Shown here: in pieces, positions 1 to 64,000 of the stretch
How positions within the stretch are numbered: position 1 is the stretch's first letter
Layout of the letters: every line of letters begins with the position of its first letter
NCBI RefSeq assembly: GCF_039522665.1
Contig: NZ_BAAADV010000001.1
Span: forward strand, 1,152,046-1,216,045
Source: Natronoarchaeum mannanilyticum
Lineage (GTDB): Archaea > Halobacteriota > Halobacteria > Halobacteriales > Natronoarchaeaceae
DNA length: 64,000 nucleotides
Direction of reading: 5' to 3'
Notes under the pieces: generated by a model
What the model saw: the letters and a program-made list of their open reading frames with translations, nothing else
Database searches by the model: none
Told to the model about the DNA's origin: nothing
Position numbers and translations under genes: made by a program

Positions 1-450
1 GTCGTCACCCTCCCGCAGCGCCCCGCGCACCGCGTCCGCGGCGTCCGACAGCGGTTCGTGGGCCTCGAGGTACGACGCCAACGCGAACTCGGCTTCGCTC
101 GCGCCGGTCAGCGCCTGCGCGTCGGCCCGCGAGAGCTCGCCGCGCTGCCAGTCCCTGACGATCCGCCGCGATTCGGGGGCCAGCGGCGAAAGCCCCTCGA
201 CGCCGAGCAGGTGAAGCGCCTTCGCCGCCGTCGTCGGGACGACGCCGGCCTCGGCGGCGGCGTCGCCGACGCTCGCGCCCGCAGTGTACGCGCCGACGAC
301 TTCCGCCGCGGCGTCCGCCGAGCAGGGGAGATCGGCCTCGACGTCGCGGAGCGCTCCGATCAGATCGTCGTCGGTGTCGTCGACCGTCGCGACGCCGCGC
401 TCGCGCTGCTCGGCCGTCACCTCGATGCCGGCGGCAATCTCCGATAGCAT
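1..450 (-). CDS. Hypothetical haloarchaeal protein (3' end cut by window edge)
   Basis: An open frame of 150 codons runs from an ATG at 450 off the left edge, so only the N-terminal part is present. The protein begins MLSEIAAGIEVT and is rich in Ala, Asp and Glu. Around residues 45-70 it has an alternating Ala/Val-rich stretch (AGASVGDAAAEAGVVPTTAAKAL) that resembles a helix-turn-helix for skipping or binding, but this is only an impression. A TATA-like stretch (gcttttatg, about 474-482 read on the minus strand) sits about 25 nt before the ATG, which supports this start and a leaderless mRNA. It is divergent from the TFB gene and shares its upstream region. I do not recognise a function. Confidence 0.7.
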   Translation of the reverse strand, partial: MLSEIAAGIEVTAEQRERGVATVDDTDDDLIGALRDVEADLPCSADAAAEVVGAYTAGASVGDAAAEAGVVPTTAAKALHLLGVEGLSPLAPESRRIVRDWQRGELSRADAQALTGASEAEFALASYLEAHEPLSDAADAVRGALREGDD

Positions 451-574
451 CTAAATTATTTCTGAAGTCGTGTGCATAAAAGAGCTTGGATGGCATCGCT
501 ACGACCAGCGGAACGTACCGGTCACCGGTACCTTCGACCCGCCGGACCCGGATCGTTTCGGTCGTTCGTTGCCG

Positions 575-585
575 GATTTAAATAC
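575..585 (+). promoter_or_regulatory. TATA box of the TFB gene
   Basis: The sequence gatttaaatac lies about 27-35 nt upstream of the ATG at 612. This is the usual spacing for an archaeal TATA box driving a leaderless or very short-leader transcript. Confidence 0.6.
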
Positions 586-611
586 CGATCCCGGCCCAAG
601 TTCCGACTGTG

Positions 612-1481
612 ATGGCAGACACCGCGACGACGACGACGTGTCCCGAGTGCGGCGGCCGACTGAACGCGAGCGGCGACGAGACGGTCTGCGGCGAGTGCGG
701 GCTCGTCGTCGGCGCCGACCGGATCGACCGCGGCCCCGAGTGGCGATCGTTCGACGACGGCGAGGACCGAAAGCGCACGGGCGCGCCGCTGACGCGCTCC
801 CGGCACGATCGCGGCCTCTCGACCGAGATCGGCTACGGCTCGGACGGGCGGCTCACCGGCCGGAAACGCCGCCAGCTCTCGCGGATGCGCCGGGAACACA
901 ACCGATCGAGAATCGCCTCGAAGACCGAGCGCAACCAGGTGTACGCCTTTACCGAGATCCGGCGGATGGTCGCCGACCAGTCGCTGCCCGAATCGATCAA
1001 GGAGCAAGCCTGCACGCTGTTCCGGTCGGCCCAGTCAGAGGATCTGCTGCGCGGGCGCTCGCTGGAGGGGTTCGCAGCGGCGACGGTGTACGCGGCCTGC
1101 CGCGCGGGGACCGTCTCGCGAACGGTCGACGAGATGGTCGAGGTGTCCCGCGCGAGCCGCGACGAGTTCAAGGCGGCCTACGGGGCGCTCAACACCGAAC
1201 TCGGCCTGCCGATCGGGCCGATCGACCCGCGCGAGTACCTGCCGCGGTTCGCCAGCCAGCTCGGGCTCGAGGCCGACGTCGAGCGTCGCGCCCGCGACCT
1301 CGCTCGAGGTGCTCGGGAGGACGGCATCGTCGGCGGTCGCGATCCCAGCGGATTCGCCGCGGGCTGTCTGTACGCCGCGGCCCGCGAGTTCGACGCCGGC
1401 GTCACCCAGGCCGAGGCGGCCGACGTCGCCGACGTCTCGCCGGTGACGCTGCGCTCGGCGTACCACGACCTGACCGAGTGA
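612..1481 (+). CDS. tfb: Transcription initiation factor IIB (TFB)
   Basis: General transcription factor that bridges TBP-TATA DNA and RNA polymerase. Seen: an N-terminal zinc ribbon with two CxxCG-type pairs (CPECGG and CGECGL, within residues 10-33), a B-reader/linker segment (DRGPEWRSFDDGEDRKRTG), then two cyclin-like repeats covering roughly residues 90-289. At 289 residues it is slightly shorter than many TFBs (about 300-330), mostly by a short linker. The ATG at 612 is preferred over a GTG at 609 because the zinc ribbon follows closely and a TATA box lies about 30 nt upstream. Haloarchaea carry several TFB paralogues with different promoter preferences; which paralogue this is cannot be told here. 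It stands alone, divergent from the gene at the left edge and convergent with the MinD-like gene. Confidence 0.93.
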   Translation: MADTATTTTCPECGGRLNASGDETVCGECGLVVGADRIDRGPEWRSFDDGEDRKRTGAPLTRSRHDRGLSTEIGYGSDGRLTGRKRRQLSRMRREHNRSRIASKTERNQVYAFTEIRRMVADQSLPESIKEQACTLFRSAQSEDLLRGRSLEGFAAATVYAACRAGTVSRTVDEMVEVSRASRDEFKAAYGALNTELGLPIGPIDPREYLPRFASQLGLEADVERRARDLARGAREDGIVGGRDPSGFAAGCLYAAAREFDAGVTQAEAADVADVSPVTLRSAYHDLTE

Positions 1482-1523
1482 GCGGCTGCTCGCTGAAGCG
1501 GCAGTTACGGGAGAATCGACAGA

Positions 1524-2186
1524 TCAGCGGCCGTCGGAGACGACGATCGACGCCAGCCGCCGGAATCGCTCCGCGACCGTCGAATCCGGTGCGAGCGCCC
1601 CGACCGGCTGTCCCGATCGCCGGGCGCGGGCGACGACGTCGGCGTCGGGAATGGTCTCGACGGGGACGCCCAGCGCGTCGCGGACTCGCTCGTCGGGCGG
1701 CGAGGCGCCGACGCGGTTCAGCACGACCCGTTCGATGCCGGCGTCGAGGACGCGCGCCAGCGCCCGGGTGCGGACGGCGTCGGGCAGCGCGAACGCCTCG
1801 GACGACGCCACGAGCAGGCAGCGATCCGCGGCGTACAGCGGGAGCCCGGCGTCAGCGGACATCCCGGCCGGGCAGTCGATCACGATATCCTCGTAGCTGC
1901 GCTCGATTTCTCGGACGGCGTCGACGAGCCCCGTCGGATCGGCCGCCCGCGCGCCGGCGAGCGACCGTCCGCAGGGGAGGAGATCGACCGCACCAGTCTC
2001 GTCGACGGCCTCGATCGGCTCGGCGCGCCCGGCCAGCACGTCGTGCAGATCGGGACCGCGGCGTTCGGGCAGATCGGCCATCCCGAGGTCGGCGTCGACG
2101 GCGACGGCGTCGAGCGCGTGCGCGAGGTTCAGGGCCACCGTCGTCTTCCCGACGCCGCCCTTCCCGCCGGTGATCGCGAGTATCAC
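1524..2186 (-). CDS. MinD/ParA-family P-loop ATPase
   Basis: A 220-residue member of the deviant Walker-A family (MinD/ParA/Mrp) that uses ATP to position or partition cellular cargo. The GTG at 2184-2186 starts VILAITGGKGGVGKTT, the deviant Walker A with the signature lysine, followed by switch motif VDADLGMADL (about residues 32-42) and the Walker B-like VIDCPAGMS (about residues 105-113). It is short for MinD, but all nucleotide-binding motifs are present. No C-terminal amphipathic membrane-targeting helix is obvious (it ends RRLASIVVSDGR). The start overlaps the stop of the upstream gene in the pattern GTGA, so the two are probably translationally coupled. A longer frame upstream is possible in the same register but lacks sense as a MinD protein. 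Cargo is unknown. Confidence 0.85.
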   Translation of the reverse strand: MILAITGGKGGVGKTTVALNLAHALDAVAVDADLGMADLPERRGPDLHDVLAGRAEPIEAVDETGAVDLLPCGRSLAGARAADPTGLVDAVREIERSYEDIVIDCPAGMSADAGLPLYAADRCLLVASSEAFALPDAVRTRALARVLDAGIERVVLNRVGASPPDERVRDALGVPVETIPDADVVARARRSGQPVGALAPDSTVAERFRRLASIVVSDGR

Positions 2187-2605
2187 GGATCGGTCGCCTC
2201 CTCGGCGCGGTCGCTCCCGCCGGAACCGGTTTCGGGGACGGCGTCGCGCGGCGGCGAGGGATCGCCCAGCGCGCGGAGGACGTCCGACGGCGTCGCGCCG
2301 TCGGCCGAACTGACCTCGCCCCGATCGCGGTCGACGATCTCGACCGGCGGATCGGCGGGGTCGGCCGGGCTCGCGAACCCGACTGCGACGTGCTCGCCCG
2401 CCGGGACGGCCGTCTCGAAGCGTCCGTCCGACCAGCCCGCGGTCGGGACGCCGTCGCGCCGCGGCGGCCAGACCGGCCGGAGTCGGCTCTCGACGGTCAC
2501 TCGTAGCGCGGGATCCTCCGAGACCGGCGTCGGGTCCCGCGAGAGAACGGCCTCGACCAGCGTCACGTCGCCCTCGCGACGGACGGTCCACTGTAGGTCT
2601 GTCAC
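2183..2605 (-). CDS. Hypothetical haloarchaeal protein, MinD-cluster
   Basis: A 140-residue acidic protein (begins MTDLQWTVRREGDVTLVEAVL). The N-terminal 90 residues alternate hydrophobic and charged residues in a beta-rich pattern (LRVTVESRLRPVWPPRRDG, GEHVAVGF), and the C-terminal 50 residues are a Pro/Ser/Asp-rich tail. No transmembrane segment, signal or metal motif is visible. Its stop overlaps the start of the MinD-like gene, and the upstream coiled-coil gene begins only 25 nt away, so it belongs to the same transcription unit. It may serve the MinD-like ATPase as partner or substrate; that is inference from position only. Confidence 0.7.
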   Translation of the reverse strand: MTDLQWTVRREGDVTLVEAVLSRDPTPVSEDPALRVTVESRLRPVWPPRRDGVPTAGWSDGRFETAVPAGEHVAVGFASPADPADPPVEIVDRDRGEVSSADGATPSDVLRALGDPSPPRDAVPETGSGGSDRAEEATDP

Positions 2606-2630
2606 GGGGCGTCTCGCCGCCCGATCGGCC

Positions 2631-3494
2631 TTAAACTCTCAGGACGGGGCGGCCGAGTCGGCGCGCTGCGGTCGCCGGCGACGCGAACCGATCGACGCCG
2701 AGCACGACCGGCGCGGGCGACGGCGAGAGCCGCGCCAGCGCCAGTGCGGCGTCGGCGTCGTCGCCGCGAAACGCGGACGGCGAGTCGCCGGGGCGGGCGG
2801 GGCCGGGAACCGCCGCAAGCGCGTCTGCAAACGCGGGGTAGACGGCCGCGGCGAGGTCCGCCCGAACCGCGCGTTCGAGATTCCGTTCGCGGTCCTGCAG
2901 TTCGAGCCGACGTTCTCGCCGGGTTCGGAGCTCTCTGGCGCGCTCGCGTTCGCGCGCCAGGCGCTGCTCGGCGGCGATTCGGCCGGTCCTGACCTCCGAG
3001 AGTTCGGCGACGGCATCGTCGAGCTGCGCCGAGAGTTCGTCGCTCTCGCCTCGCTCCCGGAGCCGCCCGCGCAGCGTCGCGACGCGCTCGGCGAGTTCGC
3101 GCTCGGCGTCGCCCGCGTCCGCGACCGCGCGTCGGGCCGCCGTCGCGTCGCAGTCGTCGAGAGACAGGGCGGCGAGCTTCTCCCGGACTGCAGTGAGCTC
3201 GGACTCTTTGGCCGATTCGTGGCCCCGTCGCCTCGCGACGGTCGCCAGCGCCGATCGCAGTTCGACCGTCGCGTCGGGCGTGATCGCGCCGACGTGCTCG
3301 AACAGCGGACCGGGGTCCGGGCAGCGAACGGCGATTTTCGACGCCGACTCCGACCCGCGCACGACGGCCGCGAGCCGGTCGGCGTCGACGCCGTGCTCGC
3401 GCAGGTCGACCCACTGGCCGCAGCGATCGTCGCCGCCGATCTCGACGTGGACGATCGCGGGCGGTGCGGCGTCAAAGAGCGCCCGGCGTGACAT
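2631..3494 (-). CDS. Hypothetical coiled-coil protein, MinD-cluster
   Basis: A 287-residue protein. Residues about 1-90 look like a folded domain (PPAIVHVEIGGDDRCGQWVDLREHG). Residues about 95-205 are a long Arg/Glu/Leu-rich helix with heptad character (ERELAERVATLRGRLRERGE; RRLELQDRERNLERAVR), predicted coiled coil. The C-terminal 70 residues return to Ala/Pro-rich globular sequence ending LGRPVLRV. It starts 2 nt before the stop-to-start junction with the gene at 3497-3841, so the two are cotranscribed. A coiled coil beside a MinD-family ATPase would suit a cargo adaptor or scaffold, but nothing in the sequence proves it. Confidence 0.75.
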   Translation of the reverse strand: MSRRALFDAAPPAIVHVEIGGDDRCGQWVDLREHGVDADRLAAVVRGSESASKIAVRCPDPGPLFEHVGAITPDATVELRSALATVARRRGHESAKESELTAVREKLAALSLDDCDATAARRAVADAGDAERELAERVATLRGRLRERGESDELSAQLDDAVAELSEVRTGRIAAEQRLARERERARELRTRRERRLELQDRERNLERAVRADLAAAVYPAFADALAAVPGPARPGDSPSAFRGDDADAALALARLSPSPAPVVLGVDRFASPATAARRLGRPVLRV

Positions 3495-3496
3495 CG

Positions 3497-3841
3497 CTAC
3501 TCTGCGAGGTCCCGCTCCCGCATCGCGGCGATCGACGGGTAGTCGGTTCCCGATCGGAACTTCGCGTACGGAGTGCTCGGGTGCTCGCGATCATCGTAGG
3601 CCGCTACGGCGTCCCTGACGGACTCGGGGACCGCGACGAACTCGTTGAACGGCCGCGTGCGCTCGATCTGAACGTCGGCGCCGTGCTTGGCCCGCAGTCT
3701 GAGCGCGAGGAACGCTCCCAGTTCCGAATCCTCGAACAGAACGGCGCGGCCGAACCGCCGAACGACGGCGTCCTCGTGGGACTGACAGACGTTCCGGAGC
3801 GTCTGGCGGGCGCCCCTGGAGTAAGTGACGACCAGTATCAC
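3497..3841 (-). CDS. Small hypothetical haloarchaeal protein, MinD-cluster
   Basis: A 114-residue protein starting MILVVTYSRGARQTLRNVC. The opening hydrophobic strand followed by SRGARQTL resembles the start of a small alpha/beta domain. It has no membrane segment and a single Cys. It appears to be the first gene of a four-gene unit running to the MinD-like ATPase (gaps of 2, 25 and -4 nt). An AT-rich stretch (ttttactccttttgaagtataaaattatc, about 3849-3878) precedes it and can hold its TATA box. Function unknown. Confidence 0.7.
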   Translation of the reverse strand: MILVVTYSRGARQTLRNVCQSHEDAVVRRFGRAVLFEDSELGAFLALRLRAKHGADVQIERTRPFNEFVAVPESVRDAVAAYDDREHPSTPYAKFRSGTDYPSIAAMRERDLAE

Positions 3842-3887
3842 TGGCCGTATTTTACTCCTTTTGAAGTATAAAATTATCGCGGCGAGA

Positions 3888-4169
3888 TCAGTCGTCGAGG
3901 CGCTCGATCGCTGTCGCGGTGATCGGCTCGTCGAGCAGGGCCTCGACGCGCTCCCGGGCGTCGTCTAGCGAGGCGGCGACGACCACGACGTCGTCGGCCC
4001 GATCTCTCGTCTCGACGCGGTACGCGGCGTCCGGCGCGCTCTCGTACTCGGTGGCGTACGTCCGAAGGACACCCTGAACGCGGCGTTCGGTGGTCGCGAG
4101 ATCGATCTCGCCGTCCTCGAACGCCGCGAGCGCGTCCTCGACGTTTCTGAGTGCGGAAATTCGGTCCAT
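3888..4169 (-). CDS. Small hypothetical haloarchaeal protein downstream of mcm
   Basis: A 93-residue acidic protein (MDRISALRNVEDALAAFEDG...). It reads as an N-terminal helix pair (residues 1-40) and an alpha/beta C-terminal half containing VVVVAASLDDARERVEALL. It starts 7 nt after the mcm stop codon, so it is probably expressed from the mcm transcript. A role linked to replication is possible by position only. I do not recognise a family. Confidence 0.7.
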   Translation of the reverse strand: MDRISALRNVEDALAAFEDGEIDLATTERRVQGVLRTYATEYESAPDAAYRVETRDRADDVVVVAASLDDARERVEALLDEPITATAIERLDD

Positions 4170-4176
4170 CGGCGCC

Positions 4177-6273
4177 CTACGCGGTTCGGAGGTGATCGAG
4201 GTTCGGCTCGTACACCTCGCCCTTCTGTTTGAGTTTCTCGATCTCGCGCTCGGCCTTGGTCTGGTCCATCCCGATCTCGTCGACCCGGTCCATCACGACG
4301 TCGACCGGCGCGCCGTCCTCGTAGTCCTCCTCGACGTCGGCGATCAGCTGCTTGATGTTCTTGATACGGTCGCGCTGGGTCTTGGACTGGCCCGTCTCGA
4401 CGACGTCGGCGTCGAACTGTCCGGTCTCGGGGTCGACGCCGATGTCCTGCAGACACGACCGGACGATCTCGATGACGCGCTCGGCGTCCTGGGCCTCGAC
4501 GGTGTCCGAGAGGCGGACGCGCGCGCTGGCCTCGGCGAGGCGGACGAGCGCTTCGAGCTTCCGGGCGGTCACCGGAACGGGCGCGTCCTCGTCGGTCCCC
4601 TTCGAGCGAAGGTCGACGTAGAACTGCTGGATCGCGTCCCGGGCCTCCTCGGTCATCGTCGGGAACACGTTGCTCTTGGCGTGGGCGACGTACTTGCGGA
4701 GCAGGTCGGCGTCGATGGCGGGTTCGACCTGCTCGGTCTGGGCGTCGACCTGCTCGCGGGTGACGTCGGGCGTCGCCATCTCGTTGCGCTGGGTGTTGAG
4801 CTCGCCCGCGAAGTTCGTCTGGATAATGTGCTCGGCGAGGCGGGCGTCCTCCTCCTCGTCGGGCTGGTCGGTGACCGTGAAGATCAGGTCGAACCGCGAA
4901 ATGAGGGCGGGTTCGAGGTCGATCTGCTCGCCGATCGGCTCGTACTGGTCGAAGCGGCCGTACTTGGGGTTGGCCGCGCCGAGGAGCGAACAGCGACTTT
5001 TCAGTGTAGCGTTAATTCCCGCTTTACTTACACTAATGGATTGCTGTTCCAGTCCTTCGTGCATGGCTGACCGGTCGCTTGCATCCATTTTGTCGAGCTC
5101 GTCGACCGCCGCGATGCCTTTGTCAGCTAAGACGAGTGCGCCCGCTTCGAGCGTCCACTGCTGGCCGTCGCCGAAGTCGTCGCGGACCGCCGCGGCGGTC
5201 AGACCGGCCGCGGACGAACCCTTGCCGGAGGTGTAGACGGACCGGGGCGAAATCTCGCGGACGTACTGAAGTAGCTGGGACTTACCCGTACCCGGATCGC
5301 CTATCAGCAGCATGTGCAGGTCCCCACGGATCCGCGAACCGTCGGGGAGATGCTTGGTGACGCCGGAGAACAGTTGCAGGATGATCGCGAGTTTCTCCTG
5401 ATCGTAGCCGTAGATCGAGGGCGCCATCGACGCGATCATCTTCTCGTAGATGTCGGGATCCTGGGAAAGTTCGACGATCTCGGCCTTCTCCTCCTCGGTG
5501 ATCTCCATGTCCTCGAACTCCTCGTCCTCGATCTCGACGGAGACGCCCTCCATGTACACGTCGAAGATCGGGGACTTCTCCTGGTCGCTGCCCTGCTGCT
5601 GGAGGTGGAGCACGCCGGTGACGGTGACGTGATCGCCGGGCGTGACCTGGCCGGTGACGTCGTCCTCGATGGTGACGTCGACGCTCTGTGGCGTCTCGCC
5701 GCCGCGCAGCCCCTCGGGGCTCTCCTGAACTCGGAGGCGCTGGGCGTCGACGAACTCGGACTGGTCGAAGTTGATGTTGAACGGGCCCTGTCGCTCGCAG
5801 CCCTGGCACTCGTGGGGTTCCTGGAAATCACCGGAGGACTGAGGGATGTAGGTGAGCGTGCCGCAGCGCTGGCACTCGAAGGCGGCCTCCTCGATCTTCG
5901 GGCGGACGTCGGTCGCCTTGCGGATGATCCCCTGGACCGCCAGCAGCTGTCCGACGTGTCGCGACCGGATCTCCCGGATCTCGGTCGTCTCGGGGAGGTT
6001 GTGGACGCGGACGTGGGCGCGCCCGAGACTCACGTCGACCGGGAGGTCGTAGATCCGCAGCGCCTCCTCGGCGTACTCCTGGAGCTGCTCGGGCTGGGAG
6101 AGGTAGTCGTCGGCCAGATCCGGGTCGTACTTGTAGAGGTCCTGCCAGTCGACGTGGAGCGACCGCTGCTCGCCGGGGTAGTTCTGCGCGAGCTGGCCGA
6201 TCTCATCCCGGTAGTAGTTCCGATAGAACTGCTCGAAAGAGTCGACGAGTTCGGTGTTTTCCGCTCGCGCCAT
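4177..6273 (-). CDS. mcm: Replicative DNA helicase MCM
   Basis: Minichromosome maintenance helicase, 698 residues, which unwinds DNA ahead of the replisome as a homohexamer. Domains in order: N-terminal A domain, a zinc motif (CQRC near residue 134 and HECQGC near 155), OB fold, then the AAA+ domain with Walker A GDPGTGKSQ, Walker B VDELDKM, sensor 1 AANP and arginine finger SRFDL, and a C-terminal winged helix. Length fits haloarchaeal MCM without inteins, and no intein is present. The ATG at 6271-6273 (MARAENTELV) is preferred over one seven codons upstream because it matches the usual MCM N-terminus. Codons around Walker B are strikingly AT-rich compared with the rest (see the separate entry), suggesting local gene conversion. 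A small hypothetical gene follows 7 nt downstream. Confidence 0.97.
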   Translation of the reverse strand: MARAENTELVDSFEQFYRNYYRDEIGQLAQNYPGEQRSLHVDWQDLYKYDPDLADDYLSQPEQLQEYAEEALRIYDLPVDVSLGRAHVRVHNLPETTEIREIRSRHVGQLLAVQGIIRKATDVRPKIEEAAFECQRCGTLTYIPQSSGDFQEPHECQGCERQGPFNINFDQSEFVDAQRLRVQESPEGLRGGETPQSVDVTIEDDVTGQVTPGDHVTVTGVLHLQQQGSDQEKSPIFDVYMEGVSVEIEDEEFEDMEITEEEKAEIVELSQDPDIYEKMIASMAPSIYGYDQEKLAIILQLFSGVTKHLPDGSRIRGDLHMLLIGDPGTGKSQLLQYVREISPRSVYTSGKGSSAAGLTAAAVRDDFGDGQQWTLEAGALVLADKGIAAVDELDKMDASDRSAMHEGLEQQSISVSKAGINATLKSRCSLLGAANPKYGRFDQYEPIGEQIDLEPALISRFDLIFTVTDQPDEEEDARLAEHIIQTNFAGELNTQRNEMATPDVTREQVDAQTEQVEPAIDADLLRKYVAHAKSNVFPTMTEEARDAIQQFYVDLRSKGTDEDAPVPVTARKLEALVRLAEASARVRLSDTVEAQDAERVIEIVRSCLQDIGVDPETGQFDADVVETGQSKTQRDRIKNIKQLIADVEEDYEDGAPVDVVMDRVDEIGMDQTKAEREIEKLKQKGEVYEPNLDHLRTA
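4990..5145 (-). other. Anomalous AT-rich codon tract inside mcm (possible intein scar)
   Basis: About 150 nt around Walker B uses codons avoided elsewhere in this gene: TTA, GCT, ACA, AAA, AGT, GTA, ATT and CAA, for example in GINATLKSRC, QQSISVSKAG and VLADKG. The amino acid sequence is normal and conserved. The flanking mcm sequence is uniformly GC-ending. The pattern fits replacement by foreign exon sequence. Confidence 0.7.
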
Positions 6274-6390
6274 TGCTCTCCCGTAACGCGGCATCGCCTA
6301 TGAACCTTGGCAAAGGGCAGTGGAACTGGAGGTCCGACAGGTCCGGCGAGCGACCGGTAGATCGGGCGAGAGCGGCGTCGACGCCGAAAT

Positions 6391-6783
6391 TCAATCGCCG
6401 TCTTCGCGGGGCGGTTTTGCTTCGACATCGGCGTCGCGCGGAGGCTCGGCATCGCGACGCGGATCGGCGTCGCGCGGGGAGTCGACGTCACGCCCGGAGT
6501 CGGCGTCGCCCGCGGCGGCGTCCGCAGTCGCGGTCGCGGGAGCAGCCGGGCGCTCGTGGACGACCAGATCGTGGTACTCGAACGCCGGATCGAACCGTCG
6601 CAGACGGGCGCGGTACGCGCTCGCGAGGCGGGCGGCCATCCCGGCGTCCGCTCGACTCTCGAACCACAGTCTCGCGAGCGGGACCGGCGTGACGCCCGTT
6701 CGGGCGCAGGCGACGCCGAAGCGGCCGTCGCTGGTTGCGAGCGATTCGACGGAAGCGCGGAGCGAGCGGAGCGAGCAGGTCAT
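6391..6783 (-). CDS. Small haloarchaeal protein behind an iron-box-like operator
   Basis: A 130-residue protein. Residues 1-75 form a compact domain (LRASVESLATSDGRFGVAC..GVTPVPLARLWFESR) followed by AAARLASAYRARLRRFDPAFEYHDLVV. The last 50 residues are a low-complexity tail of repeated Arg/Asp/Pro units such as RDADPRRDAEPPRDAD. No catalytic motif is recognised. It is a stand-alone gene. The upstream region holds a TATA-like element and a near-consensus DtxR-type inverted repeat between about -48 and -65, so expression is likely controlled by iron or manganese through a DtxR/SirR/Idr-type repressor. Confidence 0.7.
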   Translation of the reverse strand: MTCSLRSLRASVESLATSDGRFGVACARTGVTPVPLARLWFESRADAGMAARLASAYRARLRRFDPAFEYHDLVVHERPAAPATATADAAAGDADSGRDVDSPRDADPRRDAEPPRDADVEAKPPREDGD

Positions 6784-6830
6784 GGCTGTGGCGTGGTCTC
6801 GACGTGGGCGCGCTGAGCGGCGGCGGTATG

Positions 6831-6848
6831 TTTTAGGTTAGCCTAAAA
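6831..6848. promoter_or_regulatory. DtxR/Idr-type metal-responsive operator
   Basis: A perfect 7-bp inverted repeat, TTTTAGG-ttag-CCTAAAA. The inner bases TTAGGTTAGCCTAA match 14 contiguous positions of the classical DtxR/IdeR box. On the minus strand a TATA-like element (ttttatgg, about 6850-6858) lies just upstream of it, so a bound repressor would sit between TATA and the start of the gene at 6391-6783. Confidence 0.65.
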
Positions 6849-6918
6849 CCATAAAATCGTTTCGCTGCGCTTCGGTCGAAACCACCGGGCAGGTGCGGGC
6901 GCGGCGTCGCGTACCGGG

Positions 6919-7305
6919 TCAGGAATCACCCGCGTAGGCCATCGTGCTCAGCAGCGCGTTCTCGGCTTGCCGGGAGTCGAGTCGGGTGTGCTGGCAGACG
7001 ATCGGCACGTCGGACTCGATCACGCTGGCGAATCCGGTTCCTCGCGGGACCTCCTCGGGATCGTCGAGATCGTTGAACTGCACGTGCTCGGTTCGTTCGG
7101 CCCGCACCGTCAGCCGATAGGGACCGACCGGATCGCGGTCGCTGAAGTAGAGCGTGATCTCGACGTCGGCGTCGCGCTCGCTCGCGTTCAGGATGCAGAT
7201 CGTCTCGTGGCTCGTCATCTCCGGGGCCGGGCCGGTGCTCCCCGCGGGGATGTACCCCTCCGGGATCGCCCAGCGTTGCTTTCCGATCATCGTTCGGTTC
7301 GTCAT
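6919..7305 (-). CDS. Anabaena sensory rhodopsin transducer (ASRT) family protein
   Basis: A 128-residue soluble protein closely resembling ASRT, the beta-rich partner of Anabaena sensory rhodopsin. Diagnostic segments are WAIPEGYIPAGSTGPAPEMTSHETICILN, VEITLYFSDRDPVGPYRLTV, VQFNDLDDPEEVP, FASVIESDVPIVCQHTRLDSRQAENALLST; nearly every block of the family is present. The start at MTNRTMIGKQRW (ATG 7303-7305) is chosen; MIGKQRW at 7290 is an alternative, and the upstream ATG is less likely. Family members also occur widely without rhodopsins and have been linked to carbohydrate or DNA binding. No rhodopsin gene is in this window, so the light-signalling role should not be assumed. Confidence 0.88.
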   Translation of the reverse strand: MTNRTMIGKQRWAIPEGYIPAGSTGPAPEMTSHETICILNASERDADVEITLYFSDRDPVGPYRLTVRAERTEHVQFNDLDDPEEVPRGTGFASVIESDVPIVCQHTRLDSRQAENALLSTMAYAGDS

Positions 7306-7380
7306 CCCACGATCGGCGTGAAAAACTGCCACCCCGATCGCCGAACGTTCGCAGTCCGAACGAGAGACCGACGGCGAGAG

Positions 7381-7965
7381 TTACTGCTCGCCGCCGAACT
7401 CGCGGTCGCCCTGGATGCGGGTCGCCTGCGGGCCCTTCTGCTCCTGGTACTTCGAGCCGCGCTCCTCGCCGTACGGTCGTTCTGCTGGCGACTTCAGTTG
7501 CGTGAACGTGAGCTGCGCGATGCGCATGTCCGGCGTCAGTGCGACGGGCGTCGTCCCGAGGTTCGACAGTTCCAGCGTGATCTGGCCCTTGTAGCCGGGA
7601 TCGACGACGCCGGCGGTGGCGTGGACGACGATCGCGATCCGGCCGAGCGACGAGCGGCCGTTCACGTGTGCGATGAGGTCATTCGGGACTTCGAGCCGCT
7701 CTTTCGTCGTGCCGAGAACGAACTCCCCGGCGTGGAGGATGTACGACTCGTCCTGCGGGACGGTCTTTTTGGTGACGTACTCCTCCATGTCCCGCTCGTT
7801 GTTCGGATCGATACACGAGATGTTCCCGTTGTCGAACTCCAGAAACTCGTCGCCGAGGCGGAAATCGACTGACGCCGGCTGCACCTGCAGGTCGGGGTCG
7901 TCGAGCGGATCGATGACGAGGTCCCCCTCCTCGAGACGCCGTAGAATATCCGCATCTGAAAGCAT
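7381..7965 (-). CDS. dcd: dCTP deaminase
   Basis: Converts dCTP to dUTP (or, in bifunctional archaeal forms, to dUMP) for thymidylate synthesis. The 194-residue protein is a trimeric dUTPase-fold enzyme: [20 protein letters not shown] at the N-terminus, [11 protein letters not shown], the central [36 protein letters not shown] with the catalytic Glu, and a C-terminal AQLTFTQL...[19 protein letters not shown] lid. A TATA-like tttaaa (about 7993-7999) lies about 28 nt upstream, consistent with a leaderless start at ATG 7965 or 7968. It is monocistronic, next to tRNA-Thr. Confidence 0.95.
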
Positions 7966-8116
7966 CATACCGTGTCCTTGCTGCAGGGGGCGCTTTAAAC
8001 ATTTGTTTGTGGCCCGTCGATCGGGTCGACCGAGAGATCACGAACCATCGGTGGGGAGGGTGGTCGGCCGTCTAAAGCCGATTCTTCCGAAAAGGCGTCT
8101 CGCAGAAATCGTCTCA

Positions 8117-8188
8117 AGCCTAGGCCGGGATTTGAACCCGGGCTCTCGTCCTTACCAAGGACGCGCTTTACCGCTAAGCTACCCAGGC
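8117..8188 (-). tRNA. tRNA-Thr (anticodon GGT)
   Basis: The minus strand folds as a cloverleaf: acceptor GCCTGGG/CCTAGGC (one G-T pair), D stem GCTT/AAGC, anticodon stem CGTCC/GGACG with loop TTGGTAA (anticodon GGT), and T arm CCGGG-TTCAAAT-CCCGG. The discriminator is T. No intron and no encoded CCA are seen. Confidence 0.95.
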
Positions 8189-8261
8189 GCATATCCTGAT
8201 TGCCGGGATGCGATTTTAGGCGTTTCGATTCGGCCGCCCCGCGGCACGCGGTGTCGTGGGG

Positions 8262-8954
8262 TCAGGGATCCGTCGCGGACCGGACCTGATCGTCGGCGGC
8301 GCCGTCGCTCGGCGTCGAACCGAGGAAGGCGCCCAGCCCGTCGCCGAACAGCGCCGCGGCGGGCGGCAAGGGGAGTTCGGTCGTCCGGCCGAGTTCCGTC
8401 GCGACCTGCATGAGCCGGGGTCTGGCCGGGGCGGCCTCGGCGGTGACGCCGTCGGCCGCCGTGGTGCCCGCGATCACCGCGAGTTCGAGGACCGAGGTCT
8501 CCAGCGCGCGGTCCAGCGCGCGGGCGTCCTCGGGGTCGGCGTCGCGCCGGAGCGTCTGGTCGCGCCCGAACGAGCGGACGACGTCGACTGCCGCGTCGGC
8601 GGCGTCCGTGCGCGCGAGGAGGTAGAATCCCCGCGAGACGAGCACGTCCGCGGCGAGGACGGCGAGGTTGGGCTCGACGTGGTCGGCGGGGTCGCGGTCG
8701 GCCCACGGTTCGTCGTGGGCGAGGCTGCGAGTGAGCCGGAGCCCCTCGTAGATGAGCTGGACGCCGGCGCCGCGGTCCGCGACCGGCTCGGTCGGCACCG
8801 ACTCGTCGACGGCGCGGGCGCTCAACAGTACGAGCGCGCCGGGAGCCATCGAGGCGTCCGCGAGCGCGTCGTCGATCTCCTCGCGGAGCCGTGGCGGCTC
8901 GATGTCGGCGACGGCGTCGGTGGCTGCGCGCCGTATCCTCGCGGCGTCGTCCAT
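8262..8954 (-). CDS. Hypothetical helical protein, distantly polyprenyl-synthetase-like
   Basis: A 230-residue Ala/Asp/Arg-rich all-helical protein starting at ATG 8952-8954 (MDDAARIRRAATDAVADIEP). Segments such as GAGVQLIYEGLRLTRSLAHDEPW and NLAVLAADVLVSRGFYLLART recall the helical core of trans-isoprenyl diphosphate synthases, but the Asp-rich catalytic motifs (DDxxD) are absent. It is therefore either a non-catalytic relative or a convergent helical fold. It lies alone between tRNA-Thr and a divergent enoyl-CoA hydratase gene. An upstream in-frame start (residue -24) adds a basic segment unlike the rest and was not used. Confidence 0.65.
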   Translation of the reverse strand: MDDAARIRRAATDAVADIEPPRLREEIDDALADASMAPGALVLLSARAVDESVPTEPVADRGAGVQLIYEGLRLTRSLAHDEPWADRDPADHVEPNLAVLAADVLVSRGFYLLARTDAADAAVDVVRSFGRDQTLRRDADPEDARALDRALETSVLELAVIAGTTAADGVTAEAAPARPRLMQVATELGRTTELPLPPAAALFGDGLGAFLGSTPSDGAADDQVRSATDP

Positions 8955-9131
8955 CACCGCGCTGCTAGGGAAAGGACAGGCAAAGACCTTTGGAAACGCC
9001 CGGCGGCGGCTGCGAGGCGACCGCAACGGGACGGCGACGCGCGATGCCGACGCGATCGTTTGCGAGCGCGAGGGACCGCGGAACTGCGACGACGCCGGAA
9101 CCTACACGGTCGCGGGCGCTCCACACGGCGT

Positions 9132-9848
9132 ATGATCGAGACCGAAGTTCGGGACGACGTTCGGACGGTGCGGCTGACCCGACCGGAGCGTCGGAACGCG
9201 CTGACGCCGGCGGCGCTCGACGAGCTCGCCGCGGCGATCGAGGACGCCGACGAGCCCGTGGTGTACCTGGCCGGCGCGGGGTCGGCGTTCTGTGCCGGCG
9301 CGGATCTCGACGCCGTGGCCGACCTCGACGACGAAGAGCGCGCTCGGGCGTTCGCCCGGCGAGGCCAGCGCGTCGCGCGGACGATCGAGACGGCCGAGAG
9401 CGCAGTCGTGGCCGGGATCGACGGGGCGGCGCGGGGCGGCGGCGTCGAGCTCGCGCTGGCCTGCGACGTGCGCGTCGCGACGCCCGCGGCGACGTTCGCC
9501 GAGCCCGGCGTCACGTTCGGGCTGTTCGGGGCCTGGGGCGGCACCGTTCGCTTGCCGGAGGTCGTCGGGCTCGGCGACGCGATGGACGTGGCGCTGTCCG
9601 GGCGCGTGCTCGACGCCGACGAGGCCCTGCGCGCGGGGCTCGTCTCGCGCGTCGTCGACGAACCCTACGCCGTCGCCGACGAGCTCGCGGGCAACGATCA
9701 CGCGGCCGTGCGCGCGGTGAAGGCGCGACTTCGCGACGACGCCGATCGCGAGACGCGAGAACGGGAGGAGGCCGACGCGTTCGCGGAACTCGCCGTCGAG
9801 CGGGCGGGAACGCGGAACGAGGACTCGCGCGGACGCGAGGAGAACTGA
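9132..9848 (+). CDS. Enoyl-CoA hydratase/isomerase family protein
   Basis: A 238-residue crotonase-fold protein. Seen: the N-terminal RLTRPERRNALTPAALDEL, the oxyanion-hole segment AGSAFCAGADLDAV (about residues 48-61), and the second oxyanion loop IDGAARGGGVELALACDVRVA (about residues 96-116). It also has the FAEPGVTFGLFGAWGGTVRLPEVVG region where hydratases carry catalytic glutamates; the second canonical Glu position appears as Phe/Leu-rich sequence, so the exact reaction (hydration, isomerisation or other) is uncertain. The family acts on CoA thioesters, usually in fatty-acid or amino-acid breakdown. It stands alone, so the pathway is not indicated by neighbours. Confidence 0.88.
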   Translation: MIETEVRDDVRTVRLTRPERRNALTPAALDELAAAIEDADEPVVYLAGAGSAFCAGADLDAVADLDDEERARAFARRGQRVARTIETAESAVVAGIDGAARGGGVELALACDVRVATPAATFAEPGVTFGLFGAWGGTVRLPEVVGLGDAMDVALSGRVLDADEALRAGLVSRVVDEPYAVADELAGNDHAAVRAVKARLRDDADRETREREEADAFAELAVERAGTRNEDSRGREEN

Positions 9849-9956
9849 GGCGGCCGTCGAGAGTGGTGGTTGTCGAGCGGCAGCTGTCGGTCGCGGCGGT
9901 GTCGTCCGCGGCAGAGAGCCGACAGCTTTGATACGGCGAAGCACCCAGTCGGTAGC

Positions 9957-10637
9957 ATGCCCGACTGCGACTACTGCGACGACTCGTTTGCCGACGAGTC
10001 GTCGTATCTCGATCACCTGAAGTCCGATCACCGCGGCGAGCTCGGAGCGATCGACCGCCGCCGGATCGACGCCGACGACGATGACGAGGGGGGGCGCGAC
10101 CTGGCGCTGTACGCCGTCGGCATCATCGGCGTCGCGCTGATCGCCGGCCTTCTCACCTACGTCGTCATCTCGGGAGCGCTCGGCGGCGGGGGCGGCGACG
10201 GCGAGCTCGGTCAACAGGGGGCGGCGCCGAACCCGCCCGGCTTCGACCTCGGGCCCGCCGGCGAAGATCAGGTATACCAGCCGTACGGACAGACGCACTA
10301 CCACGGCGAGATCAGCGTGACCGTCGGCGGCCAGGAAATCGACTTTACTCGGTCGGCGTTCCAGCATCCCGCCGCCAGCCCGGCGTTCCACTTCGAGCGG
10401 GGCGAGGCGCGCTGGCACGGCCACGCCAACGGCGTCACGCTGGAGTACGCCCTCGAGACGACGGCCTTCGGCGTCACCGAGAACACGTTCTACTACGACG
10501 GGACGCTGTACGACGGCAGCGAGGACGGGACGACCGTGCGCTACGAAGTCAACGGCGAGACGGTCGACCCCGAGACGTACGTGCTCGAGGAGAACGACTA
10601 CATCGAGGTCGTGGCGACGAACGAGTCGAGCGGCTGA
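9957..10637 (+). CDS. Membrane-anchored protein with N-terminal C2H2 zinc finger
   Basis: A 226-residue protein. Residues 4-24 form a C2H2 finger (CDYC...HLKSDH), then an acidic linker, one transmembrane helix at about residues 49-72 (LALYAVGIIGVALIAGLLTYVVISGAL), a Gly-rich spacer and a C-terminal domain of about 140 residues. That domain contains THYHGEISV, a HWxxxGH-like stretch (EARWHGHANG) and VLEENDYIEVVATNES, and is probably beta-rich. The topology suggests the zinc finger is cytoplasmic and the large domain outside. The His-rich outer domain could bind metal. No known family function is assigned. Confidence 0.75.
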   Translation: MPDCDYCDDSFADESSYLDHLKSDHRGELGAIDRRRIDADDDDEGGRDLALYAVGIIGVALIAGLLTYVVISGALGGGGGDGELGQQGAAPNPPGFDLGPAGEDQVYQPYGQTHYHGEISVTVGGQEIDFTRSAFQHPAASPAFHFERGEARWHGHANGVTLEYALETTAFGVTENTFYYDGTLYDGSEDGTTVRYEVNGETVDPETYVLEENDYIEVVATNESSG

Positions 10638-10683
10638 CGGATCGCGGCGGACGGATCGGCGACCGACGAACCGACCGAGTAAC

Positions 10684-11472
10684 TCAGCGCTCGGGCGACG
10701 GCGGCATCGCGCGCTTGTGGGCGCTGCGCTCGTACATCGCCCGGACGCGATCGACAGTTTCGACGTCGACGTCGACCAGCCGCGCGGTCGCCGTCGCGGG
10801 GACGTCGCCGTCGATATGCAGCGCCAGAATCGGATCGAGCGTGTCGTACGCGATTCCGAGCTCGCCTTCGTCGGTCTGGCCGCTCCAGAGGCCCGCCGTC
10901 GGCGGCTTCTCGACGAGATCGTCGGGGACGCCGACGGCGCGGGCGAGCTGGCGCACCTGCTGCTTGTAGAGGTTGCCGATCGGGTGACAGTCGACGGCGC
11001 CGTCGCCGTACTTCGTGTAGTACCCCACCAGCGCCTCGCTCCGGTTGCCGGTGCCCAGCACCAGCTGATCCTCGTGGTTCGCGACGAGGTAGTTGAGCAC
11101 AGCTCGCGTCCGCGCGCGAGCGTTGCCGACAGCCGTCTCGTCGCCCTCGCTGTCGGGGTAGGCGTCGACGAACCGCTCGACGATCGGCTGGATCTCGATC
11201 ACGTCGTACTCGATGCCGAGATCGCTGGCCACGCGCTCGGCGTCGCTCATGTTGTCCTCGCGGCTGACCGTCCCGGGCATCACGAGCCCGCGCAGCCCGT
11301 CCTCGCCGAGCGCCTCGACTGTGAGGTGCGCGGTGAGCGTGCTGTCGATGCCGCCCGAGAGCCCCAGCACGGCGCCGTCTGCGCCCGCGGCGTCGACCCG
11401 GTCGGCGATGAACTCCGTAATGTGCTCGCGCCGAATCGCGAGCTCTTCTTCGGAGAAGCGTAGGTCCACCAT
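10684..11472 (-). CDS. nadE: NH3-dependent NAD+ synthetase
   Basis: Amidates nicotinate adenine dinucleotide to NAD+ using ATP and ammonia. The 262-residue protein has the ATP-pyrophosphatase P-loop VLGLSGGIDSTLTAHL (about residues 37-52), MPGTVSREDNMSDAERVASDLG, NARARTRAVLNYLVAN and the C-terminal GTGNRSEALVGYYTKYGDGAVDCHPIGNLYKQQV and EKPPTAGLWSGQTDEGELG blocks. There is no glutaminase domain, so it is the short ammonia-dependent type. The start VDLRFSEEELA (GTG at 11472) or the ATG one codon upstream are both possible. Confidence 0.95.
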   Translation of the reverse strand: MVDLRFSEEELAIRREHITEFIADRVDAAGADGAVLGLSGGIDSTLTAHLTVEALGEDGLRGLVMPGTVSREDNMSDAERVASDLGIEYDVIEIQPIVERFVDAYPDSEGDETAVGNARARTRAVLNYLVANHEDQLVLGTGNRSEALVGYYTKYGDGAVDCHPIGNLYKQQVRQLARAVGVPDDLVEKPPTAGLWSGQTDEGELGIAYDTLDPILALHIDGDVPATATARLVDVDVETVDRVRAMYERSAHKRAMPPSPER

Positions 11473-11628
11473 CACGCCGGAATTGGTGCGTGATCGTCTA
11501 ATAGCTGTTCGTTTCGCGCAAATATCGGAGTCGTCTGAGCGCCAAACGTGCGTGATTCTCGAAGTCCTTGGAGGGGCTCAAAGGTACGTCCGCCAGGATT
11601 TACGGGCATCGAGTCGGATTATTATAGT

Positions 11629-11835
11629 ATGGATCCGGACGCGCAACGGACGGTCGCGGCCTGGGCGGTGCTCCTGCTCGGGGGCGTCGGCTGCGGCGTC
11701 ATGTTTACGCTACTCGAGGGTGCTGACGCCGGCTCGGTGCTCAGAACGTACGCATTCGGAATCGCAATCGCGGTCGCCGCCGGCACGGTGCCACTTCCCG
11801 GTAGCCTCGACCGTTTGCATCCGCTCGGGGACTGA
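11629..11835 (+). CDS. Small two-helix membrane protein
   Basis: A 68-residue protein (MDPDAQRTVAAWAVLLLGGVGCGVMF...). It has two predicted transmembrane helices at about residues 9-28 and 38-58, joined by a short loop EGADAGSVLR. A Cys lies in the first helix. The ATG at 11629 is preferred over an upstream frame start because the added residues are not protein-like. Function unknown; it is isolated between nadE and the tRNA-Gly region. Confidence 0.55.
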   Translation: MDPDAQRTVAAWAVLLLGGVGCGVMFTLLEGADAGSVLRTYAFGIAIAVAAGTVPLPGSLDRLHPLGD

Positions 11836-11902
11836 CGATCGGCCGACGGAAGCGCTACGTTCAAGTGCGGGCATCTTCAAGCAGTTTCTACGCTGCGCGA
11901 GC

Positions 11903-12026
11903 GCGCCGGTGGTGAGCAGACCGAAGGTCTGCGATCCTCGGCGCGAGTGAGCAAAGCGAACGAGCGCCGGTGTTGAGACGGACGAAGTCCGTCGATGCAC
12001 GGCGCATGAGGAACGACGTGACGAAT
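11903..12026 (+). repeat. Two tandem hairpin units upstream of tRNA-Gly
   Basis: Two adjacent units (11903-11963 and 11964-12026) share one design. Each has an outer stem GCGCCG/CGGCGC enclosing an inner hairpin with a GAA loop. The inner stems differ in sequence (CAGACC/GGTCTG and ACGGAC/GTCCGT) yet both pair perfectly. The units end in a gag-tga-gcgaacga-like segment common near haloarchaeal tRNA genes. Their 5' ends match the first 9-11 nt of the following tRNA-Gly. Confidence 0.6.
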
Positions 12027-12097
12027 GCGCCGGTGGTCTAGTGGTAGGACATGAGCTTCCCAAGCTCATAGCCCGGGTTCAATTCCCGGCCGGCGCA
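12027..12097 (+). tRNA. tRNA-Gly (anticodon CCC)
   Basis: Cloverleaf with acceptor GCGCCGG/CCGGCGC, D arm GTCTAGTGGTAGGAC, anticodon stem TGAGC/GCTCA with loop TTCCCAA (anticodon CCC), T arm CCGGG-TTCAATT-CCCGG, and discriminator A. No intron. Its last 24 nt are duplicated downstream at 12201-12224. Confidence 0.95.
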
Positions 12098-12200
12098 TTT
12101 CTCGGTCCGAACGGACGTGAGGACCGTGTATGCGGAACGGAGGGAATTGAATCACGCGAGTCGCAGCGCGCGAACGGAGTGAGCGCGACCGTCTCGCAGT

Positions 12201-12224
12201 CGGGTTCAATTCCCGGCCGGCGCA
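12201..12224 (+). repeat. Duplicate of the tRNA-Gly 3' end (att-like)
   Basis: A 24-nt exact copy of tRNA-Gly positions 12074-12097 (T arm plus 3' acceptor strand and discriminator). The rest of 12098-12405 contains no gene. It holds gaacggagtgagcg-type short repeats and two similar phrases (tgtatgcggaacgg near 12129 and tgtacgcggaacgg near 12304). Such 3'-tRNA duplications are the usual mark of tRNA-targeted integration. Confidence 0.65.
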
Positions 12225-12405
12225 CTTCTGCGAGGTCGTCGCGAACGAAGTGAGCGATTGCTCGAAGCGACTCGCCGCTTCGGTGAACGGGCGCGCAGAG
12301 CTGTGTACGCGGAACGGGGACTGAGACAGGCCACGAAGCAAGGCTGGATAGCTGGCGGCAAAATCATAGCCGCTTTGTGTCTCACACGGCTGTAGTCGGG
12401 TAAGA

Positions 12406-13182
12406 ATGGTACACGTCAGCGTCATCGGATGCGGAAACATGGGGAGCGCCCTCATTCGGGGACTCTCGAGAACCGGCAATCACACGATCACGGCCTGCGA
12501 CGTCGACGAATCCGCGCTCGACGCGGTCGACGAGTACTGCGCGACGACCACGACTGATCTCGCGACCGCGGCCGAGGCGCCGGTCGTGTTCGTCGTCGTC
12601 AAACCCGATCTGACGGCGGCGATCGTCGACGACCTCGATCTCGCGGACGACCAGACGCTCGTCTCGATCGCCGCGGGCGTCTCGACCGACGCGCTCGAAC
12701 CGCGGACGGACGCCCGCGTCGTGCGCGTCATGCCGAACCTCGCAGCCGCGACGGGAGACATGGCGGCGGCCGTCGCCGGCGACGAGCTCACCGACGACGT
12801 CGTCGAACTGCTCGACGACGCCGGCGTGTTCGTCGAGATCGACGAGGACCGGATGCACACCTCGACCGCGGTCAACGGGAGCGGCCCCGCCTTCGTCTTC
12901 TACCTGATCAAGGCGATGATGGACGCGGGCGTCGACAGCGGATTGAACCCCGACGAGGCGAAGGTCCTCGCCGCACAGACGTTCAAGGGCGCCGCCGAGA
13001 CGGTGCTTCGCTCGGATGAATCCATCGACCAGCTCATCGAGGACGTCTGTTCGCCGAAAGGAACGACCATCGAAGGAATGGAAGTGCTTCGAGAGAGCAC
13101 CGTCGACGAGGCGGTCGCGGACGCCGTCGCCGCCGCGGAGCGGCGATCCGAGGAACTAGCCGGGGAGGCCGACGATGAGTGA
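12406..13182 (+). CDS. proC: Pyrroline-5-carboxylate reductase
   Basis: Last step of proline synthesis: NAD(P)H-dependent reduction of pyrroline-5-carboxylate. The 258-residue protein opens with the Rossmann motif [17 protein letters not shown], has [15 protein letters not shown], the [13 protein letters not shown] block, and the C-terminal signature [23 protein letters not shown] followed by [13 protein letters not shown] and [13 protein letters not shown]. Length is normal. It is the first gene of proC-proB-proA, with an 8-nt overlap into proB, so the entire proline pathway from glutamate is one operon. Confidence 0.97.
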
Positions 13183-14038
13183 GACGTTCGAGCTGACCGA
13201 GACCGTCGATTCGGACGCCGTCGACGAGGCTCGCGAGCTCGCGGCGAGTGCCGAACTGGTCGTCGTCAAGGCGGGGACGAACTCGCTGACCGACGAGCAG
13301 TCGAATCTCGACGAGGCGAAGGTGAACAAGCTCGTCGAGGACGTGATGGATCTCCGCCGACAGGGCAAGCAGGTCCTGCTCGTCTCGTCCGGCGCGGTCG
13401 GCGCGGGGAAGGGGCTGGTCGACCTGACCGACGAGACGGTCGAGGAGTCCCAGGCGCTGTCGACGGTGGGCCAGTCCCAGCTCATGCGCCAGTACACGGA
13501 GAGCTTCGAGCGGTTCGACCAGACCGTCGCACAGCTCCTCCTGACGGAGAACGACCTCGACGATCCCGACCGGTTCACCAACTTCACGAACACCGTCGAG
13601 ACGCTGCTCGAGTGGGACATCGTGCCGATCATCAACGAGAACGACGCCGTCGCGACCGAGGAGCTTCGCATCGGCGACAACGACATGCTGTCGTCGTCGG
13701 TCGCGATCGGCGTCGAGGCGGACCTGCTGGTCACGCTCACGGACGTCGACGGCGTGTACACGGGGAACCCGAAGCACGATCCCTCGGCCGAGCGCATCGA
13801 CGCCGTCGGGAGCAACTACGGGGCGGTCCAGGAGCTCGTCACCGAGAGTTCGTCGGAGTCGTTCGGCGGCATCCAGACGAAAGTGTCCGGCGCGCGCTCC
13901 GCGAGCGAGCACGGCATCCCGGCGATCATCGCAAAGTCTACCGAGGACGACGTGTTAGACAAGATCAGCGCCGAGAAGACGGTCGGGACGCTGTTCGTCC
14001 CGATAAACAACAAGGGAGATCACGAGGACGATGACTGA
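13175..14038 (+). CDS. proB: Glutamate 5-kinase
   Basis: Phosphorylates glutamate to glutamyl 5-phosphate, the first step of proline synthesis. The 287-residue amino-acid kinase fold shows [94 protein letters not shown] and [22 protein letters not shown]. There is an N-terminal extension of about 25 residues, and the C-terminal PUA domain found in many bacterial enzymes is missing, as is common in archaea. It overlaps proC by 8 nt and proA by 8 nt, indicating translational coupling. Confidence 0.95.
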
Positions 14039-15362
14039 GAAATCGACCGAAGCCAAAGTGGAGGAGGCACAGACGGCCGCGCTGCGGATCGCGGGGCTAT
14101 CCGACGAGGCGCGAGCGGACGCGCTGGAGTCGATCGCGGACGCGATCGACGCGAACCGCGAGGAGATCCTCGCGGCGAACGAAAAAGACGTCGCCGAGGC
14201 CGAACAGCTCCTCGAAGCCGGGGAGTACACGCAGGCGCTCGTCGACCGGCTCGAGCTCTCGCCCTCGAAACTGGAGAGTATCGCGGAGATGGTTCGGAGC
14301 GTCGCCGACCAGGAGGATCCGCTCGGGAAGACCCAGACGGCCCGGGAGCTCGACGAGGATCTGGAGCTGTACAAGAACACCGTTCCCATCGGCGTCGTCG
14401 GGACGATCTTCGAGTCCAGGCCCGACGCGCTCGTCCAGATCGCCGCGCTCTGCTTGCGGTCGGGGAACGCGGTGATCCTCAAGGGCGGCAGCGAGGCGAG
14501 CCACTCGAACCGCGTGCTCTTCGAGCTGATCGAGGAGGCGACGGCCGACGTGCCCGACGGCTGGGCGCAGCTCATCGAGGCGCGCGCCGACGTGGACACC
14601 GTCCTCGAAATGGACGACTCGATCGACCTCGTCATGCCGCGCGGTAGCTCCGAGTTCGTGAGCTACATCCAGGACAACACGAGCATCCCGGTCCTCGGGC
14701 ACACCGAAGGCGTCTGTCACGTCTACGTCGACGCGGACGCCGACCTCTCGATGGCGACCGACATCGCGTACGACGCGAAGGTCCAGTACCCCGCGGTGTG
14801 CAACGCCGTCGAGACGCTGCTCGTCCACGAGGACGTCGCCGAGGAGTTCCTGCCGATGATCGCCGAGCGGTACGAGGACGCCGGCGTCGAGATGCGCGGC
14901 GACGAGGCGTCGAGAGCGATCGTGCCGATGGAAGAAGCAAGCGACGCCGACTGGGAAACCGAGTACGGCGACCTCGTCGTCGCCGTCAGGGTCGTCGAGT
15001 CGCTCCGCGAGGCGACCGGCCACATCACGGCGCACGGCTCGAAACACACCGATTCGATCGTGACCGACGACTCGGATCGCGCCGCCCGGTTCATGCGGAG
15101 CCTCGACTCGGCCAGCGTGTTCCACAACGCCTCGACGCGCTTCGCCGACGGCTACCGCTACGGGCTCGGCGCCGAGGTCGGGATCAGCACCGGAAAGATC
15201 CACGCGCGCGGTCCCGTCGGCCTCGAAGGGCTCACCACGTACCAGTACTACCTCGAAGGCGACGGCCAGATCGTCGGCACGTACGCCGGCGCCGACGCGA
15301 AACCGTTCGTCCACGAGGACTTCGACGGCTCGTGGACGCCGGGCTCGCTGTCCGACCGGTAG
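14031..15362 (+). CDS. proA: Glutamate-5-semialdehyde dehydrogenase
   Basis: NADPH-dependent reduction of glutamyl 5-phosphate to the semialdehyde. The 443-residue aldehyde-dehydrogenase-fold protein shows [35 protein letters not shown], the [14 protein letters not shown] block, [15 protein letters not shown], the catalytic Cys in [14 protein letters not shown], and the C-terminal [36 protein letters not shown]. It completes the proC-proB-proA operon. Confidence 0.97.
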
Positions 15363-15420
15363 CCGTCGACGCGTCGGCGTGACGCCACGCTTTTGCCGTC
15401 CAGTCGACCACCTTTCGTCA

Positions 15421-16008
15421 ATGACCGACATCGACCGCGCCGCCGAAGCGATCCGAGCGGGCGAGCTCGTCGTCTACCCGACCGAGACCGTCTACGGCCT
15501 CGGGGCCGACGCGCTGGACGCCGACGCCGTCGAGCGGGCGTTCGCGGCGAAGGGCCGCCCGCGCTCGAACCCGATGTCGCTGGGCGTGCCGGACGTCGAG
15601 ACCGCCGCCGAGTACGTCGACCCGACCGAGCGCGAGCGGGCGTTCATGCGCGAGTTCCTGCCGGGCCCGGTGACGGTCGTCTGCGAGCGCCGCGAGTCGG
15701 TTCCGGACGTGCTCACCGCGGGGAAGGACCGCGTCGGGGTGCGCGTGCCGGATCACGAACTGGCCCTGGAGTTGCTGGAGGCCGTCGCTCCCACCCCGAT
15801 CACCGCGACCAGCGCGAACGTCAGCGGGCGGGCGAGCGTCCTTCGATCGGAGGACCTGGACGACGAGATCCGCGAGGACGCCGCGGTCGTGCTCGACGGC
15901 GGCGAGACGGCGGGCACGGAGAGCACGGTCGTCGACGTGAGCGCCGGCACGATCCACCGGCGGGGCGCGATGGCCGACGAGATCGAGGCGTGGCTCGACG
16001 AGCACTGA
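15421..16008 (+). CDS. L-threonylcarbamoyladenylate synthase (Sua5/YrdC family)
   Basis: Makes threonylcarbamoyl-AMP from threonine, bicarbonate and ATP for the tRNA t6A modification, which the KEOPS complex completes (its Cgi121 subunit is at 46.3 kb). The 195-residue protein is a single YrdC domain: IRAGELVVYPTETVYGLGADALD, FAAKGRPRSNPMSLGV, LPGPVTVVCERRESVPDVLTAG, VGVRVPDH, PITATSANVSGRAS and the terminal TESTVVDVSAGTIHRRG. It lacks the second Sua5 domain. The start at ATG 15421 is chosen because 14 upstream residues in the same frame are not family-like. It follows proA by 58 nt. Confidence 0.93.
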   Translation: MTDIDRAAEAIRAGELVVYPTETVYGLGADALDADAVERAFAAKGRPRSNPMSLGVPDVETAAEYVDPTERERAFMREFLPGPVTVVCERRESVPDVLTAGKDRVGVRVPDHELALELLEAVAPTPITATSANVSGRASVLRSEDLDDEIREDAAVVLDGGETAGTESTVVDVSAGTIHRRGAMADEIEAWLDEH

Positions 16009-16060
16009 CGCCGGAGGCGCCGCCAAAGCGTTGGCGCCGGAGGCGCTGCCATCGCCGTGC
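16009..16060. terminator. Hairpin repeat between convergent genes
   Basis: Two copies of a cgccggaggcgc hairpin unit (about 16010-16021 and 16035-16046), with a further GGCGCC.../...GGCGCC pairing between them, fill the gap between the convergent Sua5-type and Cas4-like genes. A bidirectional terminator is plausible; no T-run follows, so this is weak. Confidence 0.35.
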
Positions 16061-16069
16061 CCCCGACAG

Positions 16070-16735
16070 CTACCCGAACCCCAGCATCGAGCGTAGCGTG
16101 CGCGTCCGGACGCCGCACTGCTCGGCGTACTCGCACGAGTCGCACTTGGCGTCGTCGCGCAGCCGCGGCGGCGGGCCGTCGATCGATTCGAGGGTTCGGA
16201 TCGCCTTCCTGTAGCGCGCCTTCCGACGGACCGTGAGATCGATCGCCCGGACGACGCCGTGGGTCGGGTACTCGACGTACGCGCACTCGACCGAACGTTC
16301 ACGTTCCCAGGCCAGCGCCTTGGCCGCGGCGACGGCGTGGACCGACTGGGCCTCCCAGACGCCCTGTTCGGGCGGGCTACCGGCCGATAGCAGCGACGGA
16401 CGGGGCGGATCGGCGAGAATTTTGTGGACGACGCCGCGGCACTCCCGCCCGGTCAGGAGAGCGTTGCGCTCGGCGGGCCGAGCGATGTCGTTCCAGTCGT
16501 CCAGCCGGCGTCGAGCGCGTTCGAGGTTCTCGCGGAACCTCTCGGGGGAGACTGCGATCGGCTCGTCGTCAAGAGCGCTGTCGGCCGCGTCGAATAGTTC
16601 GCGGTACCGGAACGCCAGTTCGCGGCGACGCTCGACCTCGGGCGGCGGCGATCGGTCGTCGTCGCGGCGCGCGTAGTAGAGCTTCCGGGGACAGTACGCC
16701 GCGAGCCGGAGGTCGCTGAACGCGTGGCGGGACAC
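16070..16735 (-). CDS. Cas4-like Fe-S protein with doubtful nuclease site
   Basis: A 221-residue protein of the Cas4/Dna2 nuclease family (stand-alone, no CRISPR or cas genes nearby). The four cluster cysteines are in the family positions: C15 in LAAYCPRKLYYAR and C198, C201, C207 in CDSCEYAEQC. Between them the expected PD-(D/E)xK motifs are hard to find: the usual G-h-h-D position reads GVVHK and the E-x-K strand reads WEAQSVHAV. ALAWERERSVECAYVEYPTHG matches the later helix region of Cas4. The start is a GTG at 16733-16735 (MSRHAF). It may bind DNA through the Fe-S domain without cutting. It is convergent with the Sua5-type gene and 60 nt from the next gene. Confidence 0.75.
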   Translation of the reverse strand: MSRHAFSDLRLAAYCPRKLYYARRDDDRSPPPEVERRRELAFRYRELFDAADSALDDEPIAVSPERFRENLERARRRLDDWNDIARPAERNALLTGRECRGVVHKILADPPRPSLLSAGSPPEQGVWEAQSVHAVAAAKALAWERERSVECAYVEYPTHGVVRAIDLTVRRKARYRKAIRTLESIDGPPPRLRDDAKCDSCEYAEQCGVRTRTLRSMLGFG

Positions 16736-16795
16736 GCGAGGCTCTCGCGGCGGGATCGGATTTGAATCTGCGGGCGATCGGTGGACGGAGAAAAT

Positions 16796-17398
16796 TCAGA
16801 ACGAGACGTCGGTCTCCATCCCCTCGGTGGCGTCCTCGAGCCCGTCCTGCTGGACGTCTTCGGTGATGCGCTCCGAGAGGTCGGCGTCCGCGAGGATGCT
16901 GTCGAACTCGTCGCGGTAGCGGTCGTTGGCCTGACGGGACTCGTTTTCGGCCTCGACGACCCGACGGTAGCGTCGGACCGTGGACTCGCTGACGTCGAAG
17001 CGCTCGGCGAGGTCGGCCGTCGAGGCGTCGTCGGCGAGCGCCCGCCGAAACGCGTCGAACTCGAAGGGAGCGTCGGTGTCCCGGTCGCGCACGAGGTGCA
17101 GGTCGAGCCGGGACCGGACGACCGTCGTGCGCGATGCGTCGAGCGCACGGGCGATTTCGGCGTCCGAGTCGCCGTCGTAGAACCGCTCGACGAGCTCGCA
17201 GAGCTGCTCGGTCGAGAGATCGGTCTCGAACTCGTAGCGCTCGCGCATGCTCTCGATCACCCCCTCGACCCGCTCGTCGACGTCCTCGCGGTCGGCGTCC
17301 GCGAGCGAGCCCCGCGTGTCCTCCTGAGACTCCGTGACGGTGTCTTCGTCCGTCACGTCGATGAATATGTCGCGGAGCTCCTCGGTCTTCTCGTCCAT
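16796..17398 (-). CDS. Conditioned medium-induced protein 4 (CMI4)-type HTH protein
   Basis: A 200-residue acidic protein beginning MDEKTEELRDIFIDVTDEDTVTESQEDTRGSL, the sequence I associate with the haloarchaeal conditioned-medium-induced protein 4. It carries two helix-turn-helix-like segments: LVERFYDGDSDAEIARALDASRTTVVRSRLDLHL (about residues 73-106) and STADLAERFDVSESTVRRYRRVVEAE (about residues 125-152). It is therefore probably a DNA-binding regulator of stationary-phase or density-linked genes; the regulatory role is inference. Start at ATG 17396-17398; a longer frame adds six unlikely residues. A TATA-like ttttttactccctc lies 25-35 nt upstream. Confidence 0.8.
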   Translation of the reverse strand: MDEKTEELRDIFIDVTDEDTVTESQEDTRGSLADADREDVDERVEGVIESMRERYEFETDLSTEQLCELVERFYDGDSDAEIARALDASRTTVVRSRLDLHLVRDRDTDAPFEFDAFRRALADDASTADLAERFDVSESTVRRYRRVVEAENESRQANDRYRDEFDSILADADLSERITEDVQQDGLEDATEGMETDVSF

Positions 17399-17575
17399 CG
17401 GTACGGTACGTATCAACGTGAGGGAGTAAAAAACCTTGTTGACGATAGACCGTCAGGACGGCGCGGCGACGGCCCGGTGGCGGAACCGCGGCGCCAGCGG
17501 GACGCAAGCGGGGACGGCGCCGGCGGCGAATCGTTTGCGTAAACCGTAGCGTTCTTCGTGGTTGACGTAGATGCC

Positions 17576-18190
17576 ATGGGCATGCAACAGACGGACGAGC
17601 AAGTCGATATAGTCGACGAGGAGCACGTCGTCGGACTGAGCGGCGCGGCGCTGTTCGCGGCGCTGACCGGGGCGCTCGCGTATCTCTCGATTCCGTACCC
17701 GCTCTCGCCTGCGCCGGTGACCCTGCAGGTGCTCGGCGTGTTTCTCACCGCCACGTTTCTGGGCGCGAAGTGGGGCGGCGTCTCGGCGGTGCTGTACGTC
17801 CAGGCCGGCGCGCTCGGCGCGCCGATCTTCGCCGGCGGCGGCGCCGGGCTCGGAACGCTGCTGGGACCGACCGGCGGCTACCTCTGGTCGTACCCGATCG
17901 CGGTCGCGCTCATGGGGTGGCTCGCGTACGGGCAACTCGGCATCGGGTCGCCCTCCGAGACCGGAACGACGCGACTGGTCGCCGCGTTAGCGGCCGGAAC
18001 GCTCGTGATCTACGCGCTCGGAACGGCCCAGATGATGGTCGTCAGCGACCTGGCGATCGTCGAGGCGATCTGGGTCGGAGCGGTCGTGTTCTTCCCCGCC
18101 GAGGCCGCCAAGATCGCCGCCGCGGTCGCCGTCGTCCGGAGCGGCGCGGTCCCCGACTGGTCGGCCGAAGGGATCGCGAGTCGGCGATGA
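17576..18190 (+). CDS. bioY: Biotin transporter S component BioY
   Basis: Membrane-embedded substrate-binding subunit of an ECF transporter for biotin. The 204-residue protein has six hydrophobic segments and the BioY hallmarks ISIPYPLSPAPVTLQVLGVFLTATFLGAKWGGVSAVLYVQAGALGAPIFAGG and GPTGGYLWSYPIAVALMGWL (conserved GGP/GPTGGY region). It ends by overlapping the ATP-binding gene (ATGA), so bioY-bioM-bioN form one operon. The ATG at 17576 is chosen; 17582 is an alternative. A GTTT-gcgt-AAAC inverted repeat at 17533-17544 lies 30-40 nt upstream and could be TATA/operator sequence. Confidence 0.93.
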   Translation: MGMQQTDEQVDIVDEEHVVGLSGAALFAALTGALAYLSIPYPLSPAPVTLQVLGVFLTATFLGAKWGGVSAVLYVQAGALGAPIFAGGGAGLGTLLGPTGGYLWSYPIAVALMGWLAYGQLGIGSPSETGTTRLVAALAAGTLVIYALGTAQMMVVSDLAIVEAIWVGAVVFFPAEAAKIAAAVAVVRSGAVPDWSAEGIASRR

Positions 18191-18954
18191 TCGAGACGCG
18201 CGAACTGGTCTGCCGGTACGGCGACGCGACGGCGCTCGACGGCGTCTCGCTCCGGATCGCTGACGGCGAGTTCGTCGTGCTGGCGGGCGCCAACGGCAGC
18301 GGCAAGACGACGCTCGTCCGGCAGTTCAACGGGCTAGAGACGCCCGACGAGGGCGAGGTGTTCGTCGACGGGACGCCTGTGGCCGACGATCTGGTGGGCG
18401 CGCGCAGGCGCGTGGGGATGGTGTTCCAGAACCCGCGCGACCAGTTCGTCGCCGCGACGGTCGGCGAGGACGTCGCGTTCGGGCCCCGGAATCTGGGGCT
18501 GTCGGAGAACGAGATCGAGCGACGGGTGGGCGACGCGCTGACGGCGGTCGGCATGGAAGGTCGAGGGGACGAGCGGATCGATCGACTCTCGGGCGGCGAG
18601 CATGAGCGCGTCGCGATCGCCGGCGCGCTGGCGATGGAGCCCGATCACCTGGTGCTCGACGAGCCGTTTACCGGGCTGGACGAACCGGCTCGATTGTCGG
18701 TGCTCGATCGCCTGTCGGAGCTCAGCGCGGAGGGTGTCGGGTTCGTCGTCGTCACCCACGACCTGCGCGACGTGCTGGCGCTGGCGGATCGGGTCGTCGC
18801 GCTCGCTGACGGGCGAGTTGCAGCCGACGTCGGACTCGATGCGGACGCCGACGCCCAGTCGGCCGCCGCGGTGCGCGACGCGCTCTCGGGGCTCGGCGTC
18901 CGCGTGCCCGGGTCCGAAGCAGATCCGAAAGCGAACGCTGACCGACGATGTTAG
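18187..18954 (+). CDS. ECF transporter ATP-binding component (BioM-like)
   Basis: Energises biotin uptake with BioY and the T component. The 255-residue ABC ATPase has Walker A LAGANGSGKTTL (about residues 34-45), Q-loop VFQNPRDQFVAATVGEDVAFGPRNLGL (typical of ECF/CbiO ATPases), signature SGGEHERVAIAGALA (E in place of the usual Q), Walker B HLVLDEPFTGLD and H-switch VVVTHD. The start ATG overlaps the bioY stop and its end overlaps the T-component start. The tail (residues 225-255) is low-complexity Ala/Asp. Confidence 0.92.
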   Translation: MIETRELVCRYGDATALDGVSLRIADGEFVVLAGANGSGKTTLVRQFNGLETPDEGEVFVDGTPVADDLVGARRRVGMVFQNPRDQFVAATVGEDVAFGPRNLGLSENEIERRVGDALTAVGMEGRGDERIDRLSGGEHERVAIAGALAMEPDHLVLDEPFTGLDEPARLSVLDRLSELSAEGVGFVVVTHDLRDVLALADRVVALADGRVAADVGLDADADAQSAAAVRDALSGLGVRVPGSEADPKANADRRC

Positions 18955-19652
18955 CCTACGAGCCCGGCGACTCGCCGGCACACCGGCTGGATCCGCGGAC
19001 GAAGCTCGCCGCCCAGTTCGGGTTCGCGATCGCGGCGTTCGGCCACGGCGGGCCCGAGGCGCTGGCGCTGCTCACTGCGGTCGCGCTGGCGGCGCCGGCG
19101 AGCGCGGGGCTGTCCCCGTTCCGGGCGCTCGCGGCGTTTCGATTCGTGCTCGTGATTCTGCTCGTCGCGCCGCTGGTCGCCGCCGCGACGCTCGGGCCGC
19201 CGTGGCTCGACGTCTCTGCCGGCGCGGCGTCCGCGCTGGCGAGCTATCGGGTCCTGCTCGTCTTGCTCGTCAGCGCGGCGTACGTCGCGTCGACGCCGGC
19301 CCGCGACTCGCGGACGGCGATCCAGTGGCTCCTGCCGGGGCGGATCGGCGTCACGCTCGGCGTCGGCGTCGGGCTCGTGTTCCGCTTTTTCCCAGTGTTG
19401 CTGAGCGATCTTCGCTCGATCCGCGACGCGATGGCCGCCCGGGGCGGCGATCGGGGCTCGTTCGTCGAGCGCGCGCGGCGCATCGGCGTCCGCGGCGTCG
19501 ACCGGACGTTCCGACGTGCTGATCGACTTGCGGTGGCGCTCCAGGCCCGGTGTTTCGCGTGGAACCCGACCCTGCCGACGCTGTCGTTCGGGACGCGGGA
19601 CGCGCCGGTGCTGGCGCTCGCGGTCGGGCTGGCGATCTCGCCGCTGCTGTGA
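18948..19652 (+). CDS. ECF transporter T component (BioN-like)
   Basis: Transmembrane coupling protein of the biotin ECF module. The 234-residue protein starts LAYEPGDSPAHRLDPRTKLAAQFGFAIAAF, the usual HRLDPRTKL opening of T components, has five to six hydrophobic helices, and shows the coupling motif MAARGGDRGSF (Ala-Arg-Gly) at about residue 160 and a second variant, ALQARCF, at about residue 198. The second motif has Cys instead of Gly. It overlaps the ATPase gene by 7 nt. Confidence 0.9.
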   Translation: MLAYEPGDSPAHRLDPRTKLAAQFGFAIAAFGHGGPEALALLTAVALAAPASAGLSPFRALAAFRFVLVILLVAPLVAAATLGPPWLDVSAGAASALASYRVLLVLLVSAAYVASTPARDSRTAIQWLLPGRIGVTLGVGVGLVFRFFPVLLSDLRSIRDAMAARGGDRGSFVERARRIGVRGVDRTFRRADRLAVALQARCFAWNPTLPTLSFGTRDAPVLALAVGLAISPLL

Positions 19653-19852
19653 TCCGGGGTCGCGGCGGGCCGTACGGTTCTATTGAACGCGAAACGAGTT
19701 GTAGATTCGCGCAAGACGTGACGGGGATCGGTGTCGGATTTCGGAGCAAGATTTAACTCGCAGGTGCCCCCGTGATAGTACATGATAGATAGTCGTGACC
19801 ACGATGCACACTCGTGGAGCGGGCCGGCACCGATACGGGAGCGTGATCGGCG

Positions 19853-22033
19853 ATGACACCCAGTGCTGGAGCCGATGGTGCGCTGATCGTCGCCCAGTCG
19901 AGCGGCGACGTGACCCGACCGACGTTCTTCGAGATCGGGCCCGTCGGGAAGGCCATCTTCTACATGCTCGCGGCGGTCGCGATCTTGATCTTCCTGCACG
20001 GCGTCTACGAGCGGTTTTCGCGGTACGCCCGGGGGAGCGACGACCGCCGTGAGCGGCTGGCTGACTTGCCCGGTCGGCTCGTCGACGCGGTGACGATCGT
20101 CGGCTCCAATCGCTACCAGTTCGATCGGGATCTGACGGCGGGCGTGATGCACGCGTTCATCATGTGGGGGTTTCTCACCCTACTGATCGGGACGACAATT
20201 CTCGGCATCGACATGGACTTCTACCGGCCGCTGACCGGCGAATCGTTCTGGGTCGGCGACTTCTACCTGGCGTACTCGTTCGTGCTGGACGCGATGGGGC
20301 TGCTGTTCGTCGTCGGCGTCGGGATGGCGCTGTACAAGCGCTACTGGAAGCGCTCGGAGCGGCTCTGGGGCAAGCACACCGGACTGGAGGACGACCTGTT
20401 CGTCTGGACGCTGTTCGTGCTCGGCGTCGGCGGCTACCTGCTGGAGGGCGTCGGCATCGTCGGGCGCGGGTTCCCCGATCACGAGACGATCAGCTTCGTC
20501 GGCTACTTCCTCGCGCTCGCGTTCGATGCCGGCGGGCTCTCGGCGGGCGGCGCACAGTCGATCTATCCCGCGGTGTGGTGGCTCCACTCGCTGCACGCGC
20601 TGGCGTTCGTCGCCGCGGTGCCGTACGCCAAACCGTTCCACATGCTGTCCTCGTTCGCCAACGTCGTCGCGCGAGACGAGGACGCGGGCGCTCGACTCCC
20701 CGGCGTTCCGGCGGATCTCGACGCCACGAACGCCGAGTCGCTCGACGACTTCACCTGGAAGGAGCTGCTCGATCAGGACGCCTGCACGAAGTGCGGCCGC
20801 TGCTCGTCGGTCTGTCCGGCGAAGGCGTCAGGTCGACCGCTGGATCCCCGCGACGTGATCCTCGACCTGAAATCCTACCGGGAGTCGCTGGACGCGGGGG
20901 AGACAGAGGAGAAGCCGATTGTTGCAGACGGGGGGGCGAGCGTGATCGACAGCGAAACCATGGAGTCGTGCATGAGCTGCATGGCCTGCATGGACGCCTG
21001 TCCGGTCGAGATCGAGCACCTCAACTCCTTCACGCGGATGAACCGCCAGCTCACCGACCAGGGCGACGTCGATCCGAACGTCCAGGACGTGTTTCAGGAC
21101 GTGATGCAAAAGGGCAACACGTTCGGAGATCCCCAGCGGAATCGCGCCGACTGGGCCGACCCCTTAGAGATCGAGCCGACGGACGCCCGGGAGGAGGACG
21201 TCGAGTACCTCTGGTACGTCGGCGACTACCCGAGCTTCGACGAGCGCAACAAGAAGGTCGCCCGGTCGCTCGCGAAACTGTTCGAGGCCGCCGACGTCGA
21301 GTGGGGGATCCTGTTCGACGACGAGAAGTACGACGGCAACGACGTCCGCCGGATCGGCGAGGAGTTCCTCTACCTCGAACTCGCCGGCCACCACGTCGAG
21401 ACGTTCGAGGACTGCGAGTTCGAGAAGATCGTCTGCACCGATCCGCACTCCTACAATACGATGAAAAACGAGTACCCCGAACTCGAGTTCGAGGAGTTCG
21501 CGGACGATCCGATGATGCCGTTCGACTACGACGAGCGGTGGAACGACGACGGCGAGATCGACGTGTTCCACTGGACGCAGGTCGTCGAGGAACTGGTCGA
21601 GGAAGGGCGACTCGGGCTCTCCGGCGACGAACTCGACTACACCGTCACCTACCACGACCCCTGCCACCTCGGCCGGTACAACGACGAGTACGAGGCGCCC
21701 CGCGAACTCGTCCGCGCGACGGGCTGTGAGCTCCACGAGATGCCGCGCAACCGCGACAACTCGTTTTGCTGCGGCGGCGGCGGGGGCGGCCTCTGGATGG
21801 AGTTCGACGAGGAGCCAAAGCCCAGCGAGGAGCGATTGCGGGAGGCGCTGGAGGATACCGACGCGGGCGAGTCGATCGAGAAGTTCGTCGTCGCCTGTCC
21901 GATGTGCATGACGATGTACGAGGACGGCCGCAAGACCGGCGGCTACGAGGACGCGATCGAGATCGTCGACGTGGCAGAGCTGCTCGTGGAGGCGGTGACC
22001 GGGAACGTGCCGGACGAACTGGACGAAAACTGA
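19853..22033 (+). CDS. Membrane Fe-S oxidoreductase, HdrDE/FadF-like
   Basis: A 726-residue fusion of a membrane b-type subunit and a heterodisulfide-reductase-D-like domain. Residues about 30-285 contain five to six transmembrane helices with paired His residues as in NarI/HdrE-type cytochrome b. Two ferredoxin motifs follow, CTKCGRCSSVCP (about residue 313) and CMSCMACMDACP (about residue 375). Two cysteine-rich CCG domains complete the protein: CTDPHSYNTMKNEYPEL..., YHDPCHLGRYN and NSFCCGGGGGGLW, VVACPMCMTMY. Relatives pass electrons between flavoproteins such as ETF and the quinone pool. Which partner is used here is not shown; no etf gene is in the window. The gene is monocistronic. Confidence 0.88.
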   Translation: MTPSAGADGALIVAQSSGDVTRPTFFEIGPVGKAIFYMLAAVAILIFLHGVYERFSRYARGSDDRRERLADLPGRLVDAVTIVGSNRYQFDRDLTAGVMHAFIMWGFLTLLIGTTILGIDMDFYRPLTGESFWVGDFYLAYSFVLDAMGLLFVVGVGMALYKRYWKRSERLWGKHTGLEDDLFVWTLFVLGVGGYLLEGVGIVGRGFPDHETISFVGYFLALAFDAGGLSAGGAQSIYPAVWWLHSLHALAFVAAVPYAKPFHMLSSFANVVARDEDAGARLPGVPADLDATNAESLDDFTWKELLDQDACTKCGRCSSVCPAKASGRPLDPRDVILDLKSYRESLDAGETEEKPIVADGGASVIDSETMESCMSCMACMDACPVEIEHLNSFTRMNRQLTDQGDVDPNVQDVFQDVMQKGNTFGDPQRNRADWADPLEIEPTDAREEDVEYLWYVGDYPSFDERNKKVARSLAKLFEAADVEWGILFDDEKYDGNDVRRIGEEFLYLELAGHHVETFEDCEFEKIVCTDPHSYNTMKNEYPELEFEEFADDPMMPFDYDERWNDDGEIDVFHWTQVVEELVEEGRLGLSGDELDYTVTYHDPCHLGRYNDEYEAPRELVRATGCELHEMPRNRDNSFCCGGGGGGLWMEFDEEPKPSEERLREALEDTDAGESIEKFVVACPMCMTMYEDGRKTGGYEDAIEIVDVAELLVEAVTGNVPDELDEN

Positions 22034-22077
22034 CCCGACCAGGGTCGGATGCAGTCGTTTCTACTCGAAGCGGATCG

Positions 22078-22102
22078 CCTCCACTCGAAGCGGAGGGGTT
22101 CG
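22078..22102 (+). repeat. ORB-like motif left of the origin
   Basis: CTCCACTCGAAGCGGAGGGG followed by ttcg resembles the origin recognition box, reading in the plus direction. It also forms a CCTCC/GGAGG stem and so could equally be a terminator hairpin for the gene ending at 22033. Confidence 0.45.
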
Positions 22103-22167
22103 AGGATCGTACGGATACGAACGGCTACGAACTAGTTCGAACGAAAACGAGAAGATCCGTACACCGC

Positions 22168-22193
22168 GTTCCAAAGGAAAGGGAGGGGTTCGG
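22168..22193 (+). repeat. ORB-like motif left of the origin
   Basis: GTTCCAAAGGAAAGGGAGGG followed by gttcgg keeps the ORB layout (TTCCA, GAAA, then G-run). It lies between the Fe-S oxidoreductase and oapC. The intergenic stretch 22034-22245 holds nothing else recognised. Confidence 0.45.
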
Positions 22194-22245
22194 TCGCAGT
22201 TTCGAAAGTAGAGAGACGAACCGGAGCCCCGCTATCGCGGGGGAG

Positions 22246-23397
22246 CTACTCCCCGTCGCGCCAGGCGTCGGGGACCTCGATGGCGTAGCGACCGTCCTCC
22301 ATCAGCGAGATGATGTACTCGTCGCGGTCGTACAGCTCCATCAGGTTGAGCTCGTATTCGCCCGGCCGGACGATCTTGATGCTCTCGAACTGCTCGTTGA
22401 GCTCCTGACGGAGCGCCTCCAGATCTGGCTGCTCGTCGTCGGGCGTCCCGACGACTTCGCCGTTGTCGGCGTCCGGCGGCGTCCCGCTCCGGTCGCCGTC
22501 GATCGGGTGGTCAGACGTATCGGATCCGCCGGCAGCGGTGCCGTCCGCCGTGGCGGCGTCCGCCGTATCGTCGGCCGGGAGGTCGTTCGGGTCGACGACA
22601 TCCGACCGGGCGCTAGCCTGCGCGACGTCCTCGGACGAGGAGGACGGAGACGTGTCAGCGTCGTTTCCGGGCGTGCGCGTCAAATCGTCGTCCGAAGGAG
22701 TCGGGCGGTCGTCCGGTCGGGACTGGCGGGACGGGCGGTCGTCCGGTCGGGACGGGTGATCGCCCGATCGAGTCGGATCGTCGGTGGGGTCGCGACTGCC
22801 GACGTCCGGCCAGTCGCCGGTCGATTCGATGTTCGACCGCCCGGCGTCGGCGTCTTCGCGAGCGTCAGCGAGCGAAGGTTCGGAAGCCCCGAGAGGGCTT
22901 CCGGTGTCCTGGCGAGGCGAAGCCGAGCCAGGGCTCGCGGAGCTTCGTTCCGCGGCGTCCGATCCGGCTCGGTCGTCGGCGGACGCTGACGTGGCGTCTC
23001 TGGTAGATGCCGACGCCGCATTCTCGGCGGATGCCGACGCGTCGTCTTCTGTGGATGCGTCGTCGGCGGCGGATGCCGTTGCGGCGTCCTCCGCGCTCGA
23101 GGAGTCGCCGCGTCCGACCCAGTCGCTGACGGTCTGTTTCGCCTGGGAGACCGTTCCGCTGACGCCGGAATCGGACGAGCTGTCGGAGTCCGACGCTTCG
23201 TTCGACGCCGACGCGTCCGCGGTGCTGTCGGACGCCGCGGTGGCGTCTGCCGACCCGGCCGATGTGTTGGCGCCGACGGAACCGCCGCCGGACGGCTCGA
23301 ACTGGAACTTGTTGCCCCCGCAGTCCGGACAGCCCGACAGCATCTCCTTGGAGCCGTCGGGGAACGTCCGGCCGCAGTTCGTGCACTGGTGAGGCAT
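22246..23397 (-). CDS. oapC: Origin-associated Zn-ribbon protein OapC
   Basis: A 383-residue protein: an N-terminal zinc ribbon (CTNCGRTFPDGSKEMLSGCPDCGG, four Cys), a 240-residue low-complexity Ser/Ala/Asp linker, and a conserved C-terminal domain DLEALRQELNEQFESIKIVRPGEYELNLMELYDRDEYIISLMEDGRYAIEVPDAW. Haloarchaea keep this gene in the order oapC-oapB-oapA beside oriC1/orc1. Its biochemical role is not established. The linker has short repeats (RPDDRPS twice, Ala-Ser-Ala runs) and a string of oppositely charged residues, so it is probably disordered. Its ATG overlaps the oapB stop. Confidence 0.85.
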   Translation of the reverse strand: MPHQCTNCGRTFPDGSKEMLSGCPDCGGNKFQFEPSGGGSVGANTSAGSADATAASDSTADASASNEASDSDSSSDSGVSGTVSQAKQTVSDWVGRGDSSSAEDAATASAADDASTEDDASASAENAASASTRDATSASADDRAGSDAAERSSASPGSASPRQDTGSPLGASEPSLADAREDADAGRSNIESTGDWPDVGSRDPTDDPTRSGDHPSRPDDRPSRQSRPDDRPTPSDDDLTRTPGNDADTSPSSSSEDVAQASARSDVVDPNDLPADDTADAATADGTAAGGSDTSDHPIDGDRSGTPPDADNGEVVGTPDDEQPDLEALRQELNEQFESIKIVRPGEYELNLMELYDRDEYIISLMEDGRYAIEVPDAWRDGE

Positions 23398-23789
23398 TAC
23401 TGGCGGGAGACGAGCGCGCTGATCAGCGTTTCGTCCTTGTGGAGCGTCTCGATCTGGTTGGCCGGGCCGATCACTGTCAGCTTCGAGGTGTCCTCCTTGC
23501 CCATCAGGCGACCGAACAGCCCCTGACTGTCGGTGTCCGAGCGCGGGTACGTCTCGATCTCGATCCCGTTGAAGTCCTCGGGATCGGCGGGGGTGATCTC
23601 GGTCATCGTCACCTCGATGAGCTTCGACTCCTCGTCGGGCGAGAGCCCCTGTTCGAGGATGACGATGTTGCCGTCCCGGACGCCGTCTAAGATCATCCGG
23701 ATCTTCTCCATGCTCGTCATCCCCTCCATCCGTTCGCCGCTTATCAGGTCGATCTGGACCCCGTCGGCGGGTTCTTTCACTTCCGGCAT
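23397..23789 (-). CDS. oapB: Origin-associated DUF2073 protein OapB
   Basis: A 130-residue protein, MPEVKEPADGVQIDLISGERMEGMTSMEKIRMILDGVRDGNIVILEQGLSPDEESKLIEVTM, matching the archaeal DUF2073 family that accompanies an Era-like GTPase. It has an alpha/beta pattern and no metal motif. Its stop overlaps the oapC start by one base pattern and it begins 1 nt after the oapA stop, so all three are one operon transcribed away from the origin. Studied as an origin-associated protein in Haloferax; molecular function unclear. Confidence 0.87.
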   Translation of the reverse strand: MPEVKEPADGVQIDLISGERMEGMTSMEKIRMILDGVRDGNIVILEQGLSPDEESKLIEVTMTEITPADPEDFNGIEIETYPRSDTDSQGLFGRLMGKEDTSKLTVIGPANQIETLHKDETLISALVSRQ

Positions 23790-23790
23790 G

Positions 23791-24432
23791 TTATCCGAAG
23801 TACTCCGCGATCTTGTCGTACACTTCGTCCATGTTGTCGCCCTCCAGCGCCGAGAGCTCGACCGTCTCGTGCTGCGGGAAGGCGTTCGCGATCTGCTGGA
23901 CGCTCGAATCCTCCAGGTCGATCTTGTTCGCGAAGATCAACACCGGCAGGTCCTGGCTCTCGATGATGCCGACCAGCATGGTGTTGACCTGCGTGAACGG
24001 ATCCTGCGTGCTGTCTAACACGTAGATCACGCCGTCGACGTCCTCGCGGAGCCAGTGCATCGCCTCGGCGACGCCTTCGGTGGCTTCGCGAGATCGTCGC
24101 ACGGCGTCGTCCTCTTCCATGTCGTAGTCGAGGAACTCCTCGTAGTCGACCTTCGTCGTCACGCCCGGCGTGTCGACGATGTCGATGGTCACCGAGCGGC
24201 CGTTGCGTTCGATCTCGACGTTCTCCTTGCGGCGCGCGCGGCGCGTCTCGTGTGGCACGTGGCTCTCGGGGCCGACGGCGTCGCCGGTCCAGTCCCGGGC
24301 GATCCGGTTGGCCAGCGTCGTCTTGCCCGCGTTGGGCGGCCCGTAGATGCCGATCCGCTTCTGTTCGTCGTCGGAGAAGAGTCGGTCCGTCACCCGCGAT
24401 ATACTATCTTTGAGTCCTGTGAACAGTCCCAT
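23791..24432 (-). CDS. oapA: Origin-associated Era-like GTPase OapA
   Basis: A 213-residue TRAFAC-class GTPase. Motifs: G1 GPPNAGKTTL (about residues 35-44), G3 DTPGV (about residue 97), G4 NKID (about residue 170), and effector region around HVPHETRRARRKENVEIERNG. The start ATG at 24430-24432 (MGLFTGLKDSISRV) is preferred over one five codons upstream. The N-terminal 25 residues are an amphipathic helix that may contact membrane or partner. First gene of the oapA-oapB-oapC operon that diverges from orc1 across oriC. Confidence 0.88.
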   Translation of the reverse strand: MGLFTGLKDSISRVTDRLFSDDEQKRIGIYGPPNAGKTTLANRIARDWTGDAVGPESHVPHETRRARRKENVEIERNGRSVTIDIVDTPGVTTKVDYEEFLDYDMEEDDAVRRSREATEGVAEAMHWLREDVDGVIYVLDSTQDPFTQVNTMLVGIIESQDLPVLIFANKIDLEDSSVQQIANAFPQHETVELSALEGDNMDEVYDKIAEYFG

Positions 24433-24745
24433 CCTGTCACCCCGCACCCGCGCGTGGGCTAGGTGCTATGGCGGACAAGGAGCCCCATGCTACTTAAGCC
24501 TACGTCAGACACCCATATTATTGGATACACTTGCGCCGCTGATTGTTTTTCGTTGCTACTTGCTCGAATCAGTGCACGGACGGTGGGCAGCCGTTCTACG
24601 TCGGCTGTGCTGTCCCGCCACGAGACCGATGGGACAGGCTCAGTGTCGTAGATAGCGAGAACCCGTAAAGTGAGTCACCGGTCATCGAGATGCTCGTGGC
24701 GTGTTACCAGGCAGCTTGATCGGGAGCTCGTCCGCCCGTGGTGAG

Positions 24746-24774
24746 GCCCCCACCCCTTCGTTTCGTGTGGAACA
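24746..24774 (-). repeat. Origin recognition box ORB-L (with G-string)
   Basis: On the minus strand it reads GTGTTCCACACGAAACGAAG then GGGTGGGGG, the haloarchaeal ORB with its halophile-specific G-string. It is identical over 29 nt to the plus-strand element at 24984 and faces it. Confidence 0.88.
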
Positions 24775-24839
24775 CGAGAAGGGCGGGTGGGGAGGGGCCG
24801 TCTGGCGGGAGAAATCACGTCACCGGTTCGCACGTTTCC

Positions 24840-24960
24840 TGCGTTTGTCTAGTTTATAACTAGATGAATACATACGATACTAGCTATCTCTCTAGTTTGC
24901 GGATACTGTTTCTGAGCAGAGGTGATAAAGATTCGGCTAGCTAGAAGCCTTGCTGGATCT
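24840..24960. other. AT-rich unwinding element with clustered CTAG
   Basis: The AT-rich stretch between the two strong ORBs is the likely duplex unwinding element. It contains six CTAG tetranucleotides at 24849, 24860, 24880, 24892, 24937 and 24941. It also contains the inverted repeat CTAGTT-tat-AACTAG at 24849-24863. Confidence 0.75.
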
Positions 24961-24983
24961 CTCATCCCCTCCCCGGTCATTTC

Positions 24984-25014
24984 GTGTTCCACACGAAACG
25001 AAGGGGTGGGGGGG
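24984..25014 (+). repeat. Origin recognition box ORB-R (with G-string)
   Basis: GTGTTCCACACGAAACGAAG followed by gggtggggggg, inverted partner of the element at 24746-24774. The spacing between the pair is about 210 bp. Confidence 0.88.
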
Positions 25015-25032
25015 TTCGGGCCGTTCCCGCCA

Positions 25033-25055
25033 CAACCCCCCCCATTTCAGGTGGA
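25033..25055 (-). repeat. Degenerate ORB
   Basis: On the minus strand GTCCACCTGAAATGGGGGGG keeps TCCAC, GAAA and the G-run but has lost the CG of GAAACG. Confidence 0.45.
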
Positions 25056-25170
25056 CGCCTCCCCCCGCGAGTCGTCAGTTCGAACTTCACCGGATCGCGA
25101 TCGCGAACTGCTCGTCGAGTTCGATGACATATCGTCAAAATCCAGAGGGTCGGTAGACCAGGTGTTCGGT

Positions 25171-25194
25171 GCAACCCCTCCGTTTCGACTGGAG
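25171..25194 (-). repeat. ORB element
   Basis: On the minus strand CTCCAGTCGAAACGGAGGGG then ttgc, a good match to the archaeal ORB (TCCAGTxGAAACxxAGGGG). Confidence 0.75.
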
Positions 25195-25665
25195 ATCCGC
25201 AGTACGACTTCCGAAACGTGCTCGCCACCAGCTCTCCAACCGGTCTCATCACGACGCCGCCGATGCTGAAGCGGAACGATACTAAAACAGAATGACTTGT
25301 TGTCCGTTCGCTCTTTTCCGACGAGATGCACCTGATCGAAACTCGGCGTTCATCGTCCGAAGGTCGATCCCCAGCGGACATCCGAATCAGGTGACGATCG
25401 GCCCCGGCCAGACGATCAAACGACTGGCCAGTCGTGGGTCCCGAGGACATCCCAGTCGTCGAAGATACGAGCACGCCCCGCACGGCCGCGTTCGAACCCC
25501 TAGCCCGAGCTTTCCCGTCGTACGATACGGACTAGAGGGAAGAATTTAAGACCCTCGTCGACCTTTGCTTCGTCTGCATCAACTGGACGCACCCGATAGC
25601 ATTCCGACGCGTATTTACGCTCGTCACGTCGTGTGACGCCGGTTTCGCAGTCTCCGTGGGTGTCC

Positions 25666-25689
25666 GTTCCAGGCGAAACAGAGGGGTAG
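25666..25689 (+). repeat. ORB element just upstream of orc1
   Basis: GTTCCAGGCGAAACAGAGGG then gtag, in the plus direction, ending 12 nt before the orc1 ATG. Orc1 bound here could also control its own gene. Confidence 0.7.
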
Positions 25690-25701
25690 AACGATTCACA
25701 G

Positions 25702-27192
25702 ATGGCCGACAACGACACCACTCCCGACGACGCTCCGGACCCCGGCGATAGCCCGCGGTCGTTCGACGTCGACCTCGACGAAGTCGTCCTCGACGACGAG
25801 GAGGAAGACAGTCAGGGGCTGTTCGACGATCTGCTCGACAGCGAACCGATCTTCGAGAACAAGGAGGTTCTGCGACCGTCGTACACGCCCCACGAGCTTC
25901 CGCACCGCAAAGAGCAGATCAACAAGATGGCGACGATCCTCGTCGCCGCGCTCCGGGGCGAGACGCCCTCGAACATACTCATCTACGGGAAGACAGGGAC
26001 GGGCAAGACCGCGAGCGCGAAGTTCGTCAGTCAGGAACTCGAGAGCACCTCGGAGAAGTACCAGGTCCCCTGCAACGTCGAGTACATCAACTGCGAGGTG
26101 ACCGACACCCAGTACCGCGTGCTCGCGCAACTGGCCAACAAGTTCATCGAAAAGAACGAGGCGTTCGTCGACGAGCGCCTCGGCGAACTCCGGGATCTGC
26201 GCGACGCCGCCGAGGACGACCGATCGGCGCTCGACGACGCCGAGTTCGCCACGGTCGAGGCCGTCGAGGACCGGATCGACGAACTGGTCGACGACCGCGA
26301 GGAGATGGAGCAGGTGCCGATGACGGGGTGGCCGACCGACCGCGTGTACAGCGTCTTCTTCGACGCCGTCGACTACCGCGAGCGCGTCGTCGTGATCATG
26401 CTCGACGAGATCGACAAGCTCGTCGAGAAGTCGGGCGACGACACCCTCTACAATCTCTCGCGGATGAACTCCGAGCTCGACAACTCGCGCGTGTCGATCA
26501 TGGGGATCAGCAACGACCTGAAGTTCACCGACTTCCTCGACCCCCGCGTCAAGTCCAGCCTCGGCGAGGAGGAGATCGTGTTCCCGCCGTACGACGCAAA
26601 CCAGCTGCGCGACATCCTCCAGCACCGCTCGGACGTGGCGTTCAAGGTCGACGCGCTGACCGACGACGTGATCCCGCTGTGTGCCGCCTTCGCCGCCCAG
26701 GAACACGGGGACGCGCGACGTGCGCTCGATCTCCTCAGGACCGCCGGCGAGCTCGCCGAGCGCGACCAGTCCGAGAAAGTTCTCGAGGAGCACGTCCGAC
26801 AGGCCCAGGACAAGATCGAGCTCGACCGCGTCGTCGAGGTCGTCCGCACACTCCCGACCCAGTCGAAGCTCGTGCTCTTCTCGATCATCCTCCTCGAGAA
26901 GAACGGCGTCCACAACGTCAACACCGGCGAGGTGTACAACATCTACAAGACGCTCTGCGAGGAGATCGACGCCGACGTGCTCACCCAGCGCCGCGTCACC
27001 GACCTGATCAGCGAACTCGACATGCTCGGCATCGTCAACGCCGTCGTCGTCTCGAAGGGCCGGTACGGCCGCACCAAGGAGATCAGCCTCTCGGTCCCGA
27101 TCGACGAGACCGAGGCCGTGTTGCTATCGGACTCCCGGCTCGGCGCCATCGAGGACGTCCAGCCGTTCGTTCAGGCGCGCTTCGACAACTGA
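25702..27192 (+). CDS. orc1: Origin recognition protein Orc1/Cdc6
   Basis: AAA+ initiator that binds ORBs and helps load MCM. The 496-residue protein has an acidic N-terminal tail, then FENKEVLRPSYTPHELPHRKEQI, Walker A LIYGKTGTGKTASAKF (about residues 92-107), Walker B VVIMLDEIDKLVEKSG (about residue 231), sensor 1 IMGISNDL, sensor 2 EHGDARRALDLLRTAGELAER, and a C-terminal winged helix (residues about 380-496, ending in EISLSVPIDETEAVLL...). There is an insertion of about 60 residues between Walker A and B (DLRDAAEDDRSALDDAEF...), which is highly acidic. The origin with its ORBs lies immediately upstream, as for haloarchaeal Orc1-1/OrcA-type initiators. Confidence 0.97.
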   Translation: MADNDTTPDDAPDPGDSPRSFDVDLDEVVLDDEEEDSQGLFDDLLDSEPIFENKEVLRPSYTPHELPHRKEQINKMATILVAALRGETPSNILIYGKTGTGKTASAKFVSQELESTSEKYQVPCNVEYINCEVTDTQYRVLAQLANKFIEKNEAFVDERLGELRDLRDAAEDDRSALDDAEFATVEAVEDRIDELVDDREEMEQVPMTGWPTDRVYSVFFDAVDYRERVVVIMLDEIDKLVEKSGDDTLYNLSRMNSELDNSRVSIMGISNDLKFTDFLDPRVKSSLGEEEIVFPPYDANQLRDILQHRSDVAFKVDALTDDVIPLCAAFAAQEHGDARRALDLLRTAGELAERDQSEKVLEEHVRQAQDKIELDRVVEVVRTLPTQSKLVLFSIILLEKNGVHNVNTGEVYNIYKTLCEEIDADVLTQRRVTDLISELDMLGIVNAVVVSKGRYGRTKEISLSVPIDETEAVLLSDSRLGAIEDVQPFVQARFDN

Positions 27193-27263
27193 GCCTCGGA
27201 TCGAGTCCGACAACCGAGCCGCGAACCGAAGCGGCGTCGTCTCGAACTCGTTCACCCCCGATA

Positions 27264-27290
27264 CCGAACCCCCTCGTTTCTACTCGACAC
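27264..27290 (-). repeat. ORB-like motif downstream of orc1
   Basis: On the minus strand GTCGAGTAGAAACGAGGGGG then ttcgg keeps GAAACGxxGGGGG but has a weaker 5' half. The gap 27193-27449 holds no other feature I can support. Confidence 0.4.
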
Positions 27291-27449
27291 ACGTCCCGGA
27301 GCGCGCCGGCCTGCACGTTGAGCGCCGGCGCCATTTCGCGGACGACGACGACTCACAGCCGACGGCGTCCGCCCCGTCGGTCGAATTCGCGCGATCGATC
27401 GACGGCGTTTGCCGCCGACTGGCGAGAAGCGTTCAGAAAGCGCCGTCGA

Positions 27450-28595
27450 TTACGATCGCGGCGCGGCGATCGCGGTTCGAGCCGAAACGGTGGGTTGGTC
27501 GCCGATCATCCCCGGCGACGCCGGCTGGGCCGTGCCGAACAGCGGCCGGCAGCTCGCGGTGCCCGAGAACTCCAGTCGGATGCAGCCGAGCCACGGGAGC
27601 CGCACCTCGGCGGTCCCCTGGATCCACTCGGGCTTGACCACCTGGTACCGGTCGACCTGATCGTACTGCTGGTTGGTTCGTGGATTGTCACCCTTCGTGA
27701 CGAACCCCGAGTGCGGGGCGCTGCAGGCGTTGATCTCCTCGCAGCTGTCGGCCTGGATGTGGCTCTTGTTGGCCTTCTCGTACCAGTTCTCGCCCTCCTC
27801 GACGTAGAACATCGCCCGGTGTATGATCGGCGTGTCGCTACCGCCGTTGGGCTGGAAGACGATCACGTCGCCGTAGGAGCCGAACGTCCTGTAGCCGGCT
27901 TCCTTGCCCTGCTGGTAGGTCACGACGCCGGTCCCCTCGACCGCGGCGTCGGGCGTTAATCGGTCTTCCTCCATGATGAAGACGAGGTCGCCTTTCTGCA
28001 TGTGCGGGTTCATGCTCCCGCTCTCGATGGCGACCAGCGGCGGCCAGACGCCGCTGATCCCGAACAGCACGAGGCCGATCACGAGGACGATCCCCACGCT
28101 GCTGGCGACGTCCTTGAACACGATCACCGCCTCGTTGTCGGTCCGTCGAAACCAGCCGATCGGGTTCGCCGAGGGATCGGGAATCGGTTGCTCGGCGCTC
28201 GCGTCGGCTTCCGGCGCGGGCTTGTCGGCCGCAGTCGTTCTGGCGACTCCGCCAGGATTCGCCGACTCGCCGCCGTTGGGTTCGACGCTGCCGTCTCCTT
28301 CGACGCCGGGATTCCCGTCGGCGGGCGCTTCGTCTCCGCCGGCGGACGCTTTGTCTCCGTCCGCGGACGCCGTTTCCCCGTCGGAGGAGGCTTCGTCTCC
28401 GCCGGCGGACGCTTGTTCGGCGTCGACCGACCGCTCGTCGGCGCCGGAGTTCGGGTCAGAACCGTCTTCGTCCGAGCCGCCCTCGCCAGCGTCGACGTCC
28501 TCCGAAGCGGCGTCGTCGGCGTCTCGACCGTCGTCGGAGCGTGCGGACGGCGGCGGATCGCGGTCGGGCCCGTCGCCGCCGTTGCTGTCCGTCAT
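27450..28595 (-). CDS. Type I signal peptidase (Sec11-type) with long acidic N-terminus
   Basis: Membrane serine protease that removes Sec signal peptides outside the cell. The 381-residue protein starts with about 150 residues of Asp/Ser/Ala/Gly low-complexity sequence, followed by one transmembrane helix (about residues 165-185, VGIVLVIGLVLFGISGVWPPL). The catalytic domain has nucleophile Ser in VAIESGSMNPHMQKGDLVF, His in TPIIHRAMFYVEEG, and Asp in FVTKGDNPRTNQQYD, the Ser-His-Asp arrangement of archaeal Sec11. The archaeal enzymes usually have a far shorter N-terminus; the long tail here is probably cytoplasmic and disordered. Two Cys pairs (CEEINAC; CIRLEFSGTASC) lie in the outer domain. 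Confidence 0.9.
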   Translation of the reverse strand: MTDSNGGDGPDRDPPPSARSDDGRDADDAASEDVDAGEGGSDEDGSDPNSGADERSVDAEQASAGGDEASSDGETASADGDKASAGGDEAPADGNPGVEGDGSVEPNGGESANPGGVARTTAADKPAPEADASAEQPIPDPSANPIGWFRRTDNEAVIVFKDVASSVGIVLVIGLVLFGISGVWPPLVAIESGSMNPHMQKGDLVFIMEEDRLTPDAAVEGTGVVTYQQGKEAGYRTFGSYGDVIVFQPNGGSDTPIIHRAMFYVEEGENWYEKANKSHIQADSCEEINACSAPHSGFVTKGDNPRTNQQYDQVDRYQVVKPEWIQGTAEVRLPWLGCIRLEFSGTASCRPLFGTAQPASPGMIGDQPTVSARTAIAAPRS

Positions 28596-28742
28596 TGACG
28601 ACGTGTAAACCGCCGCCTGTGATCAACTTTCTGCTCTCTCTACCGTCGTCGCCGGGGTTCCGACACCGTTCGACGTCCGGGACGCCGCGGCGGCCCCGAC
28701 GTTCCGGCACGCTTTTGCCCGACTGCGCGGATCGTAGCAGAC

Positions 28743-30521
28743 GTGCCGCTCGAAACGCCCGCCAGAATCGTCCGCGCGCTGGCGACCAACGGGTTCAACG
28801 CCGATCGCGAGGCCGTGACGCTGATCGCCTCGGCCGACGACCCCGGTCGCGCGCTCGACGCCGTCGTCGAGGCCGCTCCCGAGGACGCCCTGACGATCAC
28901 GCCCGAGCACGTCCGGACGGCGCTGGACGACGCCGACCCCCCGGTTTCGAGTGGAACTGACTCCCCGGAACCGCAGGACGGAGACGGCGACGTTCCAGTC
29001 GAAACGAAGGGGGTAGAAGACGACGCAAATTCACAAACTACGACGGCGTACTCGGACGATTCTTCGCGCGAAGCGACCACAGAGAGCTCCGTTTCGAGTG
29101 CATCGGCAGCGAGCCCAGCGACCGACGAAAGCGACGCCGCGGCCGGCGCAGACGCCGCCGCTGATGCGAGCGCCGCCACTGCTGCGGACGCCGCCACTGC
29201 TGCGGACGCCGCCACTGCTGCGGACGCCGCCGCCGAAGCGGACGCCGACGACGCCCCGCCGGCCGCGGGCCGGGCCGACCGCGCGACGCCGGACCGCGCC
29301 CAGCGCGACGACTCGCAGCGCTCGCTCGACATCGGGAACGACATCACCGGCCGCTCGACGGGGACCGGCGAGTACCAGGACTTCGTCACCGTGTTCCGCG
29401 ACCGCTTCGAGCGCCTGAGCGGCAAGCTCCGCGGGCGCATCAACCACCGGCCGACCGACGCGCTCGACGCCATGGGCGGGGGAAGCGACGCCGCGATCGT
29501 CGGGATGGTCAACGACATCCGCTCGACCGCGAGCGGCCACTGGCTGATCGAGCTCGAGGACACCTCGGGCGTGTTCCCCTGCCTCGTGATGAAGGACCGG
29601 CGCTTCGCCGACCAGGTCGACGAGCTGCTGTGCGACGAGGTGATCGCCGTCGAGGGGACGCTCGCCGACGACGGCGGGATCCTCTTCGTCGACAGCATGT
29701 ACTTCCCCGACGTTCCGCGAACGTTCGAGCCCTCGACGGCCGACCGGCACGTCCAGGCGGCGCTGATCAGCGACGTCCACGTCGGCAGCCAGGAGTTCAT
29801 GGCCGAGGCGTGGACGCGCTTTACCGACTGGCTCCACACCGCCGAGGCCGAGAACATCGAGTACCTGCTAATCGCCGGCGACATGGTCGAGGGCGTCGGC
29901 GTCTACCCCGATCAGGACGACGAGCTCGACATCGTCGACATCTACGAGCAGTACGAGGCGTTCTCGGAGTACCTCAAGCAGGTGCCCGGCGACATCGAGA
30001 TCGTGATGATCCCCGGCAACCACGACGCCGTCCGTCTCGCCGAACCCCAGCCGGGGTTCGACGAGGAGCTCCGGGAGATCATGTCGGCCCACGACGCCCG
30101 CATCTCCGGCAACCCCTCCGTCGTCACCATCGAGGGCGTCTCCGTGCTGATGTACCACGGCGTCTCGCTCGACGAGATCATCGCCGAGTTCCCCGACGAG
30201 AAGGCGACCTACGACGACCCCCAGAAGGCGATGTACCACCTCCTCAAGAAGCGCCACGTCGCCCCGCAGTACGGCGGCCACATGCGGCTGGCGCCCGAGG
30301 AGAAAGACTACCTCGTGATCGACGAAGTGCCCGACATCTTCCACACGGGCCACGTCCACAAGCTCGGCTACGGGAAGTACCACAACGTGCTCGCGATCAA
30401 CTCGGGCTGCTGGCAGGCCCAGACCGAGTTCCAGAAGAGCGTCAACATCGATCCCGACACCGCGTACGCGCCGGTCGTCGACCTGGACACGCTCGACGTG
30501 ACGATCCGGAAGTTCGCCTGA
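28743..30521 (+). CDS. polD1: DNA polymerase D small subunit (DP1), 3'-5' exonuclease
   Basis: Proofreading subunit of the archaeal replicative polymerase PolD. The 592-residue protein starts at a GTG (28743). Residues 1-70 form a small helical domain, residues about 70-200 an Ala/Asp/Ser/Thr linker, then an OB fold and a calcineurin-like phosphoesterase domain. The active-site motifs are all present: SDVHVGSQEF, AGDMVEGVG, IPGNHDAVRL, MYHGVS and FHTGHVHKLGYG, so the Mre11-type exonuclease should be active. The linker holds three exact 18-bp repeats (29172-29225) and two ORB-like motifs (28935-28957 and 28992-29016). The gene sits 3 kb from oriC; the DP2 gene is not in the window. Confidence 0.95.
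   Translation: MPLETPARIVRALATNGFNADREAVTLIASADDPGRALDAVVEAAPEDALTITPEHVRTALDDADPPVSSGTDSPEPQDGDGDVPVETKGVEDDANSQTTTAYSDDSSREATTESSVSSASAASPATDESDAAAGADAAADASAATAADAATAADAATAADAAAEADADDAPPAAGRADRATPDRAQRDDSQRSLDIGNDITGRSTGTGEYQDFVTVFRDRFERLSGKLRGRINHRPTDALDAMGGGSDAAIVGMVNDIRSTASGHWLIELEDTSGVFPCLVMKDRRFADQVDELLCDEVIAVEGTLADDGGILFVDSMYFPDVPRTFEPSTADRHVQAALISDVHVGSQEFMAEAWTRFTDWLHTAEAENIEYLLIAGDMVEGVGVYPDQDDELDIVDIYEQYEAFSEYLKQVPGDIEIVMIPGNHDAVRLAEPQPGFDEELREIMSAHDARISGNPSVVTIEGVSVLMYHGVSLDEIIAEFPDEKATYDDPQKAMYHLLKKRHVAPQYGGHMRLAPEEKDYLVIDEVPDIFHTGHVHKLGYGKYHNVLAINSGCWQAQTEFQKSVNIDPDTAYAPVVDLDTLDVTIRKFA
28935..28957 (-). repeat. ORB-like motif inside polD1
   Basis: On the minus strand GTTCCACTCGAAACCGGGGG then gtc, matching the ORB layout. 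It falls in the low-complexity linker region of polD1, where sequence can drift freely. Confidence 0.5.
28992..29016 (+). repeat. Strong ORB-like motif inside polD1
   Basis: GTTCCAGTCGAAACGAAGGG then ggtag is one of the best ORB matches in the window, yet it lies in the coding sequence of the polD1 linker. It is 35 nt from, and opposite to, the motif at 28935-28957. Confidence 0.6.
29172..29225 (+). repeat. Three exact 18-bp tandem repeats in polD1
   Basis: The unit gccgccactgctgcggac (Ala-Ala-Thr-Ala-Ala-Asp) occurs three times without change, followed by a degraded copy. It encodes part of the disordered linker and is likely to vary in copy number. Confidence 0.9.
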
Positions 30522-30616
30522 GCCCGCCGCCGCCGCTTCTTCGGATCGCTCACCCGACGAGCGACCCCCTAACCCGCCGACCGAGGACTTAACACGTACC
30601 TGGCAAACACGACTGC

Positions 30617-31198
30617 ATGGCGATCCAACTGCAGCTCTCGCGGGCGACGGACACGGTCGTCGAGGAGCTGGTCGACGGCGCGATCGCGGCGCTCCCTCGC
30701 CTCGTGATCGGACTCGTCTTCCTCTCGCTGGCCTACGTCGGCATCAAGGTCGCGCTCGCGCTCGTCCGGTCGGCGCTCTCTCGCGTCTACGCCGGCGAGC
30801 AGCGACTGATCGCGGATCTCTTTACGGCTATCGTCGGCGTGTTCCTCTGGTTCGGCGTCGCGCTGACGCTGCTGAAGGTCGTCGGGATGGGCGACATCGC
30901 GGCGAGCCTCGGAACGGCGGCGGGCTTCGTCGCGCTCGGCATCTCCTTCGCGCTCTCGAACATGATCGCCGACACCGTCGCCGGCGTCTACCTGCTGCGG
31001 GACCCGGACTTCGAGATCGGCGATCGGGTCACCGTCGAGTCGGTCACCGGAACGGTGGTCGGCATCGAACTCCGGAAGTGCCGGATCGAGCTCGACTCGG
31101 GCGACACGGTGGTGCTGGCCAACAAGGACGTCGAGAAGAAGTGGACCCGGCTGGCGGACGCCGACGCGGCCGAAGTACCTGGAGCGCCGGCCGAGTGA
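30617..31198 (+). CDS. Small MscS-like mechanosensitive channel
   Basis: A 193-residue membrane protein with three predicted transmembrane helices (about residues 26-46, 65-85, 91-112). The third is Gly/Ala-rich like MscS TM3 (GDIAASLGTAAGFVALGISFALSNMIADTVAGVYLLRD). A small MscS beta domain follows (EIGDRVTVESVTGTVVGIELRKCRIELDSGDTVVLANKDVEKK). The C-terminal alpha/beta cage of full MscS is missing, so it is a short member, possibly pressure- or ion-responsive. A TATA-like cttaacac lies about 25 nt before the ATG. It is monocistronic. Confidence 0.88.
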   Translation: MAIQLQLSRATDTVVEELVDGAIAALPRLVIGLVFLSLAYVGIKVALALVRSALSRVYAGEQRLIADLFTAIVGVFLWFGVALTLLKVVGMGDIAASLGTAAGFVALGISFALSNMIADTVAGVYLLRDPDFEIGDRVTVESVTGTVVGIELRKCRIELDSGDTVVLANKDVEKKWTRLADADAAEVPGAPAE

Positions 31199-31258
31199 CT
31201 GCGGAGTGGTGAGAGGGGCGTCTCGGCGATTCGACTGCGGCACCGTCGACCCGTGCCA

Positions 31259-31283
31259 CTAACCCCCACGTTTCGACTGGAGC
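31259..31283 (-). repeat. ORB-like motif at the end of the GNAT gene
   Basis: On the minus strand CTCCAGTCGAAACGTGGGGG then ttag, a strong ORB match 5.6 kb from orc1's start, lying across the stop codon of the gene at 31283-31714. Confidence 0.55.
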
Positions 31284-31714
31284 TACGGTTCCAATCGGTA
31301 GCGCACCGTCGGCGTCCCGTCGAACCGCGGCCCCGGACCGCGTTCGGTGAACCCCAGCTTCTCGGCGGCGTCGGCCACCGACGGCTCCGAGTCGGGCGCC
31401 AGCAACTCGACGGTCATCGACTCGGCGCGCGCGAACCGGATCGGCTCGCCGAGCAACTGCTCGCAGGCGTCGCCGGTGCCGTCCAGCTGGGTCACGTGGA
31501 CGGTGTCCTCTTTCGCGTCGAAGCTGACGAACCCGAGCAGCTCGTCGCCGCTGTCGGCGTTCCCGGCGTCGTCGTTCGGATCCGACGCGGTGCCGTCGGG
31601 CTCGGCCACGCGAACCGTGCGGTCGTGGACGAGGTTGCGCATCACGTCCGTCGGCGAGTCGGCGATCGCCGCGAGGGCGCTCGCGTCGGCCTCGACAGCG
31701 TCCCGGATCTCCAT
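31283..31714 (-). CDS. GNAT-like acetyltransferase-fold protein
   Basis: A 143-residue protein beginning MEIRDAVEADASALAAIADSPTDVMRNLVHDRTVRVAEP, the usual N-terminal strand-helix of GNAT enzymes. It then has LLGFVSFDAKEDTVHVTQLDGT, and ends with PSVADAAEKLGFTERGPGPRFDGTPTVRYRLEP (AxxxYEKxGF-like). The acetyl-CoA P-loop (Q/RxxGxG/A) is not obvious, replaced by DACEQLLGEPIRFAR, so catalytic activity is uncertain. A very long antisense-looking frame that swallows this gene and runs to 34126 is not real. Confidence 0.7.
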   Translation of the reverse strand: MEIRDAVEADASALAAIADSPTDVMRNLVHDRTVRVAEPDGTASDPNDDAGNADSGDELLGFVSFDAKEDTVHVTQLDGTGDACEQLLGEPIRFARAESMTVELLAPDSEPSVADAAEKLGFTERGPGPRFDGTPTVRYRLEP

Positions 31715-31801
31715 CAATCGTGTGGTAACGGCGCACACGGATAAACTGTTTGCGTCCCCGGCACGGACAGGTTCAAATCGCTCGAACCCCTCGCCATGTG
31801 T

Positions 31802-32941
31802 ATGAGTGGCACGGACGATTCGGATCCGGACCGGTGTGACTTCTGCCGGCTTCCCTGTCCCGAGGGGACCCACACGCTGGAGCGCGACGGGACGACCTAC
31901 CGGTTCTGCTCGGCGACGTGCCGCGACGCCATGCAGCGCTCGGACCGCGTGTTCACCGAGTACCACGGCCACCGCCGGATCGACGCGGGCGTGGCCGGCC
32001 TCGACGCTGCGCTGCCCCAAGGGCTGCCCCGCAACTCGTTCGTGCTCGTCGGCGGGCAGACCGGCAGTCGCAGCGGCGCCCTGCAGGCCGAACTCGTCTG
32101 GCGCGCGCTCGACCGCGGCGATCCGGCGGTGATCGTCTCGTTCGGCGAGCCGCCGGCGTCGGTCGTCCAGCGCTTTCTCACGCTCGACTGGAACGTGTTG
32201 CCCCACCTCGAATCCGGCCGTCTCCGGATCGTCGACTGTTTCACCTACCGGCTGGAGGACCGCGACCGGTACGAGGACCGCCTCTGCGAGTGGAACGTCC
32301 ACCTCTCCCGGTTCACCGACGACGCCGTCACGAGCGTTCGGGATCCGAGCGACGCCTCCGAAATCCGGCACAAGCTCGACGCCGCGCTCGACGACCGGGA
32401 CATGATCGACCGCGGCGTCGTCTCGATCGACTCGCTGACGGAGTTCGGGACGCTCGTCCAGCCGGTGCAGGCGTACGACTTCGTCAAGGATCTCCGCGCC
32501 GACGTTTGCAAGGGTCGGTTCGTCCCGGTGTTCGCCGGCGCGACGCTGCAAGGCGGCGGCGAGTCGTTCCCCCACGATCTCCACTACATCGCCGACGGCA
32601 TCGTCGATCTGCAGATGAACGACGAGCTCGTCGAGGACACGCTGATCAAGCGCGCTCGCGTCCGCAAGATGAGCGGCGTGCTGTCCTATCAGGAGTGGGT
32701 CGCCTACGAGTACACCGCCGGCGAGGGGATGGTGACGTTCTCGCCCGCCGAGGAGATCGAGGGCGAGGATTCCGCGTCGGGAGCCGGGACCGATGCGATG
32801 GACGCCGAGGACGCCGATCCGACCGCGGAGAACGTCGACGACGCGGTTGCGGACGCGCCGGACGCCGGCGACGGCGACGATGCCGAGTCGCTCGACGCCG
32901 GTGCGAGCGCCACTGCGGACGACTCGTCGAACGCGGGATGA
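31802..32941 (+). CDS. KaiC/RecA-like protein with N-terminal treble-clef zinc motif
   Basis: A 379-residue protein. Residues 12-40 carry four Cys in two pairs (CDFC and FCSATC), like a TRASH/YHS metal-binding knuckle. The RecA/KaiC domain follows: RRIDAGVAGLDAALPQGLPRNSFVLVGGQTGSRSG (the P-loop has Arg where Lys is normal), VIVSFGEPPASVVQRFL, RGVVSIDSLTEFGTLVQPV (Walker B-like), and FVPVFAGATLQGGGESFPHDLHYIADGIVDLQMN. The C-terminal 55 residues are an acidic Asp/Ala tail. Haloarchaea carry many KaiC-like ATPases of unknown role, often in signalling. The start could also be the ATG two codons upstream. Confidence 0.78.
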   Translation: MSGTDDSDPDRCDFCRLPCPEGTHTLERDGTTYRFCSATCRDAMQRSDRVFTEYHGHRRIDAGVAGLDAALPQGLPRNSFVLVGGQTGSRSGALQAELVWRALDRGDPAVIVSFGEPPASVVQRFLTLDWNVLPHLESGRLRIVDCFTYRLEDRDRYEDRLCEWNVHLSRFTDDAVTSVRDPSDASEIRHKLDAALDDRDMIDRGVVSIDSLTEFGTLVQPVQAYDFVKDLRADVCKGRFVPVFAGATLQGGGESFPHDLHYIADGIVDLQMNDELVEDTLIKRARVRKMSGVLSYQEWVAYEYTAGEGMVTFSPAEEIEGEDSASGAGTDAMDAEDADPTAENVDDAVADAPDAGDGDDAESLDAGASATADDSSNAG

Positions 32942-33152
32942 CGTGACGGCGCCGCGTCGCGGCGCGCCAGCGTTTCGGCGTGCCAGCGTCGCATTGTGGC
33001 ACCGGCACGACGCGCGACGCCGCTCTCGACTCCTCTGGACGGTTGACGTTCGTCCGGAACCGCCCGGTATCCGGAGCGAATTCTTCACGAACGACCGGAT
33101 AGGTCGGGTGTGGATGGACACAGTTATTTGCTCCCCTTGGTTATCGGTCCCC

Positions 33153-33197
33153 ATGAGCCACAGTCGCACGAACGATCGGGTGGTACGATGCGCGTAG
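33153..33197 (+). CDS. Possible 14-residue leader peptide overlapping lysC
   Basis: ATG at 33153 opens MSHSRTNDRVVRCA and stops at 33197, 10 nt inside the aspartate kinase gene in another frame. A TATA-like cagttatttgc at 33121-33131 lies about 25 nt upstream of this ATG, so the mRNA would begin at or near it. Translation of this ORF may couple to or moderate lysC initiation. Confidence 0.35.
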   Translation: MSHSRTNDRVVRCA

Positions 33198-34366
33198 TCG
33201 CGAAGTTCGGGGGGACCAGCCTGGGGAGCGGGGACCGGATCGACCGGGCCGCCGACTCGATCGCCAAGGCCGTCGAGGAGGGCCACGAGATCGCCGTCGT
33301 CGCCAGCGCGATGGGATCGACGACCGACGAACTGCTCGACGAGATCTCCTTCGAGACCGAGCCGGCCGACCGCGCCGAGATCGTCAGCATGGGCGAGCGC
33401 ACGAGCGTCCGGATGCTCAAGGCCGCGCTGGCGGCCCGCGGCGTCGAGGCGATGTTTCTCGAACCGGGTAGCGACCTCTGGCCGGTGCTGACCGACGCCG
33501 CCGGCGAGGTCGACGTCGAGGAGACCCGCGAGCGCGCCGCCGAGATCGCCTCGCGGATGGACGGCGTCGTCCCCGTGATCACCGGGTTCCTCGCCGAGTC
33601 CCACGACGGCAGCGTCACGACGCTCGGCCGCGGGGGCAGCGACACCACCGCCGTGATGCTGGGCAAGTACATGGACGCCGACGAGGTCGTGATCGTCACC
33701 GACGTCGAGGGCGTCATGACCGGCGATCCCCGCGTCGTCGAGGGGGCGCGCAACGTCGGCGAGATCACCGTCGACGAGCTCCGGAATCTTTCGTTCCGCG
33801 GCGCCGAAGTCGTCGCCCCCTCGGCTCTGGCGTACAAGGGTGGCAACATGGGCGTCCGCGTCGTCCACTACCAGCACGGCGACCTGCTGACCGGCGGCAC
33901 CCGCATCGAAGGCGAGTTCTCCAGCCTCGTCGACATGCGCGACCAGCCCCTGGCCTGCATGACCGTCGCCGGCCGCGCGATCCGCAACAGCCCCGGCGTG
34001 CTCCAGGAGCTGACGACCGCGCTGGGCGAGGCCGACGTCAACGTCGACGCCATCGCCTCGGGGATGGACTCGATCACGTTCTACGTCGACGAGACGCTCG
34101 CCGAGGACGCCGAGGCGGTGCTCCACCGCGAGGTCGTCGACCAGGAACCGCTCTCCAGCGTGACCGTCGAGGACGGCATCGCCGTCATCCGGATCACTGG
34201 CGGCGAGCTACCGAACCAACCGGGCATCCTCTCGGAGATCATCAACCCGCTCACCCAGGCCGAGATCAACCTGCTCGACGTGATCACCAGCGCGACGAGC
34301 GTCGCCATCTTCGTCGAATGGGACGATCGCGAGGAGGCGCTGGAAATCATGCAGAACCGCTTCTGA
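33188..34366 (+). CDS. lysC: Aspartate kinase
   Basis: Phosphorylates aspartate, the first step toward threonine, methionine and (in many organisms) lysine. The 392-residue protein has the amino-acid-kinase N-terminus MRVVAKFGGTSLGSGDRI, ITGFLAESHDGSVTTLGRGGSDTTAVMLGKYM, VTDVEGVMTGDPRVV, and two C-terminal ACT domains (MTVAGRAIRNSPGVLQELTTALGEADVNVDAIASG and IRITGGELPNQPGILSEIINPLTQAEINLLDVITS), which allow end-product feedback control. The start at ATG 33188 is chosen since the family begins MRVVAKFGG. A TATA-like element lies about 60 nt upstream, so there is a real 5' leader, which holds a short ORF. Confidence 0.95.
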   Translation: MRVVAKFGGTSLGSGDRIDRAADSIAKAVEEGHEIAVVASAMGSTTDELLDEISFETEPADRAEIVSMGERTSVRMLKAALAARGVEAMFLEPGSDLWPVLTDAAGEVDVEETRERAAEIASRMDGVVPVITGFLAESHDGSVTTLGRGGSDTTAVMLGKYMDADEVVIVTDVEGVMTGDPRVVEGARNVGEITVDELRNLSFRGAEVVAPSALAYKGGNMGVRVVHYQHGDLLTGGTRIEGEFSSLVDMRDQPLACMTVAGRAIRNSPGVLQELTTALGEADVNVDAIASGMDSITFYVDETLAEDAEAVLHREVVDQEPLSSVTVEDGIAVIRITGGELPNQPGILSEIINPLTQAEINLLDVITSATSVAIFVEWDDREEALEIMQNRF

Positions 34367-34548
34367 TCGGTTTCACGACGTTTCCGCCCCGTACGTCGAT
34401 ACGTCCGGCTGTCTTCCGCCGTCACATCTGTATTCCCGTCGTCGATCTGCACGAACTACCGTTTCTGTCGTCCGTGGTCCGATTTTCCGCACGTCGTGAC
34501 GGATTTCCCCGGAGAAGCTACAACTGGCCGCCCGCACACGGTTCCAGT

Positions 34549-35892
34549 ATGCGATACCGAACCAAGGTCGCCGCGACCGTCCGGTTGCCCGACCGCGACG
34601 AGCGCGAGACCGCGCTGGAAGCGGCGGGGTACAACGTGTTCGCCCTCGACGCCGACGACGTCTACGTCGACCTGCTGACCGACAGCGGCACCGGCGCGAT
34701 GAGCGACGAGCAGTGGGCCGCGCTACTCCGGGGCGACGAGGCTTACGCCGGCAGTTCGAGCTTCCGGCGCTTCGAGGAGGCCGTTGCCGACGTGACCGGG
34801 TTCGAGCGGGTGGTTCCGACCCATCAGGGCCGGGGCGCCGAAAACGTCCTGTACGGCGTCCTCGCCGACGAGGGCGACGTCGTACTCAACAACACGCACT
34901 TCGACACGACGCGGGCCCACGTCGCCAACCAGGGCGCGGATCCGGTCGACGTTCCGGTCCCGGTAGCCCGCGATCCGGACGCCGACGAGCCGTTCAAGGG
35001 AAACCTCTCGCTCGACCGCGCCCGGAGCGTCGTCGACGACGTCGGCGCCGACCGAATCCCCGCGGTGGTGCTCACGATCACGAACAACTCGGCGGCCGGG
35101 CAGCCCGTCAGCGTCGAGAACGCCCGCGAGGTCCGCGCGTTCGCCGACGAGATCGACGCCGCGTTCGTGATCGACGCCTGTCGGTTCGCCGAGAACGCGC
35201 ACTTCGTCGTCGAACGCGAGGACGGCTACGAGGGCGCCAGCGTCGCCGAGGTCGCCCGCGAACAGCTCGGGCTCGCCGACGCGCTCGTGATGAGCGGCAA
35301 GAAGGACGGGCTGGTCAACGCCGGCGGCTTCGTCGCGGTCCGCGATCCCGACCTGTTCGAGCGCGTCAAGCAGCGCGCGATCCTCTACGAGGGATTTCCC
35401 ACCTACGGCGGGATGGCCGGTCGCGACCTCGAAGCGATGGCTGTCGGGCTGCGCGAGGCCGTCGAAGACGCGTACGTCCGGACCCGCGTCGAACAGGTCC
35501 GGGAGCTCGCCGACCTGCTCGAGGACGCCGGCCTCCCCGTCTACCGGCCGGTCGGGGGACATGCGGTCTACGTCGACGCCGCGGCGACGTTCCCGTCGAT
35601 CGACGCCGAGCGGTTCCCGGGACAGGCCCTGGTCTGCGAACTGTACCGCGAGGGCGGCGTCCGCGCCGTCGAACTCGGGAGTTTCGCGTTCCCCGAGACC
35701 GACCGCCCCGAGCTGGTCCGCCTCGCGCTCCCGCGCCGGACGTACCACCGCGAGCACCTCCGCCACGTCGCCGACGCCGCCGCGGACGTGCTCGACCGCC
35801 GCGAGTCGGTCCCGGGCTACCGCGTCGTCTCCGAGCCGTCCAGGCCCGAACTGCGCCACTTCTCGGCCGCCCTCGAACCGGTCGACGTCTGA
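34549..35892 (+). CDS. tnaA: Tryptophanase / beta-eliminating lyase (PLP)
   Basis: A 447-residue fold-type I PLP enzyme of the tryptophanase/tyrosine phenol-lyase family, which splits tryptophan (or tyrosine) to indole (or phenol), pyruvate and ammonia. Seen: DLLTDSGTGAMSDEQWAALLRGDEAYAGSSSFRRFE, PTHQGRGAENVL, NNTHFDTTRAHV, LTITNNSAAGQPVS, DACRFAENAHF, and the PLP-lysine segment LVMSGKKDGLVNAGGF, then FPTYGGMAGRDLEAMAVGL and FPGQALVCELYREGGVRAVELGSFAF. Substrate specificity cannot be fixed from sequence; tryptophan is more likely. The preceding 180 nt (34367-34548) hold no gene; the ATG is about 30 nt after a weak TATA (gctacaac). Confidence 0.92.
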   Translation: MRYRTKVAATVRLPDRDERETALEAAGYNVFALDADDVYVDLLTDSGTGAMSDEQWAALLRGDEAYAGSSSFRRFEEAVADVTGFERVVPTHQGRGAENVLYGVLADEGDVVLNNTHFDTTRAHVANQGADPVDVPVPVARDPDADEPFKGNLSLDRARSVVDDVGADRIPAVVLTITNNSAAGQPVSVENAREVRAFADEIDAAFVIDACRFAENAHFVVEREDGYEGASVAEVAREQLGLADALVMSGKKDGLVNAGGFVAVRDPDLFERVKQRAILYEGFPTYGGMAGRDLEAMAVGLREAVEDAYVRTRVEQVRELADLLEDAGLPVYRPVGGHAVYVDAAATFPSIDAERFPGQALVCELYREGGVRAVELGSFAFPETDRPELVRLALPRRTYHREHLRHVADAAADVLDRRESVPGYRVVSEPSRPELRHFSAALEPVDV

Positions 35893-35991
35893 GAGGCGTC
35901 GTGTGCTGCGACGATGCTGGTCACGGTGCCGCAACGACGCTGTGCCGTGACGCCGCAACGACGCTGCAGTACGAAACCTGCCGCACCCGCC

Positions 35992-36696
35992 CTACCGTCC
36001 CTGCTCCAGCCGTGCGCCGATCTTATCGGGCAGCTCCGCCTCGTTCACGGCGTCCTGCACCGCCTCGATGTCGTACTCCACGCGGTGCAGGTCGACCGTC
36101 AGCGCGTCCAGGTCGACGACCGCGTAGGCCGCCTTCGGGTCCCGGTCGCGGGGCTGGCCGACGCTCCCCGGATTCACCACGATCCCTTCGCCGTACCGCT
36201 CGGCGTGCTGGACGTGGGTGTGGCCCAGCACCAGCACGTCCTCGTCGTCCAGCATCCGCGGGCTGAAATCCTCGGGGTAGGTGTAGCGGTCCGGATCGTC
36301 GGGATGGCCGTGAACGAGTTTCACTTGCCCGTCGAACTCGGTGCGCTCGTCGGGCAGGGCGTCGAGCCACGCGAGCTGCTCGTCGTCGAGTTCCTCGCGG
36401 GCGTGCTCGACGCCCGCCGCGGCCATGCTGTTGAAGCGGAACGCCGATCCGCTGGCGACCGCCCGATCGTGGTTGCCCATCACGGTCGGCACCTCGCCGG
36501 CCGGCAGGTCGTCCCGTCCGAGGTCGTCCAGCAGCGGCGCCGGATCGACCATGGCGTCGACGCAGTCGCTCGGCCAAGGGTTGTACCCGACGACGTCGCC
36601 GGCGCAGACCAGTCGGTCGACGGTCGGCATGTCCGAGAGGACCGCTTCGAGCGCGACGCGGTTGCCGTGGATATCCGAGAGCAGACCCACTTTCAT
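35992..36696 (-). CDS. Calcineurin-like metallophosphoesterase (YfcE/DUF2156-like)
   Basis: A 234-residue two-metal phosphoesterase. Motifs: MKVGLLSDIHGNRVALEAVL, AGDVVGYNPWPSDCVD, VMGNHDRAVASG, VHGHPDDPDRYTYPED, VLGHTHVQHAERYGEGIVVNPGSVGQPRDRDPKAAYAVVD. This order matches the bacterial and archaeal phosphodiesterase subfamily acting on small nucleotides or phosphoesters. The start at ATG 36694-36696 is chosen because the metal-binding GLLSDIHGN should lie near the N-terminus. Substrate unknown. Confidence 0.88.
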   Translation of the reverse strand: MKVGLLSDIHGNRVALEAVLSDMPTVDRLVCAGDVVGYNPWPSDCVDAMVDPAPLLDDLGRDDLPAGEVPTVMGNHDRAVASGSAFRFNSMAAAGVEHAREELDDEQLAWLDALPDERTEFDGQVKLVHGHPDDPDRYTYPEDFSPRMLDDEDVLVLGHTHVQHAERYGEGIVVNPGSVGQPRDRDPKAAYAVVDLDALTVDLHRVEYDIEAVQDAVNEAELPDKIGARLEQGR

Positions 36697-36810
36697 ACGT
36701 GACACGACGCGCTCGTCGTCCTTCATGGTTCGCCGATTCCCCGTCGGCATCGTCCCCGACGAGCCCCGACGCGGCGTCTCGACGCCGCGACGGATCGGAA
36801 AAGTGCCCGA

Positions 36811-37383
36811 CTACTCGCCGTTCTCGATCGCCAGCCGGACGTCCTCGTCGGTCCGCTCGACGCCGGCCGCGCAGACCGCGTGCTCGAAGTCGAGATCCAG
36901 CGCGTCGCTCGCCGCGCTCGGCGCGTCGGCGGCGTCGAACGCGAACGGCTCCGGACTGTCCTTCTCGTAGGTCGCCACCAGCGTCGGCTCGTCGACCTGC
37001 TCGACGAGCAGGGCGTCGTTCCGGACGGTGCCGATATAGGCGTCCTCGCCGACGACGCCCGCGATCCGGGGGGTGTCGTAGTCGTCTTTCTCGTAGTCCA
37101 TCGCGAGGAGACTCTCGGCCAGCGCGTCGCGTGCGGGGTAGCCCAGCTCGAGTTTCTCGGTGATCGGGTCGACGTGCGAACCGTTGCCGACGACGACCTG
37201 ATCGCCGGCCGTTCGCACGCAGTTGTACGAGACGTAGGGGTTGTCGGTCTCCTCGGCCTCGGCGGTCGGGACGACCGTCAGCGAGCCGTCGCGCTCGATC
37301 ATCTTCCGGTTCGGGAACGACCGGGACGATACTCGGTAGGCGGCCACCGACGGTCCGACGATCACGAAGCGTCCGACGTACAT
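36811..37383 (-). CDS. purO: IMP cyclohydrolase, archaeal type
   Basis: Catalyses the last step of purine synthesis, ring closure of FAICAR to IMP. The 190-residue protein is the archaeal PurO fold: [105 protein letters not shown], and [17 protein letters not shown]. Length is usual. It stands alone. Confidence 0.94.
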
Positions 37384-37505
37384 ACACGACAGTGCATAGT
37401 TCGAGGTAAAGTAGATGTCGAATTGTGCACGGGCGTCGAAGACGGCGGCGACAGCGGCGTCGCTCCGTGCTGATATTCAAGTACGATCGAGCGGCGACAG
37501 TCGAC

Positions 37506-38108
37506 GTGACGACCGAACGAGAGTGTCTCGACGCGCTCCGGGAGGCGGCCGACTTACTCGGCGAGTCACCCACTAAAGCGCAGTACGAACGACTCGACGT
37601 GACGCCCTCCTCTTCGACAATCGTTCGACATCTCGGCGGCTGGAACGCGGCCAAGGAGCGGGCGGGCCTGGAGACGGCGAATTCGCGCGGCTCGCGTCTC
37701 GATCCGAAACCGGACGACGTGGAAATCCCTGAAGATGTAGAATGGTCCAATCTGTCGGCCGATCAGCGGTGGCACTACCGGCACGTGGAAACGAATAGAG
37801 AACGCACACTCACGAGGCGTGCTGCGAACCGAGCGTGGCTGTACGAGTACAAACACTTCAACTGCGAATGTGAGCGCTGCGGCGAGGAAACTCCTGCCTG
37901 TCTGGATTTCCATCATCCGGATCACGTCGAGAAGGAGATGGAGGTCGGGAAGATGGTCACGTACGGATACTCTCGTGAGCGCCTGCTCGATGAGATCGAG
38001 AAGTGCGTCGTCCTCTGTGCGAACTGCCACCGGAAGGAACACTACCCGATTCCGGACGGCGTCGAAATACCAGAGGAGCAAATTAGAGAGACTGATCTCT
38101 GCCAGTGA
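37506..38108 (+). CDS. HNH endonuclease-like protein with homing-associated repeat
   Basis: A 200-residue protein. The N-terminal segment CLDALREAADLLGESPTKAQYERLDVTPSSSTIVRHLGGWNAAKERAGLE (about residues 8-55) matches the DNA-binding repeat common in homing endonucleases and their regulators. The C-terminal half is an HNH/zinc finger: CERCGEETPACLDFHHPDHVEKEMEVGKMV...CVVLCANCHRKEHY, with Cys pairs in CERC and CANC and catalytic-type HH. A GTG at 37506 is chosen as start because a TATA-like atattcaa lies about 28 nt upstream. Codon use is more AT-rich than the neighbours. It lies between purO and tRNA-Gln and looks recently acquired. Confidence 0.78.
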   Translation: MTTERECLDALREAADLLGESPTKAQYERLDVTPSSSTIVRHLGGWNAAKERAGLETANSRGSRLDPKPDDVEIPEDVEWSNLSADQRWHYRHVETNRERTLTRRAANRAWLYEYKHFNCECERCGEETPACLDFHHPDHVEKEMEVGKMVTYGYSRERLLDEIEKCVVLCANCHRKEHYPIPDGVEIPEEQIRETDLCQ

Positions 38109-38202
38109 TTCCCGAGGCGGAACCGAGTTCGAAACGCTCAAATACGGAACCGGAGTACGAACTGGTGAAGCGGCGGAAGACGTGACCGCCGGAAAACATG
38201 TC

Positions 38203-38275
38203 AGTCCATTGGGGTAGCGGCCAATCCTGAAGCCTTCTGGGGGCTTCGACCCTGGTTCGAATCCAGGATGGACTA
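38203..38275 (+). tRNA. tRNA-Gln (anticodon CTG)
   Basis: Acceptor AGTCCAT/ATGGACT pairs completely, anticodon stem AAGCC/GGCTT with loop TTCTGGG (anticodon CTG), T arm CCTGG-TTCGAAT-CCAGG, discriminator A. No intron. Confidence 0.93.
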
Positions 38276-38370
38276 CTTCCTTCGACGAACTTCCCTCTCA
38301 GCAGTAGCTTTGTCGTTCGTCAGGACGCCGAAAACGCGCCGTCACGCCGTGCCGCCGAAATTCACTCGCT

Positions 38371-39075
38371 TCACACCGGCATGCCCGACGAAATCACGCC
38401 GATCGTCGACTCCCACACCGAGACGTCGAACAGCACCTTCGCGACGAAGTCCGCCGCGAAGAACGCGAACAGCGCCGCCCCGGCGAAGTGGGCCTTCCGG
38501 ATGTCGAACCGGTGGGCGAAGTGGTGGAACACGTAGGCGTTGAGCAGGCTGATCGGGAGGATCGCGAGCATCTCGCCGGTCCAGATCGCCGTCGGCGCCG
38601 ACGGGTACTGGGTGGCGAGCGTGATCGTGATCAGTTGGGTCTTGTCGCCGAACTCGCCGAACGCCATCATCGCGAAGATCGGGACGAACCCGCCGAACTT
38701 GTTGGGAACCTTCCACCCGAGGAACGGCACGCGGACGTCTAGCTCGCCGCCGTCGCCGAGCATGGCGGTCGCCGGCTCCTCGGCGTCGCGGTCCTCGTCG
38801 GGCGCCGTCGCGACGAGCATCACCGCGAACACCGCGAACATCACCGCGGTCATCGCGTCAAGGTAGATCCCCGGCACCGCGTCGGTCAGCGCGCTGCCGA
38901 GCCAGACCTCCAGGGCCGTCCAGCCGGCGAACGCCGAGCCGGCCGCTGAGACGACCAGCAGCGGGTTGTACCGGGTCGAGAGGCCGGCGATGATGAACTG
39001 CACCTTCTCTCCGGGCAGCACCGCGAGCTGGGCGGCGAACGCGACGGCCGCGACGTGAAGCCAGGTCTCGCTCAC
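38371..39075 (-). CDS. GDT1/TMEM165-family divalent cation transporter
   Basis: A 234-residue membrane protein of the UPF0016 family, which moves Mn2+ or Ca2+ and affects cation homeostasis. It has six to seven transmembrane helices and the second family motif intact (MMAFGEFGDKTQLITITLATQY, E-x-G-D-K-T). The first motif appears as AVLPGEKVQFIIAG, a weakened version of ExGDKTQ. The start is a GTG at 39073-39075 that overlaps the stop of a 48-codon upstream frame (GTGA). It may therefore be translationally coupled to it. Confidence 0.85.
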   Translation of the reverse strand: MSETWLHVAAVAFAAQLAVLPGEKVQFIIAGLSTRYNPLLVVSAAGSAFAGWTALEVWLGSALTDAVPGIYLDAMTAVMFAVFAVMLVATAPDEDRDAEEPATAMLGDGGELDVRVPFLGWKVPNKFGGFVPIFAMMAFGEFGDKTQLITITLATQYPSAPTAIWTGEMLAILPISLLNAYVFHHFAHRFDIRKAHFAGAALFAFFAADFVAKVLFDVSVWESTIGVISSGMPV

Positions 39076-39219
39076 CTGCCGCTCACCTCCGGCGGGGCGA
39101 GGGACGCGTCGGCGTCGTCGCGGCGACGCGACGGCTCGTCGCGAGAGAGTGCAGAGTGCTCCATGAACTCGTTCGTACCGGGTGAATTAGACTGGTCTAA
39201 ACTTAGGTCTTCTGCCATC
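39072..39219 (-). CDS. Possible 48-residue small protein before the GDT1 gene
   Basis: ATG at 39217-39219 opens MAEDLSLDQSNSPGTNEFME, continues to PPEVSGR and stops with TGA overlapping the GTG of the GDT1-like gene. The peptide is acidic/hydrophilic. Codons in its first third are AT-rich (CTA, TTA, AAT, TCA). A leaderless start at its internal ATG (39162-39164) is an alternative. It may be a coupling leader rather than a stable protein. Confidence 0.35.
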
Positions 39220-39265
39220 GAAACCCCCGACGATCGGACAGGGCCCCTCGATCGGCCCTGCCGGA

Positions 39266-40474
39266 TCAGCCCGCCGAGACGTACTCGTCGAGGGTCTCGA
39301 CGATCGTCCGGGCGAACCGTTCGTCGTTGATGTCGGCCTCGACCTCGATCAGTTCGACGTCGTCGCCGACGTTCTCGCGAAGCGCCTTGAACAGTGCTTC
39401 GTCCGCCTCCGGATCGTAAAAGTCCTCGCCCTCGACGCTGAGCATCGAGACGCCGTCCAGCGGGAGCGCGAGCGCCGTCGGGCCGGTCGCGGCGTTGAGC
39501 TTCTCGGCGATGATCTCGCCGAGTTCGGCGCACTCCTCGGGCGTCGTGCGCATCAGCGTCACCTGCGGGTTGTGGACGTGGAGATTCCGGTCCTGAAACT
39601 CCTCTGGGACGGAGTCCTCGGGGCCGAAGTTCACCATGTCGAGCGCGCCGACCGAGACGATCTGGGGCGTCCCGGTCTCGGCGGCGGCGTCGAGCCGCTC
39701 CGGCCCGGCGTTGAGGACGCCGCCGACGAGTTCGTCGGCCCACTCAGTCGTCGTCACGTCGAGGACGGCGTCGATGACGCCCTGCTCGATCAGGTTCTCC
39801 ATCGCCCGCCCGCCGGTGCCCGTCGCGTGGAACACGATCGTCTCGTAACCCATCTCTTCGAGGTGCTCGCGGGCCGCCTGGACGCCCGGCGTCGTGACTC
39901 CGAACATCGTGATGCCGACGGTCGGTTTGTCCTCGGTCTCGACGTCGGGCTCGTTGTCGACCATCCCGACCGTCGCCAGCGCCGCGTTCGAGATGATCCG
40001 CCGGGTGAGCTGGTTGAGCCCCTCGACGTCGGCGACCGAGTACAGCATCGCGATGTCCCGGGTCTCGACGTACGGCTCGACGTCGCCCGACGCCACCGTC
40101 GACACCATCACCTTCGGGACGCCGTAGGGCAGCGCCCGCATCGCCGCGGTGGCGATCGAGGTGTTGCCCGACCCGCCGAGGCCGAGTACCCCGTCGAGGA
40201 CACCCTCGTCGTGTAACTCCCCGACGATCGTCGCCGCGCCCTCGCCCATCGTCTCGATGGCCTCGCCGCGCTCGGCGTCCTCGCGCAGCGTCTCGAGATC
40301 GGTGCCGGCCGCCGCGGCGACCTCGGCGGCGCTCGTGTCGGGCTCGAACTCGGGGTCGCCCATCACTCCGACGTCGACGACGTGAACGTCGACGCCCTGG
40401 CCCTCGATCACGTCCCGCGCGAAGCCGATCTCCTCGCTCTTGGTGTCGAGCGTCCCGACGATGACGACGCTCAT
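39266..40474 (-). CDS. Tm-1-like ATP-binding protein (UPF0261)
   Basis: A 402-residue protein of the family that includes the N-terminal domain of tomato Tm-1. Seen: MSVVIVGTLDTKSEEIGFARDVIEGQGVDVHVVDVG, GVLGLGGSGNTSIATAAMRALPYGVPKVMVSTVASGD, ITMFGVTTPGVQAAREHLEEMGYETIVFHATGTGGRAMENLIEQGVIDAVLDVTTTEWADELVGG, and QDRNLHVHNPQVTLMRTTPEECAELG. The family binds ATP; its reaction is not established. A strong Shine-Dalgarno (GGAGGTGA) ends 8 nt before the ATG, unusual among these mostly leaderless genes and expected for the second gene of an operon. It follows the PEP-hydrolase-like gene, the family's constant partner. Confidence 0.92.
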   Translation of the reverse strand: MSVVIVGTLDTKSEEIGFARDVIEGQGVDVHVVDVGVMGDPEFEPDTSAAEVAAAAGTDLETLREDAERGEAIETMGEGAATIVGELHDEGVLDGVLGLGGSGNTSIATAAMRALPYGVPKVMVSTVASGDVEPYVETRDIAMLYSVADVEGLNQLTRRIISNAALATVGMVDNEPDVETEDKPTVGITMFGVTTPGVQAAREHLEEMGYETIVFHATGTGGRAMENLIEQGVIDAVLDVTTTEWADELVGGVLNAGPERLDAAAETGTPQIVSVGALDMVNFGPEDSVPEEFQDRNLHVHNPQVTLMRTTPEECAELGEIIAEKLNAATGPTALALPLDGVSMLSVEGEDFYDPEADEALFKALRENVGDDVELIEVEADINDERFARTIVETLDEYVSAG

Positions 40475-40557
40475 GGCCGGTCACCTCCGCGCTCCGTTGC
40501 TTGACCTCCACTCTCCGTCGCCTGCGAGTCCCAGCATCCCGCTCCCCCCGCAGTCAT
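40471..40557 (-). CDS. Possible 28-residue coupling ORF
   Basis: An ORF of 28 codons starts with ATG overlapping the stop of the upstream PEP-hydrolase-like gene (ATGA) and stops with TGA overlapping the ATG of the Tm-1-like gene (ATGA). It exactly fills the junction. The peptide (MTAGGAGCWDSQATESGG...) is unlike any known fold. It may carry terminating ribosomes across the gap to the next start. Confidence 0.35.
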   Translation of the reverse strand: MTAGGAGCWDSQATESGGQATERGGDRP

Positions 40558-41387
40558 AGGTCGATCTCCTTGAACTCGCGGGCCTGGTTCTCGATCGCTT
40601 CCTCCGTCGGCAGCCGTTCGATGCTCGACGCCCCGAAGAACCCGACAACGCCCTCGGTGTTCTGGAGGACGTGCCGGGCGTCGTCGGGCCACGCGATCGG
40701 GCCGCCGTGACAGATCACCATGACGTCCTCGTTTACCTCCTTGGCGGCGTCGTGGTGTGCCTGGACGCGCTCGGCCGCCTCGTCGAGGTCGAGCGCCGTC
40801 TCGGCGCCGATGTCGCCCGAGGTCGTCAGCCCCATGTGCGAGACGATCACGTCGGCGCCCGCCTCGGCCATCCGCCGGGCGTGCTCCTCGCTGAAGACGT
40901 ACGGACACGTCAACATCCCCTGCTCGCTGGCCTCGCGGATCATCTCGACCTCCTCGTCGTACCCCATCCCGGTCTCCTCGAGGTTCTGCCGGAACTGGCT
41001 GTCCTCGTCGATCAGCCCCACCGTCGGGAAGTTCTGGACGCCGGAAAAGCCGCGTCGCCGCAGGTCCTCGATGAACACGCTCATGTCCCGGAACGGGTCG
41101 GTACCGTTGACGCCCGCGAGCACCGGCGTGTCCTCGACCACCGGGAGCACCTCGTGGCCCATCTCGACGACGATCTCGTTGGCGTCGCCGTAGGGCAGCA
41201 GGCCCGCCAGCGAGCCCCGACCGTTCATCCGGTAGCGCCCGGAGTTGTAGATGATCAGCAGGTCGACGCCGCCGCGCTCGGCGAACTTCGCCGAGATGCC
41301 CGTTCCCGCGCCGGCGCCGACGATCGGGTCGCCGTTCTCGACCGATTCCTCGAGTCGTGTCAGTGATTCTTCTCGGGTGAACTTCAT
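40554..41387 (-). CDS. Phosphoenolpyruvate hydrolase-like TIM-barrel protein
   Basis: A 277-residue protein: GDPIVGAGAGTGISAKFAERGGVDLLIIYNSGRYRMNGRGSLAGLLPYGDANEIVVEMG, LPVVEDTPVLAGVNGTDPFRDMSVFIEDLRRRGFSGVQNFPTVGLID, EEHARRMAEAGADVIVSHMGLTTSGDIGA, and VMVICHGGPIAWPDDARHVLQ. This is the family (PEP hydrolase-like/TIM barrel) usually fused to or paired with UPF0261 proteins, as in tomato Tm-1. The start ATG 41385-41387 is chosen since a TATA-like tagttatatg lies 20-30 nt upstream. Its substrate is not known. Confidence 0.92.
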   Translation of the reverse strand: MKFTREESLTRLEESVENGDPIVGAGAGTGISAKFAERGGVDLLIIYNSGRYRMNGRGSLAGLLPYGDANEIVVEMGHEVLPVVEDTPVLAGVNGTDPFRDMSVFIEDLRRRGFSGVQNFPTVGLIDEDSQFRQNLEETGMGYDEEVEMIREASEQGMLTCPYVFSEEHARRMAEAGADVIVSHMGLTTSGDIGAETALDLDEAAERVQAHHDAAKEVNEDVMVICHGGPIAWPDDARHVLQNTEGVVGFFGASSIERLPTEEAIENQAREFKEIDL

Positions 41388-41453
41388 GCGACGTTTGATA
41401 TCACGTCTCATATAACTAAGAACGTCGGGGGTGAGGCGGCGCGGTCGAGCCGA

Positions 41454-41975
41454 TCACGGCGGCCAGCCGAACACGCCGGCGTCGTAGGAATCGACGTCCG
41501 CGGGCGACTCCAGGACGACGACCTCGAACGACCACTCCGTGCCGGCACTCAGATCGCTCGTCGAGGCGAGGTACGTCCCCAGGTGCGCGCCGTTCTCGCC
41601 GTAGAACCGGGTGCGGACCTCCGCGTACTCGATCAGCTGCTCGGCGTCGTTGCGGACGCTTCCCTGAACGGTGAGCCCCTTGTACCCGCCCGCGTTGGCC
41701 GGTTCGTGTTCGACGAGTTCCAGCGCCTGCACGGTCGTCGCGTCCGGGTCGGGCGTCGTCGAGGCGAACGCCCGCTGCGTGCTCGCGTTCGTCGCGTTCT
41801 CGAGGCTGCCGTTGCCAGAGACGGCGACCTCGTTCTGGGGGCCGTACGCGGTGCCGCCGTCGCCGCCGAGACAGCCCGCGATCCCCGCGATCCCGCCGGC
41901 TCCGACCAGCTGCAACACTCGCCGCCGCGTCGGATCTTCGCCCGCCGCCCCCTCGCCCGTCGCGTCGCTCTCCAT
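41454..41975 (-). CDS. Tat-exported lipoprotein with FxLYD-like domain
   Basis: A 173-residue protein with a twin-arginine signal (RRRVLQLVGAGGIAGIAGC) and a lipobox GIAGC, so it is exported folded and lipid-anchored at the outer face. The mature domain (GGYKGLTVQGSVRNDAEQLIEYAEVRTRFYGENGAHLGTYLASTSDLSAGTEWSFEVVV) reads as an FxLYD beta-sandwich, often involved in substrate or protein binding at the surface. The ATG at 41973-41975 is chosen because it puts the twin-arginine at residue 17-19. No neighbour suggests a partner. Confidence 0.85.
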   Translation of the reverse strand: MESDATGEGAAGEDPTRRRVLQLVGAGGIAGIAGCLGGDGGTAYGPQNEVAVSGNGSLENATNASTQRAFASTTPDPDATTVQALELVEHEPANAGGYKGLTVQGSVRNDAEQLIEYAEVRTRFYGENGAHLGTYLASTSDLSAGTEWSFEVVVLESPADVDSYDAGVFGWPP

Positions 41976-42076
41976 ACCGTCTGGTAGACCGCGGGCTGCC
42001 AAGTGCGTTGGTCACAGTCGGTTGCGACGTAGTTACCGACGCCCTCGCGGCGCGCTACGCGCTCTCGCTCGGCACG

Positions 42077-43123
42077 CTACGCGTCCTCGAACGGGCGGTG
42101 GGTCGCCCGGTACCCCTCGTCGGTCGGTTCCACGTCCTCGACGACGCGCAGGCGGATGTTGCGCTCCTGTTTCGTCCGCACCGGCACGTCGTAGTGAGTC
42201 GCCTCGTACCCCAGCGAGCCGCCGTCGGCGCGCTCGCGCTCGACGAACTCGCGGTGAGCCGCGAGCCGGTCGGCCGCGACGCGCTCGGAGATCGCCGGCG
42301 CCTCGGCGACCCGCTCCTCGAAGGCGCGGACGAACTCGGGTTCGATCTCGACGCCGACCGAGTTCCGGCCGGCGATCATCGCGGCCAGCGTCGTCGTGCC
42401 CGTACCCCAGAACGGGTCCAGAACGGTGTCGCCGTACGCCGAGTACATGTTGACGAGCCGGTAAGGGATCTCGAAGGGGTAGGCCGCCGAGCGGTCCCGG
42501 AGCTCTTCGCCCGCCAGCGCCTGGTGCTCGCCCCGGACCTCCTTCCAGACGTCCGAGAACCATTGGTTGCGCTCCTCCCAGAAGTACGCGGCCTCGTAAC
42601 GCCGGTCGGCGCCGGGCTCGAAGCTCCGACTCTTCGATCCGTTCCGGAAGACGAGGACGTACTCGTGTTCGAGCGTGACGTAGGCGTTGGGCGGCACCAT
42701 CCCCGAGCCCATGAACTTCGCGGCGCTGTTGGCCGGCTTGCGCCAGAGCACGTCCGGCAGCGGCTCGAACCCCAGGGATTCGAACGCGTCGATCACCCGG
42801 GCGTGGTTCTGGTAGACGCGGAAGCTGCCGTCGACGGTCCGCGTCGCGTCGCCGACGTTGACGCAGGCGATGCCGCCCTCGACCAGCACGCGCTCGACCT
42901 CCGCCCAGACGGCGTCGAGCGCCTCGTGCATCAGCTCGTAGGCCCGCCGCCCGTCGCCGTCGTCGAGCGCCTCGCCCGCTCCGGGCGCCAGCTCGGCGAA
43001 CAGCTCGTCCCACATCTCGATCATCGGGTACGGCGGCGACGTGACGACGAGTTCGACCGAGTCGTCGTCGAGGTCGCTCAGCTCCCGCGCGTCCCCGACG
43101 ACGATCCGGTGGCGAGTCTCCAT
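42077..43123 (-). CDS. zim: Orphan m4C DNA methyltransferase, probable CTAG-specific (Zim-like)
   Basis: A 348-residue methyltransferase of the beta class. It has the catalytic motif IV TSPPYPMIEMWD (SPPY is typical of N4-cytosine enzymes) near residue 28, the target-recognition region in the middle, and motif I DPFWGTGTTTLAAMIAGRNSVGVEIEPEF at about residues 245-273. The overall sequence resembles the haloarchaeal Zim enzyme that methylates CTAG in Haloferax; the recognition specificity here is inferred, not proven. No restriction endonuclease gene adjoins it, so it is an orphan. It may act in gene or replication control rather than defence. Confidence 0.78.
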   Translation of the reverse strand: METRHRIVVGDARELSDLDDDSVELVVTSPPYPMIEMWDELFAELAPGAGEALDDGDGRRAYELMHEALDAVWAEVERVLVEGGIACVNVGDATRTVDGSFRVYQNHARVIDAFESLGFEPLPDVLWRKPANSAAKFMGSGMVPPNAYVTLEHEYVLVFRNGSKSRSFEPGADRRYEAAYFWEERNQWFSDVWKEVRGEHQALAGEELRDRSAAYPFEIPYRLVNMYSAYGDTVLDPFWGTGTTTLAAMIAGRNSVGVEIEPEFVRAFEERVAEAPAISERVAADRLAAHREFVERERADGGSLGYEATHYDVPVRTKQERNIRLRVVEDVEPTDEGYRATHRPFEDA

Positions 43124-43163
43124 CGTCGTCCCGTTCAGTCCCCGGGATCTAGAATCTACCGGC

Positions 43164-43604
43164 TCAGACCGACGCCTCGACGTACTCGACGGCCTCGGCC
43201 GCCGATTCGGCGGCTTCGACGCCCGCCACGTCGTGGGTGCCGAGCCCGGCGACCGGTCGCCCCAGATCGAGCGCGTGGGCGATCTCCGAGAGCGTCCCGG
43301 TCGAGCCGTCGATCGCGATCGCGGCGTCGCCGTTGAGCACGACCAGCACGTTCCGGGCGTTGCCCAGCCCGGTGGCGATCGGCGTCGTGACGTACTCGTT
43401 GGCCGCCCGGCTGTCCTCGCCGGGGAGGACGCCGATCGTCTCGCCACCTTCCTCGCGGGCGCCCCGGCAGACCGCCTCCATGACGCCGGTGCGGCCGCCG
43501 CAGACCACGGTGTGGCCCCGTTGGGCAAGTAGCCTGCCCACGTCGCGTGCCTGCTCGTACTCCGCGTCCGTGATCGTGCCGCCGCCGACGACGCTGACGC
43601 GCAT
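43164..43604 (-). CDS. LOG/lysine-decarboxylase-like Rossmann protein (TIGR00725 type)
   Basis: A 146-residue Rossmann protein: VSVVGGGTITDAEYEQARDVGRLLAQRGHTVVCGGRTGVMEAVCRGAREEGGETIGVLPGEDSRAANEYVTTPIATGLGNARNVLVVLNGDAAIAIDGSTGTLSEIAHALDLGRPVAGLG. It contains the G-G-x-T-G-x-M and P-G-type nucleotide motifs of the LOG family, but the short version lacks several residues of true cytokinin-activating hydrolases. It likely hydrolyses a nucleoside 5'-monophosphate. It lies 40 nt from the methyltransferase gene in the same direction. Confidence 0.85.
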   Translation of the reverse strand: MRVSVVGGGTITDAEYEQARDVGRLLAQRGHTVVCGGRTGVMEAVCRGAREEGGETIGVLPGEDSRAANEYVTTPIATGLGNARNVLVVLNGDAAIAIDGSTGTLSEIAHALDLGRPVAGLGTHDVAGVEAAESAAEAVEYVEASV

Positions 43605-43693
43605 ACTCGCTCGGATTCGGGCCGGCGGGACAAGCGTTTCGGGTGGAGCGCGGCCGCTCGGCGCGGCTGCGGCGTCGCGTACGGCCTCTGCGC

Positions 43694-45064
43694 TCAGTCG
43701 TCGGCGTCTCGCTCGTAGGCCCCGGCTTTCTCCAGTTCGCCGCGACGCCGGAGCACCGACGGCGTCCGGCAGACGCCGGGCGCGCCGGTCACCTGCGGGA
43801 CGGTGCAGTTGTTGCAGCTCTCGCAGGCGACCCGAGTTTCGGCGTCGACGCCGTAGCGAGGGGCGCTGCCGGTGGTCGCGTCCGATTCCAGCAACCGCGC
43901 CGGAAGCCGCGGCTCGGCGTAGAACGGGCGGGCCATCCCGACCGCGTCGGCGGCCGGCTCCTCGCCCGCCTCGCCGAGCAGCCGGTCGATCTGCCCCCGC
44001 TCGCGGACGCCGCCCTCCAGCATGACCGGAACGTCGACGCGCCGGCGCACCCGCCGGCAGAACTCCTCGTTCCACGCCGGCTCGAAGTCGAACCGCCGCT
44101 CCTGCAGCCGGTTGAGCGCCGCCACCGCCCGCGCCCGGTAGCGGCTGCCGAAGGCGTCGGCGTACCCCTCGGCGAACTCGTCGCTCTCCCAGGCGCGCTC
44201 GGGGTACGCGCCGCGGACGATGCTCATGTCCCAGATCACGTTGGTCTCGACCGGCGCGACGGCGTCGAAGCCGTACTCCGCGAGGTGCTCGGCGATCGCG
44301 ACGCCGTCGTCGCGATCGAGATGCCGGCGGACGATCCGCGGCGCGGCCGTCTCGGCGGGCACCTTCGTCAGGAGCGGGACGTCGCCCGCCCGCGTCCGGA
44401 TCTCGTCGTGGACGAGTTCGAGGAAGCGCGTCCGATCCTCCGGCCGCGAGCCGCCGAACTCGTCGTCGCGCCGGTTGTAGAACGGCGAGAGGAACTGCTG
44501 GACGATGCCCATGTTCGCGCCGGCGAGGTGGATCGCGTCGTAGCCCGCCTCGACCGCGCGGGCCGCCGCTTTGCCGAAGTCCGCGGCCAGCCCGTACACT
44601 TCGGCGGTGTCGAGCACGGACGGGTCGAAGGAGACGAGGCCGAGCCGGTCGAGCGCCCGGAGCTGCGCCGGCGGGCGCGACACCGCCAGCTGTTCGAGAT
44701 CGGGGTGGGCCGCCCGGTACTCGCTGTGCCACGTCTCCATCGTCCGCAGGCCGCCGTGCTCCAGCTGGAGCGCGATCCGGGCTCCGTGGTCGTGGATCCG
44801 GTCCGTGAGCCGTCCCAGGCGCTCCACGAACGCCGGATCGTGGACGCGCGACATCCCCGGCGCACCGCGTCCCCCTTCGCCGCGGACGATCGTCGCGCCC
44901 TGACAGAGCAGCCCGGCGCCGGCGTCGGCCGCCGGTTCGAGATCCTCGATCAGCGCGTCGACGGCGTCCGGTCCGTTCCCCGCGCACTCCAGCAGCGGCG
45001 CCCGGTACAGGCGATTCCCCACCGTCTTCCCCCCGAGATCGACCGGCGCCTCCAGGCGTGCCAT
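43694..45064 (-). CDS. NADH:flavin oxidoreductase/old yellow enzyme relative
   Basis: A 456-residue TIM-barrel FMN protein. Seen: LGGKTVGNRLYRAPLLECAGNGPD, the substrate-region VAGYDAIHLAGANMGIVQQFLSPFYNRRDDEFGGSRPEDRTRF, PVMLEGGVRERGQIDRLL, and a cysteine cluster CESCNNC...C (C-x2-C-x2-C-x11-C) near residues 415-432, as in the 2,4-dienoyl-CoA reductase subgroup. The FAD/NADPH domain (about 250 residues) found after this cluster in that subgroup is absent. Its electron source must therefore be another protein. The ATG at 45062-45064 is well supported by the barrel start. Confidence 0.88.
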   Translation of the reverse strand: MARLEAPVDLGGKTVGNRLYRAPLLECAGNGPDAVDALIEDLEPAADAGAGLLCQGATIVRGEGGRGAPGMSRVHDPAFVERLGRLTDRIHDHGARIALQLEHGGLRTMETWHSEYRAAHPDLEQLAVSRPPAQLRALDRLGLVSFDPSVLDTAEVYGLAADFGKAAARAVEAGYDAIHLAGANMGIVQQFLSPFYNRRDDEFGGSRPEDRTRFLELVHDEIRTRAGDVPLLTKVPAETAAPRIVRRHLDRDDGVAIAEHLAEYGFDAVAPVETNVIWDMSIVRGAYPERAWESDEFAEGYADAFGSRYRARAVAALNRLQERRFDFEPAWNEEFCRRVRRRVDVPVMLEGGVRERGQIDRLLGEAGEEPAADAVGMARPFYAEPRLPARLLESDATTGSAPRYGVDAETRVACESCNNCTVPQVTGAPGVCRTPSVLRRRGELEKAGAYERDADD

Positions 45065-45125
45065 CGTTTCGTGGTGGAACCTATCGGCCCAAAAGCGTTT
45101 GTCGCGCCGATACCCTCGTACCTCC

Positions 45126-45845
45126 ATGCGCAGACAGATCGCCCTCGTCGCGGTCGTCGCCCTCGTCGCCCTGGCGGGCTGTGGGGGCGTCCTGACCGAC
45201 GGCGGCGCAACCGACAGCCCGGACGACGGCTCGGCGAACGAATCGGAACCCGACCAGGCGCCGACGCTCGAGTCAGTCGCGTACCCCGACGGGTACGATC
45301 GAGACGGAATTAGCAACGCCAGCCGCGCGCTCTCGACCCACGACGCGGCGATCTCCGAAGCCGCGGGGTACGAGCTCTCGGCGACGATGCGCGTCGACTC
45401 GGGCGACGAGACTCAGGAGCTGGTGATGACCTCGACGGTCGACAACGAGGCCGGCACCGAGTTCTCGACGCTCGAACTCTCGGGCTCGGTGGCGGTGTAC
45501 CGCGCCGCGGACGGCTCGACGTACACGCGCATCGACGACGGCTCGAACGTCCAGTACGAGTCGAGCCAGCCCGACAGCTACGCCCGACTGACGATGTCGC
45601 AGTTCGAGAGCTCCATCGCGGACGCCAACCTGAGCGCCACGTCGGTATCGCGGGAGGGATCGACGACGCTGATCACGTACTCCGGCGACGCCGGAATCGA
45701 ACTGGTCGTCGACACCGAGGGCCGGATCCACTCGCTGACCATCGAAGAAGGCGACGTGCGAGCCGACTTCGCGTTCGACTACGGATCGGTGACCGTCGAG
45801 GAGCCTGACTGGCTCGACAAGGCCAAAAACGAGACGGCCGCCTAG
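45126..45845 (+). CDS. Haloarchaeal lipoprotein
   Basis: A 239-residue exported protein with a Sec signal (MRRQIALVAVVALVALAGC) and lipobox LVALAGC. The mature part is acidic, with long beta-rich stretches (ELSATMRVDSGDETQELVMTSTVDNEAGTEFSTLELSGSVAVYRAADGSTYTRID, STTLITYSGDAGIELVVDTEGRIHSLTIEEG). This resembles the LolA/LppX-like lipoproteins that haloarchaea carry in many copies. The role in carrying lipids or other hydrophobic molecules is inferred. It converges with the following gene with a 4-nt overlap. Confidence 0.8.
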   Translation: MRRQIALVAVVALVALAGCGGVLTDGGATDSPDDGSANESEPDQAPTLESVAYPDGYDRDGISNASRALSTHDAAISEAAGYELSATMRVDSGDETQELVMTSTVDNEAGTEFSTLELSGSVAVYRAADGSTYTRIDDGSNVQYESSQPDSYARLTMSQFESSIADANLSATSVSREGSTTLITYSGDAGIELVVDTEGRIHSLTIEEGDVRADFAFDYGSVTVEEPDWLDKAKNETAA

Positions 45846-46228
45846 AGGTCGCGGTTGCTGTCGGCGGGGCCGTCGCCGCCGATCTCCCCGAGATCCCGCC
45901 CGGCGTTCGCCTCGCTTTTCCCACCGGCTTCGCCCGTCAGTTCGCCGTACACCGCCTCGCGGACGTCCTCGGCCGACTCGAACGTCTCGTCGGACAGCCG
46001 GTCGAACACGCTCCCGAGCGACTCGGTTTCGTTCGCGAGATCGATCTCCTCGTCGGCGTACGTCGCGGCCAGCTCCTCGCCCCTGACGGGGTACTTGTGC
46101 TCGGTGAAGTCCTGCTGGACCTGCTCGATGATGTTCTCGCTGTGCTCGGCCTGCTCGTGTTTTCGGCGCTTCGATGCCTCCTGAACCTTCTCCGGGTCGG
46201 GCTCCCCCGACGGATCGTTGCCTGACAT
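45842..46228 (-). CDS. DUF5789-like haloarchaeal protein
   Basis: A 128-residue acidic protein. The middle (about residues 38-98: DFTEHKYPVRGEELAATYADEEIDLANETESLGSVFDRLSDETFESAEDVREAVYGELT) matches the small haloarchaeal family with YPxxREELxxxYG and TFESxEDxRxAVY motifs (DUF5789, as I recall it). Its N-terminus is charged, the C-terminus a Gly/Asp tail. Function unknown. Confidence 0.75.
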   Translation of the reverse strand: MSGNDPSGEPDPEKVQEASKRRKHEQAEHSENIIEQVQQDFTEHKYPVRGEELAATYADEEIDLANETESLGSVFDRLSDETFESAEDVREAVYGELTGEAGGKSEANAGRDLGEIGGDGPADSNRDL

Positions 46229-46343
46229 CGTCTCCCCCGTCCGATGGTCCGCCGCGGACGCGGAAAACGGTGGTGCCGAGGTGTATCGGTCGCCGGACGG
46301 CGTGGCCCCGATGTCGTCTCTCCGCCGGAGTTCGGCGTCCGGC

Positions 46344-46886
46344 CTACTTCTCGACGTCCAGCAGTGCGACCCGCTCTAACACTACGTCGGCCAGCTCGGC
46401 ATCCGTCGCCGCCAGTTCGGCCTCGGACACGTCGAAAAAGTCCCGCACCAGCGCCGCGTCGGCGTGCTCGACGCCGAGCGTCGAGCGCTCGTCGAGGTCG
46501 AGCGCTTCGCGGACCGCCGCGGCGGCGTCGGCTTCGCGCGCTTCGGTGCTAGCGTCCTCTGCCTCGCCGTCCTCGGCGTCAAGGCTATCGATCAGCACCG
46601 CGACGTCCTGCTCGCCCGCTTTGACGCCCATCGCCAGCGCGTCGTCGATCTGGCGGCGCCCCGCTGCGTACAGCAGGATCTCGACGCCTCGGTCGCGCGC
46701 GACGTTCTCGCCGCGCTCGATGGCGCGGTCCGCCAGCTCGATGGCGCGTTCGAGGTGCTCGCGCCCGATCAGGTAGCGCGCGTCGAACGCCTGTACGGTA
46801 CAACCGTGCTCGTCGCCGATCGCCGCCAGCTCGGCGATCGCGGCGTCGACGTCTTCGATCGTCGCTCGCCCCTCCAAGATGTGCAT
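46344..46886 (-). CDS. cgi121: KEOPS complex subunit Cgi121
   Basis: Small subunit of the KEOPS complex, which transfers threonylcarbamoyl to A37 of tRNAs (t6A); Cgi121 binds the tRNA 3' end. The 180-residue protein has the family core: VQAFDARYLIGREHLERAIELADRAIERGENVARDRGVEILLYAAGRRQIDDALAMGVKAGEQDVAVLID, followed by an acidic insert (DAEDGEAEDASTEAREAD) and DERSTLGVEHADAALVRDFFDVSEAELAATDAELADVVLERVALLDV. It starts 16 nt after the hel308 stop, so the two are cotranscribed, a pairing common in haloarchaea. Confidence 0.9.
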   Translation of the reverse strand: MHILEGRATIEDVDAAIAELAAIGDEHGCTVQAFDARYLIGREHLERAIELADRAIERGENVARDRGVEILLYAAGRRQIDDALAMGVKAGEQDVAVLIDSLDAEDGEAEDASTEAREADAAAAVREALDLDERSTLGVEHADAALVRDFFDVSEAELAATDAELADVVLERVALLDVEK

Positions 46887-46902
46887 CAGTTATCGCCCTC
46901 CA

Positions 46903-49203
46903 TCAGAAGTCACCCAGGCTCGCCTGGTCGGCGTCCGCGCTCGCTTCGTCGCCCTCCTCGCCGTTCGACGCCGCGTCCCCTTCGTTTCCGCTGGAGCCGT
47001 CGGCCGCCGCGGCCTCTGCGCTCTTGTCGGCGTTCACGCCCTCTAGCGAGGGGTCCTGTCGACCGGCGTTCTCCAGGACCGTCTCGGCGGTCTTCCGGCG
47101 CCCGCGCAGCGCGCCGAGCACGACCGACTTGTCGGCCTCCCGGAGGTCGGCGCGATTCTCGATGCCGGCGTCGAACAGGCGCCGGGCGCGCTTGCGGCCG
47201 ACGTTCCGGACGCCCGCGAGTTCCAGCAGCTCCTCTTTGATGCCGTCCTCGACGCGCTTGCGCGCCTCGCGGATCGACGGCGAGACGCCGAGATCGAGCT
47301 CGGCGGCGAGCTGCTCGGCGGCGTTGAGCAGCCACTCGGCGGTGTCGGTCTTCCCGCGGACGTCGCCCGGGCCGACGCCGTACTTCGCGGTGATGCGGTC
47401 CTCGTCGATTTCCTCGGCCCAGTCTTCGAGCATCTCGGCGGTCTTGAGCGCCGAGAGCCAGTCCTCGAAGCGCACGTCCTCGAACTCGCTGGGCATCGCC
47501 CCGAGAAATTCGTTTTCGCGCTCGTAGGCGACCTCGGTGTACTCCTCGCGGTCGCCGGATTTCAGGTACAGCTCGTACATGTCCGGCGTCCGCGCGACGA
47601 GGTGGTACAGGCCCATCGCGGTGGGTTTCTCGCCATCCTCAATGTCGCGCAGCCCGTCGACGATCTCGGCGGCGCTCATCGGGTCGAGGTAGAGCCGGGA
47701 GACGGTGTGCCCGAGGCCGGTCGCGGAGAGCTCGCCTTCCCCCTCACGTTCGATGAACTCGTTCCGTTCCAGGTACTCGATCACGTTGTCGGCGACTTGC
47801 TCCAGCCGTTCGGGATCGTCGGCCTGGCTGGCGTGGAGCGTCTCCGAGAGGAATCCGAGCAGCTCCTCTCGCGACCGGGCGAACCCGCTGGCGATCGTCG
47901 CCAGCACGTGCGTCCGCAGCGCCGGCTCGGCGGCCAGCTTCGAGCGCACCGGCTCGGGATCGGCGTACACGTACCGGTCGAACAGCTCGTCGAGCTCCTC
48001 GTGGCTCTTGGCGAGCAGCACGGCCTCGCCGTAGGGGTCTCGGCCCGGGCGCCCCGCCCGGCCCATCATCTGGTGGACCTCCAGCACGTCGAGGGGCTGC
48101 ATCCCGCCGGCGGTGCCGTCGTAGCGCCGCCAGTCGCGAACGATCACCCGCCGGCTTGGCGTGTTGACGCCCGCCGCGAGCGTCGGCGTCGCGCTGACGA
48201 CCTTCAGCAGACGATCGCGGAACGCGTCCTCGACGAGCGAGCGGTGCTCAGCCGCCAGCCCGGCGTGGTGGAAGGCGCCGCCGCGCTCGACGCAGTCGGC
48301 CAGATCATCGCTCGTCTCGGTGTCCGAGACGTCGCGGATCTCGGCGGCGATCTCGCGTAACTCCGCTTTCTCCTCCGGCGAGAGGCTCGGCTCGACGGTG
48401 TCGGCGAGGCGTTCGGCCGCGGCCTCGGCGTTGCGCCGGGAGTTGACGAACACCAGCGACGAGCCGCCGTCCTCCAGGGTGTCCCGCACGATAGCGGCGG
48501 TCTGCTTCTCGTTCTTGCGGGTCGGCAGCTCGCGCTGGGTCCCGTCGTCCAGGTGCAGGGCGTCGCCGTAGTGGACGCCCTTCTTCAGGTCGATCGGGCG
48601 CCACGTCGAGTCGACCAGATCGGCGTCGAGCCAGTCGGCGATCTCGTCGGCGTTGCCGACCGTGGCCGACAGCGCGACAGTCTGCAAGGATGGGTTGAGC
48701 TGGCGCAGCTTCGCCAGCGTCACCTCCAGCGTCGGCCCGCGCGAAGCGTCGTCGATCAGGTGGACCTCGTCGCTCACGACGCAGTCGACGTCCTCGATCC
48801 AGGGCGCGCCGTTCCGCACGAGGGAGTCGACCTTCTCGCTGGTCGCGACGACGATGTCCTTCTCGGCGAGCCACTCGCCGGAGGCCTCGTAGTTGCCCGT
48901 CGAGACGCCCACCGAGACGCCAAAGTCCTCGAACGCCTCGAACTCGGCCTTCTTCTCGCTCGCCAGCGCACGCAGCGGGACGATGTACAGCGCCCGCCCG
49001 CCGCGCTCGATCGTCGAGAGCATCCCGAGCTGGGCGATCAGCGTCTTCCCGCTGGCGGTCGGCACGCTCGCGACCACGTTCTCGCCCGCCGTGACGCCCG
49101 CCTCGACCGCCTCGGCCTGGGGCGGGTACAGTTCCTCGATCCCCTCCGCCCGCAGGTACTCGACGAACTCGGGAGGGACGTTCTCCAGCTCCGCGGTCTC
49201 CAT
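46903..49203 (-). CDS. hel308: Hel308 DNA helicase
   Basis: Superfamily 2 ATP-dependent 3'-5' helicase that unwinds forked DNA at stalled replication forks. The 766-residue protein has the Q-like start [11 protein letters not shown], motif [14 protein letters not shown], Ia [10 protein letters not shown], motif [50 protein letters not shown], then winged-helix and ratchet domains (about residues 410-620), and a C-terminal HhH domain with a lid ([33 protein letters not shown]). The last 60 residues are an acidic low-complexity tail. It leads the hel308-cgi121 unit. Confidence 0.95.
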
Positions 49204-49373
49204 TAGGTCCTCGTTGGCCCCTCCTGTGGTTTAAACTTCCGTCGTCGGCCGGCCGCTTCGACGCCGCGGCGGCGTCGCCGGTCGCTACGCCGGGCGTCGG
49301 CATCCTCCGACCGTCGCTTGACGCCGTCCCGCGCTCCGCCACCCATTTGGTCCCCTCGCGCTAACTCGACACT

Positions 49374-49619
49374 ATGAAAGTTGAGTTCGACCGCGACACC
49401 TGCATCGGAATGTTCCAGTGCGTCGCCGAGTGGGACGCCTTCGAGAAAGACTCGGACGCCGGGAAGGCCGACCTCGCGGGCAGTGAGGAGGCAGAGGACG
49501 ACGTGTTCGTCCGCGAGGTGCCCGACGGCGCAGAACTCGACGCGAAGTTCGCCGCCCGCTCCTGTCCGGTCGACGCCATCGCGATCTACGACGACGACGG
49601 CGAGCAGCTGATTCCCTGA
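49374..49619 (+). CDS. Small ferredoxin with CxxMxxC cluster site
   Basis: An 81-residue acidic ferredoxin. The cluster residues are C10, C16 and C64 (SCPVDAI), while the usual second Cys is Met13 (CIGMFQC). This three-cysteine pattern fits a [3Fe-4S] cluster or a [4Fe-4S] cluster with a non-Cys ligand, like actinobacterial ferredoxins that serve cytochromes P450. The middle (about residues 26-50) is an acidic insertion. A P450 is encoded 5 kb away, so it is a possible electron donor; that is inference. Confidence 0.85.
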   Translation: MKVEFDRDTCIGMFQCVAEWDAFEKDSDAGKADLAGSEEAEDDVFVREVPDGAELDAKFAARSCPVDAIAIYDDDGEQLIP

Positions 49620-49630
49620 CCGGCCCCTCC

Positions 49631-50161
49631 TCAGAGCTCAGCCCGGTAGACGAGCAGGTCGAACGGCGTCTCGAAGTCGTCGACGCGCTCGCGGACGACC
49701 CGCTCGAACCCGGCGTCCTCGTAGAACCGTTGCGCGGCGTCCTGCCGGTCGGTCGTGTGGAGAACGAACGTCTCGATGCCGTCCTCGCGAGCCCGACGCT
49801 CCAGCTCGTCGTACAGCGCCCGCCCCACGCCGCGGCGCTGGTAGTCGGGGGCGACGCTGAACCGCTTGATCTGCGCCGCGGCGGCGCCGAACTCGTCGTA
49901 GAACGCGCGTAGGATCTCGCCCGGCGAGTGGAACGCGATCGACCCGACGATTCGCCCATCGATCTCGGCGACGAGGAACTCCCCCTCGGGAAAGTACCCC
50001 TCGCCGATCGCGTCGAGATCCTCGTCGAGTTCCCCGTCCATGTCGCCGACCCACGCGTCGGCCTCGCGATGGGCGATTTCGATCACGTCGGCGATCCGAT
50101 CCTCGTCGCCGGGCTTGTACCGGCGGATCGTCGGGTCCTTGCTGACGTTCTCGTCCGTCAC
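49631..50161 (-). CDS. GNAT N-acetyltransferase
   Basis: A 176-residue acetyltransferase with the complete GNAT fold: TIRRYKPGDEDRIADVIEIAHREAD, FLVAEIDGRIVGSIAFHSPG, IKRFSVAPDYQRRGVGRALYDELERRAREDGIETFVLHT (acetyl-CoA motif A RRGVGRAL), and AAQRFYEDAGFERVVRERVDDFETPFDLLVYRAEL (motif B). Substrate unknown. It converges with the ferredoxin gene with 12 nt between. Confidence 0.88.
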   Translation of the reverse strand: MTDENVSKDPTIRRYKPGDEDRIADVIEIAHREADAWVGDMDGELDEDLDAIGEGYFPEGEFLVAEIDGRIVGSIAFHSPGEILRAFYDEFGAAAAQIKRFSVAPDYQRRGVGRALYDELERRAREDGIETFVLHTTDRQDAAQRFYEDAGFERVVRERVDDFETPFDLLVYRAEL

Positions 50162-50215
50162 GATCAGACGTACACGCGTTGACGGTGGTAGTGACGGTGA
50201 CGGCGGTAAATGTTG

Positions 50216-50256
50216 CTTCGCCGGTTCTAGTTCAATACCGTCTTCGTCAGTCGACG
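50216..50256 (+). repeat. Imperfect direct repeat, left copy
   Basis: A 41-nt segment (cttcgccggtt...gtcgacg) matches 50669-50709 at 31 of 41 positions, most differences being transitions. In both copies an AT-rich, TATA-like stretch and acga follow 15 nt later. The repeats bound a low-GC segment of about 410 nt. Confidence 0.5.
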
Positions 50257-50292
50257 GCGCATATCATACGAGATTGTGCCGGTGGCTCGTTC

Positions 50293-50478
50293 TCAATCTC
50301 TCACCCGTATTTGCGCCGCTTCAACTAGTCCCGCGAGAACAACCCCACCAGCTATCACAGACAGAAGAAATGAATTGTAGGGTATCGATAGCACACCGGC
50401 AGTGATGCCTACCAGTGTAATCTCTATCGCAAACATCATGTCCCGTATGTCAGTCATATTGGGGGACTCTTTTTCCAT
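50293..50478 (-). CDS. Small AT-rich membrane protein
   Basis: A 61-residue protein, MEKESPNMTDIRDMMFAIEITLVGITAGVLSIPYNSFLLSVIAGGVVLAGLVEAAQIRVRD. It has two hydrophobic segments (about residues 16-32 and 37-53), so it is likely a two-helix membrane protein. Codon use is AT-rich (ATA, TTA, AAT), unlike its neighbours, suggesting a recent arrival. The ATG eight codons in (MTDIRDMMF) is an alternative start. No function is known. Confidence 0.5.
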   Translation of the reverse strand: MEKESPNMTDIRDMMFAIEITLVGITAGVLSIPYNSFLLSVIAGGVVLAGLVEAAQIRVRD

Positions 50479-50556
50479 GGTTTGTGTAGTAAGATACCGG
50501 CATTAGTTTTGGTGGAATGGTAGCATAAACTGTTGTTATAGTTTGATCACCAATCT

Positions 50557-50721
50557 ATGGTGGAGGACCTCCGGAGAAATTATGAACACGACGAGTTACG
50601 GGAATGGGTCGACTCGTCCGCTTGGCAAGCACGTTCGGTCGTACGCGTGCTGACGGGGGTGACTGTTTCTTCGCCGGTTCCAGTCCGACACTGTACTCGC
50701 TGGTCGACGAAAACGTTATAA
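50557..50721 (+). CDS. Possible 54-residue ORF in the AT-rich island
   Basis: An ORF opening MVEDLRRNYEHDELREWVDSSAWQARSVVR and stopping at TAA 50719-50721. A TATA-like cataaac lies about 27 nt upstream of its ATG. Its 3' half is the right copy of the 41-nt direct repeat, which makes a real protein less likely. Listed with low confidence. Confidence 0.25.
   Translation: MVEDLRRNYEHDELREWVDSSAWQARSVVRVLTGVTVSSPVPVRHCTRWSTKTL
50669..50709 (+). repeat. Imperfect direct repeat, right copy
   Basis: Partner of 50216-50256 (31 of 41 identical). A TTATAA follows at 50716-50721. Together the copies look like a duplicated promoter-proximal segment. Confidence 0.5.
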
Positions 50722-50757
50722 CGAACCGTGTGGGAACCCCGCATAGGTGAACGATCC

Positions 50758-50868
50758 ATGACCGGAGATCGGTCGCACGTCACCGAGTGGGCGGAGTTCG
50801 TCGACGCCGAGGTGCCCGAGTCGGAGCTGTCGGGCGAGCGCGACCGACCGCTCGGGCGCGATCGCTGA
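50758..50868 (+). CDS. Possible 36-residue remnant ORF
   Basis: ATG at 50758 opens MTGDRSHVTEWAEFVDAEVPESELSGERDRPLGRDR and stops at 50868. TTATAA lies about 40 nt upstream. It is short, with GC-type codons, and may be the 5' remnant of a lost gene. The rest of 50869-50937 holds nothing recognised. Confidence 0.25.
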   Translation: MTGDRSHVTEWAEFVDAEVPESELSGERDRPLGRDR

Positions 50869-50937
50869 GAACGAGGTTCGCGGGCGGCGAGCGTCGGCGT
50901 CGCGCGTCGTCTCCCGCTGCCGGTGCGAGTCGACGCC

Positions 50938-51855
50938 TCACTCGATCTTCTCGTACTGCTCGGAGAGCTTGTCGGCGGCTTCGCCGAGTTGCTCGCGCTC
51001 GAAGTTGTCGAGGTCCCACTCGACGACCTCCTCGACGCCGTCACTGCCCAGCTTGACGGGTACGCCCAGCGCCACGTCGTCGTGGCCGAACTCGCCGTCG
51101 AGTTTGATCGAGCCGGGCAGCACCTCGCCGGTATCTCGCAGCACGGCCTCGACCATGTGACCGACGCCGGTCGCGGGGCCCCACTCGGTGGCGCCTTTCT
51201 TCTCGATGACGTTCATCGCGCTCTGCTTGAGCTCGTCGAGGATCTCCGATTTCTCGTCGTCCGAAAAGTCTGGATCCGTCCCGTCGACGCGGACCTTCGA
51301 GAACACCGGCACCTGCGCGTCGCCGTGCTCGCCGAGGATCGTCGCCTCGACGTTCCGCACCGGCGCGTCGAAGCGCTCGGCGAGAACGTAGCGGAATCGC
51401 GCGGAGTCCAGACGGCCGCCGAAGCCGATCACCTTCTCGCGTGCGCGCTCGCCCGTCTCGTAGAGGTGCCGATTGAGGAGGTCGACCGGGTTCGAGGTCG
51501 TGATCGTCACGAACTCGTCGTCGTTGTGCTCGGCCAGCGACGAGCCGATGTCCTCCATGATCGGCGCGTTGTCGCCCGCCAGATCGATCCGGGTCTGGCC
51601 GGGCTGGCGCGGGATCCCCGCCGTGATGACGACGACGTCCGACCCGGCGGTGTCCTCGTAGCCGCCCTGCCGGATCGTCGTGTTCGAGTCGTAGGCGACG
51701 CCGTGGTTCGCGTCGGCGGCCTGGCCGACCGTGTCGGCCTCCTTGTCGGGGATGTCGACGAACACGATCTCGTCCGCGACGTCCCGGAGCGCGATGTTGT
51801 ACCCCGCCGCGGCGCCGACCGTTCCGGCCGCACCGACCACGCTAACTTTCGTCAT
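50938..51855 (-). CDS. mdh: Malate dehydrogenase (halophilic, LDH-like)
   Basis: NAD-dependent interconversion of malate and oxaloacetate in the TCA cycle. The 305-residue protein closely resembles the Haloarcula tetrameric enzyme: [35 protein letters not shown] (Rossmann), [28 protein letters not shown] (substrate loop with Arg), [47 protein letters not shown] (catalytic His), and [28 protein letters not shown]. The acidic surface is typical of halophilic forms. Monocistronic. Confidence 0.97.
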
Positions 51856-52006
51856 ACTAGATGAATGGCCCCGCGATGGCGGTTAAAGCTTCGGACGTGA
51901 AACGTTACCTCGCCACACGGATACGACGTCCGCGTGCGATCCGAGCGGAGCCTCGGGCGAGATGCGAGTTGCGGGTTTTTAGTCGCCGCGGCCCCTCCCC
52001 TCGGGT

Positions 52007-52768
52007 ATGAGCGAGTTCGACGAGGAAGCAGAGCGGGAGAAGCTCCGCGAGAAGTACGGCGAGGACGACGCCGACCGAGAGGCGACCCAGCGCATGAGCC
52101 AGCTACTCCTGCAGGGCGCGACGATGACGAACCGCCACTGCGACCGCTGCGGCGACCCGATCTTCCGGCAGAACGACCAGGAGTTCTGCCCGACCTGCAA
52201 CGCCGAGGCGCAGGCGGCCGAAGCACAGACGGGCGACGCCGAGGCCCAGGCGGCCGAAGCCGACACACAGGCGGGTGACGCCGACGCACAGGCGCCCGAT
52301 GCAAACGCACAGGCGGTTAACCCCGGAAATCAGGGTGCGGACGCCGATACGAACGCTGGCGAGACCCAGCCGACCGAGACGCAGTCCGCCGCTGGCGACG
52401 CCCAGTCCGCCGACGCCGACGCTCGGTCAGCGGACGCCCAGCGTCCACCCGCCGGGCGTCAGCCGCCCGACGCTCAGTCTGGACGCGCCGCGGCGCCGGA
52501 ACGCCCCGAATTCCAGGCGTCCCGAACGCCGCCGACCGACAACGCCGCGGCCGCTGCCGACTCGAACGCGGCATCACGCGGTGCCGGCAGCTCCGACCAC
52601 CAGTCGTCGGCGTCCGCCGGCGATCTCGCCGACGCGGACGCGGCGCTCGTGAAGACGTTGAACAAATTCGCGAGCGCGGCCGTGCGAACCGACGATCCGC
52701 GACGGGCGAAAGAACACCTCGAAGCCGCTCGCGAGGCAGCCGAGGCGCTCGACGCGCTCCGGCGGTGA
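52007..52768 (+). CDS. Sjogren-autoantigen-1-like zinc ribbon protein
   Basis: A 253-residue protein. N-terminal residues 1-70 match the archaeal SSSCA1-type family: EREKLREKYGEDDADREATQRMSQLLLQGATMTNRHCDRCGDPIFRQNDQEFCPTC, with a C-x2-C/C-x2-C zinc ribbon. A 125-residue Ala/Gln/Asp low-complexity linker follows (repeated AEAQ/ADAQ units), then a C-terminal helical hairpin (LVKTLNKFASAAVRTDDPRRAKEHLEAAREAAEALDALRR). A TATA-like ttttag lies about 28 nt upstream. Function unknown. Confidence 0.82.
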   Translation: MSEFDEEAEREKLREKYGEDDADREATQRMSQLLLQGATMTNRHCDRCGDPIFRQNDQEFCPTCNAEAQAAEAQTGDAEAQAAEADTQAGDADAQAPDANAQAVNPGNQGADADTNAGETQPTETQSAAGDAQSADADARSADAQRPPAGRQPPDAQSGRAAAPERPEFQASRTPPTDNAAAAADSNAASRGAGSSDHQSSASAGDLADADAALVKTLNKFASAAVRTDDPRRAKEHLEAAREAAEALDALRR

Positions 52769-52792
52769 GAGCGCCCGAGATCCCTTCGACCG

Positions 52793-53335
52793 CTACTGCA
52801 CCAGCTGATCGGTGAACTGCTCGCGGACTTTTTCGACCTTCGGCGCGGCGTGCATCCGGCAGTAGGCGTCCTGGGGGTTCTTCTCGAAGTAGTCTTGGTG
52901 GCGCTCCTCGGCCTCGTAGAACTCCTCGAGGGGCTCGATCTCGGTGACGATCGGGTCGTCGTACGCGCCCGACTCCTCAAGTTCGACGACGAACGCCTCG
53001 ACGATCTCGCGCTGGTCGTCGTCGTGGTACAGCACGATCGAGCGGTACTGCGAGCCGATGTCGGGGCCCTCGCGATCCTCGGTGGTCGGGTCGTGGATCG
53101 TGAAGAAGACCTCCAGCAGGTCCGGGTAGCTGATCTCGTCGGGGTCGTAGGCGACCTGCACCACTTCGGCGTGGCCGGTCGAACCCCGGCAGACTTCCTT
53201 ATAGCTCGGGTTCTCGGCGTGGCCGCCGGCGTAGCCCGACGTGACGCGCTCGACGCCGTCGAGCGGCTTGAGCGCGGCTTCGACGCACCAGAAGCAGCCG
53301 CCGCCGAACGTCGCGCGTTCGAGTTGCTCTGTCAT
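52793..53335 (-). CDS. msrA: Peptide methionine-S-sulfoxide reductase
   Basis: Repairs oxidised methionine. The 180-residue protein has the active-site motif ATFGGGCFWCVEAALKPLDGVERVTSGYAGG (catalytic Cys in GGCFWC), YKEVCRGSTGHAEVVQVAYDPDEISYPDLLEVFF, HDPTTEDREGPDIGSQYRSIVLYHDD, and EEFYEAEERHQDYFEKNPQDAYC. The start at ATG 53333-53335 is chosen; the upstream extension in frame is basic and unlike the family. Resolving cysteines near the C-terminus are limited to AYC, so it may rely on an external reductant. Confidence 0.95.
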   Translation of the reverse strand: MTEQLERATFGGGCFWCVEAALKPLDGVERVTSGYAGGHAENPSYKEVCRGSTGHAEVVQVAYDPDEISYPDLLEVFFTIHDPTTEDREGPDIGSQYRSIVLYHDDDQREIVEAFVVELEESGAYDDPIVTEIEPLEEFYEAEERHQDYFEKNPQDAYCRMHAAPKVEKVREQFTDQLVQ

Positions 53336-53448
53336 ACGAATCGGTAAGGGCCGAGCGGGTTTGAACTGTGGGGTCAACGCTCTCGACCGCCGCCGTAGTG
53401 TTATCAAAGAAACACTTTTTGCGCCGGCTCGACAACGCTCCCACGACG

Positions 53449-54588
53449 ATGAAACGCCGAACCGGACGACTCTGGCTCCGAATGGGCGCGGTATTTCTGG
53501 CGTTCCTGGCCCTCAACGTCCTGTTCGTTCGGACGGCGATCTGGTTCGTCACCGGCTTCGTTTTCGGCGTCGCGCTGCTGATCGCGGGGACCGTCCCCGA
53601 CTTTTCGGGCGTGACCCCGCCGCTGTGGCTGGTCGGCGCCCTTGTCGCGCTCTTCATCGCCGCCCAGTACGGCTACAGTCGCCACCAAATGGCCGGAGCC
53701 CTCGTCGACCAGTCGTACGACGCCGACCTGACGGCGTTCGCGACCCGGCGCGCCCAGCAACTCGACGTTCCGGCGCCCTCGGTCTACGTGGCCGAGTACG
53801 AGCGTCCGAACAGCATGATCTACGGCTCCAGGCGGTCGGCGACGATCGTTCTCACGCGCGGGCTGGTCGAATCGGCAGACGAGTCGACGCTCGACGCCGT
53901 CGTCGCTCACGAACTCGGCCACCTCAAGAACGGCGACCTGTGGCTGATGACGACCCTGAACGCGCTGCCGGTTCTGGCGAAAAAGCTTCGCGGATGGGCA
54001 TCCTGGCTCCGCGGCACAATCGCGGGCGGTGACGGTGGCAACGGGGGTTCGCTGTTCGTCCTCCTCGTCGCCCTGATGCTCGGCGCCCTCGCGATCGTGT
54101 TCCGGGCCGCCAGCCTGCTCGTCTTTCGGCTGTTTTCCCGATACCGCGAGTACGCCGCGGACGCGACCGCGGCCGAACTCGTCGGGGCGCCCGAGCAGGT
54201 CGCCGCCGCCCTCGCGGAGCTCGACGAGGGACACGGGCCGCCCGACGCCGACGCCAGGGAGCGCGCGGCCGAACTGCGGCAGGCCTGCTTCCTGCCCCAC
54301 GGACTCGGCGAGCGGACCGAGGACGCCGGCCTCGACTACGACGTCTCCCTGCAGCTGGACGAGGACGACTCGGGCTTCTCGGGGACTGATGCGGACGATT
54401 CGTCCGGGATGAGATGGGATCGCGTCGACGAGATCGAGTCCAGAAACGAGGACCAGCCGATGCAGCGCCTCGAACGACAGCGAGCCGAGTCCGAGTCACC
54501 GACGACGTGGGTCCGCGAACGGTTCCTTCCGGACACGCACCCGTCCACCGCCGATCGGATCGAACGGGTCCAGTCCCTGCGCGAGTAG
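53449..54588 (+). CDS. HtpX-like M48 membrane metalloprotease
   Basis: A 379-residue zinc protease of the M48 family, which removes damaged membrane proteins. There are two N-terminal transmembrane helices (about residues 12-30 and 34-52) and a third pair around residues 60-80 and 195-225. Active-site motif AVVAHELGHLKNGD (HExxH) is at about residue 150, with the third ligand Glu in RYREYAADATAAEL. The C-terminal third is acidic and ends in TWVRERFLPDTHPSTADRIERVQSLRE, the usual THPSxxxRI. Start at ATG 53449, since the preceding 27 residues are not family-like. Confidence 0.9.
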   Translation: MKRRTGRLWLRMGAVFLAFLALNVLFVRTAIWFVTGFVFGVALLIAGTVPDFSGVTPPLWLVGALVALFIAAQYGYSRHQMAGALVDQSYDADLTAFATRRAQQLDVPAPSVYVAEYERPNSMIYGSRRSATIVLTRGLVESADESTLDAVVAHELGHLKNGDLWLMTTLNALPVLAKKLRGWASWLRGTIAGGDGGNGGSLFVLLVALMLGALAIVFRAASLLVFRLFSRYREYAADATAAELVGAPEQVAAALAELDEGHGPPDADARERAAELRQACFLPHGLGERTEDAGLDYDVSLQLDEDDSGFSGTDADDSSGMRWDRVDEIESRNEDQPMQRLERQRAESESPTTWVRERFLPDTHPSTADRIERVQSLRE

Positions 54589-54612
54589 TCCCTGCAGACC
54601 GTCTTCGCGCCC

Positions 54613-55941
54613 TTATCGCCGCTCGGGCACCATCTCGACCGGCCCGTCCGGTCGCAGCGTGATCGACGGCCTGAAGCCGAGGTTCTCGACGGTCGATTCG
54701 ACGTTCCAGTCCTGACAGATCGTCGCCAGCACCAGTCGCGCCTCCAGCATCGCGAACCGGTCGCCGATGCAGCGCCGCGGCCCGCCGCCGAACGGGAAGT
54801 ATGCAAATGGGGGTAGCTCCTCGCGCAGCTCGTCGGTCCAGCGCTCCGGCCGGAACCGCTCGGGATCGTCGTAAAAGCGCGGATCCCGGTGGAGCACCCA
54901 CTGCTGGAACGAGACGGTCCGGCCCTCGGGGATCCGGTAACCCGCCATCTCGACGTCCTCGTCGGCCTCGCGGATGATGTCGTACACCGGCGGGTAGATC
55001 CGCATCGTCTCCTCGACGACCTGCTCGGTGTAGGTCAACTCGTCGAGGTCGCTGACCGTCGGCGTCCGGCCGCCCAGCACGTCGTCCAGTTCGGCCTGCA
55101 GTTTCTCGCGCTTCTCGGGGTTCTCCGAGAGCAGGTGCAACGCGTAGGTCAGCGCCAGCGCGGTGGTCTCGTGGCCCGCCAGCAGGATCGTCACGACCTC
55201 GTCGCGGATCCGCTCGCGCGGGAGGTCCTCGTCGGCGGCGAGCAGGAGCGAGACGACGTCGCCGGCGTCGCCACCACCCCGCTCGTGTTGGTCGATGATC
55301 CGTTCCGCGACGGCGTGGAGATCGTCCAGCGCCGCGTTGAACCGCCGGTTCCCCGGCGTCGGCACCCACAGCGGCACGTCGACCGGCCGCCGGATCGACG
55401 ACGCCGCCCGATCCATCACGGCTTCCAGCGCGTCGCCGATCGCCTCCTCTTGGGCTCGGATGTCGACGTCGAACAGCGCCTGCGCGGCGATCTCGACAGT
55501 CAGACTCATCATGTCCTCGTGGACGTCCCGCCGCTCGCCGGGCGTCCACTCCGCGAGCGCGCGCTCGGTGACGTCGGTCATCTCCGTCGCGTACGACTCC
55601 AGCATCTCGGGATAAAAGGAGGGTTCGACGGTGTGGCGCTGCGTGCGCCAGGTCTCGCCCTCGCTGGTCAGCAGCCCGTCGCCGAGCACAGGCTTGAGCG
55701 TGTCCATGAACCGCTCGCCCTTGACGAACGAGTCGTTGTCGTCGACGAGCACGCGCCGGACGAGCGCAGGATCGCTCACCTGCACGAACTGCTCGCCGCC
55801 GAGCACGTACTCGGCGACGGGGCCGTACTCGCGGGCCAGATTCTCGAAAAAGGCCAGCGGATCCTGCACGTACTCGCGGGTGTTGCCCAGAATCGGCATC
55901 CCGTCGGGGCCGGGCGGGGCGGCGGACCGGGAGCTGGTCAT
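54613..55941 (-). CDS. Cytochrome P450
   Basis: A 442-residue haem monooxygenase. Key motifs are all present: I-helix [17 protein letters not shown] (oxygen activation), K-helix EETMRIYPP (ExxR), PERF/W region [17 protein letters not shown], and haem-binding [25 protein letters not shown] with the Cys ligand. It has no N-terminal membrane helix, so it is soluble. It resembles the class using separate ferredoxin and reductase; a small ferredoxin at 49.4 kb is a candidate donor. Substrate unknown (hydroxylation of a terpenoid, fatty acid or xenobiotic are typical). Confidence 0.95.
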
Positions 55942-55984
55942 ATTCTGTTCACACTACGTCCCGCGAAGTCAAGTGCGTTCCCCT

Positions 55985-58447
55985 CTACCGGCCGTCCGGA
56001 ACGTACTCGCTGCCGATCACGTCGCGGATTCGATCCGCTGTCACCTCGCCGACGCCCTCGGCCTCCAGCAGGTCCTTCTTCCGGGCGGTCATCACCGCCT
56101 CGACGGTGCCGAACTCCGAGAGCAGCGAGCGGGCCGTGACGGGCCCCACGTCCGCGATCGACGCCACCACGTACTCCTGCTGTTCCGACAGCGTTTTGGA
56201 CTGCTTCTCGCCGTGGATCGACACCTCGCGGTCCTCGTTCTCCTGCTCGCGCCCGGCGATTACCGCCAGCAGTTCGCGGGTGTCGTCCTCGTCCTCGGTC
56301 CGGAGCACGCTGACGCCGAAGTCGACGATCAGGCTCGATAAGGCGCCTCGGATCGCGTTCGGGTGGACGTCGCGCTTCTCGTACAGCCCCTCGCCCTCCA
56401 GCACGACGACCGGCCGGGAGTAGTGCCGGCTCATGTCGCCGACCTGTTCGAACAGCGACCGGTCGCCGCCGGTCAGCGTGTCGAGGAAGTCGTCGACGGC
56501 CTTGCGCTCGACCGCGACGCGATCGGACAGCACGTAGTCGCCGACTTCCAGGGTCTCCAGTCTGGTCTGGACGTCCTCGCGCTTCGAGAGCTCCCGGACG
56601 ATGTTGGCGTCGAGCTCGCGCTGGTCGGCGACGATCTCGATCGTGCCGTGCTCGTCCGGTTCGGCGGTCGCGACGGTGGCGTCCTCGCTGTCCGACGCCG
56701 ATGCCGCCGCGGCGTCGTCGCCATCCGTCTCGTCCGAGCCCGATTCGTCGTCCGCGCCGGTGAAATCCGCCAGCCCGGGCTGGACGTCGTTCTCGCCGCC
56801 GTCGGCGGCCGATTTCGCGGTGCTCGACGACCTACTGCCGCCGCCAGCCCCGCCTTCGAAATCGCCGAGCTGTTGCTGGCTGTCGTCGAGCTCCTCCTCG
56901 ATCTCGTCGGTGAGCCCCTTGAGCTCCCGGAGCTCGTCTTCCATCTGCTGCTCGCGCCGGCGCGAGATCCAGAAGTACGCCTCGTCACGGGTGTCCTCGG
57001 CGAGCAGGACGACGACGCGCCCCTCGGCCTGCCGGCCCGTTCGCCCTTTGCGCTGGATCGACCGGATCGCCGTCGGGACGGGCTCGTAGAACAGGACGAG
57101 GTCGACCTCGGGGACGTCCAGGCCCTCCTCGGCGACCGACGTGGAGACCAGCACCTCGAACTCCCCGCTCCGGAAGTCGTCGAGGGTCTCTTGCTGTTGC
57201 TTCTGGGTCATCCCGTCGCTGCCCTCGCGGTCGCCCTGGCCGACGAACCGGCGGGCGTCGAAGCTCTCCGAGAGGAACTCGGTGAGGATCTCGGCGGTGT
57301 CCCGCGATTCGGTGAACACGATCACGCGCTCGCCCTCCTCGATGCCGAGCGTCTGGGCGAGCAGCACGCGCGTCCGGGAGAACTTCGGGTGGAGCTCGTC
57401 GTAGGACGCGCAGTCCTGCATCGCCGTCCGAACTCGGGGATCCGAGACCAGACGCTGATCGGCCTTCGACGCGCCCGAGGACCGGGCGGCGTTGCGCAGG
57501 CGCTCGAAGTACCGGGCGAGCGCCTCGACGCTCTGGGTCTCGACGTAGGTGACGGCGGTCCGGAGCTTGCGAATCTCGGCGTGGACCGACATCCCCTCGT
57601 ACCCCTCGGACTGGTCGTTGTTCATCAGCTTCTGGAGCTCGGCGCGCATCGACTGGAGGTCGTTCTCCGAGAGGTCGGCGCTGCGCTTGTTGGTCACGCC
57701 CAGCTCGTTGAGTTTCTCTAACCTGTCCTCGATCACGTCGTTCAGCGCGTCCCGGATGTCGGTGATCGTCTCGGGCAGCTCGACGCGCTCCCACTCGACG
57801 TCGGTGTCGTGGGTGTACTCGTCGACGTCGGCGTCGGCCTCGGTCATCACCTCGACCTCGTCGATGCCGAGATTCTCGCAGACTTCGAGAATCTCCTCCT
57901 CGTCGCCGCCGGGCGACGCCGACATCCCCGTCACGAGGGGGTCGGCGGCGTCGGCGTGGTAGCGCTCGGCGATGTAGTTGTACGCGTAGTCGCCGGTCGC
58001 GCGGTGGCACTCGTCGAAGGTGAGGTGGGTGACGTCCCGGAGGCTCACTCGCCCGCCGACGAGGTCGTTCTCGACGACCTGCGGCGTCGCGATGACGATC
58101 CGCGCCGACTCCCACAACTCGGCCCGGTCGTCGGGGCTGACCTCGCCCGTGAACACGACGATGTCCTCGTCCGGAATTTCGAGCGCTTCGCGGTAGAAGT
58201 CGGCGTGCTGCTGGACCAGCGGCTTCGTCGGCGCCAGAAAGAGCGCCTTCCCGCCGACGTCCTGTAACCTGTTGGCGGTCACCAGCAGGCTCACCGTCGT
58301 CTTGCCCAGCCCGGTCGGCAGGCAGACCAGCGTGTGGTGGTCCGTCGCCGTGCCGGCCAGCTGGAGCTGGTAGAGGCGCCGCTCGAGAAAGTTCGGCGCG
58401 AGCAGCGGGTGGTCCACGTACTGCGTTTCTCCGTCCGTGGCGGCCAT
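55985..58447 (-). CDS. hef: Hef helicase-nuclease
   Basis: FANCM/XPF-related archaeal protein that remodels and cuts stalled forks. The 820-residue protein: helicase core with Walker A CLPTGLGKTTVSLLV (about residue 42), DECH box LTFDECHRATGDYA, SASPGGD, and motif VI IQRKGRTGRQAEGRVVVLL; then an acidic insert (about residues 540-625), an XPF-type nuclease with IEIVADQRELDANIVREL and GDYVLSDRVAVERKAVDDFLDTL, and C-terminal tandem HhH (VASIADVGPVTARSLLSEFG and LLEAEGVGEVTADRIRDVI). The nuclease motif VERKxxxD is intact. Convergent with the P450 gene by 43 nt. Confidence 0.96.
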   Translation of the reverse strand: MAATDGETQYVDHPLLAPNFLERRLYQLQLAGTATDHHTLVCLPTGLGKTTVSLLVTANRLQDVGGKALFLAPTKPLVQQHADFYREALEIPDEDIVVFTGEVSPDDRAELWESARIVIATPQVVENDLVGGRVSLRDVTHLTFDECHRATGDYAYNYIAERYHADAADPLVTGMSASPGGDEEEILEVCENLGIDEVEVMTEADADVDEYTHDTDVEWERVELPETITDIRDALNDVIEDRLEKLNELGVTNKRSADLSENDLQSMRAELQKLMNNDQSEGYEGMSVHAEIRKLRTAVTYVETQSVEALARYFERLRNAARSSGASKADQRLVSDPRVRTAMQDCASYDELHPKFSRTRVLLAQTLGIEEGERVIVFTESRDTAEILTEFLSESFDARRFVGQGDREGSDGMTQKQQQETLDDFRSGEFEVLVSTSVAEEGLDVPEVDLVLFYEPVPTAIRSIQRKGRTGRQAEGRVVVLLAEDTRDEAYFWISRRREQQMEDELRELKGLTDEIEEELDDSQQQLGDFEGGAGGGSRSSSTAKSAADGGENDVQPGLADFTGADDESGSDETDGDDAAAASASDSEDATVATAEPDEHGTIEIVADQRELDANIVRELSKREDVQTRLETLEVGDYVLSDRVAVERKAVDDFLDTLTGGDRSLFEQVGDMSRHYSRPVVVLEGEGLYEKRDVHPNAIRGALSSLIVDFGVSVLRTEDEDDTRELLAVIAGREQENEDREVSIHGEKQSKTLSEQQEYVVASIADVGPVTARSLLSEFGTVEAVMTARKKDLLEAEGVGEVTADRIRDVIGSEYVPDGR

Positions 58448-58655
58448 TGCGGGTCCGTTCGGGGCGGGGGCGGTTAAGGATTCGCCCAGCGCGGTGAAAG
58501 TGGTCCCCGGCGCGTGGCCGCCGCGCTCAGAGCGTCGCCCGCGGGCTCGCCGGCGTTGCTTCGGCTCCCATTGCGGTCACCTCGACGCCTCGCCGTCCCG
58601 GTATGTCATCGCGTCGCAACCGGTGGATTTGTACCCGACCGTGGAAGCCCCACGC

Positions 58656-59810
58656 GTGCAACCGACCGACGCCGTCGCCCCCGCGCTCGCCGACGCGCTC
58701 CCGGCGCTCCCGGGCGCGCTGGCCGAGATGAACTCGCTGGAGCGGATCTTGCTGGTGATCGCGATCGCGACCGCCGCCGCCGTCGCGCTCAAACTGGTCG
58801 CGCCGCGGCTCGTCGCGCGCCGGTTCGACGAGAGCGGCGAGTCGCTTCCCGCGATGCTGTTCGACGTGCTGGCGACGCCGATCTACCGAACGCTCCCGCT
58901 GACCGGCGTCTACGTCGCCGTCCTGCTGACCGACCTCCCGGTGCTGGGTTTCTATCTTCGCGGCGCGACGCTGACGCTACTCGTGTTGATCTGGTCGCTC
59001 GCCGCGGTGCGCCTGGGCCGCCGGACGCTCCGGCGCGTGAGCGAGGATGCGGCCGTCTCCGACGTCGCGCCCGTCCTGGGAAACGTCTGGACGGCGATCG
59101 TCGTCCTCGCGGCGCTGTTCTCGCTGCTCAACGTCTGGCGCGTCGACGTGACGCCGCTGCTGGCGTCCGCGAGCGTCATCGGGATCGTGATCGGACTCGC
59201 CGCCCAGGACGCCATCGCGAACTTCGTCGGCGGCATCGCGCTGTTCGCCGACGACACGTACAAGCCGGGCGATTTCGTCGTGCTCGACACCGGCGAGAAA
59301 GGCACCGTCGTCGACATCGGGCTCCGGGCGACCACCATCGTGACCCTCGACCGGGTCGAGGTCACCGTTCCGAACGCGGTGCTCAACTCCACGCACGTCA
59401 CCAACGAGTCGGCGCCCCAGCGCCACAAGCGCATCCGGGTGCCCGTCGGCGTCGCCTACGGCAGCGACCCCGAGCGCGTCGAGGAAGTGCTGCTCGACAC
59501 GATGCGCGCGGAAGACGAGATCATCGACCATCCCCAACCTCGCACGCACTTCCGGGAGTTCGGCGACTCGGCGCTGATCTTCGAGTGCCGGGGGTTCATC
59601 CACCACCCCGCTCGCGAGGCGCAGGCCCGCAACGCGCTCAACGAGCGGATTCACGGCCGACTCCGCGAGGCCGGCATCGAGATCCCCTACCCTCAGCGGA
59701 CGCTCACGTTCGACGACGAGACCCGGTCGGCGCTCGATCCGGACCCGGCGCCGCCCGACGGCGCCCCGCCGGATCGCGAGGGCGAGCGGACGGCGGGCGA
59801 CGCCGAGTGA
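58656..59810 (+). CDS. MscS-family mechanosensitive channel
   Basis: A 384-residue membrane protein: five predicted transmembrane helices in residues about 20-190, the last being the pore-like LLASASVIGIVIGLAAQDAIANFVGGIALFADDTYKPGDFVVLDTGEKGTVVDIGLRATTIVTLDRVEVTVPNAVLNSTHVTNES, which is the MscS TM3 and beta domain. It continues with the C-terminal cage domain (KRIRVPVGVAYGSDPERVEEVLLDTMRAEDEII, FRGDSALIFECRGFI-like, NERIHGRLREAGIEIPYPQRTL). A GTG start at 58656 fits the TATA-like ggatttgta about 27 nt upstream; a GTG at 58641 and ATG near 58728 are alternatives. It opens under osmotic stress. Confidence 0.9.
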   Translation: MQPTDAVAPALADALPALPGALAEMNSLERILLVIAIATAAAVALKLVAPRLVARRFDESGESLPAMLFDVLATPIYRTLPLTGVYVAVLLTDLPVLGFYLRGATLTLLVLIWSLAAVRLGRRTLRRVSEDAAVSDVAPVLGNVWTAIVVLAALFSLLNVWRVDVTPLLASASVIGIVIGLAAQDAIANFVGGIALFADDTYKPGDFVVLDTGEKGTVVDIGLRATTIVTLDRVEVTVPNAVLNSTHVTNESAPQRHKRIRVPVGVAYGSDPERVEEVLLDTMRAEDEIIDHPQPRTHFREFGDSALIFECRGFIHHPAREAQARNALNERIHGRLREAGIEIPYPQRTLTFDDETRSALDPDPAPPDGAPPDREGERTAGDAE

Positions 59811-59891
59811 GGGCGGGCGGCACCAGGCAGCGGTCGTAGCGCCGCCGCCCGGACCACGGTCCTTTTTGTCGATTTGCTCCCTTGCTCCCGT

Positions 59892-60470
59892 ATGGCCGTC
59901 TACGAAAGCGACCTCCCGGGGGTCGGCAAGAAGTTCGAGATCGACCTCGACGGGGAGGCCCAGCTCGTCGTCGTGATTCACAACACCGGCAAGCGCGAGC
60001 TGTTCGTCCGCGACTCGCCCGACGCCGACTCCGAGAAGCTGTTCGAGCTCTCGGACAAGCTGGCCCGCCAGGTCGGTACGATCATGGAGGGCGCGTACTT
60101 CCAGCCGATCCGGGACGACGAGATCAGCACCGTGCTCGACGACGACACGATCATCGAGTGGGCGAAGGTCACCGACGAGTCCGAGCTCGTGGGGACGACG
60201 CTCGCCGAGTCGGGGGTCCGCCAGCGCACCGGCGCCTCGATCATCGCCGTCCAGCGCGGCGACGAGACGATCCAGAACCCGCCGCCGGACGTCGAGTTCG
60301 AGGTCGACGACACGCTCGTCTCGATCGGCGACCGCGAGAGCCACACCGAACTCGAACGGCTCGCCGCCGGCGAGGCGACGCTCGACGGCGCGCCGGGTGG
60401 CGGCGAGCCGCCGGGCGACACGGCGGACGACGAGTTCGTCGACGACGACTCCGCGAACGACGAGCCCTAG
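59892..60470 (+). CDS. KhtT-like antiporter regulatory subunit (TrkA-C)
   Basis: A 192-residue cytoplasmic subunit. It begins MAVYESDLPGVGKKFEIDLDGEAQLVVVIHNTGKRELFV, then a helical segment and a TrkA-C domain (EWAKVTDESELVGTTLAESGVRQRTGASIIAVQRGDETIQNPPPDVEFEVDDTLVSIGDRESHTELERL), which senses ligands such as c-di-AMP in bacterial homologues. The last 45 residues are an acidic tail. Its stop TAG abuts the ATG of the transporter gene, so both are cotranslated. Start at ATG 59892. Confidence 0.9.
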   Translation: MAVYESDLPGVGKKFEIDLDGEAQLVVVIHNTGKRELFVRDSPDADSEKLFELSDKLARQVGTIMEGAYFQPIRDDEISTVLDDDTIIEWAKVTDESELVGTTLAESGVRQRTGASIIAVQRGDETIQNPPPDVEFEVDDTLVSIGDRESHTELERLAAGEATLDGAPGGGEPPGDTADDEFVDDDSANDEP

Positions 60471-61718
60471 ATGGCGGCGACGCCGCTGATCGAGATCGGC
60501 GCGCTGTTCGTCGGCATCGCGCTCGCGGGCGCGATCGCCCAGCGCGCCGGCCAGTCGGTCATCCCCTTCTACATCGTCGGGGGGATGCTCGCCGGCGAGC
60601 ACGTCCTCGGGCGGCTCGCGCCGCTGGAGATCGGACTCGGCGACGTTGCCGTGACCCTCCAGCAGCCGTACGTCTCCGAGAGCGAGTTCGTCGAACTCGG
60701 CGCCGAGCTCGGGATCGTCTTCCTGCTGTTCTTCCTGGGCCTGGAGTTCAGCATCACGCGCCTGCTGGAGAGCCGCGACCGGATCGGCAAAGCGGGGGTC
60801 GTCGATCTGGCGATCAACTTCCCCGCCGGCGTCCTGCTCGGGCTGGCGCTGGGCTGGTCGGCGATCGAGGCCGTGTTGCTCGGCGGGATCGTCTACATCT
60901 CGTCGAGCGCCGTGATCACCAAGTCGCTGATCGATCTGGGGTGGATCGCCAACGACGAGAGCGACCCGATGCTGGGGACGCTCGTGTTCGAGGACCTCTT
61001 TATCGCGCTGTACCTCGCGGTCGTCTCGGCGCTCGTGATCGGCGGCGGCGACGTCGGCGCCGCGGCGACCGACATCGGTATCGCCGTCGGGTTCATCCTC
61101 GTCCTGCTGGGCGGCGTGTTCTACGGCTCCGAACTGTTCCAGCGCTACCTCGAAACCGACTCCCGAGAGCTGACGGTGCTGCGAACCGTCGCGCTGGTCG
61201 TGTTCGTCGCCGGGCTCGCGCTGCTGCTCGACGTCAGCGAGGCCGTCGCGGCCTTTTTCGTCGGGATGGGCTTTTCCTCGACCGACCACGTCCACGAGAT
61301 CGAGGAGCTGCTGATCCCGGTCCGGGATCTGTTCGCGGCGGTGTTTTTCTTCTGGGTCGGGCTCGGTACCGATCCGGCGGTGTTCGCCGACCCCGCGCTC
61401 GTGGCGGTGCTCGCGCTCGCCGTCCTCGTGACGACTCCCACGAAGCTCGTCAGCGGCTACCTCGGCGGCCGGATCTACGATCTCGACGAGCGGCGCTCGC
61501 TCCGGGTCGCGACCGGAATGGTCACGCGCGGGGAGTTCTCCTTGATCATCGCGGCGACGATCGCGACGGCCGGCACCGGTCCGGTGATGACCGAGACGAT
61601 CCCGGACCTCACCGTTGGATACGTGCTCGTGATGAGCATCCTCGGCACCGTGCTGATGCAGTACGCCGACCGGCTCTGGTCGGTCGCCCAGCCGTATCTG
61701 GTTGACGCCGCGGAGTGA
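60471..61718 (+). CDS. KhtU-like CPA2 cation:proton antiporter
   Basis: A 415-residue membrane antiporter exchanging K+ or Na+ for H+. It has about 12 transmembrane segments: LIEIGALFVGIALAGAIAQRAGQSVIPFYIVGGMLAG, FVELGAELGIVFLLFFLGLEFSI, VEAVLLGGIVYISSSAVITKSLIDLGW, GTLVFEDLFIALYLAVVSALVI (VFEDL motif), and TRGEFSLIIAATIATAG. Unlike KefB/C it has no C-terminal RCK domain; regulation is supplied by the separate KhtT-like protein immediately upstream. Confidence 0.93.
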   Translation: MAATPLIEIGALFVGIALAGAIAQRAGQSVIPFYIVGGMLAGEHVLGRLAPLEIGLGDVAVTLQQPYVSESEFVELGAELGIVFLLFFLGLEFSITRLLESRDRIGKAGVVDLAINFPAGVLLGLALGWSAIEAVLLGGIVYISSSAVITKSLIDLGWIANDESDPMLGTLVFEDLFIALYLAVVSALVIGGGDVGAAATDIGIAVGFILVLLGGVFYGSELFQRYLETDSRELTVLRTVALVVFVAGLALLLDVSEAVAAFFVGMGFSSTDHVHEIEELLIPVRDLFAAVFFFWVGLGTDPAVFADPALVAVLALAVLVTTPTKLVSGYLGGRIYDLDERRSLRVATGMVTRGEFSLIIAATIATAGTGPVMTETIPDLTVGYVLVMSILGTVLMQYADRLWSVAQPYLVDAAE

Positions 61719-61885
61719 CACTGAGCCTCGGTACTTCGCGAGCAGAATCCCCCGGCTGCTCTGGCTGTAGCGGCGGTAAGTGCACGTGCGAATCGGTCGA
61801 CGGAACACTTCGGTAGCTAACGTGTGATCTTCTGAGTCAGTATGCGGCATTATGTGCCTGTAGTTCGTCCTCCTCACACAATGGG

Positions 61886-62113
61886 ATTGCACAGAGGATC
61901 ATCGTAGAGATCGCACAGCAAGAGGGGTGCGAGGAGACGAGCCTTCCCCCGCTCTATTCCCAAATCAACCCGAGAGCGTTGCGGTTATTCGTCGATTCGG
62001 CCGCGGATGAACGGTCCGTCATCCGGTTCACGTATTGTGGATACAACGTGATCGTTACGGGTGACGGTGATATCAGTATCGACAGTAGCGGGTTACAACC
62101 CCGGACGAAGTGA
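61886..62113 (+). pseudogene. HalOD1-domain fragment without a start codon
   Basis: The frame reading IAQRIIVEIAQQEGCEETSLPPLYSQINPRALRLFVDSAADERSVIRFTYCGYNVIVTGDGDISID and ending at TGA 62111-62113 is a good match to the haloarchaeal HalOD1 output domain (LPPLYxxINPxAL, FxYxGYxVxVxGDGxxxI). The frame is open upstream only to about 61818 and contains no ATG, GTG or TTG before the domain. It is therefore probably a 5'-damaged gene. The remaining gap (61719-61885) holds no other gene. Confidence 0.6.
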
Positions 62114-62171
62114 ACCTCTCCTATCCACCCGGACGATATTTGTCCTCCGTCGAACGTTGCGCGCCGGGGTG

Positions 62172-63785
62172 CTACCCCTTCCCGACCATCTGATCCTCGT
62201 CGTCCCACTCGCGCTTGCGCAGTTCGTACTTCTGGATCTTCCCGGTCGCGGTCTTCGGGATCGCGTCGACGAACTCGATTCTGTGGACGATCTTGTAGTC
62301 GGCCAGCTGCTCGCGGGTGAACGCGGTCAGTTCGTCGGCGGTGACGCCGGGGTTCTCGGGATCGCCGTTGTCCGGGACGACGAACGCCTTCGGCGTCTCG
62401 CCCCACTTCTCGGACGGCGCGGGGATGACCGCCACGTCGCCGACGGCCTCGTGGTCGAACAGCGTGTCCTCCAGCTCGACCGACGAGATGTTCTCGCCGC
62501 CCGAGATGATGATGTCTTTCTTCCGGTCCTTGATAGCGATCATGCCGTCCTCGTTGACGACGGCGAGGTCGCCGGTGTGGTACCAGCCTTCGAGGCGGTC
62601 GTTGAACGCCGCGTGCGTCTCGTCGGGCTTCTCCCAGTACTCCTCCATGACCTGATTGCCGCGGACGACGACCTCGCCGATCGTGCTGTCGTCGCGGGGG
62701 ACCTCCTCTCCGTCGTCGTCGACGACGCGGAGTTCGGTCCCGAGCGGGGCGACGCCCTGGCGCTGCTTCAGCGAGAAGCGGAGCCCTCCTTCCTCGGGGA
62801 TCAACCGGGCGGCGTCCGAGGTGGCGATCAGCGGCCCGGTCTCGGTGGCGCCGTACAACTGCGTGAACTCCCAGCCGAACTCGGTTTCGACCTCGCGGAT
62901 CGTCGCGCTCGGCGGGGCGCTTCCGGCGGCGGTCACGCGGACCGGGTTGTCGCCGCTGAACGCCGGATCGTGCTCGTCGGCGTACTCGCCGAGGATCGTC
63001 AGCACGGTCGGGGCACAACAGAGGAAGGAGACGTCCTCGTCGTGGATCGCGTCGAAGACGGCCTCGGCGTCGACGCCGCGCGTGCAGACGTGTTTCGCGC
63101 CGCGGCCGGTGACGGCGTAGATGTGGCCCCAGCCGTTGACGTGGAACATCGGGAGCGTCCACAGGTAGACGTCGTCGTCGGCGAGGTGGTGGTGGATCGT
63201 CACGAGCTGGGCGTGCAGCGACTCCGTCCGGTGGGTCCGGCAGACGCCCTTCGGATCGCCGGTCGTCCCCGAGGTGTAGTTGATGGTGATCGTCTCGTCC
63301 TCGGTCATCTCCGGGCGGTCGTAGTCGTCGGGGTCAGTTTCCAGGAACGACTCGAAGTCGATCCAGTCGCCCTCGACCGGCGCGGGGTCGTTCGTCACGA
63401 ACACGTCGGCGGGAATCTCGTCGCGCACCGCCTCGATCTTGCCGGCGTACTCGTAGTCCGCGTAGACGACGCTCGCCCCCGAGTCCGAGAGGAGGTACTC
63501 GTAGTCAGAGGGTTCGAGCCGGTAGTTCAGCGGCACGTGGATCGCACCGCACTGCATCGCTCCGAACGCCGCTTCGAGGTGGTAGTGCGTGTTCGGGTCG
63601 AGCACCGCGACGCGGTCGCCCTTCTCGACGCCGCGGGCCTGCAGCGCCGCCGAGAACCGGTCGACGCGCTCGCCGAACTCGTCGTACGTGAACCGTTCGC
63701 CGTCCGTTCCCACGACGGCTTCGTAGTCGCCGTAGTACGTTCTGGCCCGATCGAGGAAGTCGGTCACGAGCAATTGTTTCTTCAT
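62172..63785 (-). CDS. Long-chain acyl-CoA synthetase (AMP-forming)
   Basis: Activates a fatty or aromatic acid to acyl-CoA through an acyl-AMP. The 537-residue ANL enzyme shows YTSGTTGDPKGVCRTHRTE (P-loop), LPMFHVNGWGHIYAVTGRGAKHV, the QLYGATETGPL motif, EGWYHTGDLAVVNEDGMIAIKDRKKDIIISGGENISSVELED and the C-terminal lysine in IPKTATGKIQKYELRKRE. Its closest type is the medium/long-chain family with the Trp-containing FHVNGW motif. A TATA-like aaaatattg (about 63833-63841, minus strand) lies about 50 nt upstream of the ATG. Monocistronic. Confidence 0.94.
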   Translation of the reverse strand: MKKQLLVTDFLDRARTYYGDYEAVVGTDGERFTYDEFGERVDRFSAALQARGVEKGDRVAVLDPNTHYHLEAAFGAMQCGAIHVPLNYRLEPSDYEYLLSDSGASVVYADYEYAGKIEAVRDEIPADVFVTNDPAPVEGDWIDFESFLETDPDDYDRPEMTEDETITINYTSGTTGDPKGVCRTHRTESLHAQLVTIHHHLADDDVYLWTLPMFHVNGWGHIYAVTGRGAKHVCTRGVDAEAVFDAIHDEDVSFLCCAPTVLTILGEYADEHDPAFSGDNPVRVTAAGSAPPSATIREVETEFGWEFTQLYGATETGPLIATSDAARLIPEEGGLRFSLKQRQGVAPLGTELRVVDDDGEEVPRDDSTIGEVVVRGNQVMEEYWEKPDETHAAFNDRLEGWYHTGDLAVVNEDGMIAIKDRKKDIIISGGENISSVELEDTLFDHEAVGDVAVIPAPSEKWGETPKAFVVPDNGDPENPGVTADELTAFTREQLADYKIVHRIEFVDAIPKTATGKIQKYELRKREWDDEDQMVGKG

Positions 63786-63916
63786 TCATGATAGATTCGG
63801 CCGCCGAACGCACTAAACGTGCGATTACAGGCAATATTTTCATCATCCTCTCCAGAATCAGGCGCAGCCACCGGTTGAACGTCGTTCAGTCCCTCGGTGA
63901 CGTAGGCCGCCGCTCC

Positions 63917-64000
63917 TCAGGCCAGCGCGGGCAGGTACGTCACGCCGAACCAGCCCACCAGCCCGGCCGCCAGCGGGATCGAGAGATTGTCGTCGATGAC
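63917..64000 (-). CDS. C-terminus of a membrane protein, possibly a polyprenol/phytol kinase-like enzyme (cut by window edge)
   Basis: The last 27 codons of a minus-strand gene end at TGA 63917-63919: VIDDNLSIPLAAGLVGWFGVTYLPALA. The short hydrophobic end with IDDNLSIPLAAG recalls the C-terminus of the CTP-dependent dolichol/phytol kinase or CDP-archaeol-type families, but 27 residues cannot decide it. Confidence 0.45.
   Translation of the reverse strand, partial: VIDDNLSIPLAAGLVGWFGVTYLPALA

Follow-up and report, generated by a model that had tools for sequence, protein, structure and literature searches.

CTAG sites in the predicted unwinding element of a putative haloarchaeal orc1-linked origin and their association with lineage-resident Zim-type methyltransferases

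How archaea prevent premature re-firing of a replication origin is an open problem. At the locus described here, the tetranucleotide CTAG, scarce in most of the surrounding DNA, is crowded into the unwinding element of a predicted origin. The window analyzed, i.e., the whole 64,000-nucleotide stretch of the Natronoarchaeum mannanilyticum genome (G000), carries on the plus strand the orc1 gene (25702..27192), encoding an ORC1-type initiator of 496 aa (NF001625, 657.6 bits against a cut-off of 501), and on the minus strand a divergent small GTPase gene (23791..24447), which is the left neighbour of the origin. Between these genes, the same 20-mer ORB core occurs twice in inverted orientation with its G-string outward, at 24753..24772 (minus strand) and 24987..25006 (plus strand). 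The inter-ORB stretch of 214 bp (24773..24986; 51% GC) contains the AT-rich predicted unwinding element (DUE); GC content falls to 38% at 24840-24939, and of all 100-bp windows in the 2 kb upstream of orc1, the one poorest in GC is located between the two ORBs. The locus thus shows the features of an oriC1-type origin, namely an adjacent orc1 and inverted halophile G-string ORBs that flank an AT-rich element. The definition of haloarchaeal origins by ORB and G-string is that of PMC3528665 and PMC3936714, the accessible sections of which do not contain the word CTAG.

Six CTAG sites, all reported by the first-pass annotation and all confirmed in the letters, are located inside this stretch: at 24849..24852, 24860..24863, 24880..24883 and 24892..24895, followed by a tandem pair (24937..24944, with starts at 24937 and 24941) at the right edge of the AT-rich element. 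For the first two, the sister genome (G258) shows a CTAG at the corresponding alignment position as well. The previously given expectation of about 0.3 sites is an order-0 value (0.35 with the composition of the window, 0.41 with the local one), but fairer dinucleotide shuffles gave 1.7 sites for 24840-24960 (6 observed, p 0.0008) and 1.43 for the 214 bp between the ORBs (6 observed, p 0.0005). The excess of CTAG in the predicted unwinding element is real, and it is about 4-fold rather than 20-fold. The claimed avoidance of the word outside the origin was borne out as well, as the whole window contains 26 CTAGs versus 77.4 expected from dinucleotide shuffles, with a rate of 0.27 per kb outside 24400-25600.

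Related origins were collected with an Orc1 scan, the best-scoring 80 loci of which were used as a named set. An outward ORB pair was present in 79 of these 80 loci and in the window; the exception, broken by a contig end (L043), was dropped. The lowest-GC 100-bp window was centred between the ORBs in 72 of the 80 loci (the 79 and the window). The ORBs were paired automatically, and a few loci may be mispaired (e.g., L022, with 583 bp); some of the genomes are incomplete assemblies. A search for the methyltransferase covered the genomes behind 79 of the 80 loci, and 15 of them gave no match or weak matches only. CTAG was the most over-represented strand-merged 4-mer in the 63 enzyme-positive inter-ORB stretches (186 vs. 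62.1 expected, z 17.2), and it was not enriched in the 15 enzyme-less ones (5 vs. 8.2).

At the level of the class, the enzyme was found in 182 of 212 genomes (E 1e-40), and all 30 absences (20 listed and 10 identified by subtraction) fall within one family. Further oriC1 regions were taken from 77 of the 212 genomes, i.e., from 28 of the 30 enzyme-less and 49 of the 182 enzyme-positive ones, nearly all of them members of one family, and every one of the 77 regions has the ORB pair. Nineteen of these DUEs were identical to that of a named locus and were dropped, while the 58 distinct ones brought the dataset to 138. The 100 enzyme-positive DUEs (counting L005, whose enzyme is an open frame of 351 aa, and L074, whose genome lay outside the enzyme search) contain 245 CTAGs versus about 91 expected from shuffles summed over groups, and the 38 enzyme-less DUEs contain 14 versus about 22. 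Origins of relatives do carry CTAG clusters, the lack of which had been named beforehand as evidence against a role for the sites.

The observed/expected ratio reached 3.76 in the Haloarcula-like set (13 DUEs). It was 2.16 in the enzyme-positive (52 DUEs) and 0.14 in the enzyme-less (11 DUEs) Haloferacaceae-like origins, and in Halorubrum 0.86 in the enzyme-less (27 DUEs) and 0.22 in the enzyme-positive (7 DUEs) ones. Eight Haloferax oriC1 DUEs hold 15 CTAGs versus about 6 expected; the sister species (G258) has two DUE sites, and five family members have one to four. The A+T richness of the DUE is not the cause of its CTAGs, since AT-rich windows outside the origin avoid the word (16 vs. 45.9). 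Neither helical phasing of the DUE CTAGs (R at most 0.073 for periods 8-13) nor a larger consensus around them, beyond an A/T preference, was found. The proposal that methylated CTAG offsets a higher GC content gave p 0.018 or 0.35 depending on the definition, with no relation within resident genomes. GATC was also considered as a substitute where the enzyme is missing and was rejected (11 vs. 10.2 in enzyme-less DUEs).

A candidate for the modifying enzyme is encoded in the same window. The gene at 42077..43123 (minus strand) specifies a protein of 348 aa with a PF01555 match (131.9 bits), an SPPY motif at residue 29 and 72% identity to a Natronomonas pharaonis protein named "CTAG modification methylase" by its source, and its earlier identification as a Zim-type N4-cytosine methyltransferase is upheld; CTAG is its predicted target, judging from these homologues. 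In the sections of PMC5867850 and PMC2841640 available to us, HVO_0794 (Zim) of Haloferax volcanii is an enzyme of the same family. No other match at E 1e-40 or better exists in the genome of the window, and no Pfam match to a nuclease family was found in the three frames neighbouring the gene. Among the neighbours, 43164-44987 (minus strand) encodes a protein whose C-terminal part matches SLOG cluster 4 (PF18306), and 40554-41411 (minus strand) is a phosphoenolpyruvate hydrolase-like gene (PF09370); a 199-aa frame at 41416-42015, considered as a partner of the methyltransferase, is probably no gene. A crude comparison over 41 loci of ten frames of the window, a number of which are probably spurious, yielded no conserved neighbour as a candidate reader; none of the ten recurred beyond the sister genome (2 of 41 loci, the window itself counted).

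The first-pass annotation had linked the cluster to the methyltransferase as such, and this holds for the lineage of the enzyme, not for its presence. Presence alone had no significant effect in a phylogenetic regression on the Orc1 tree (p 0.40, 79 origins, L074 being left out of the regressions) or in a Haloferacaceae-like set of 45 (p 0.32), and three enzyme-less genomes keep CTAG arrays. The clue towards residency came from the enzyme-positive Halorubrum origins, which lack the cluster. A methyltransferase was termed resident if it is of the lineage's own clade, and transferred if it was likely acquired from another clade. A resident enzyme predicted CTAG density in the phylogenetic regression on the 79 origins with p 5e-5 under a narrow and 2e-4 under a wide definition, both of which were used because "transferred" was defined after the tree had been seen and the inputs of the tree were chosen partly for low CTAG counts. 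Within the Haloferacaceae-like set of 45, the effect of residency had p 2.8e-7 and 1.9e-8 under the two definitions.

In the tree of 40 enzymes, those of four Halorubrum genomes and Halogranum rubrum group with Natronomonas enzymes (97/93), that of Natronocalculus groups with Natronorubrum (95/88), and that of Halalkalirubrum lies nearby in a weak placement (83/61); all seven fall outside two supported clades, the Haloferax type (99/98) and the Halobaculum type (100/99). The seven genomes, which form the narrow transferred set, have 1, 0, 0, 0, 0, 0 and 0 CTAGs in their DUEs, versus 0 to 4 in 17 genomes whose enzyme is of the type native to the family, at least one being present in 16 of them (p 4e-4). 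The Halobellus and Halogeometricum enzymes, added under the wide definition, are also placed outside the family clades, and the corresponding DUEs have 1, 1, 2 and 1 CTAGs. Four resident-enzyme genomes (L005, L026, L034, and L059) are without any DUE CTAG. It is likely that loss of the enzyme is followed by decay of the sites and that an enzyme regained by transfer does not quickly rebuild them; here we assume that the transferred enzymes read CTAG.

One of the sites is conserved in position. In many DUEs, a core ending in an ATAAA-type motif is followed by a CTAG at a distance of about 30-55 bp from the right ORB, and the tandem CTAGs at 24937-24944 of the window are of this right-edge kind. 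Such a site occurs in 43 of the 100 enzyme-positive versus 2 of the 38 enzyme-less origins (p 1e-5; Fisher tests ignore phylogeny). By group, it was found in 30 of 54 origins of the resident set (L074 included), 8 of 28 other enzyme-positive origins, 2 of 4 from Halobellus, 3 of 11 with transferred enzymes and 0 of 3 further enzyme-positive Halorubrum origins. In many enzyme-less Halorubrum origins the rest of the core is kept and A/T-only letters stand at the place of the edge CTAG. An edge CTAG is present in L010, the origin of an enzyme-less MAG with an incomplete assembly.

It should be stressed that a role for CTAG methylation at the origin is not a new idea. It was printed in Blow et al. 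2016 (PMC4752239), the consulted part of which describes CTAG clusters upstream of haloarchaeal orc genes, correlated with an orphan methyltransferase; its running text prints the motif as m4CATG, and the legend of its Fig 6D gives CTAG. Both elements of that description are found here, i.e., a CTAG cluster in non-coding DNA upstream of orc and a methyltransferase of the family in the same genome. As far as this part of the paper goes, the motif, the genes, the kind of enzyme, the correlation with enzyme presence and the occurrence of clusters at several orc genes per genome are alike, whereas the clusters were placed upstream of orc genes there and are placed between inverted ORBs here. New relative to the same text are the position-conserved right-edge site and the residency of the enzyme, rather than its presence, as the predictor. 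No earlier report of CTAG sites between ORBs was found in the open literature, to which our search was confined (subscription papers and preprints lay outside it). Other accessible excerpts bear on the same subject: no growth defect was seen after the Haloferax enzyme had been deleted along with further methylase genes, and a whole-genome plot of Haloferax volcanii gave a high CTAG density at oriC2 only (both PMC5867850); CTAG methylation was lower in low-GC regions (PMC11001535); and what CTAG methylation does and why CTAG is so rare were called open questions (PMC6471742). The available parts of PMC6471742 and PMC5867850 also cover the Dam/GATC/SeqA system at E. coli oriC, which resembles the present case in that a short palindrome is dense in the origin and the methyltransferase is solitary, as that of the window probably is.

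As in the Dam/SeqA system, the origins considered here have a dense putative methylation motif, above chance and conserved in relatives. The two differ in chemistry and machinery, Dam placing m6A on GATC, whereas m4C on CTAG is predicted here together with archaeal Orc1/MCM proteins; and, unlike GATC, CTAG is rare in the genome and found mainly in the AT-rich element. We know of no SeqA-like reader for CTAG. A Dam-like role for CTAG methylation at the origin, in which it would help to set the time at which replication begins, is likely, and the six CTAGs most likely represent a methylation-sensitive part of the unwinding element of the predicted orc1-linked origin, a reading in which we place middling confidence. 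The resident Zim-type enzyme (42077-43123) would put m4C on both strands of each CTAG, and full methylation may ease the opening of the strands; Butkus and colleagues are said to have found, in 1987, that m4C weakens the duplex. Once the fork has passed, the sites would be hemimethylated and, as long as the enzyme lags behind, would resist opening more strongly or be occupied by a putative reader. With CTAG so scarce elsewhere, its density would set the origin apart as a target. Speaking against a strictly methylation-based reading are the arrays at secondary orc genes of three enzyme-less genomes, the significant clusters at just 2 of the 12 orc loci of the window's genome, the resident-enzyme genomes without any DUE CTAG, the two sites of the sister species, the lower CTAG methylation in low-GC regions (PMC11001535) and the growth of the Haloferax deletion strain without a defect (PMC5867850).

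The association with origins extends beyond oriC1. Triple arrays, in which a pair of adjacent CTAGs has a third one within 8 bp, were found at 60 places spread over 49 of the 212 genomes and were examined as 59 stretches of about 3 kb. An orc gene lies within about 1.5 kb in 41 of the 59, versus a chance expectation of about 0.8 (at 11 orc genes per genome), and in 40 of these 41 the CTAGs are densest 96-995 bp upstream of the orc start. Two of the loci without orc (L262 and L263) are very likely oriC1 origins, because their arrays adjoin, at contig ends, the GTPase gene that neighbours oriC1 (87% identity). As controls, arrays of CATG, which are equally rare (45 of 212 genomes), had orc in 0 of 30 loci examined, one per genome, versus 22 of 30 in the first CTAG set, and methyltransferase loci had it in 0 of 40. 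Orc-linked arrays are present in 37 of the 182 enzyme-positive versus 3 of the 30 enzyme-less genomes, without a significant difference (p 0.22); the three are G088, G144, and G273, with a triple array at a secondary orc. Arrays were also seen elsewhere: that of L274, in an enzyme-less genome (G212), is without orc and lies beside a ParA-like ATPase gene, and L289 (G263) has seven CTAGs within about 130 bp, with no orc nearby, beside a MarR-like gene.

The genome of the window itself has 12 orc loci, and just two of them have a significant CTAG cluster. The second (L082:435-532, contig C8) has five CTAGs between inverted ORBs of a different kind (scan p 0.003). Six orc-like genes of the same genome are located on one contig of 75,575 bp (C6; L084, L086, L087, L089, L090, and L091). 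The ORB word of L082 was found in 20 of the 212 genomes, and the stretches seen have at least three CTAGs within 130 bp in 12 of them and at most two in the remaining eight. Nine ORB-anchored loci from several families (L215, L216, L220, L222, L224, L225, L232, L213, and L234) form a second class of origin, in which an ORB is followed, across a short spacer of nearly fixed length, by CTAGs in a tight array and then by a purine tract. These arrays lie beside one ORB rather than inside a pair: a strict count inside the narrowest exact inverted pair of six genomes gave 14 CTAGs versus 7.8 expected, and three of the six had none. Two of the nine loci are from enzyme-less genomes (G273 and G088), the former without any PF01555 match. 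A short repeated word beside an initiator site at a fixed distance is also known from the DnaA-trio, or bacterial basal unwinding system; the second class differs in its palindromic CTAG and archaeal initiator, and its repeats are not known to be bound as single strands.

A wider proposal may be put forward tentatively, being possible rather than probable: dense CTAG would be a general opening module of haloarchaeal Orc1/Cdc6 origins, independently recruited beside unrelated ORBs and marking, as a word rare throughout the chromosome, the places of opening, with m4C from a resident Zim enzyme setting the re-firing interval and with an older, methylation-independent role in opening still visible on secondary replicons. 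The strongest competing explanation, which we consider rather unlikely, makes methylation secondary, CTAG being an intrinsic unwinding or protein-contact word, i.e., short TA-step repeats by the ORB that are opened or held by Orc1/MCM, much in the spirit of the DnaA-trios. The nearly fixed spacing of ORB and array in the nine second-class loci, two of them enzyme-less, argues for it, as do triple arrays at origins of six best-matching Orc paralog types. At oriC1, however, alignment shows scattered sites with fast turnover between sister species, and they are scarcer than expected in origins that lack the enzyme or have one from another clade; the eight genomes with at most two CTAGs at the L082 ORB word in the stretches seen weigh against it as well. 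The CTAG word probably has an intrinsic role in addition to the methylation-sensitive one, since arrays persist at secondary origins of the three enzyme-less genomes.

Regulation of transcription, either of orc genes or from an origin promoter, via CTAG methylation or a CTAG-binding repressor, is improbable. Haloferax lucertense has an excess of CTAG in the 75 bp that precede transcription starts (PMC11001535, as far as its accessible text goes), and two CTAGs of the window, at 25500 (not 25498, as first given) and 25532, are near the orc1 promoter region. The cluster itself, however, is located about 760-850 bp upstream of orc1, between the ORBs, and the stretch from the right ORB to orc1 is poor in CTAG in relatives (36 vs. 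63.2 expected in 63 enzyme-positive loci), which places these two sites and the one at 24459, both 24459 and 25532 being confirmed as reported, outside any conserved cluster.

Still less credit can be given to a passive origin of the cluster, in which biased mutation or repair strips CTAG genome-wide and spares or creates it in the single-stranded, often-opened DNA of the origin. CTAG is indeed depleted nearly everywhere else, and its avoidance in GC-rich windows is alike with and without the enzyme (observed/expected 0.18 and 0.15, respectively), but the DUEs have about three times the shuffle expectation, which is more than relief from avoidance, and enzyme-less lineages with the same AT-rich DUE have no excess. 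That the sites are targets or remnants of mobile elements is very hard to credit, as most of the 138 origins share a single layout and length class of the inter-ORB DUE and no inserted repeats were found in that of the window, even if CTAG is a target of some IS elements according to the available part of PMC6471742.

The methylation hypothesis lends itself to direct tests, given the precise location of the sites in the DUE, the edge site conserved in position, the lineages with a lost or likely replaced enzyme, and a simple array signature by which orc-linked origins can be picked out genome-wide; for such tests Haloferax volcanii is less suitable than, e.g., Haloarcula or Natronomonas, with up to 8 CTAGs per DUE.

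Several minor observations concern the DUEs and the enzymes. CATG is strongly scarce in DUEs (3 vs. 23.6 in the 63 enzyme-positive and 0 vs. 8.3 in the 15 enzyme-less ones), and ACGT is low too. TCGA is enriched in the 15 enzyme-less origins (26 vs. 9.4), partly within a shared GTCGAGGG core. In Halobaculum litoreum (L190, G003), a frameshift or a sequencing error breaks the match to the methyltransferase into two frames (query residues 2-84 and 82-346), and the DUE still has 3 CTAGs. Natronomonas sp. LN261 has two full-length copies of the methyltransferase (L203 and L204), and the oriC1 DUE of the same genome contains 8 CTAGs.
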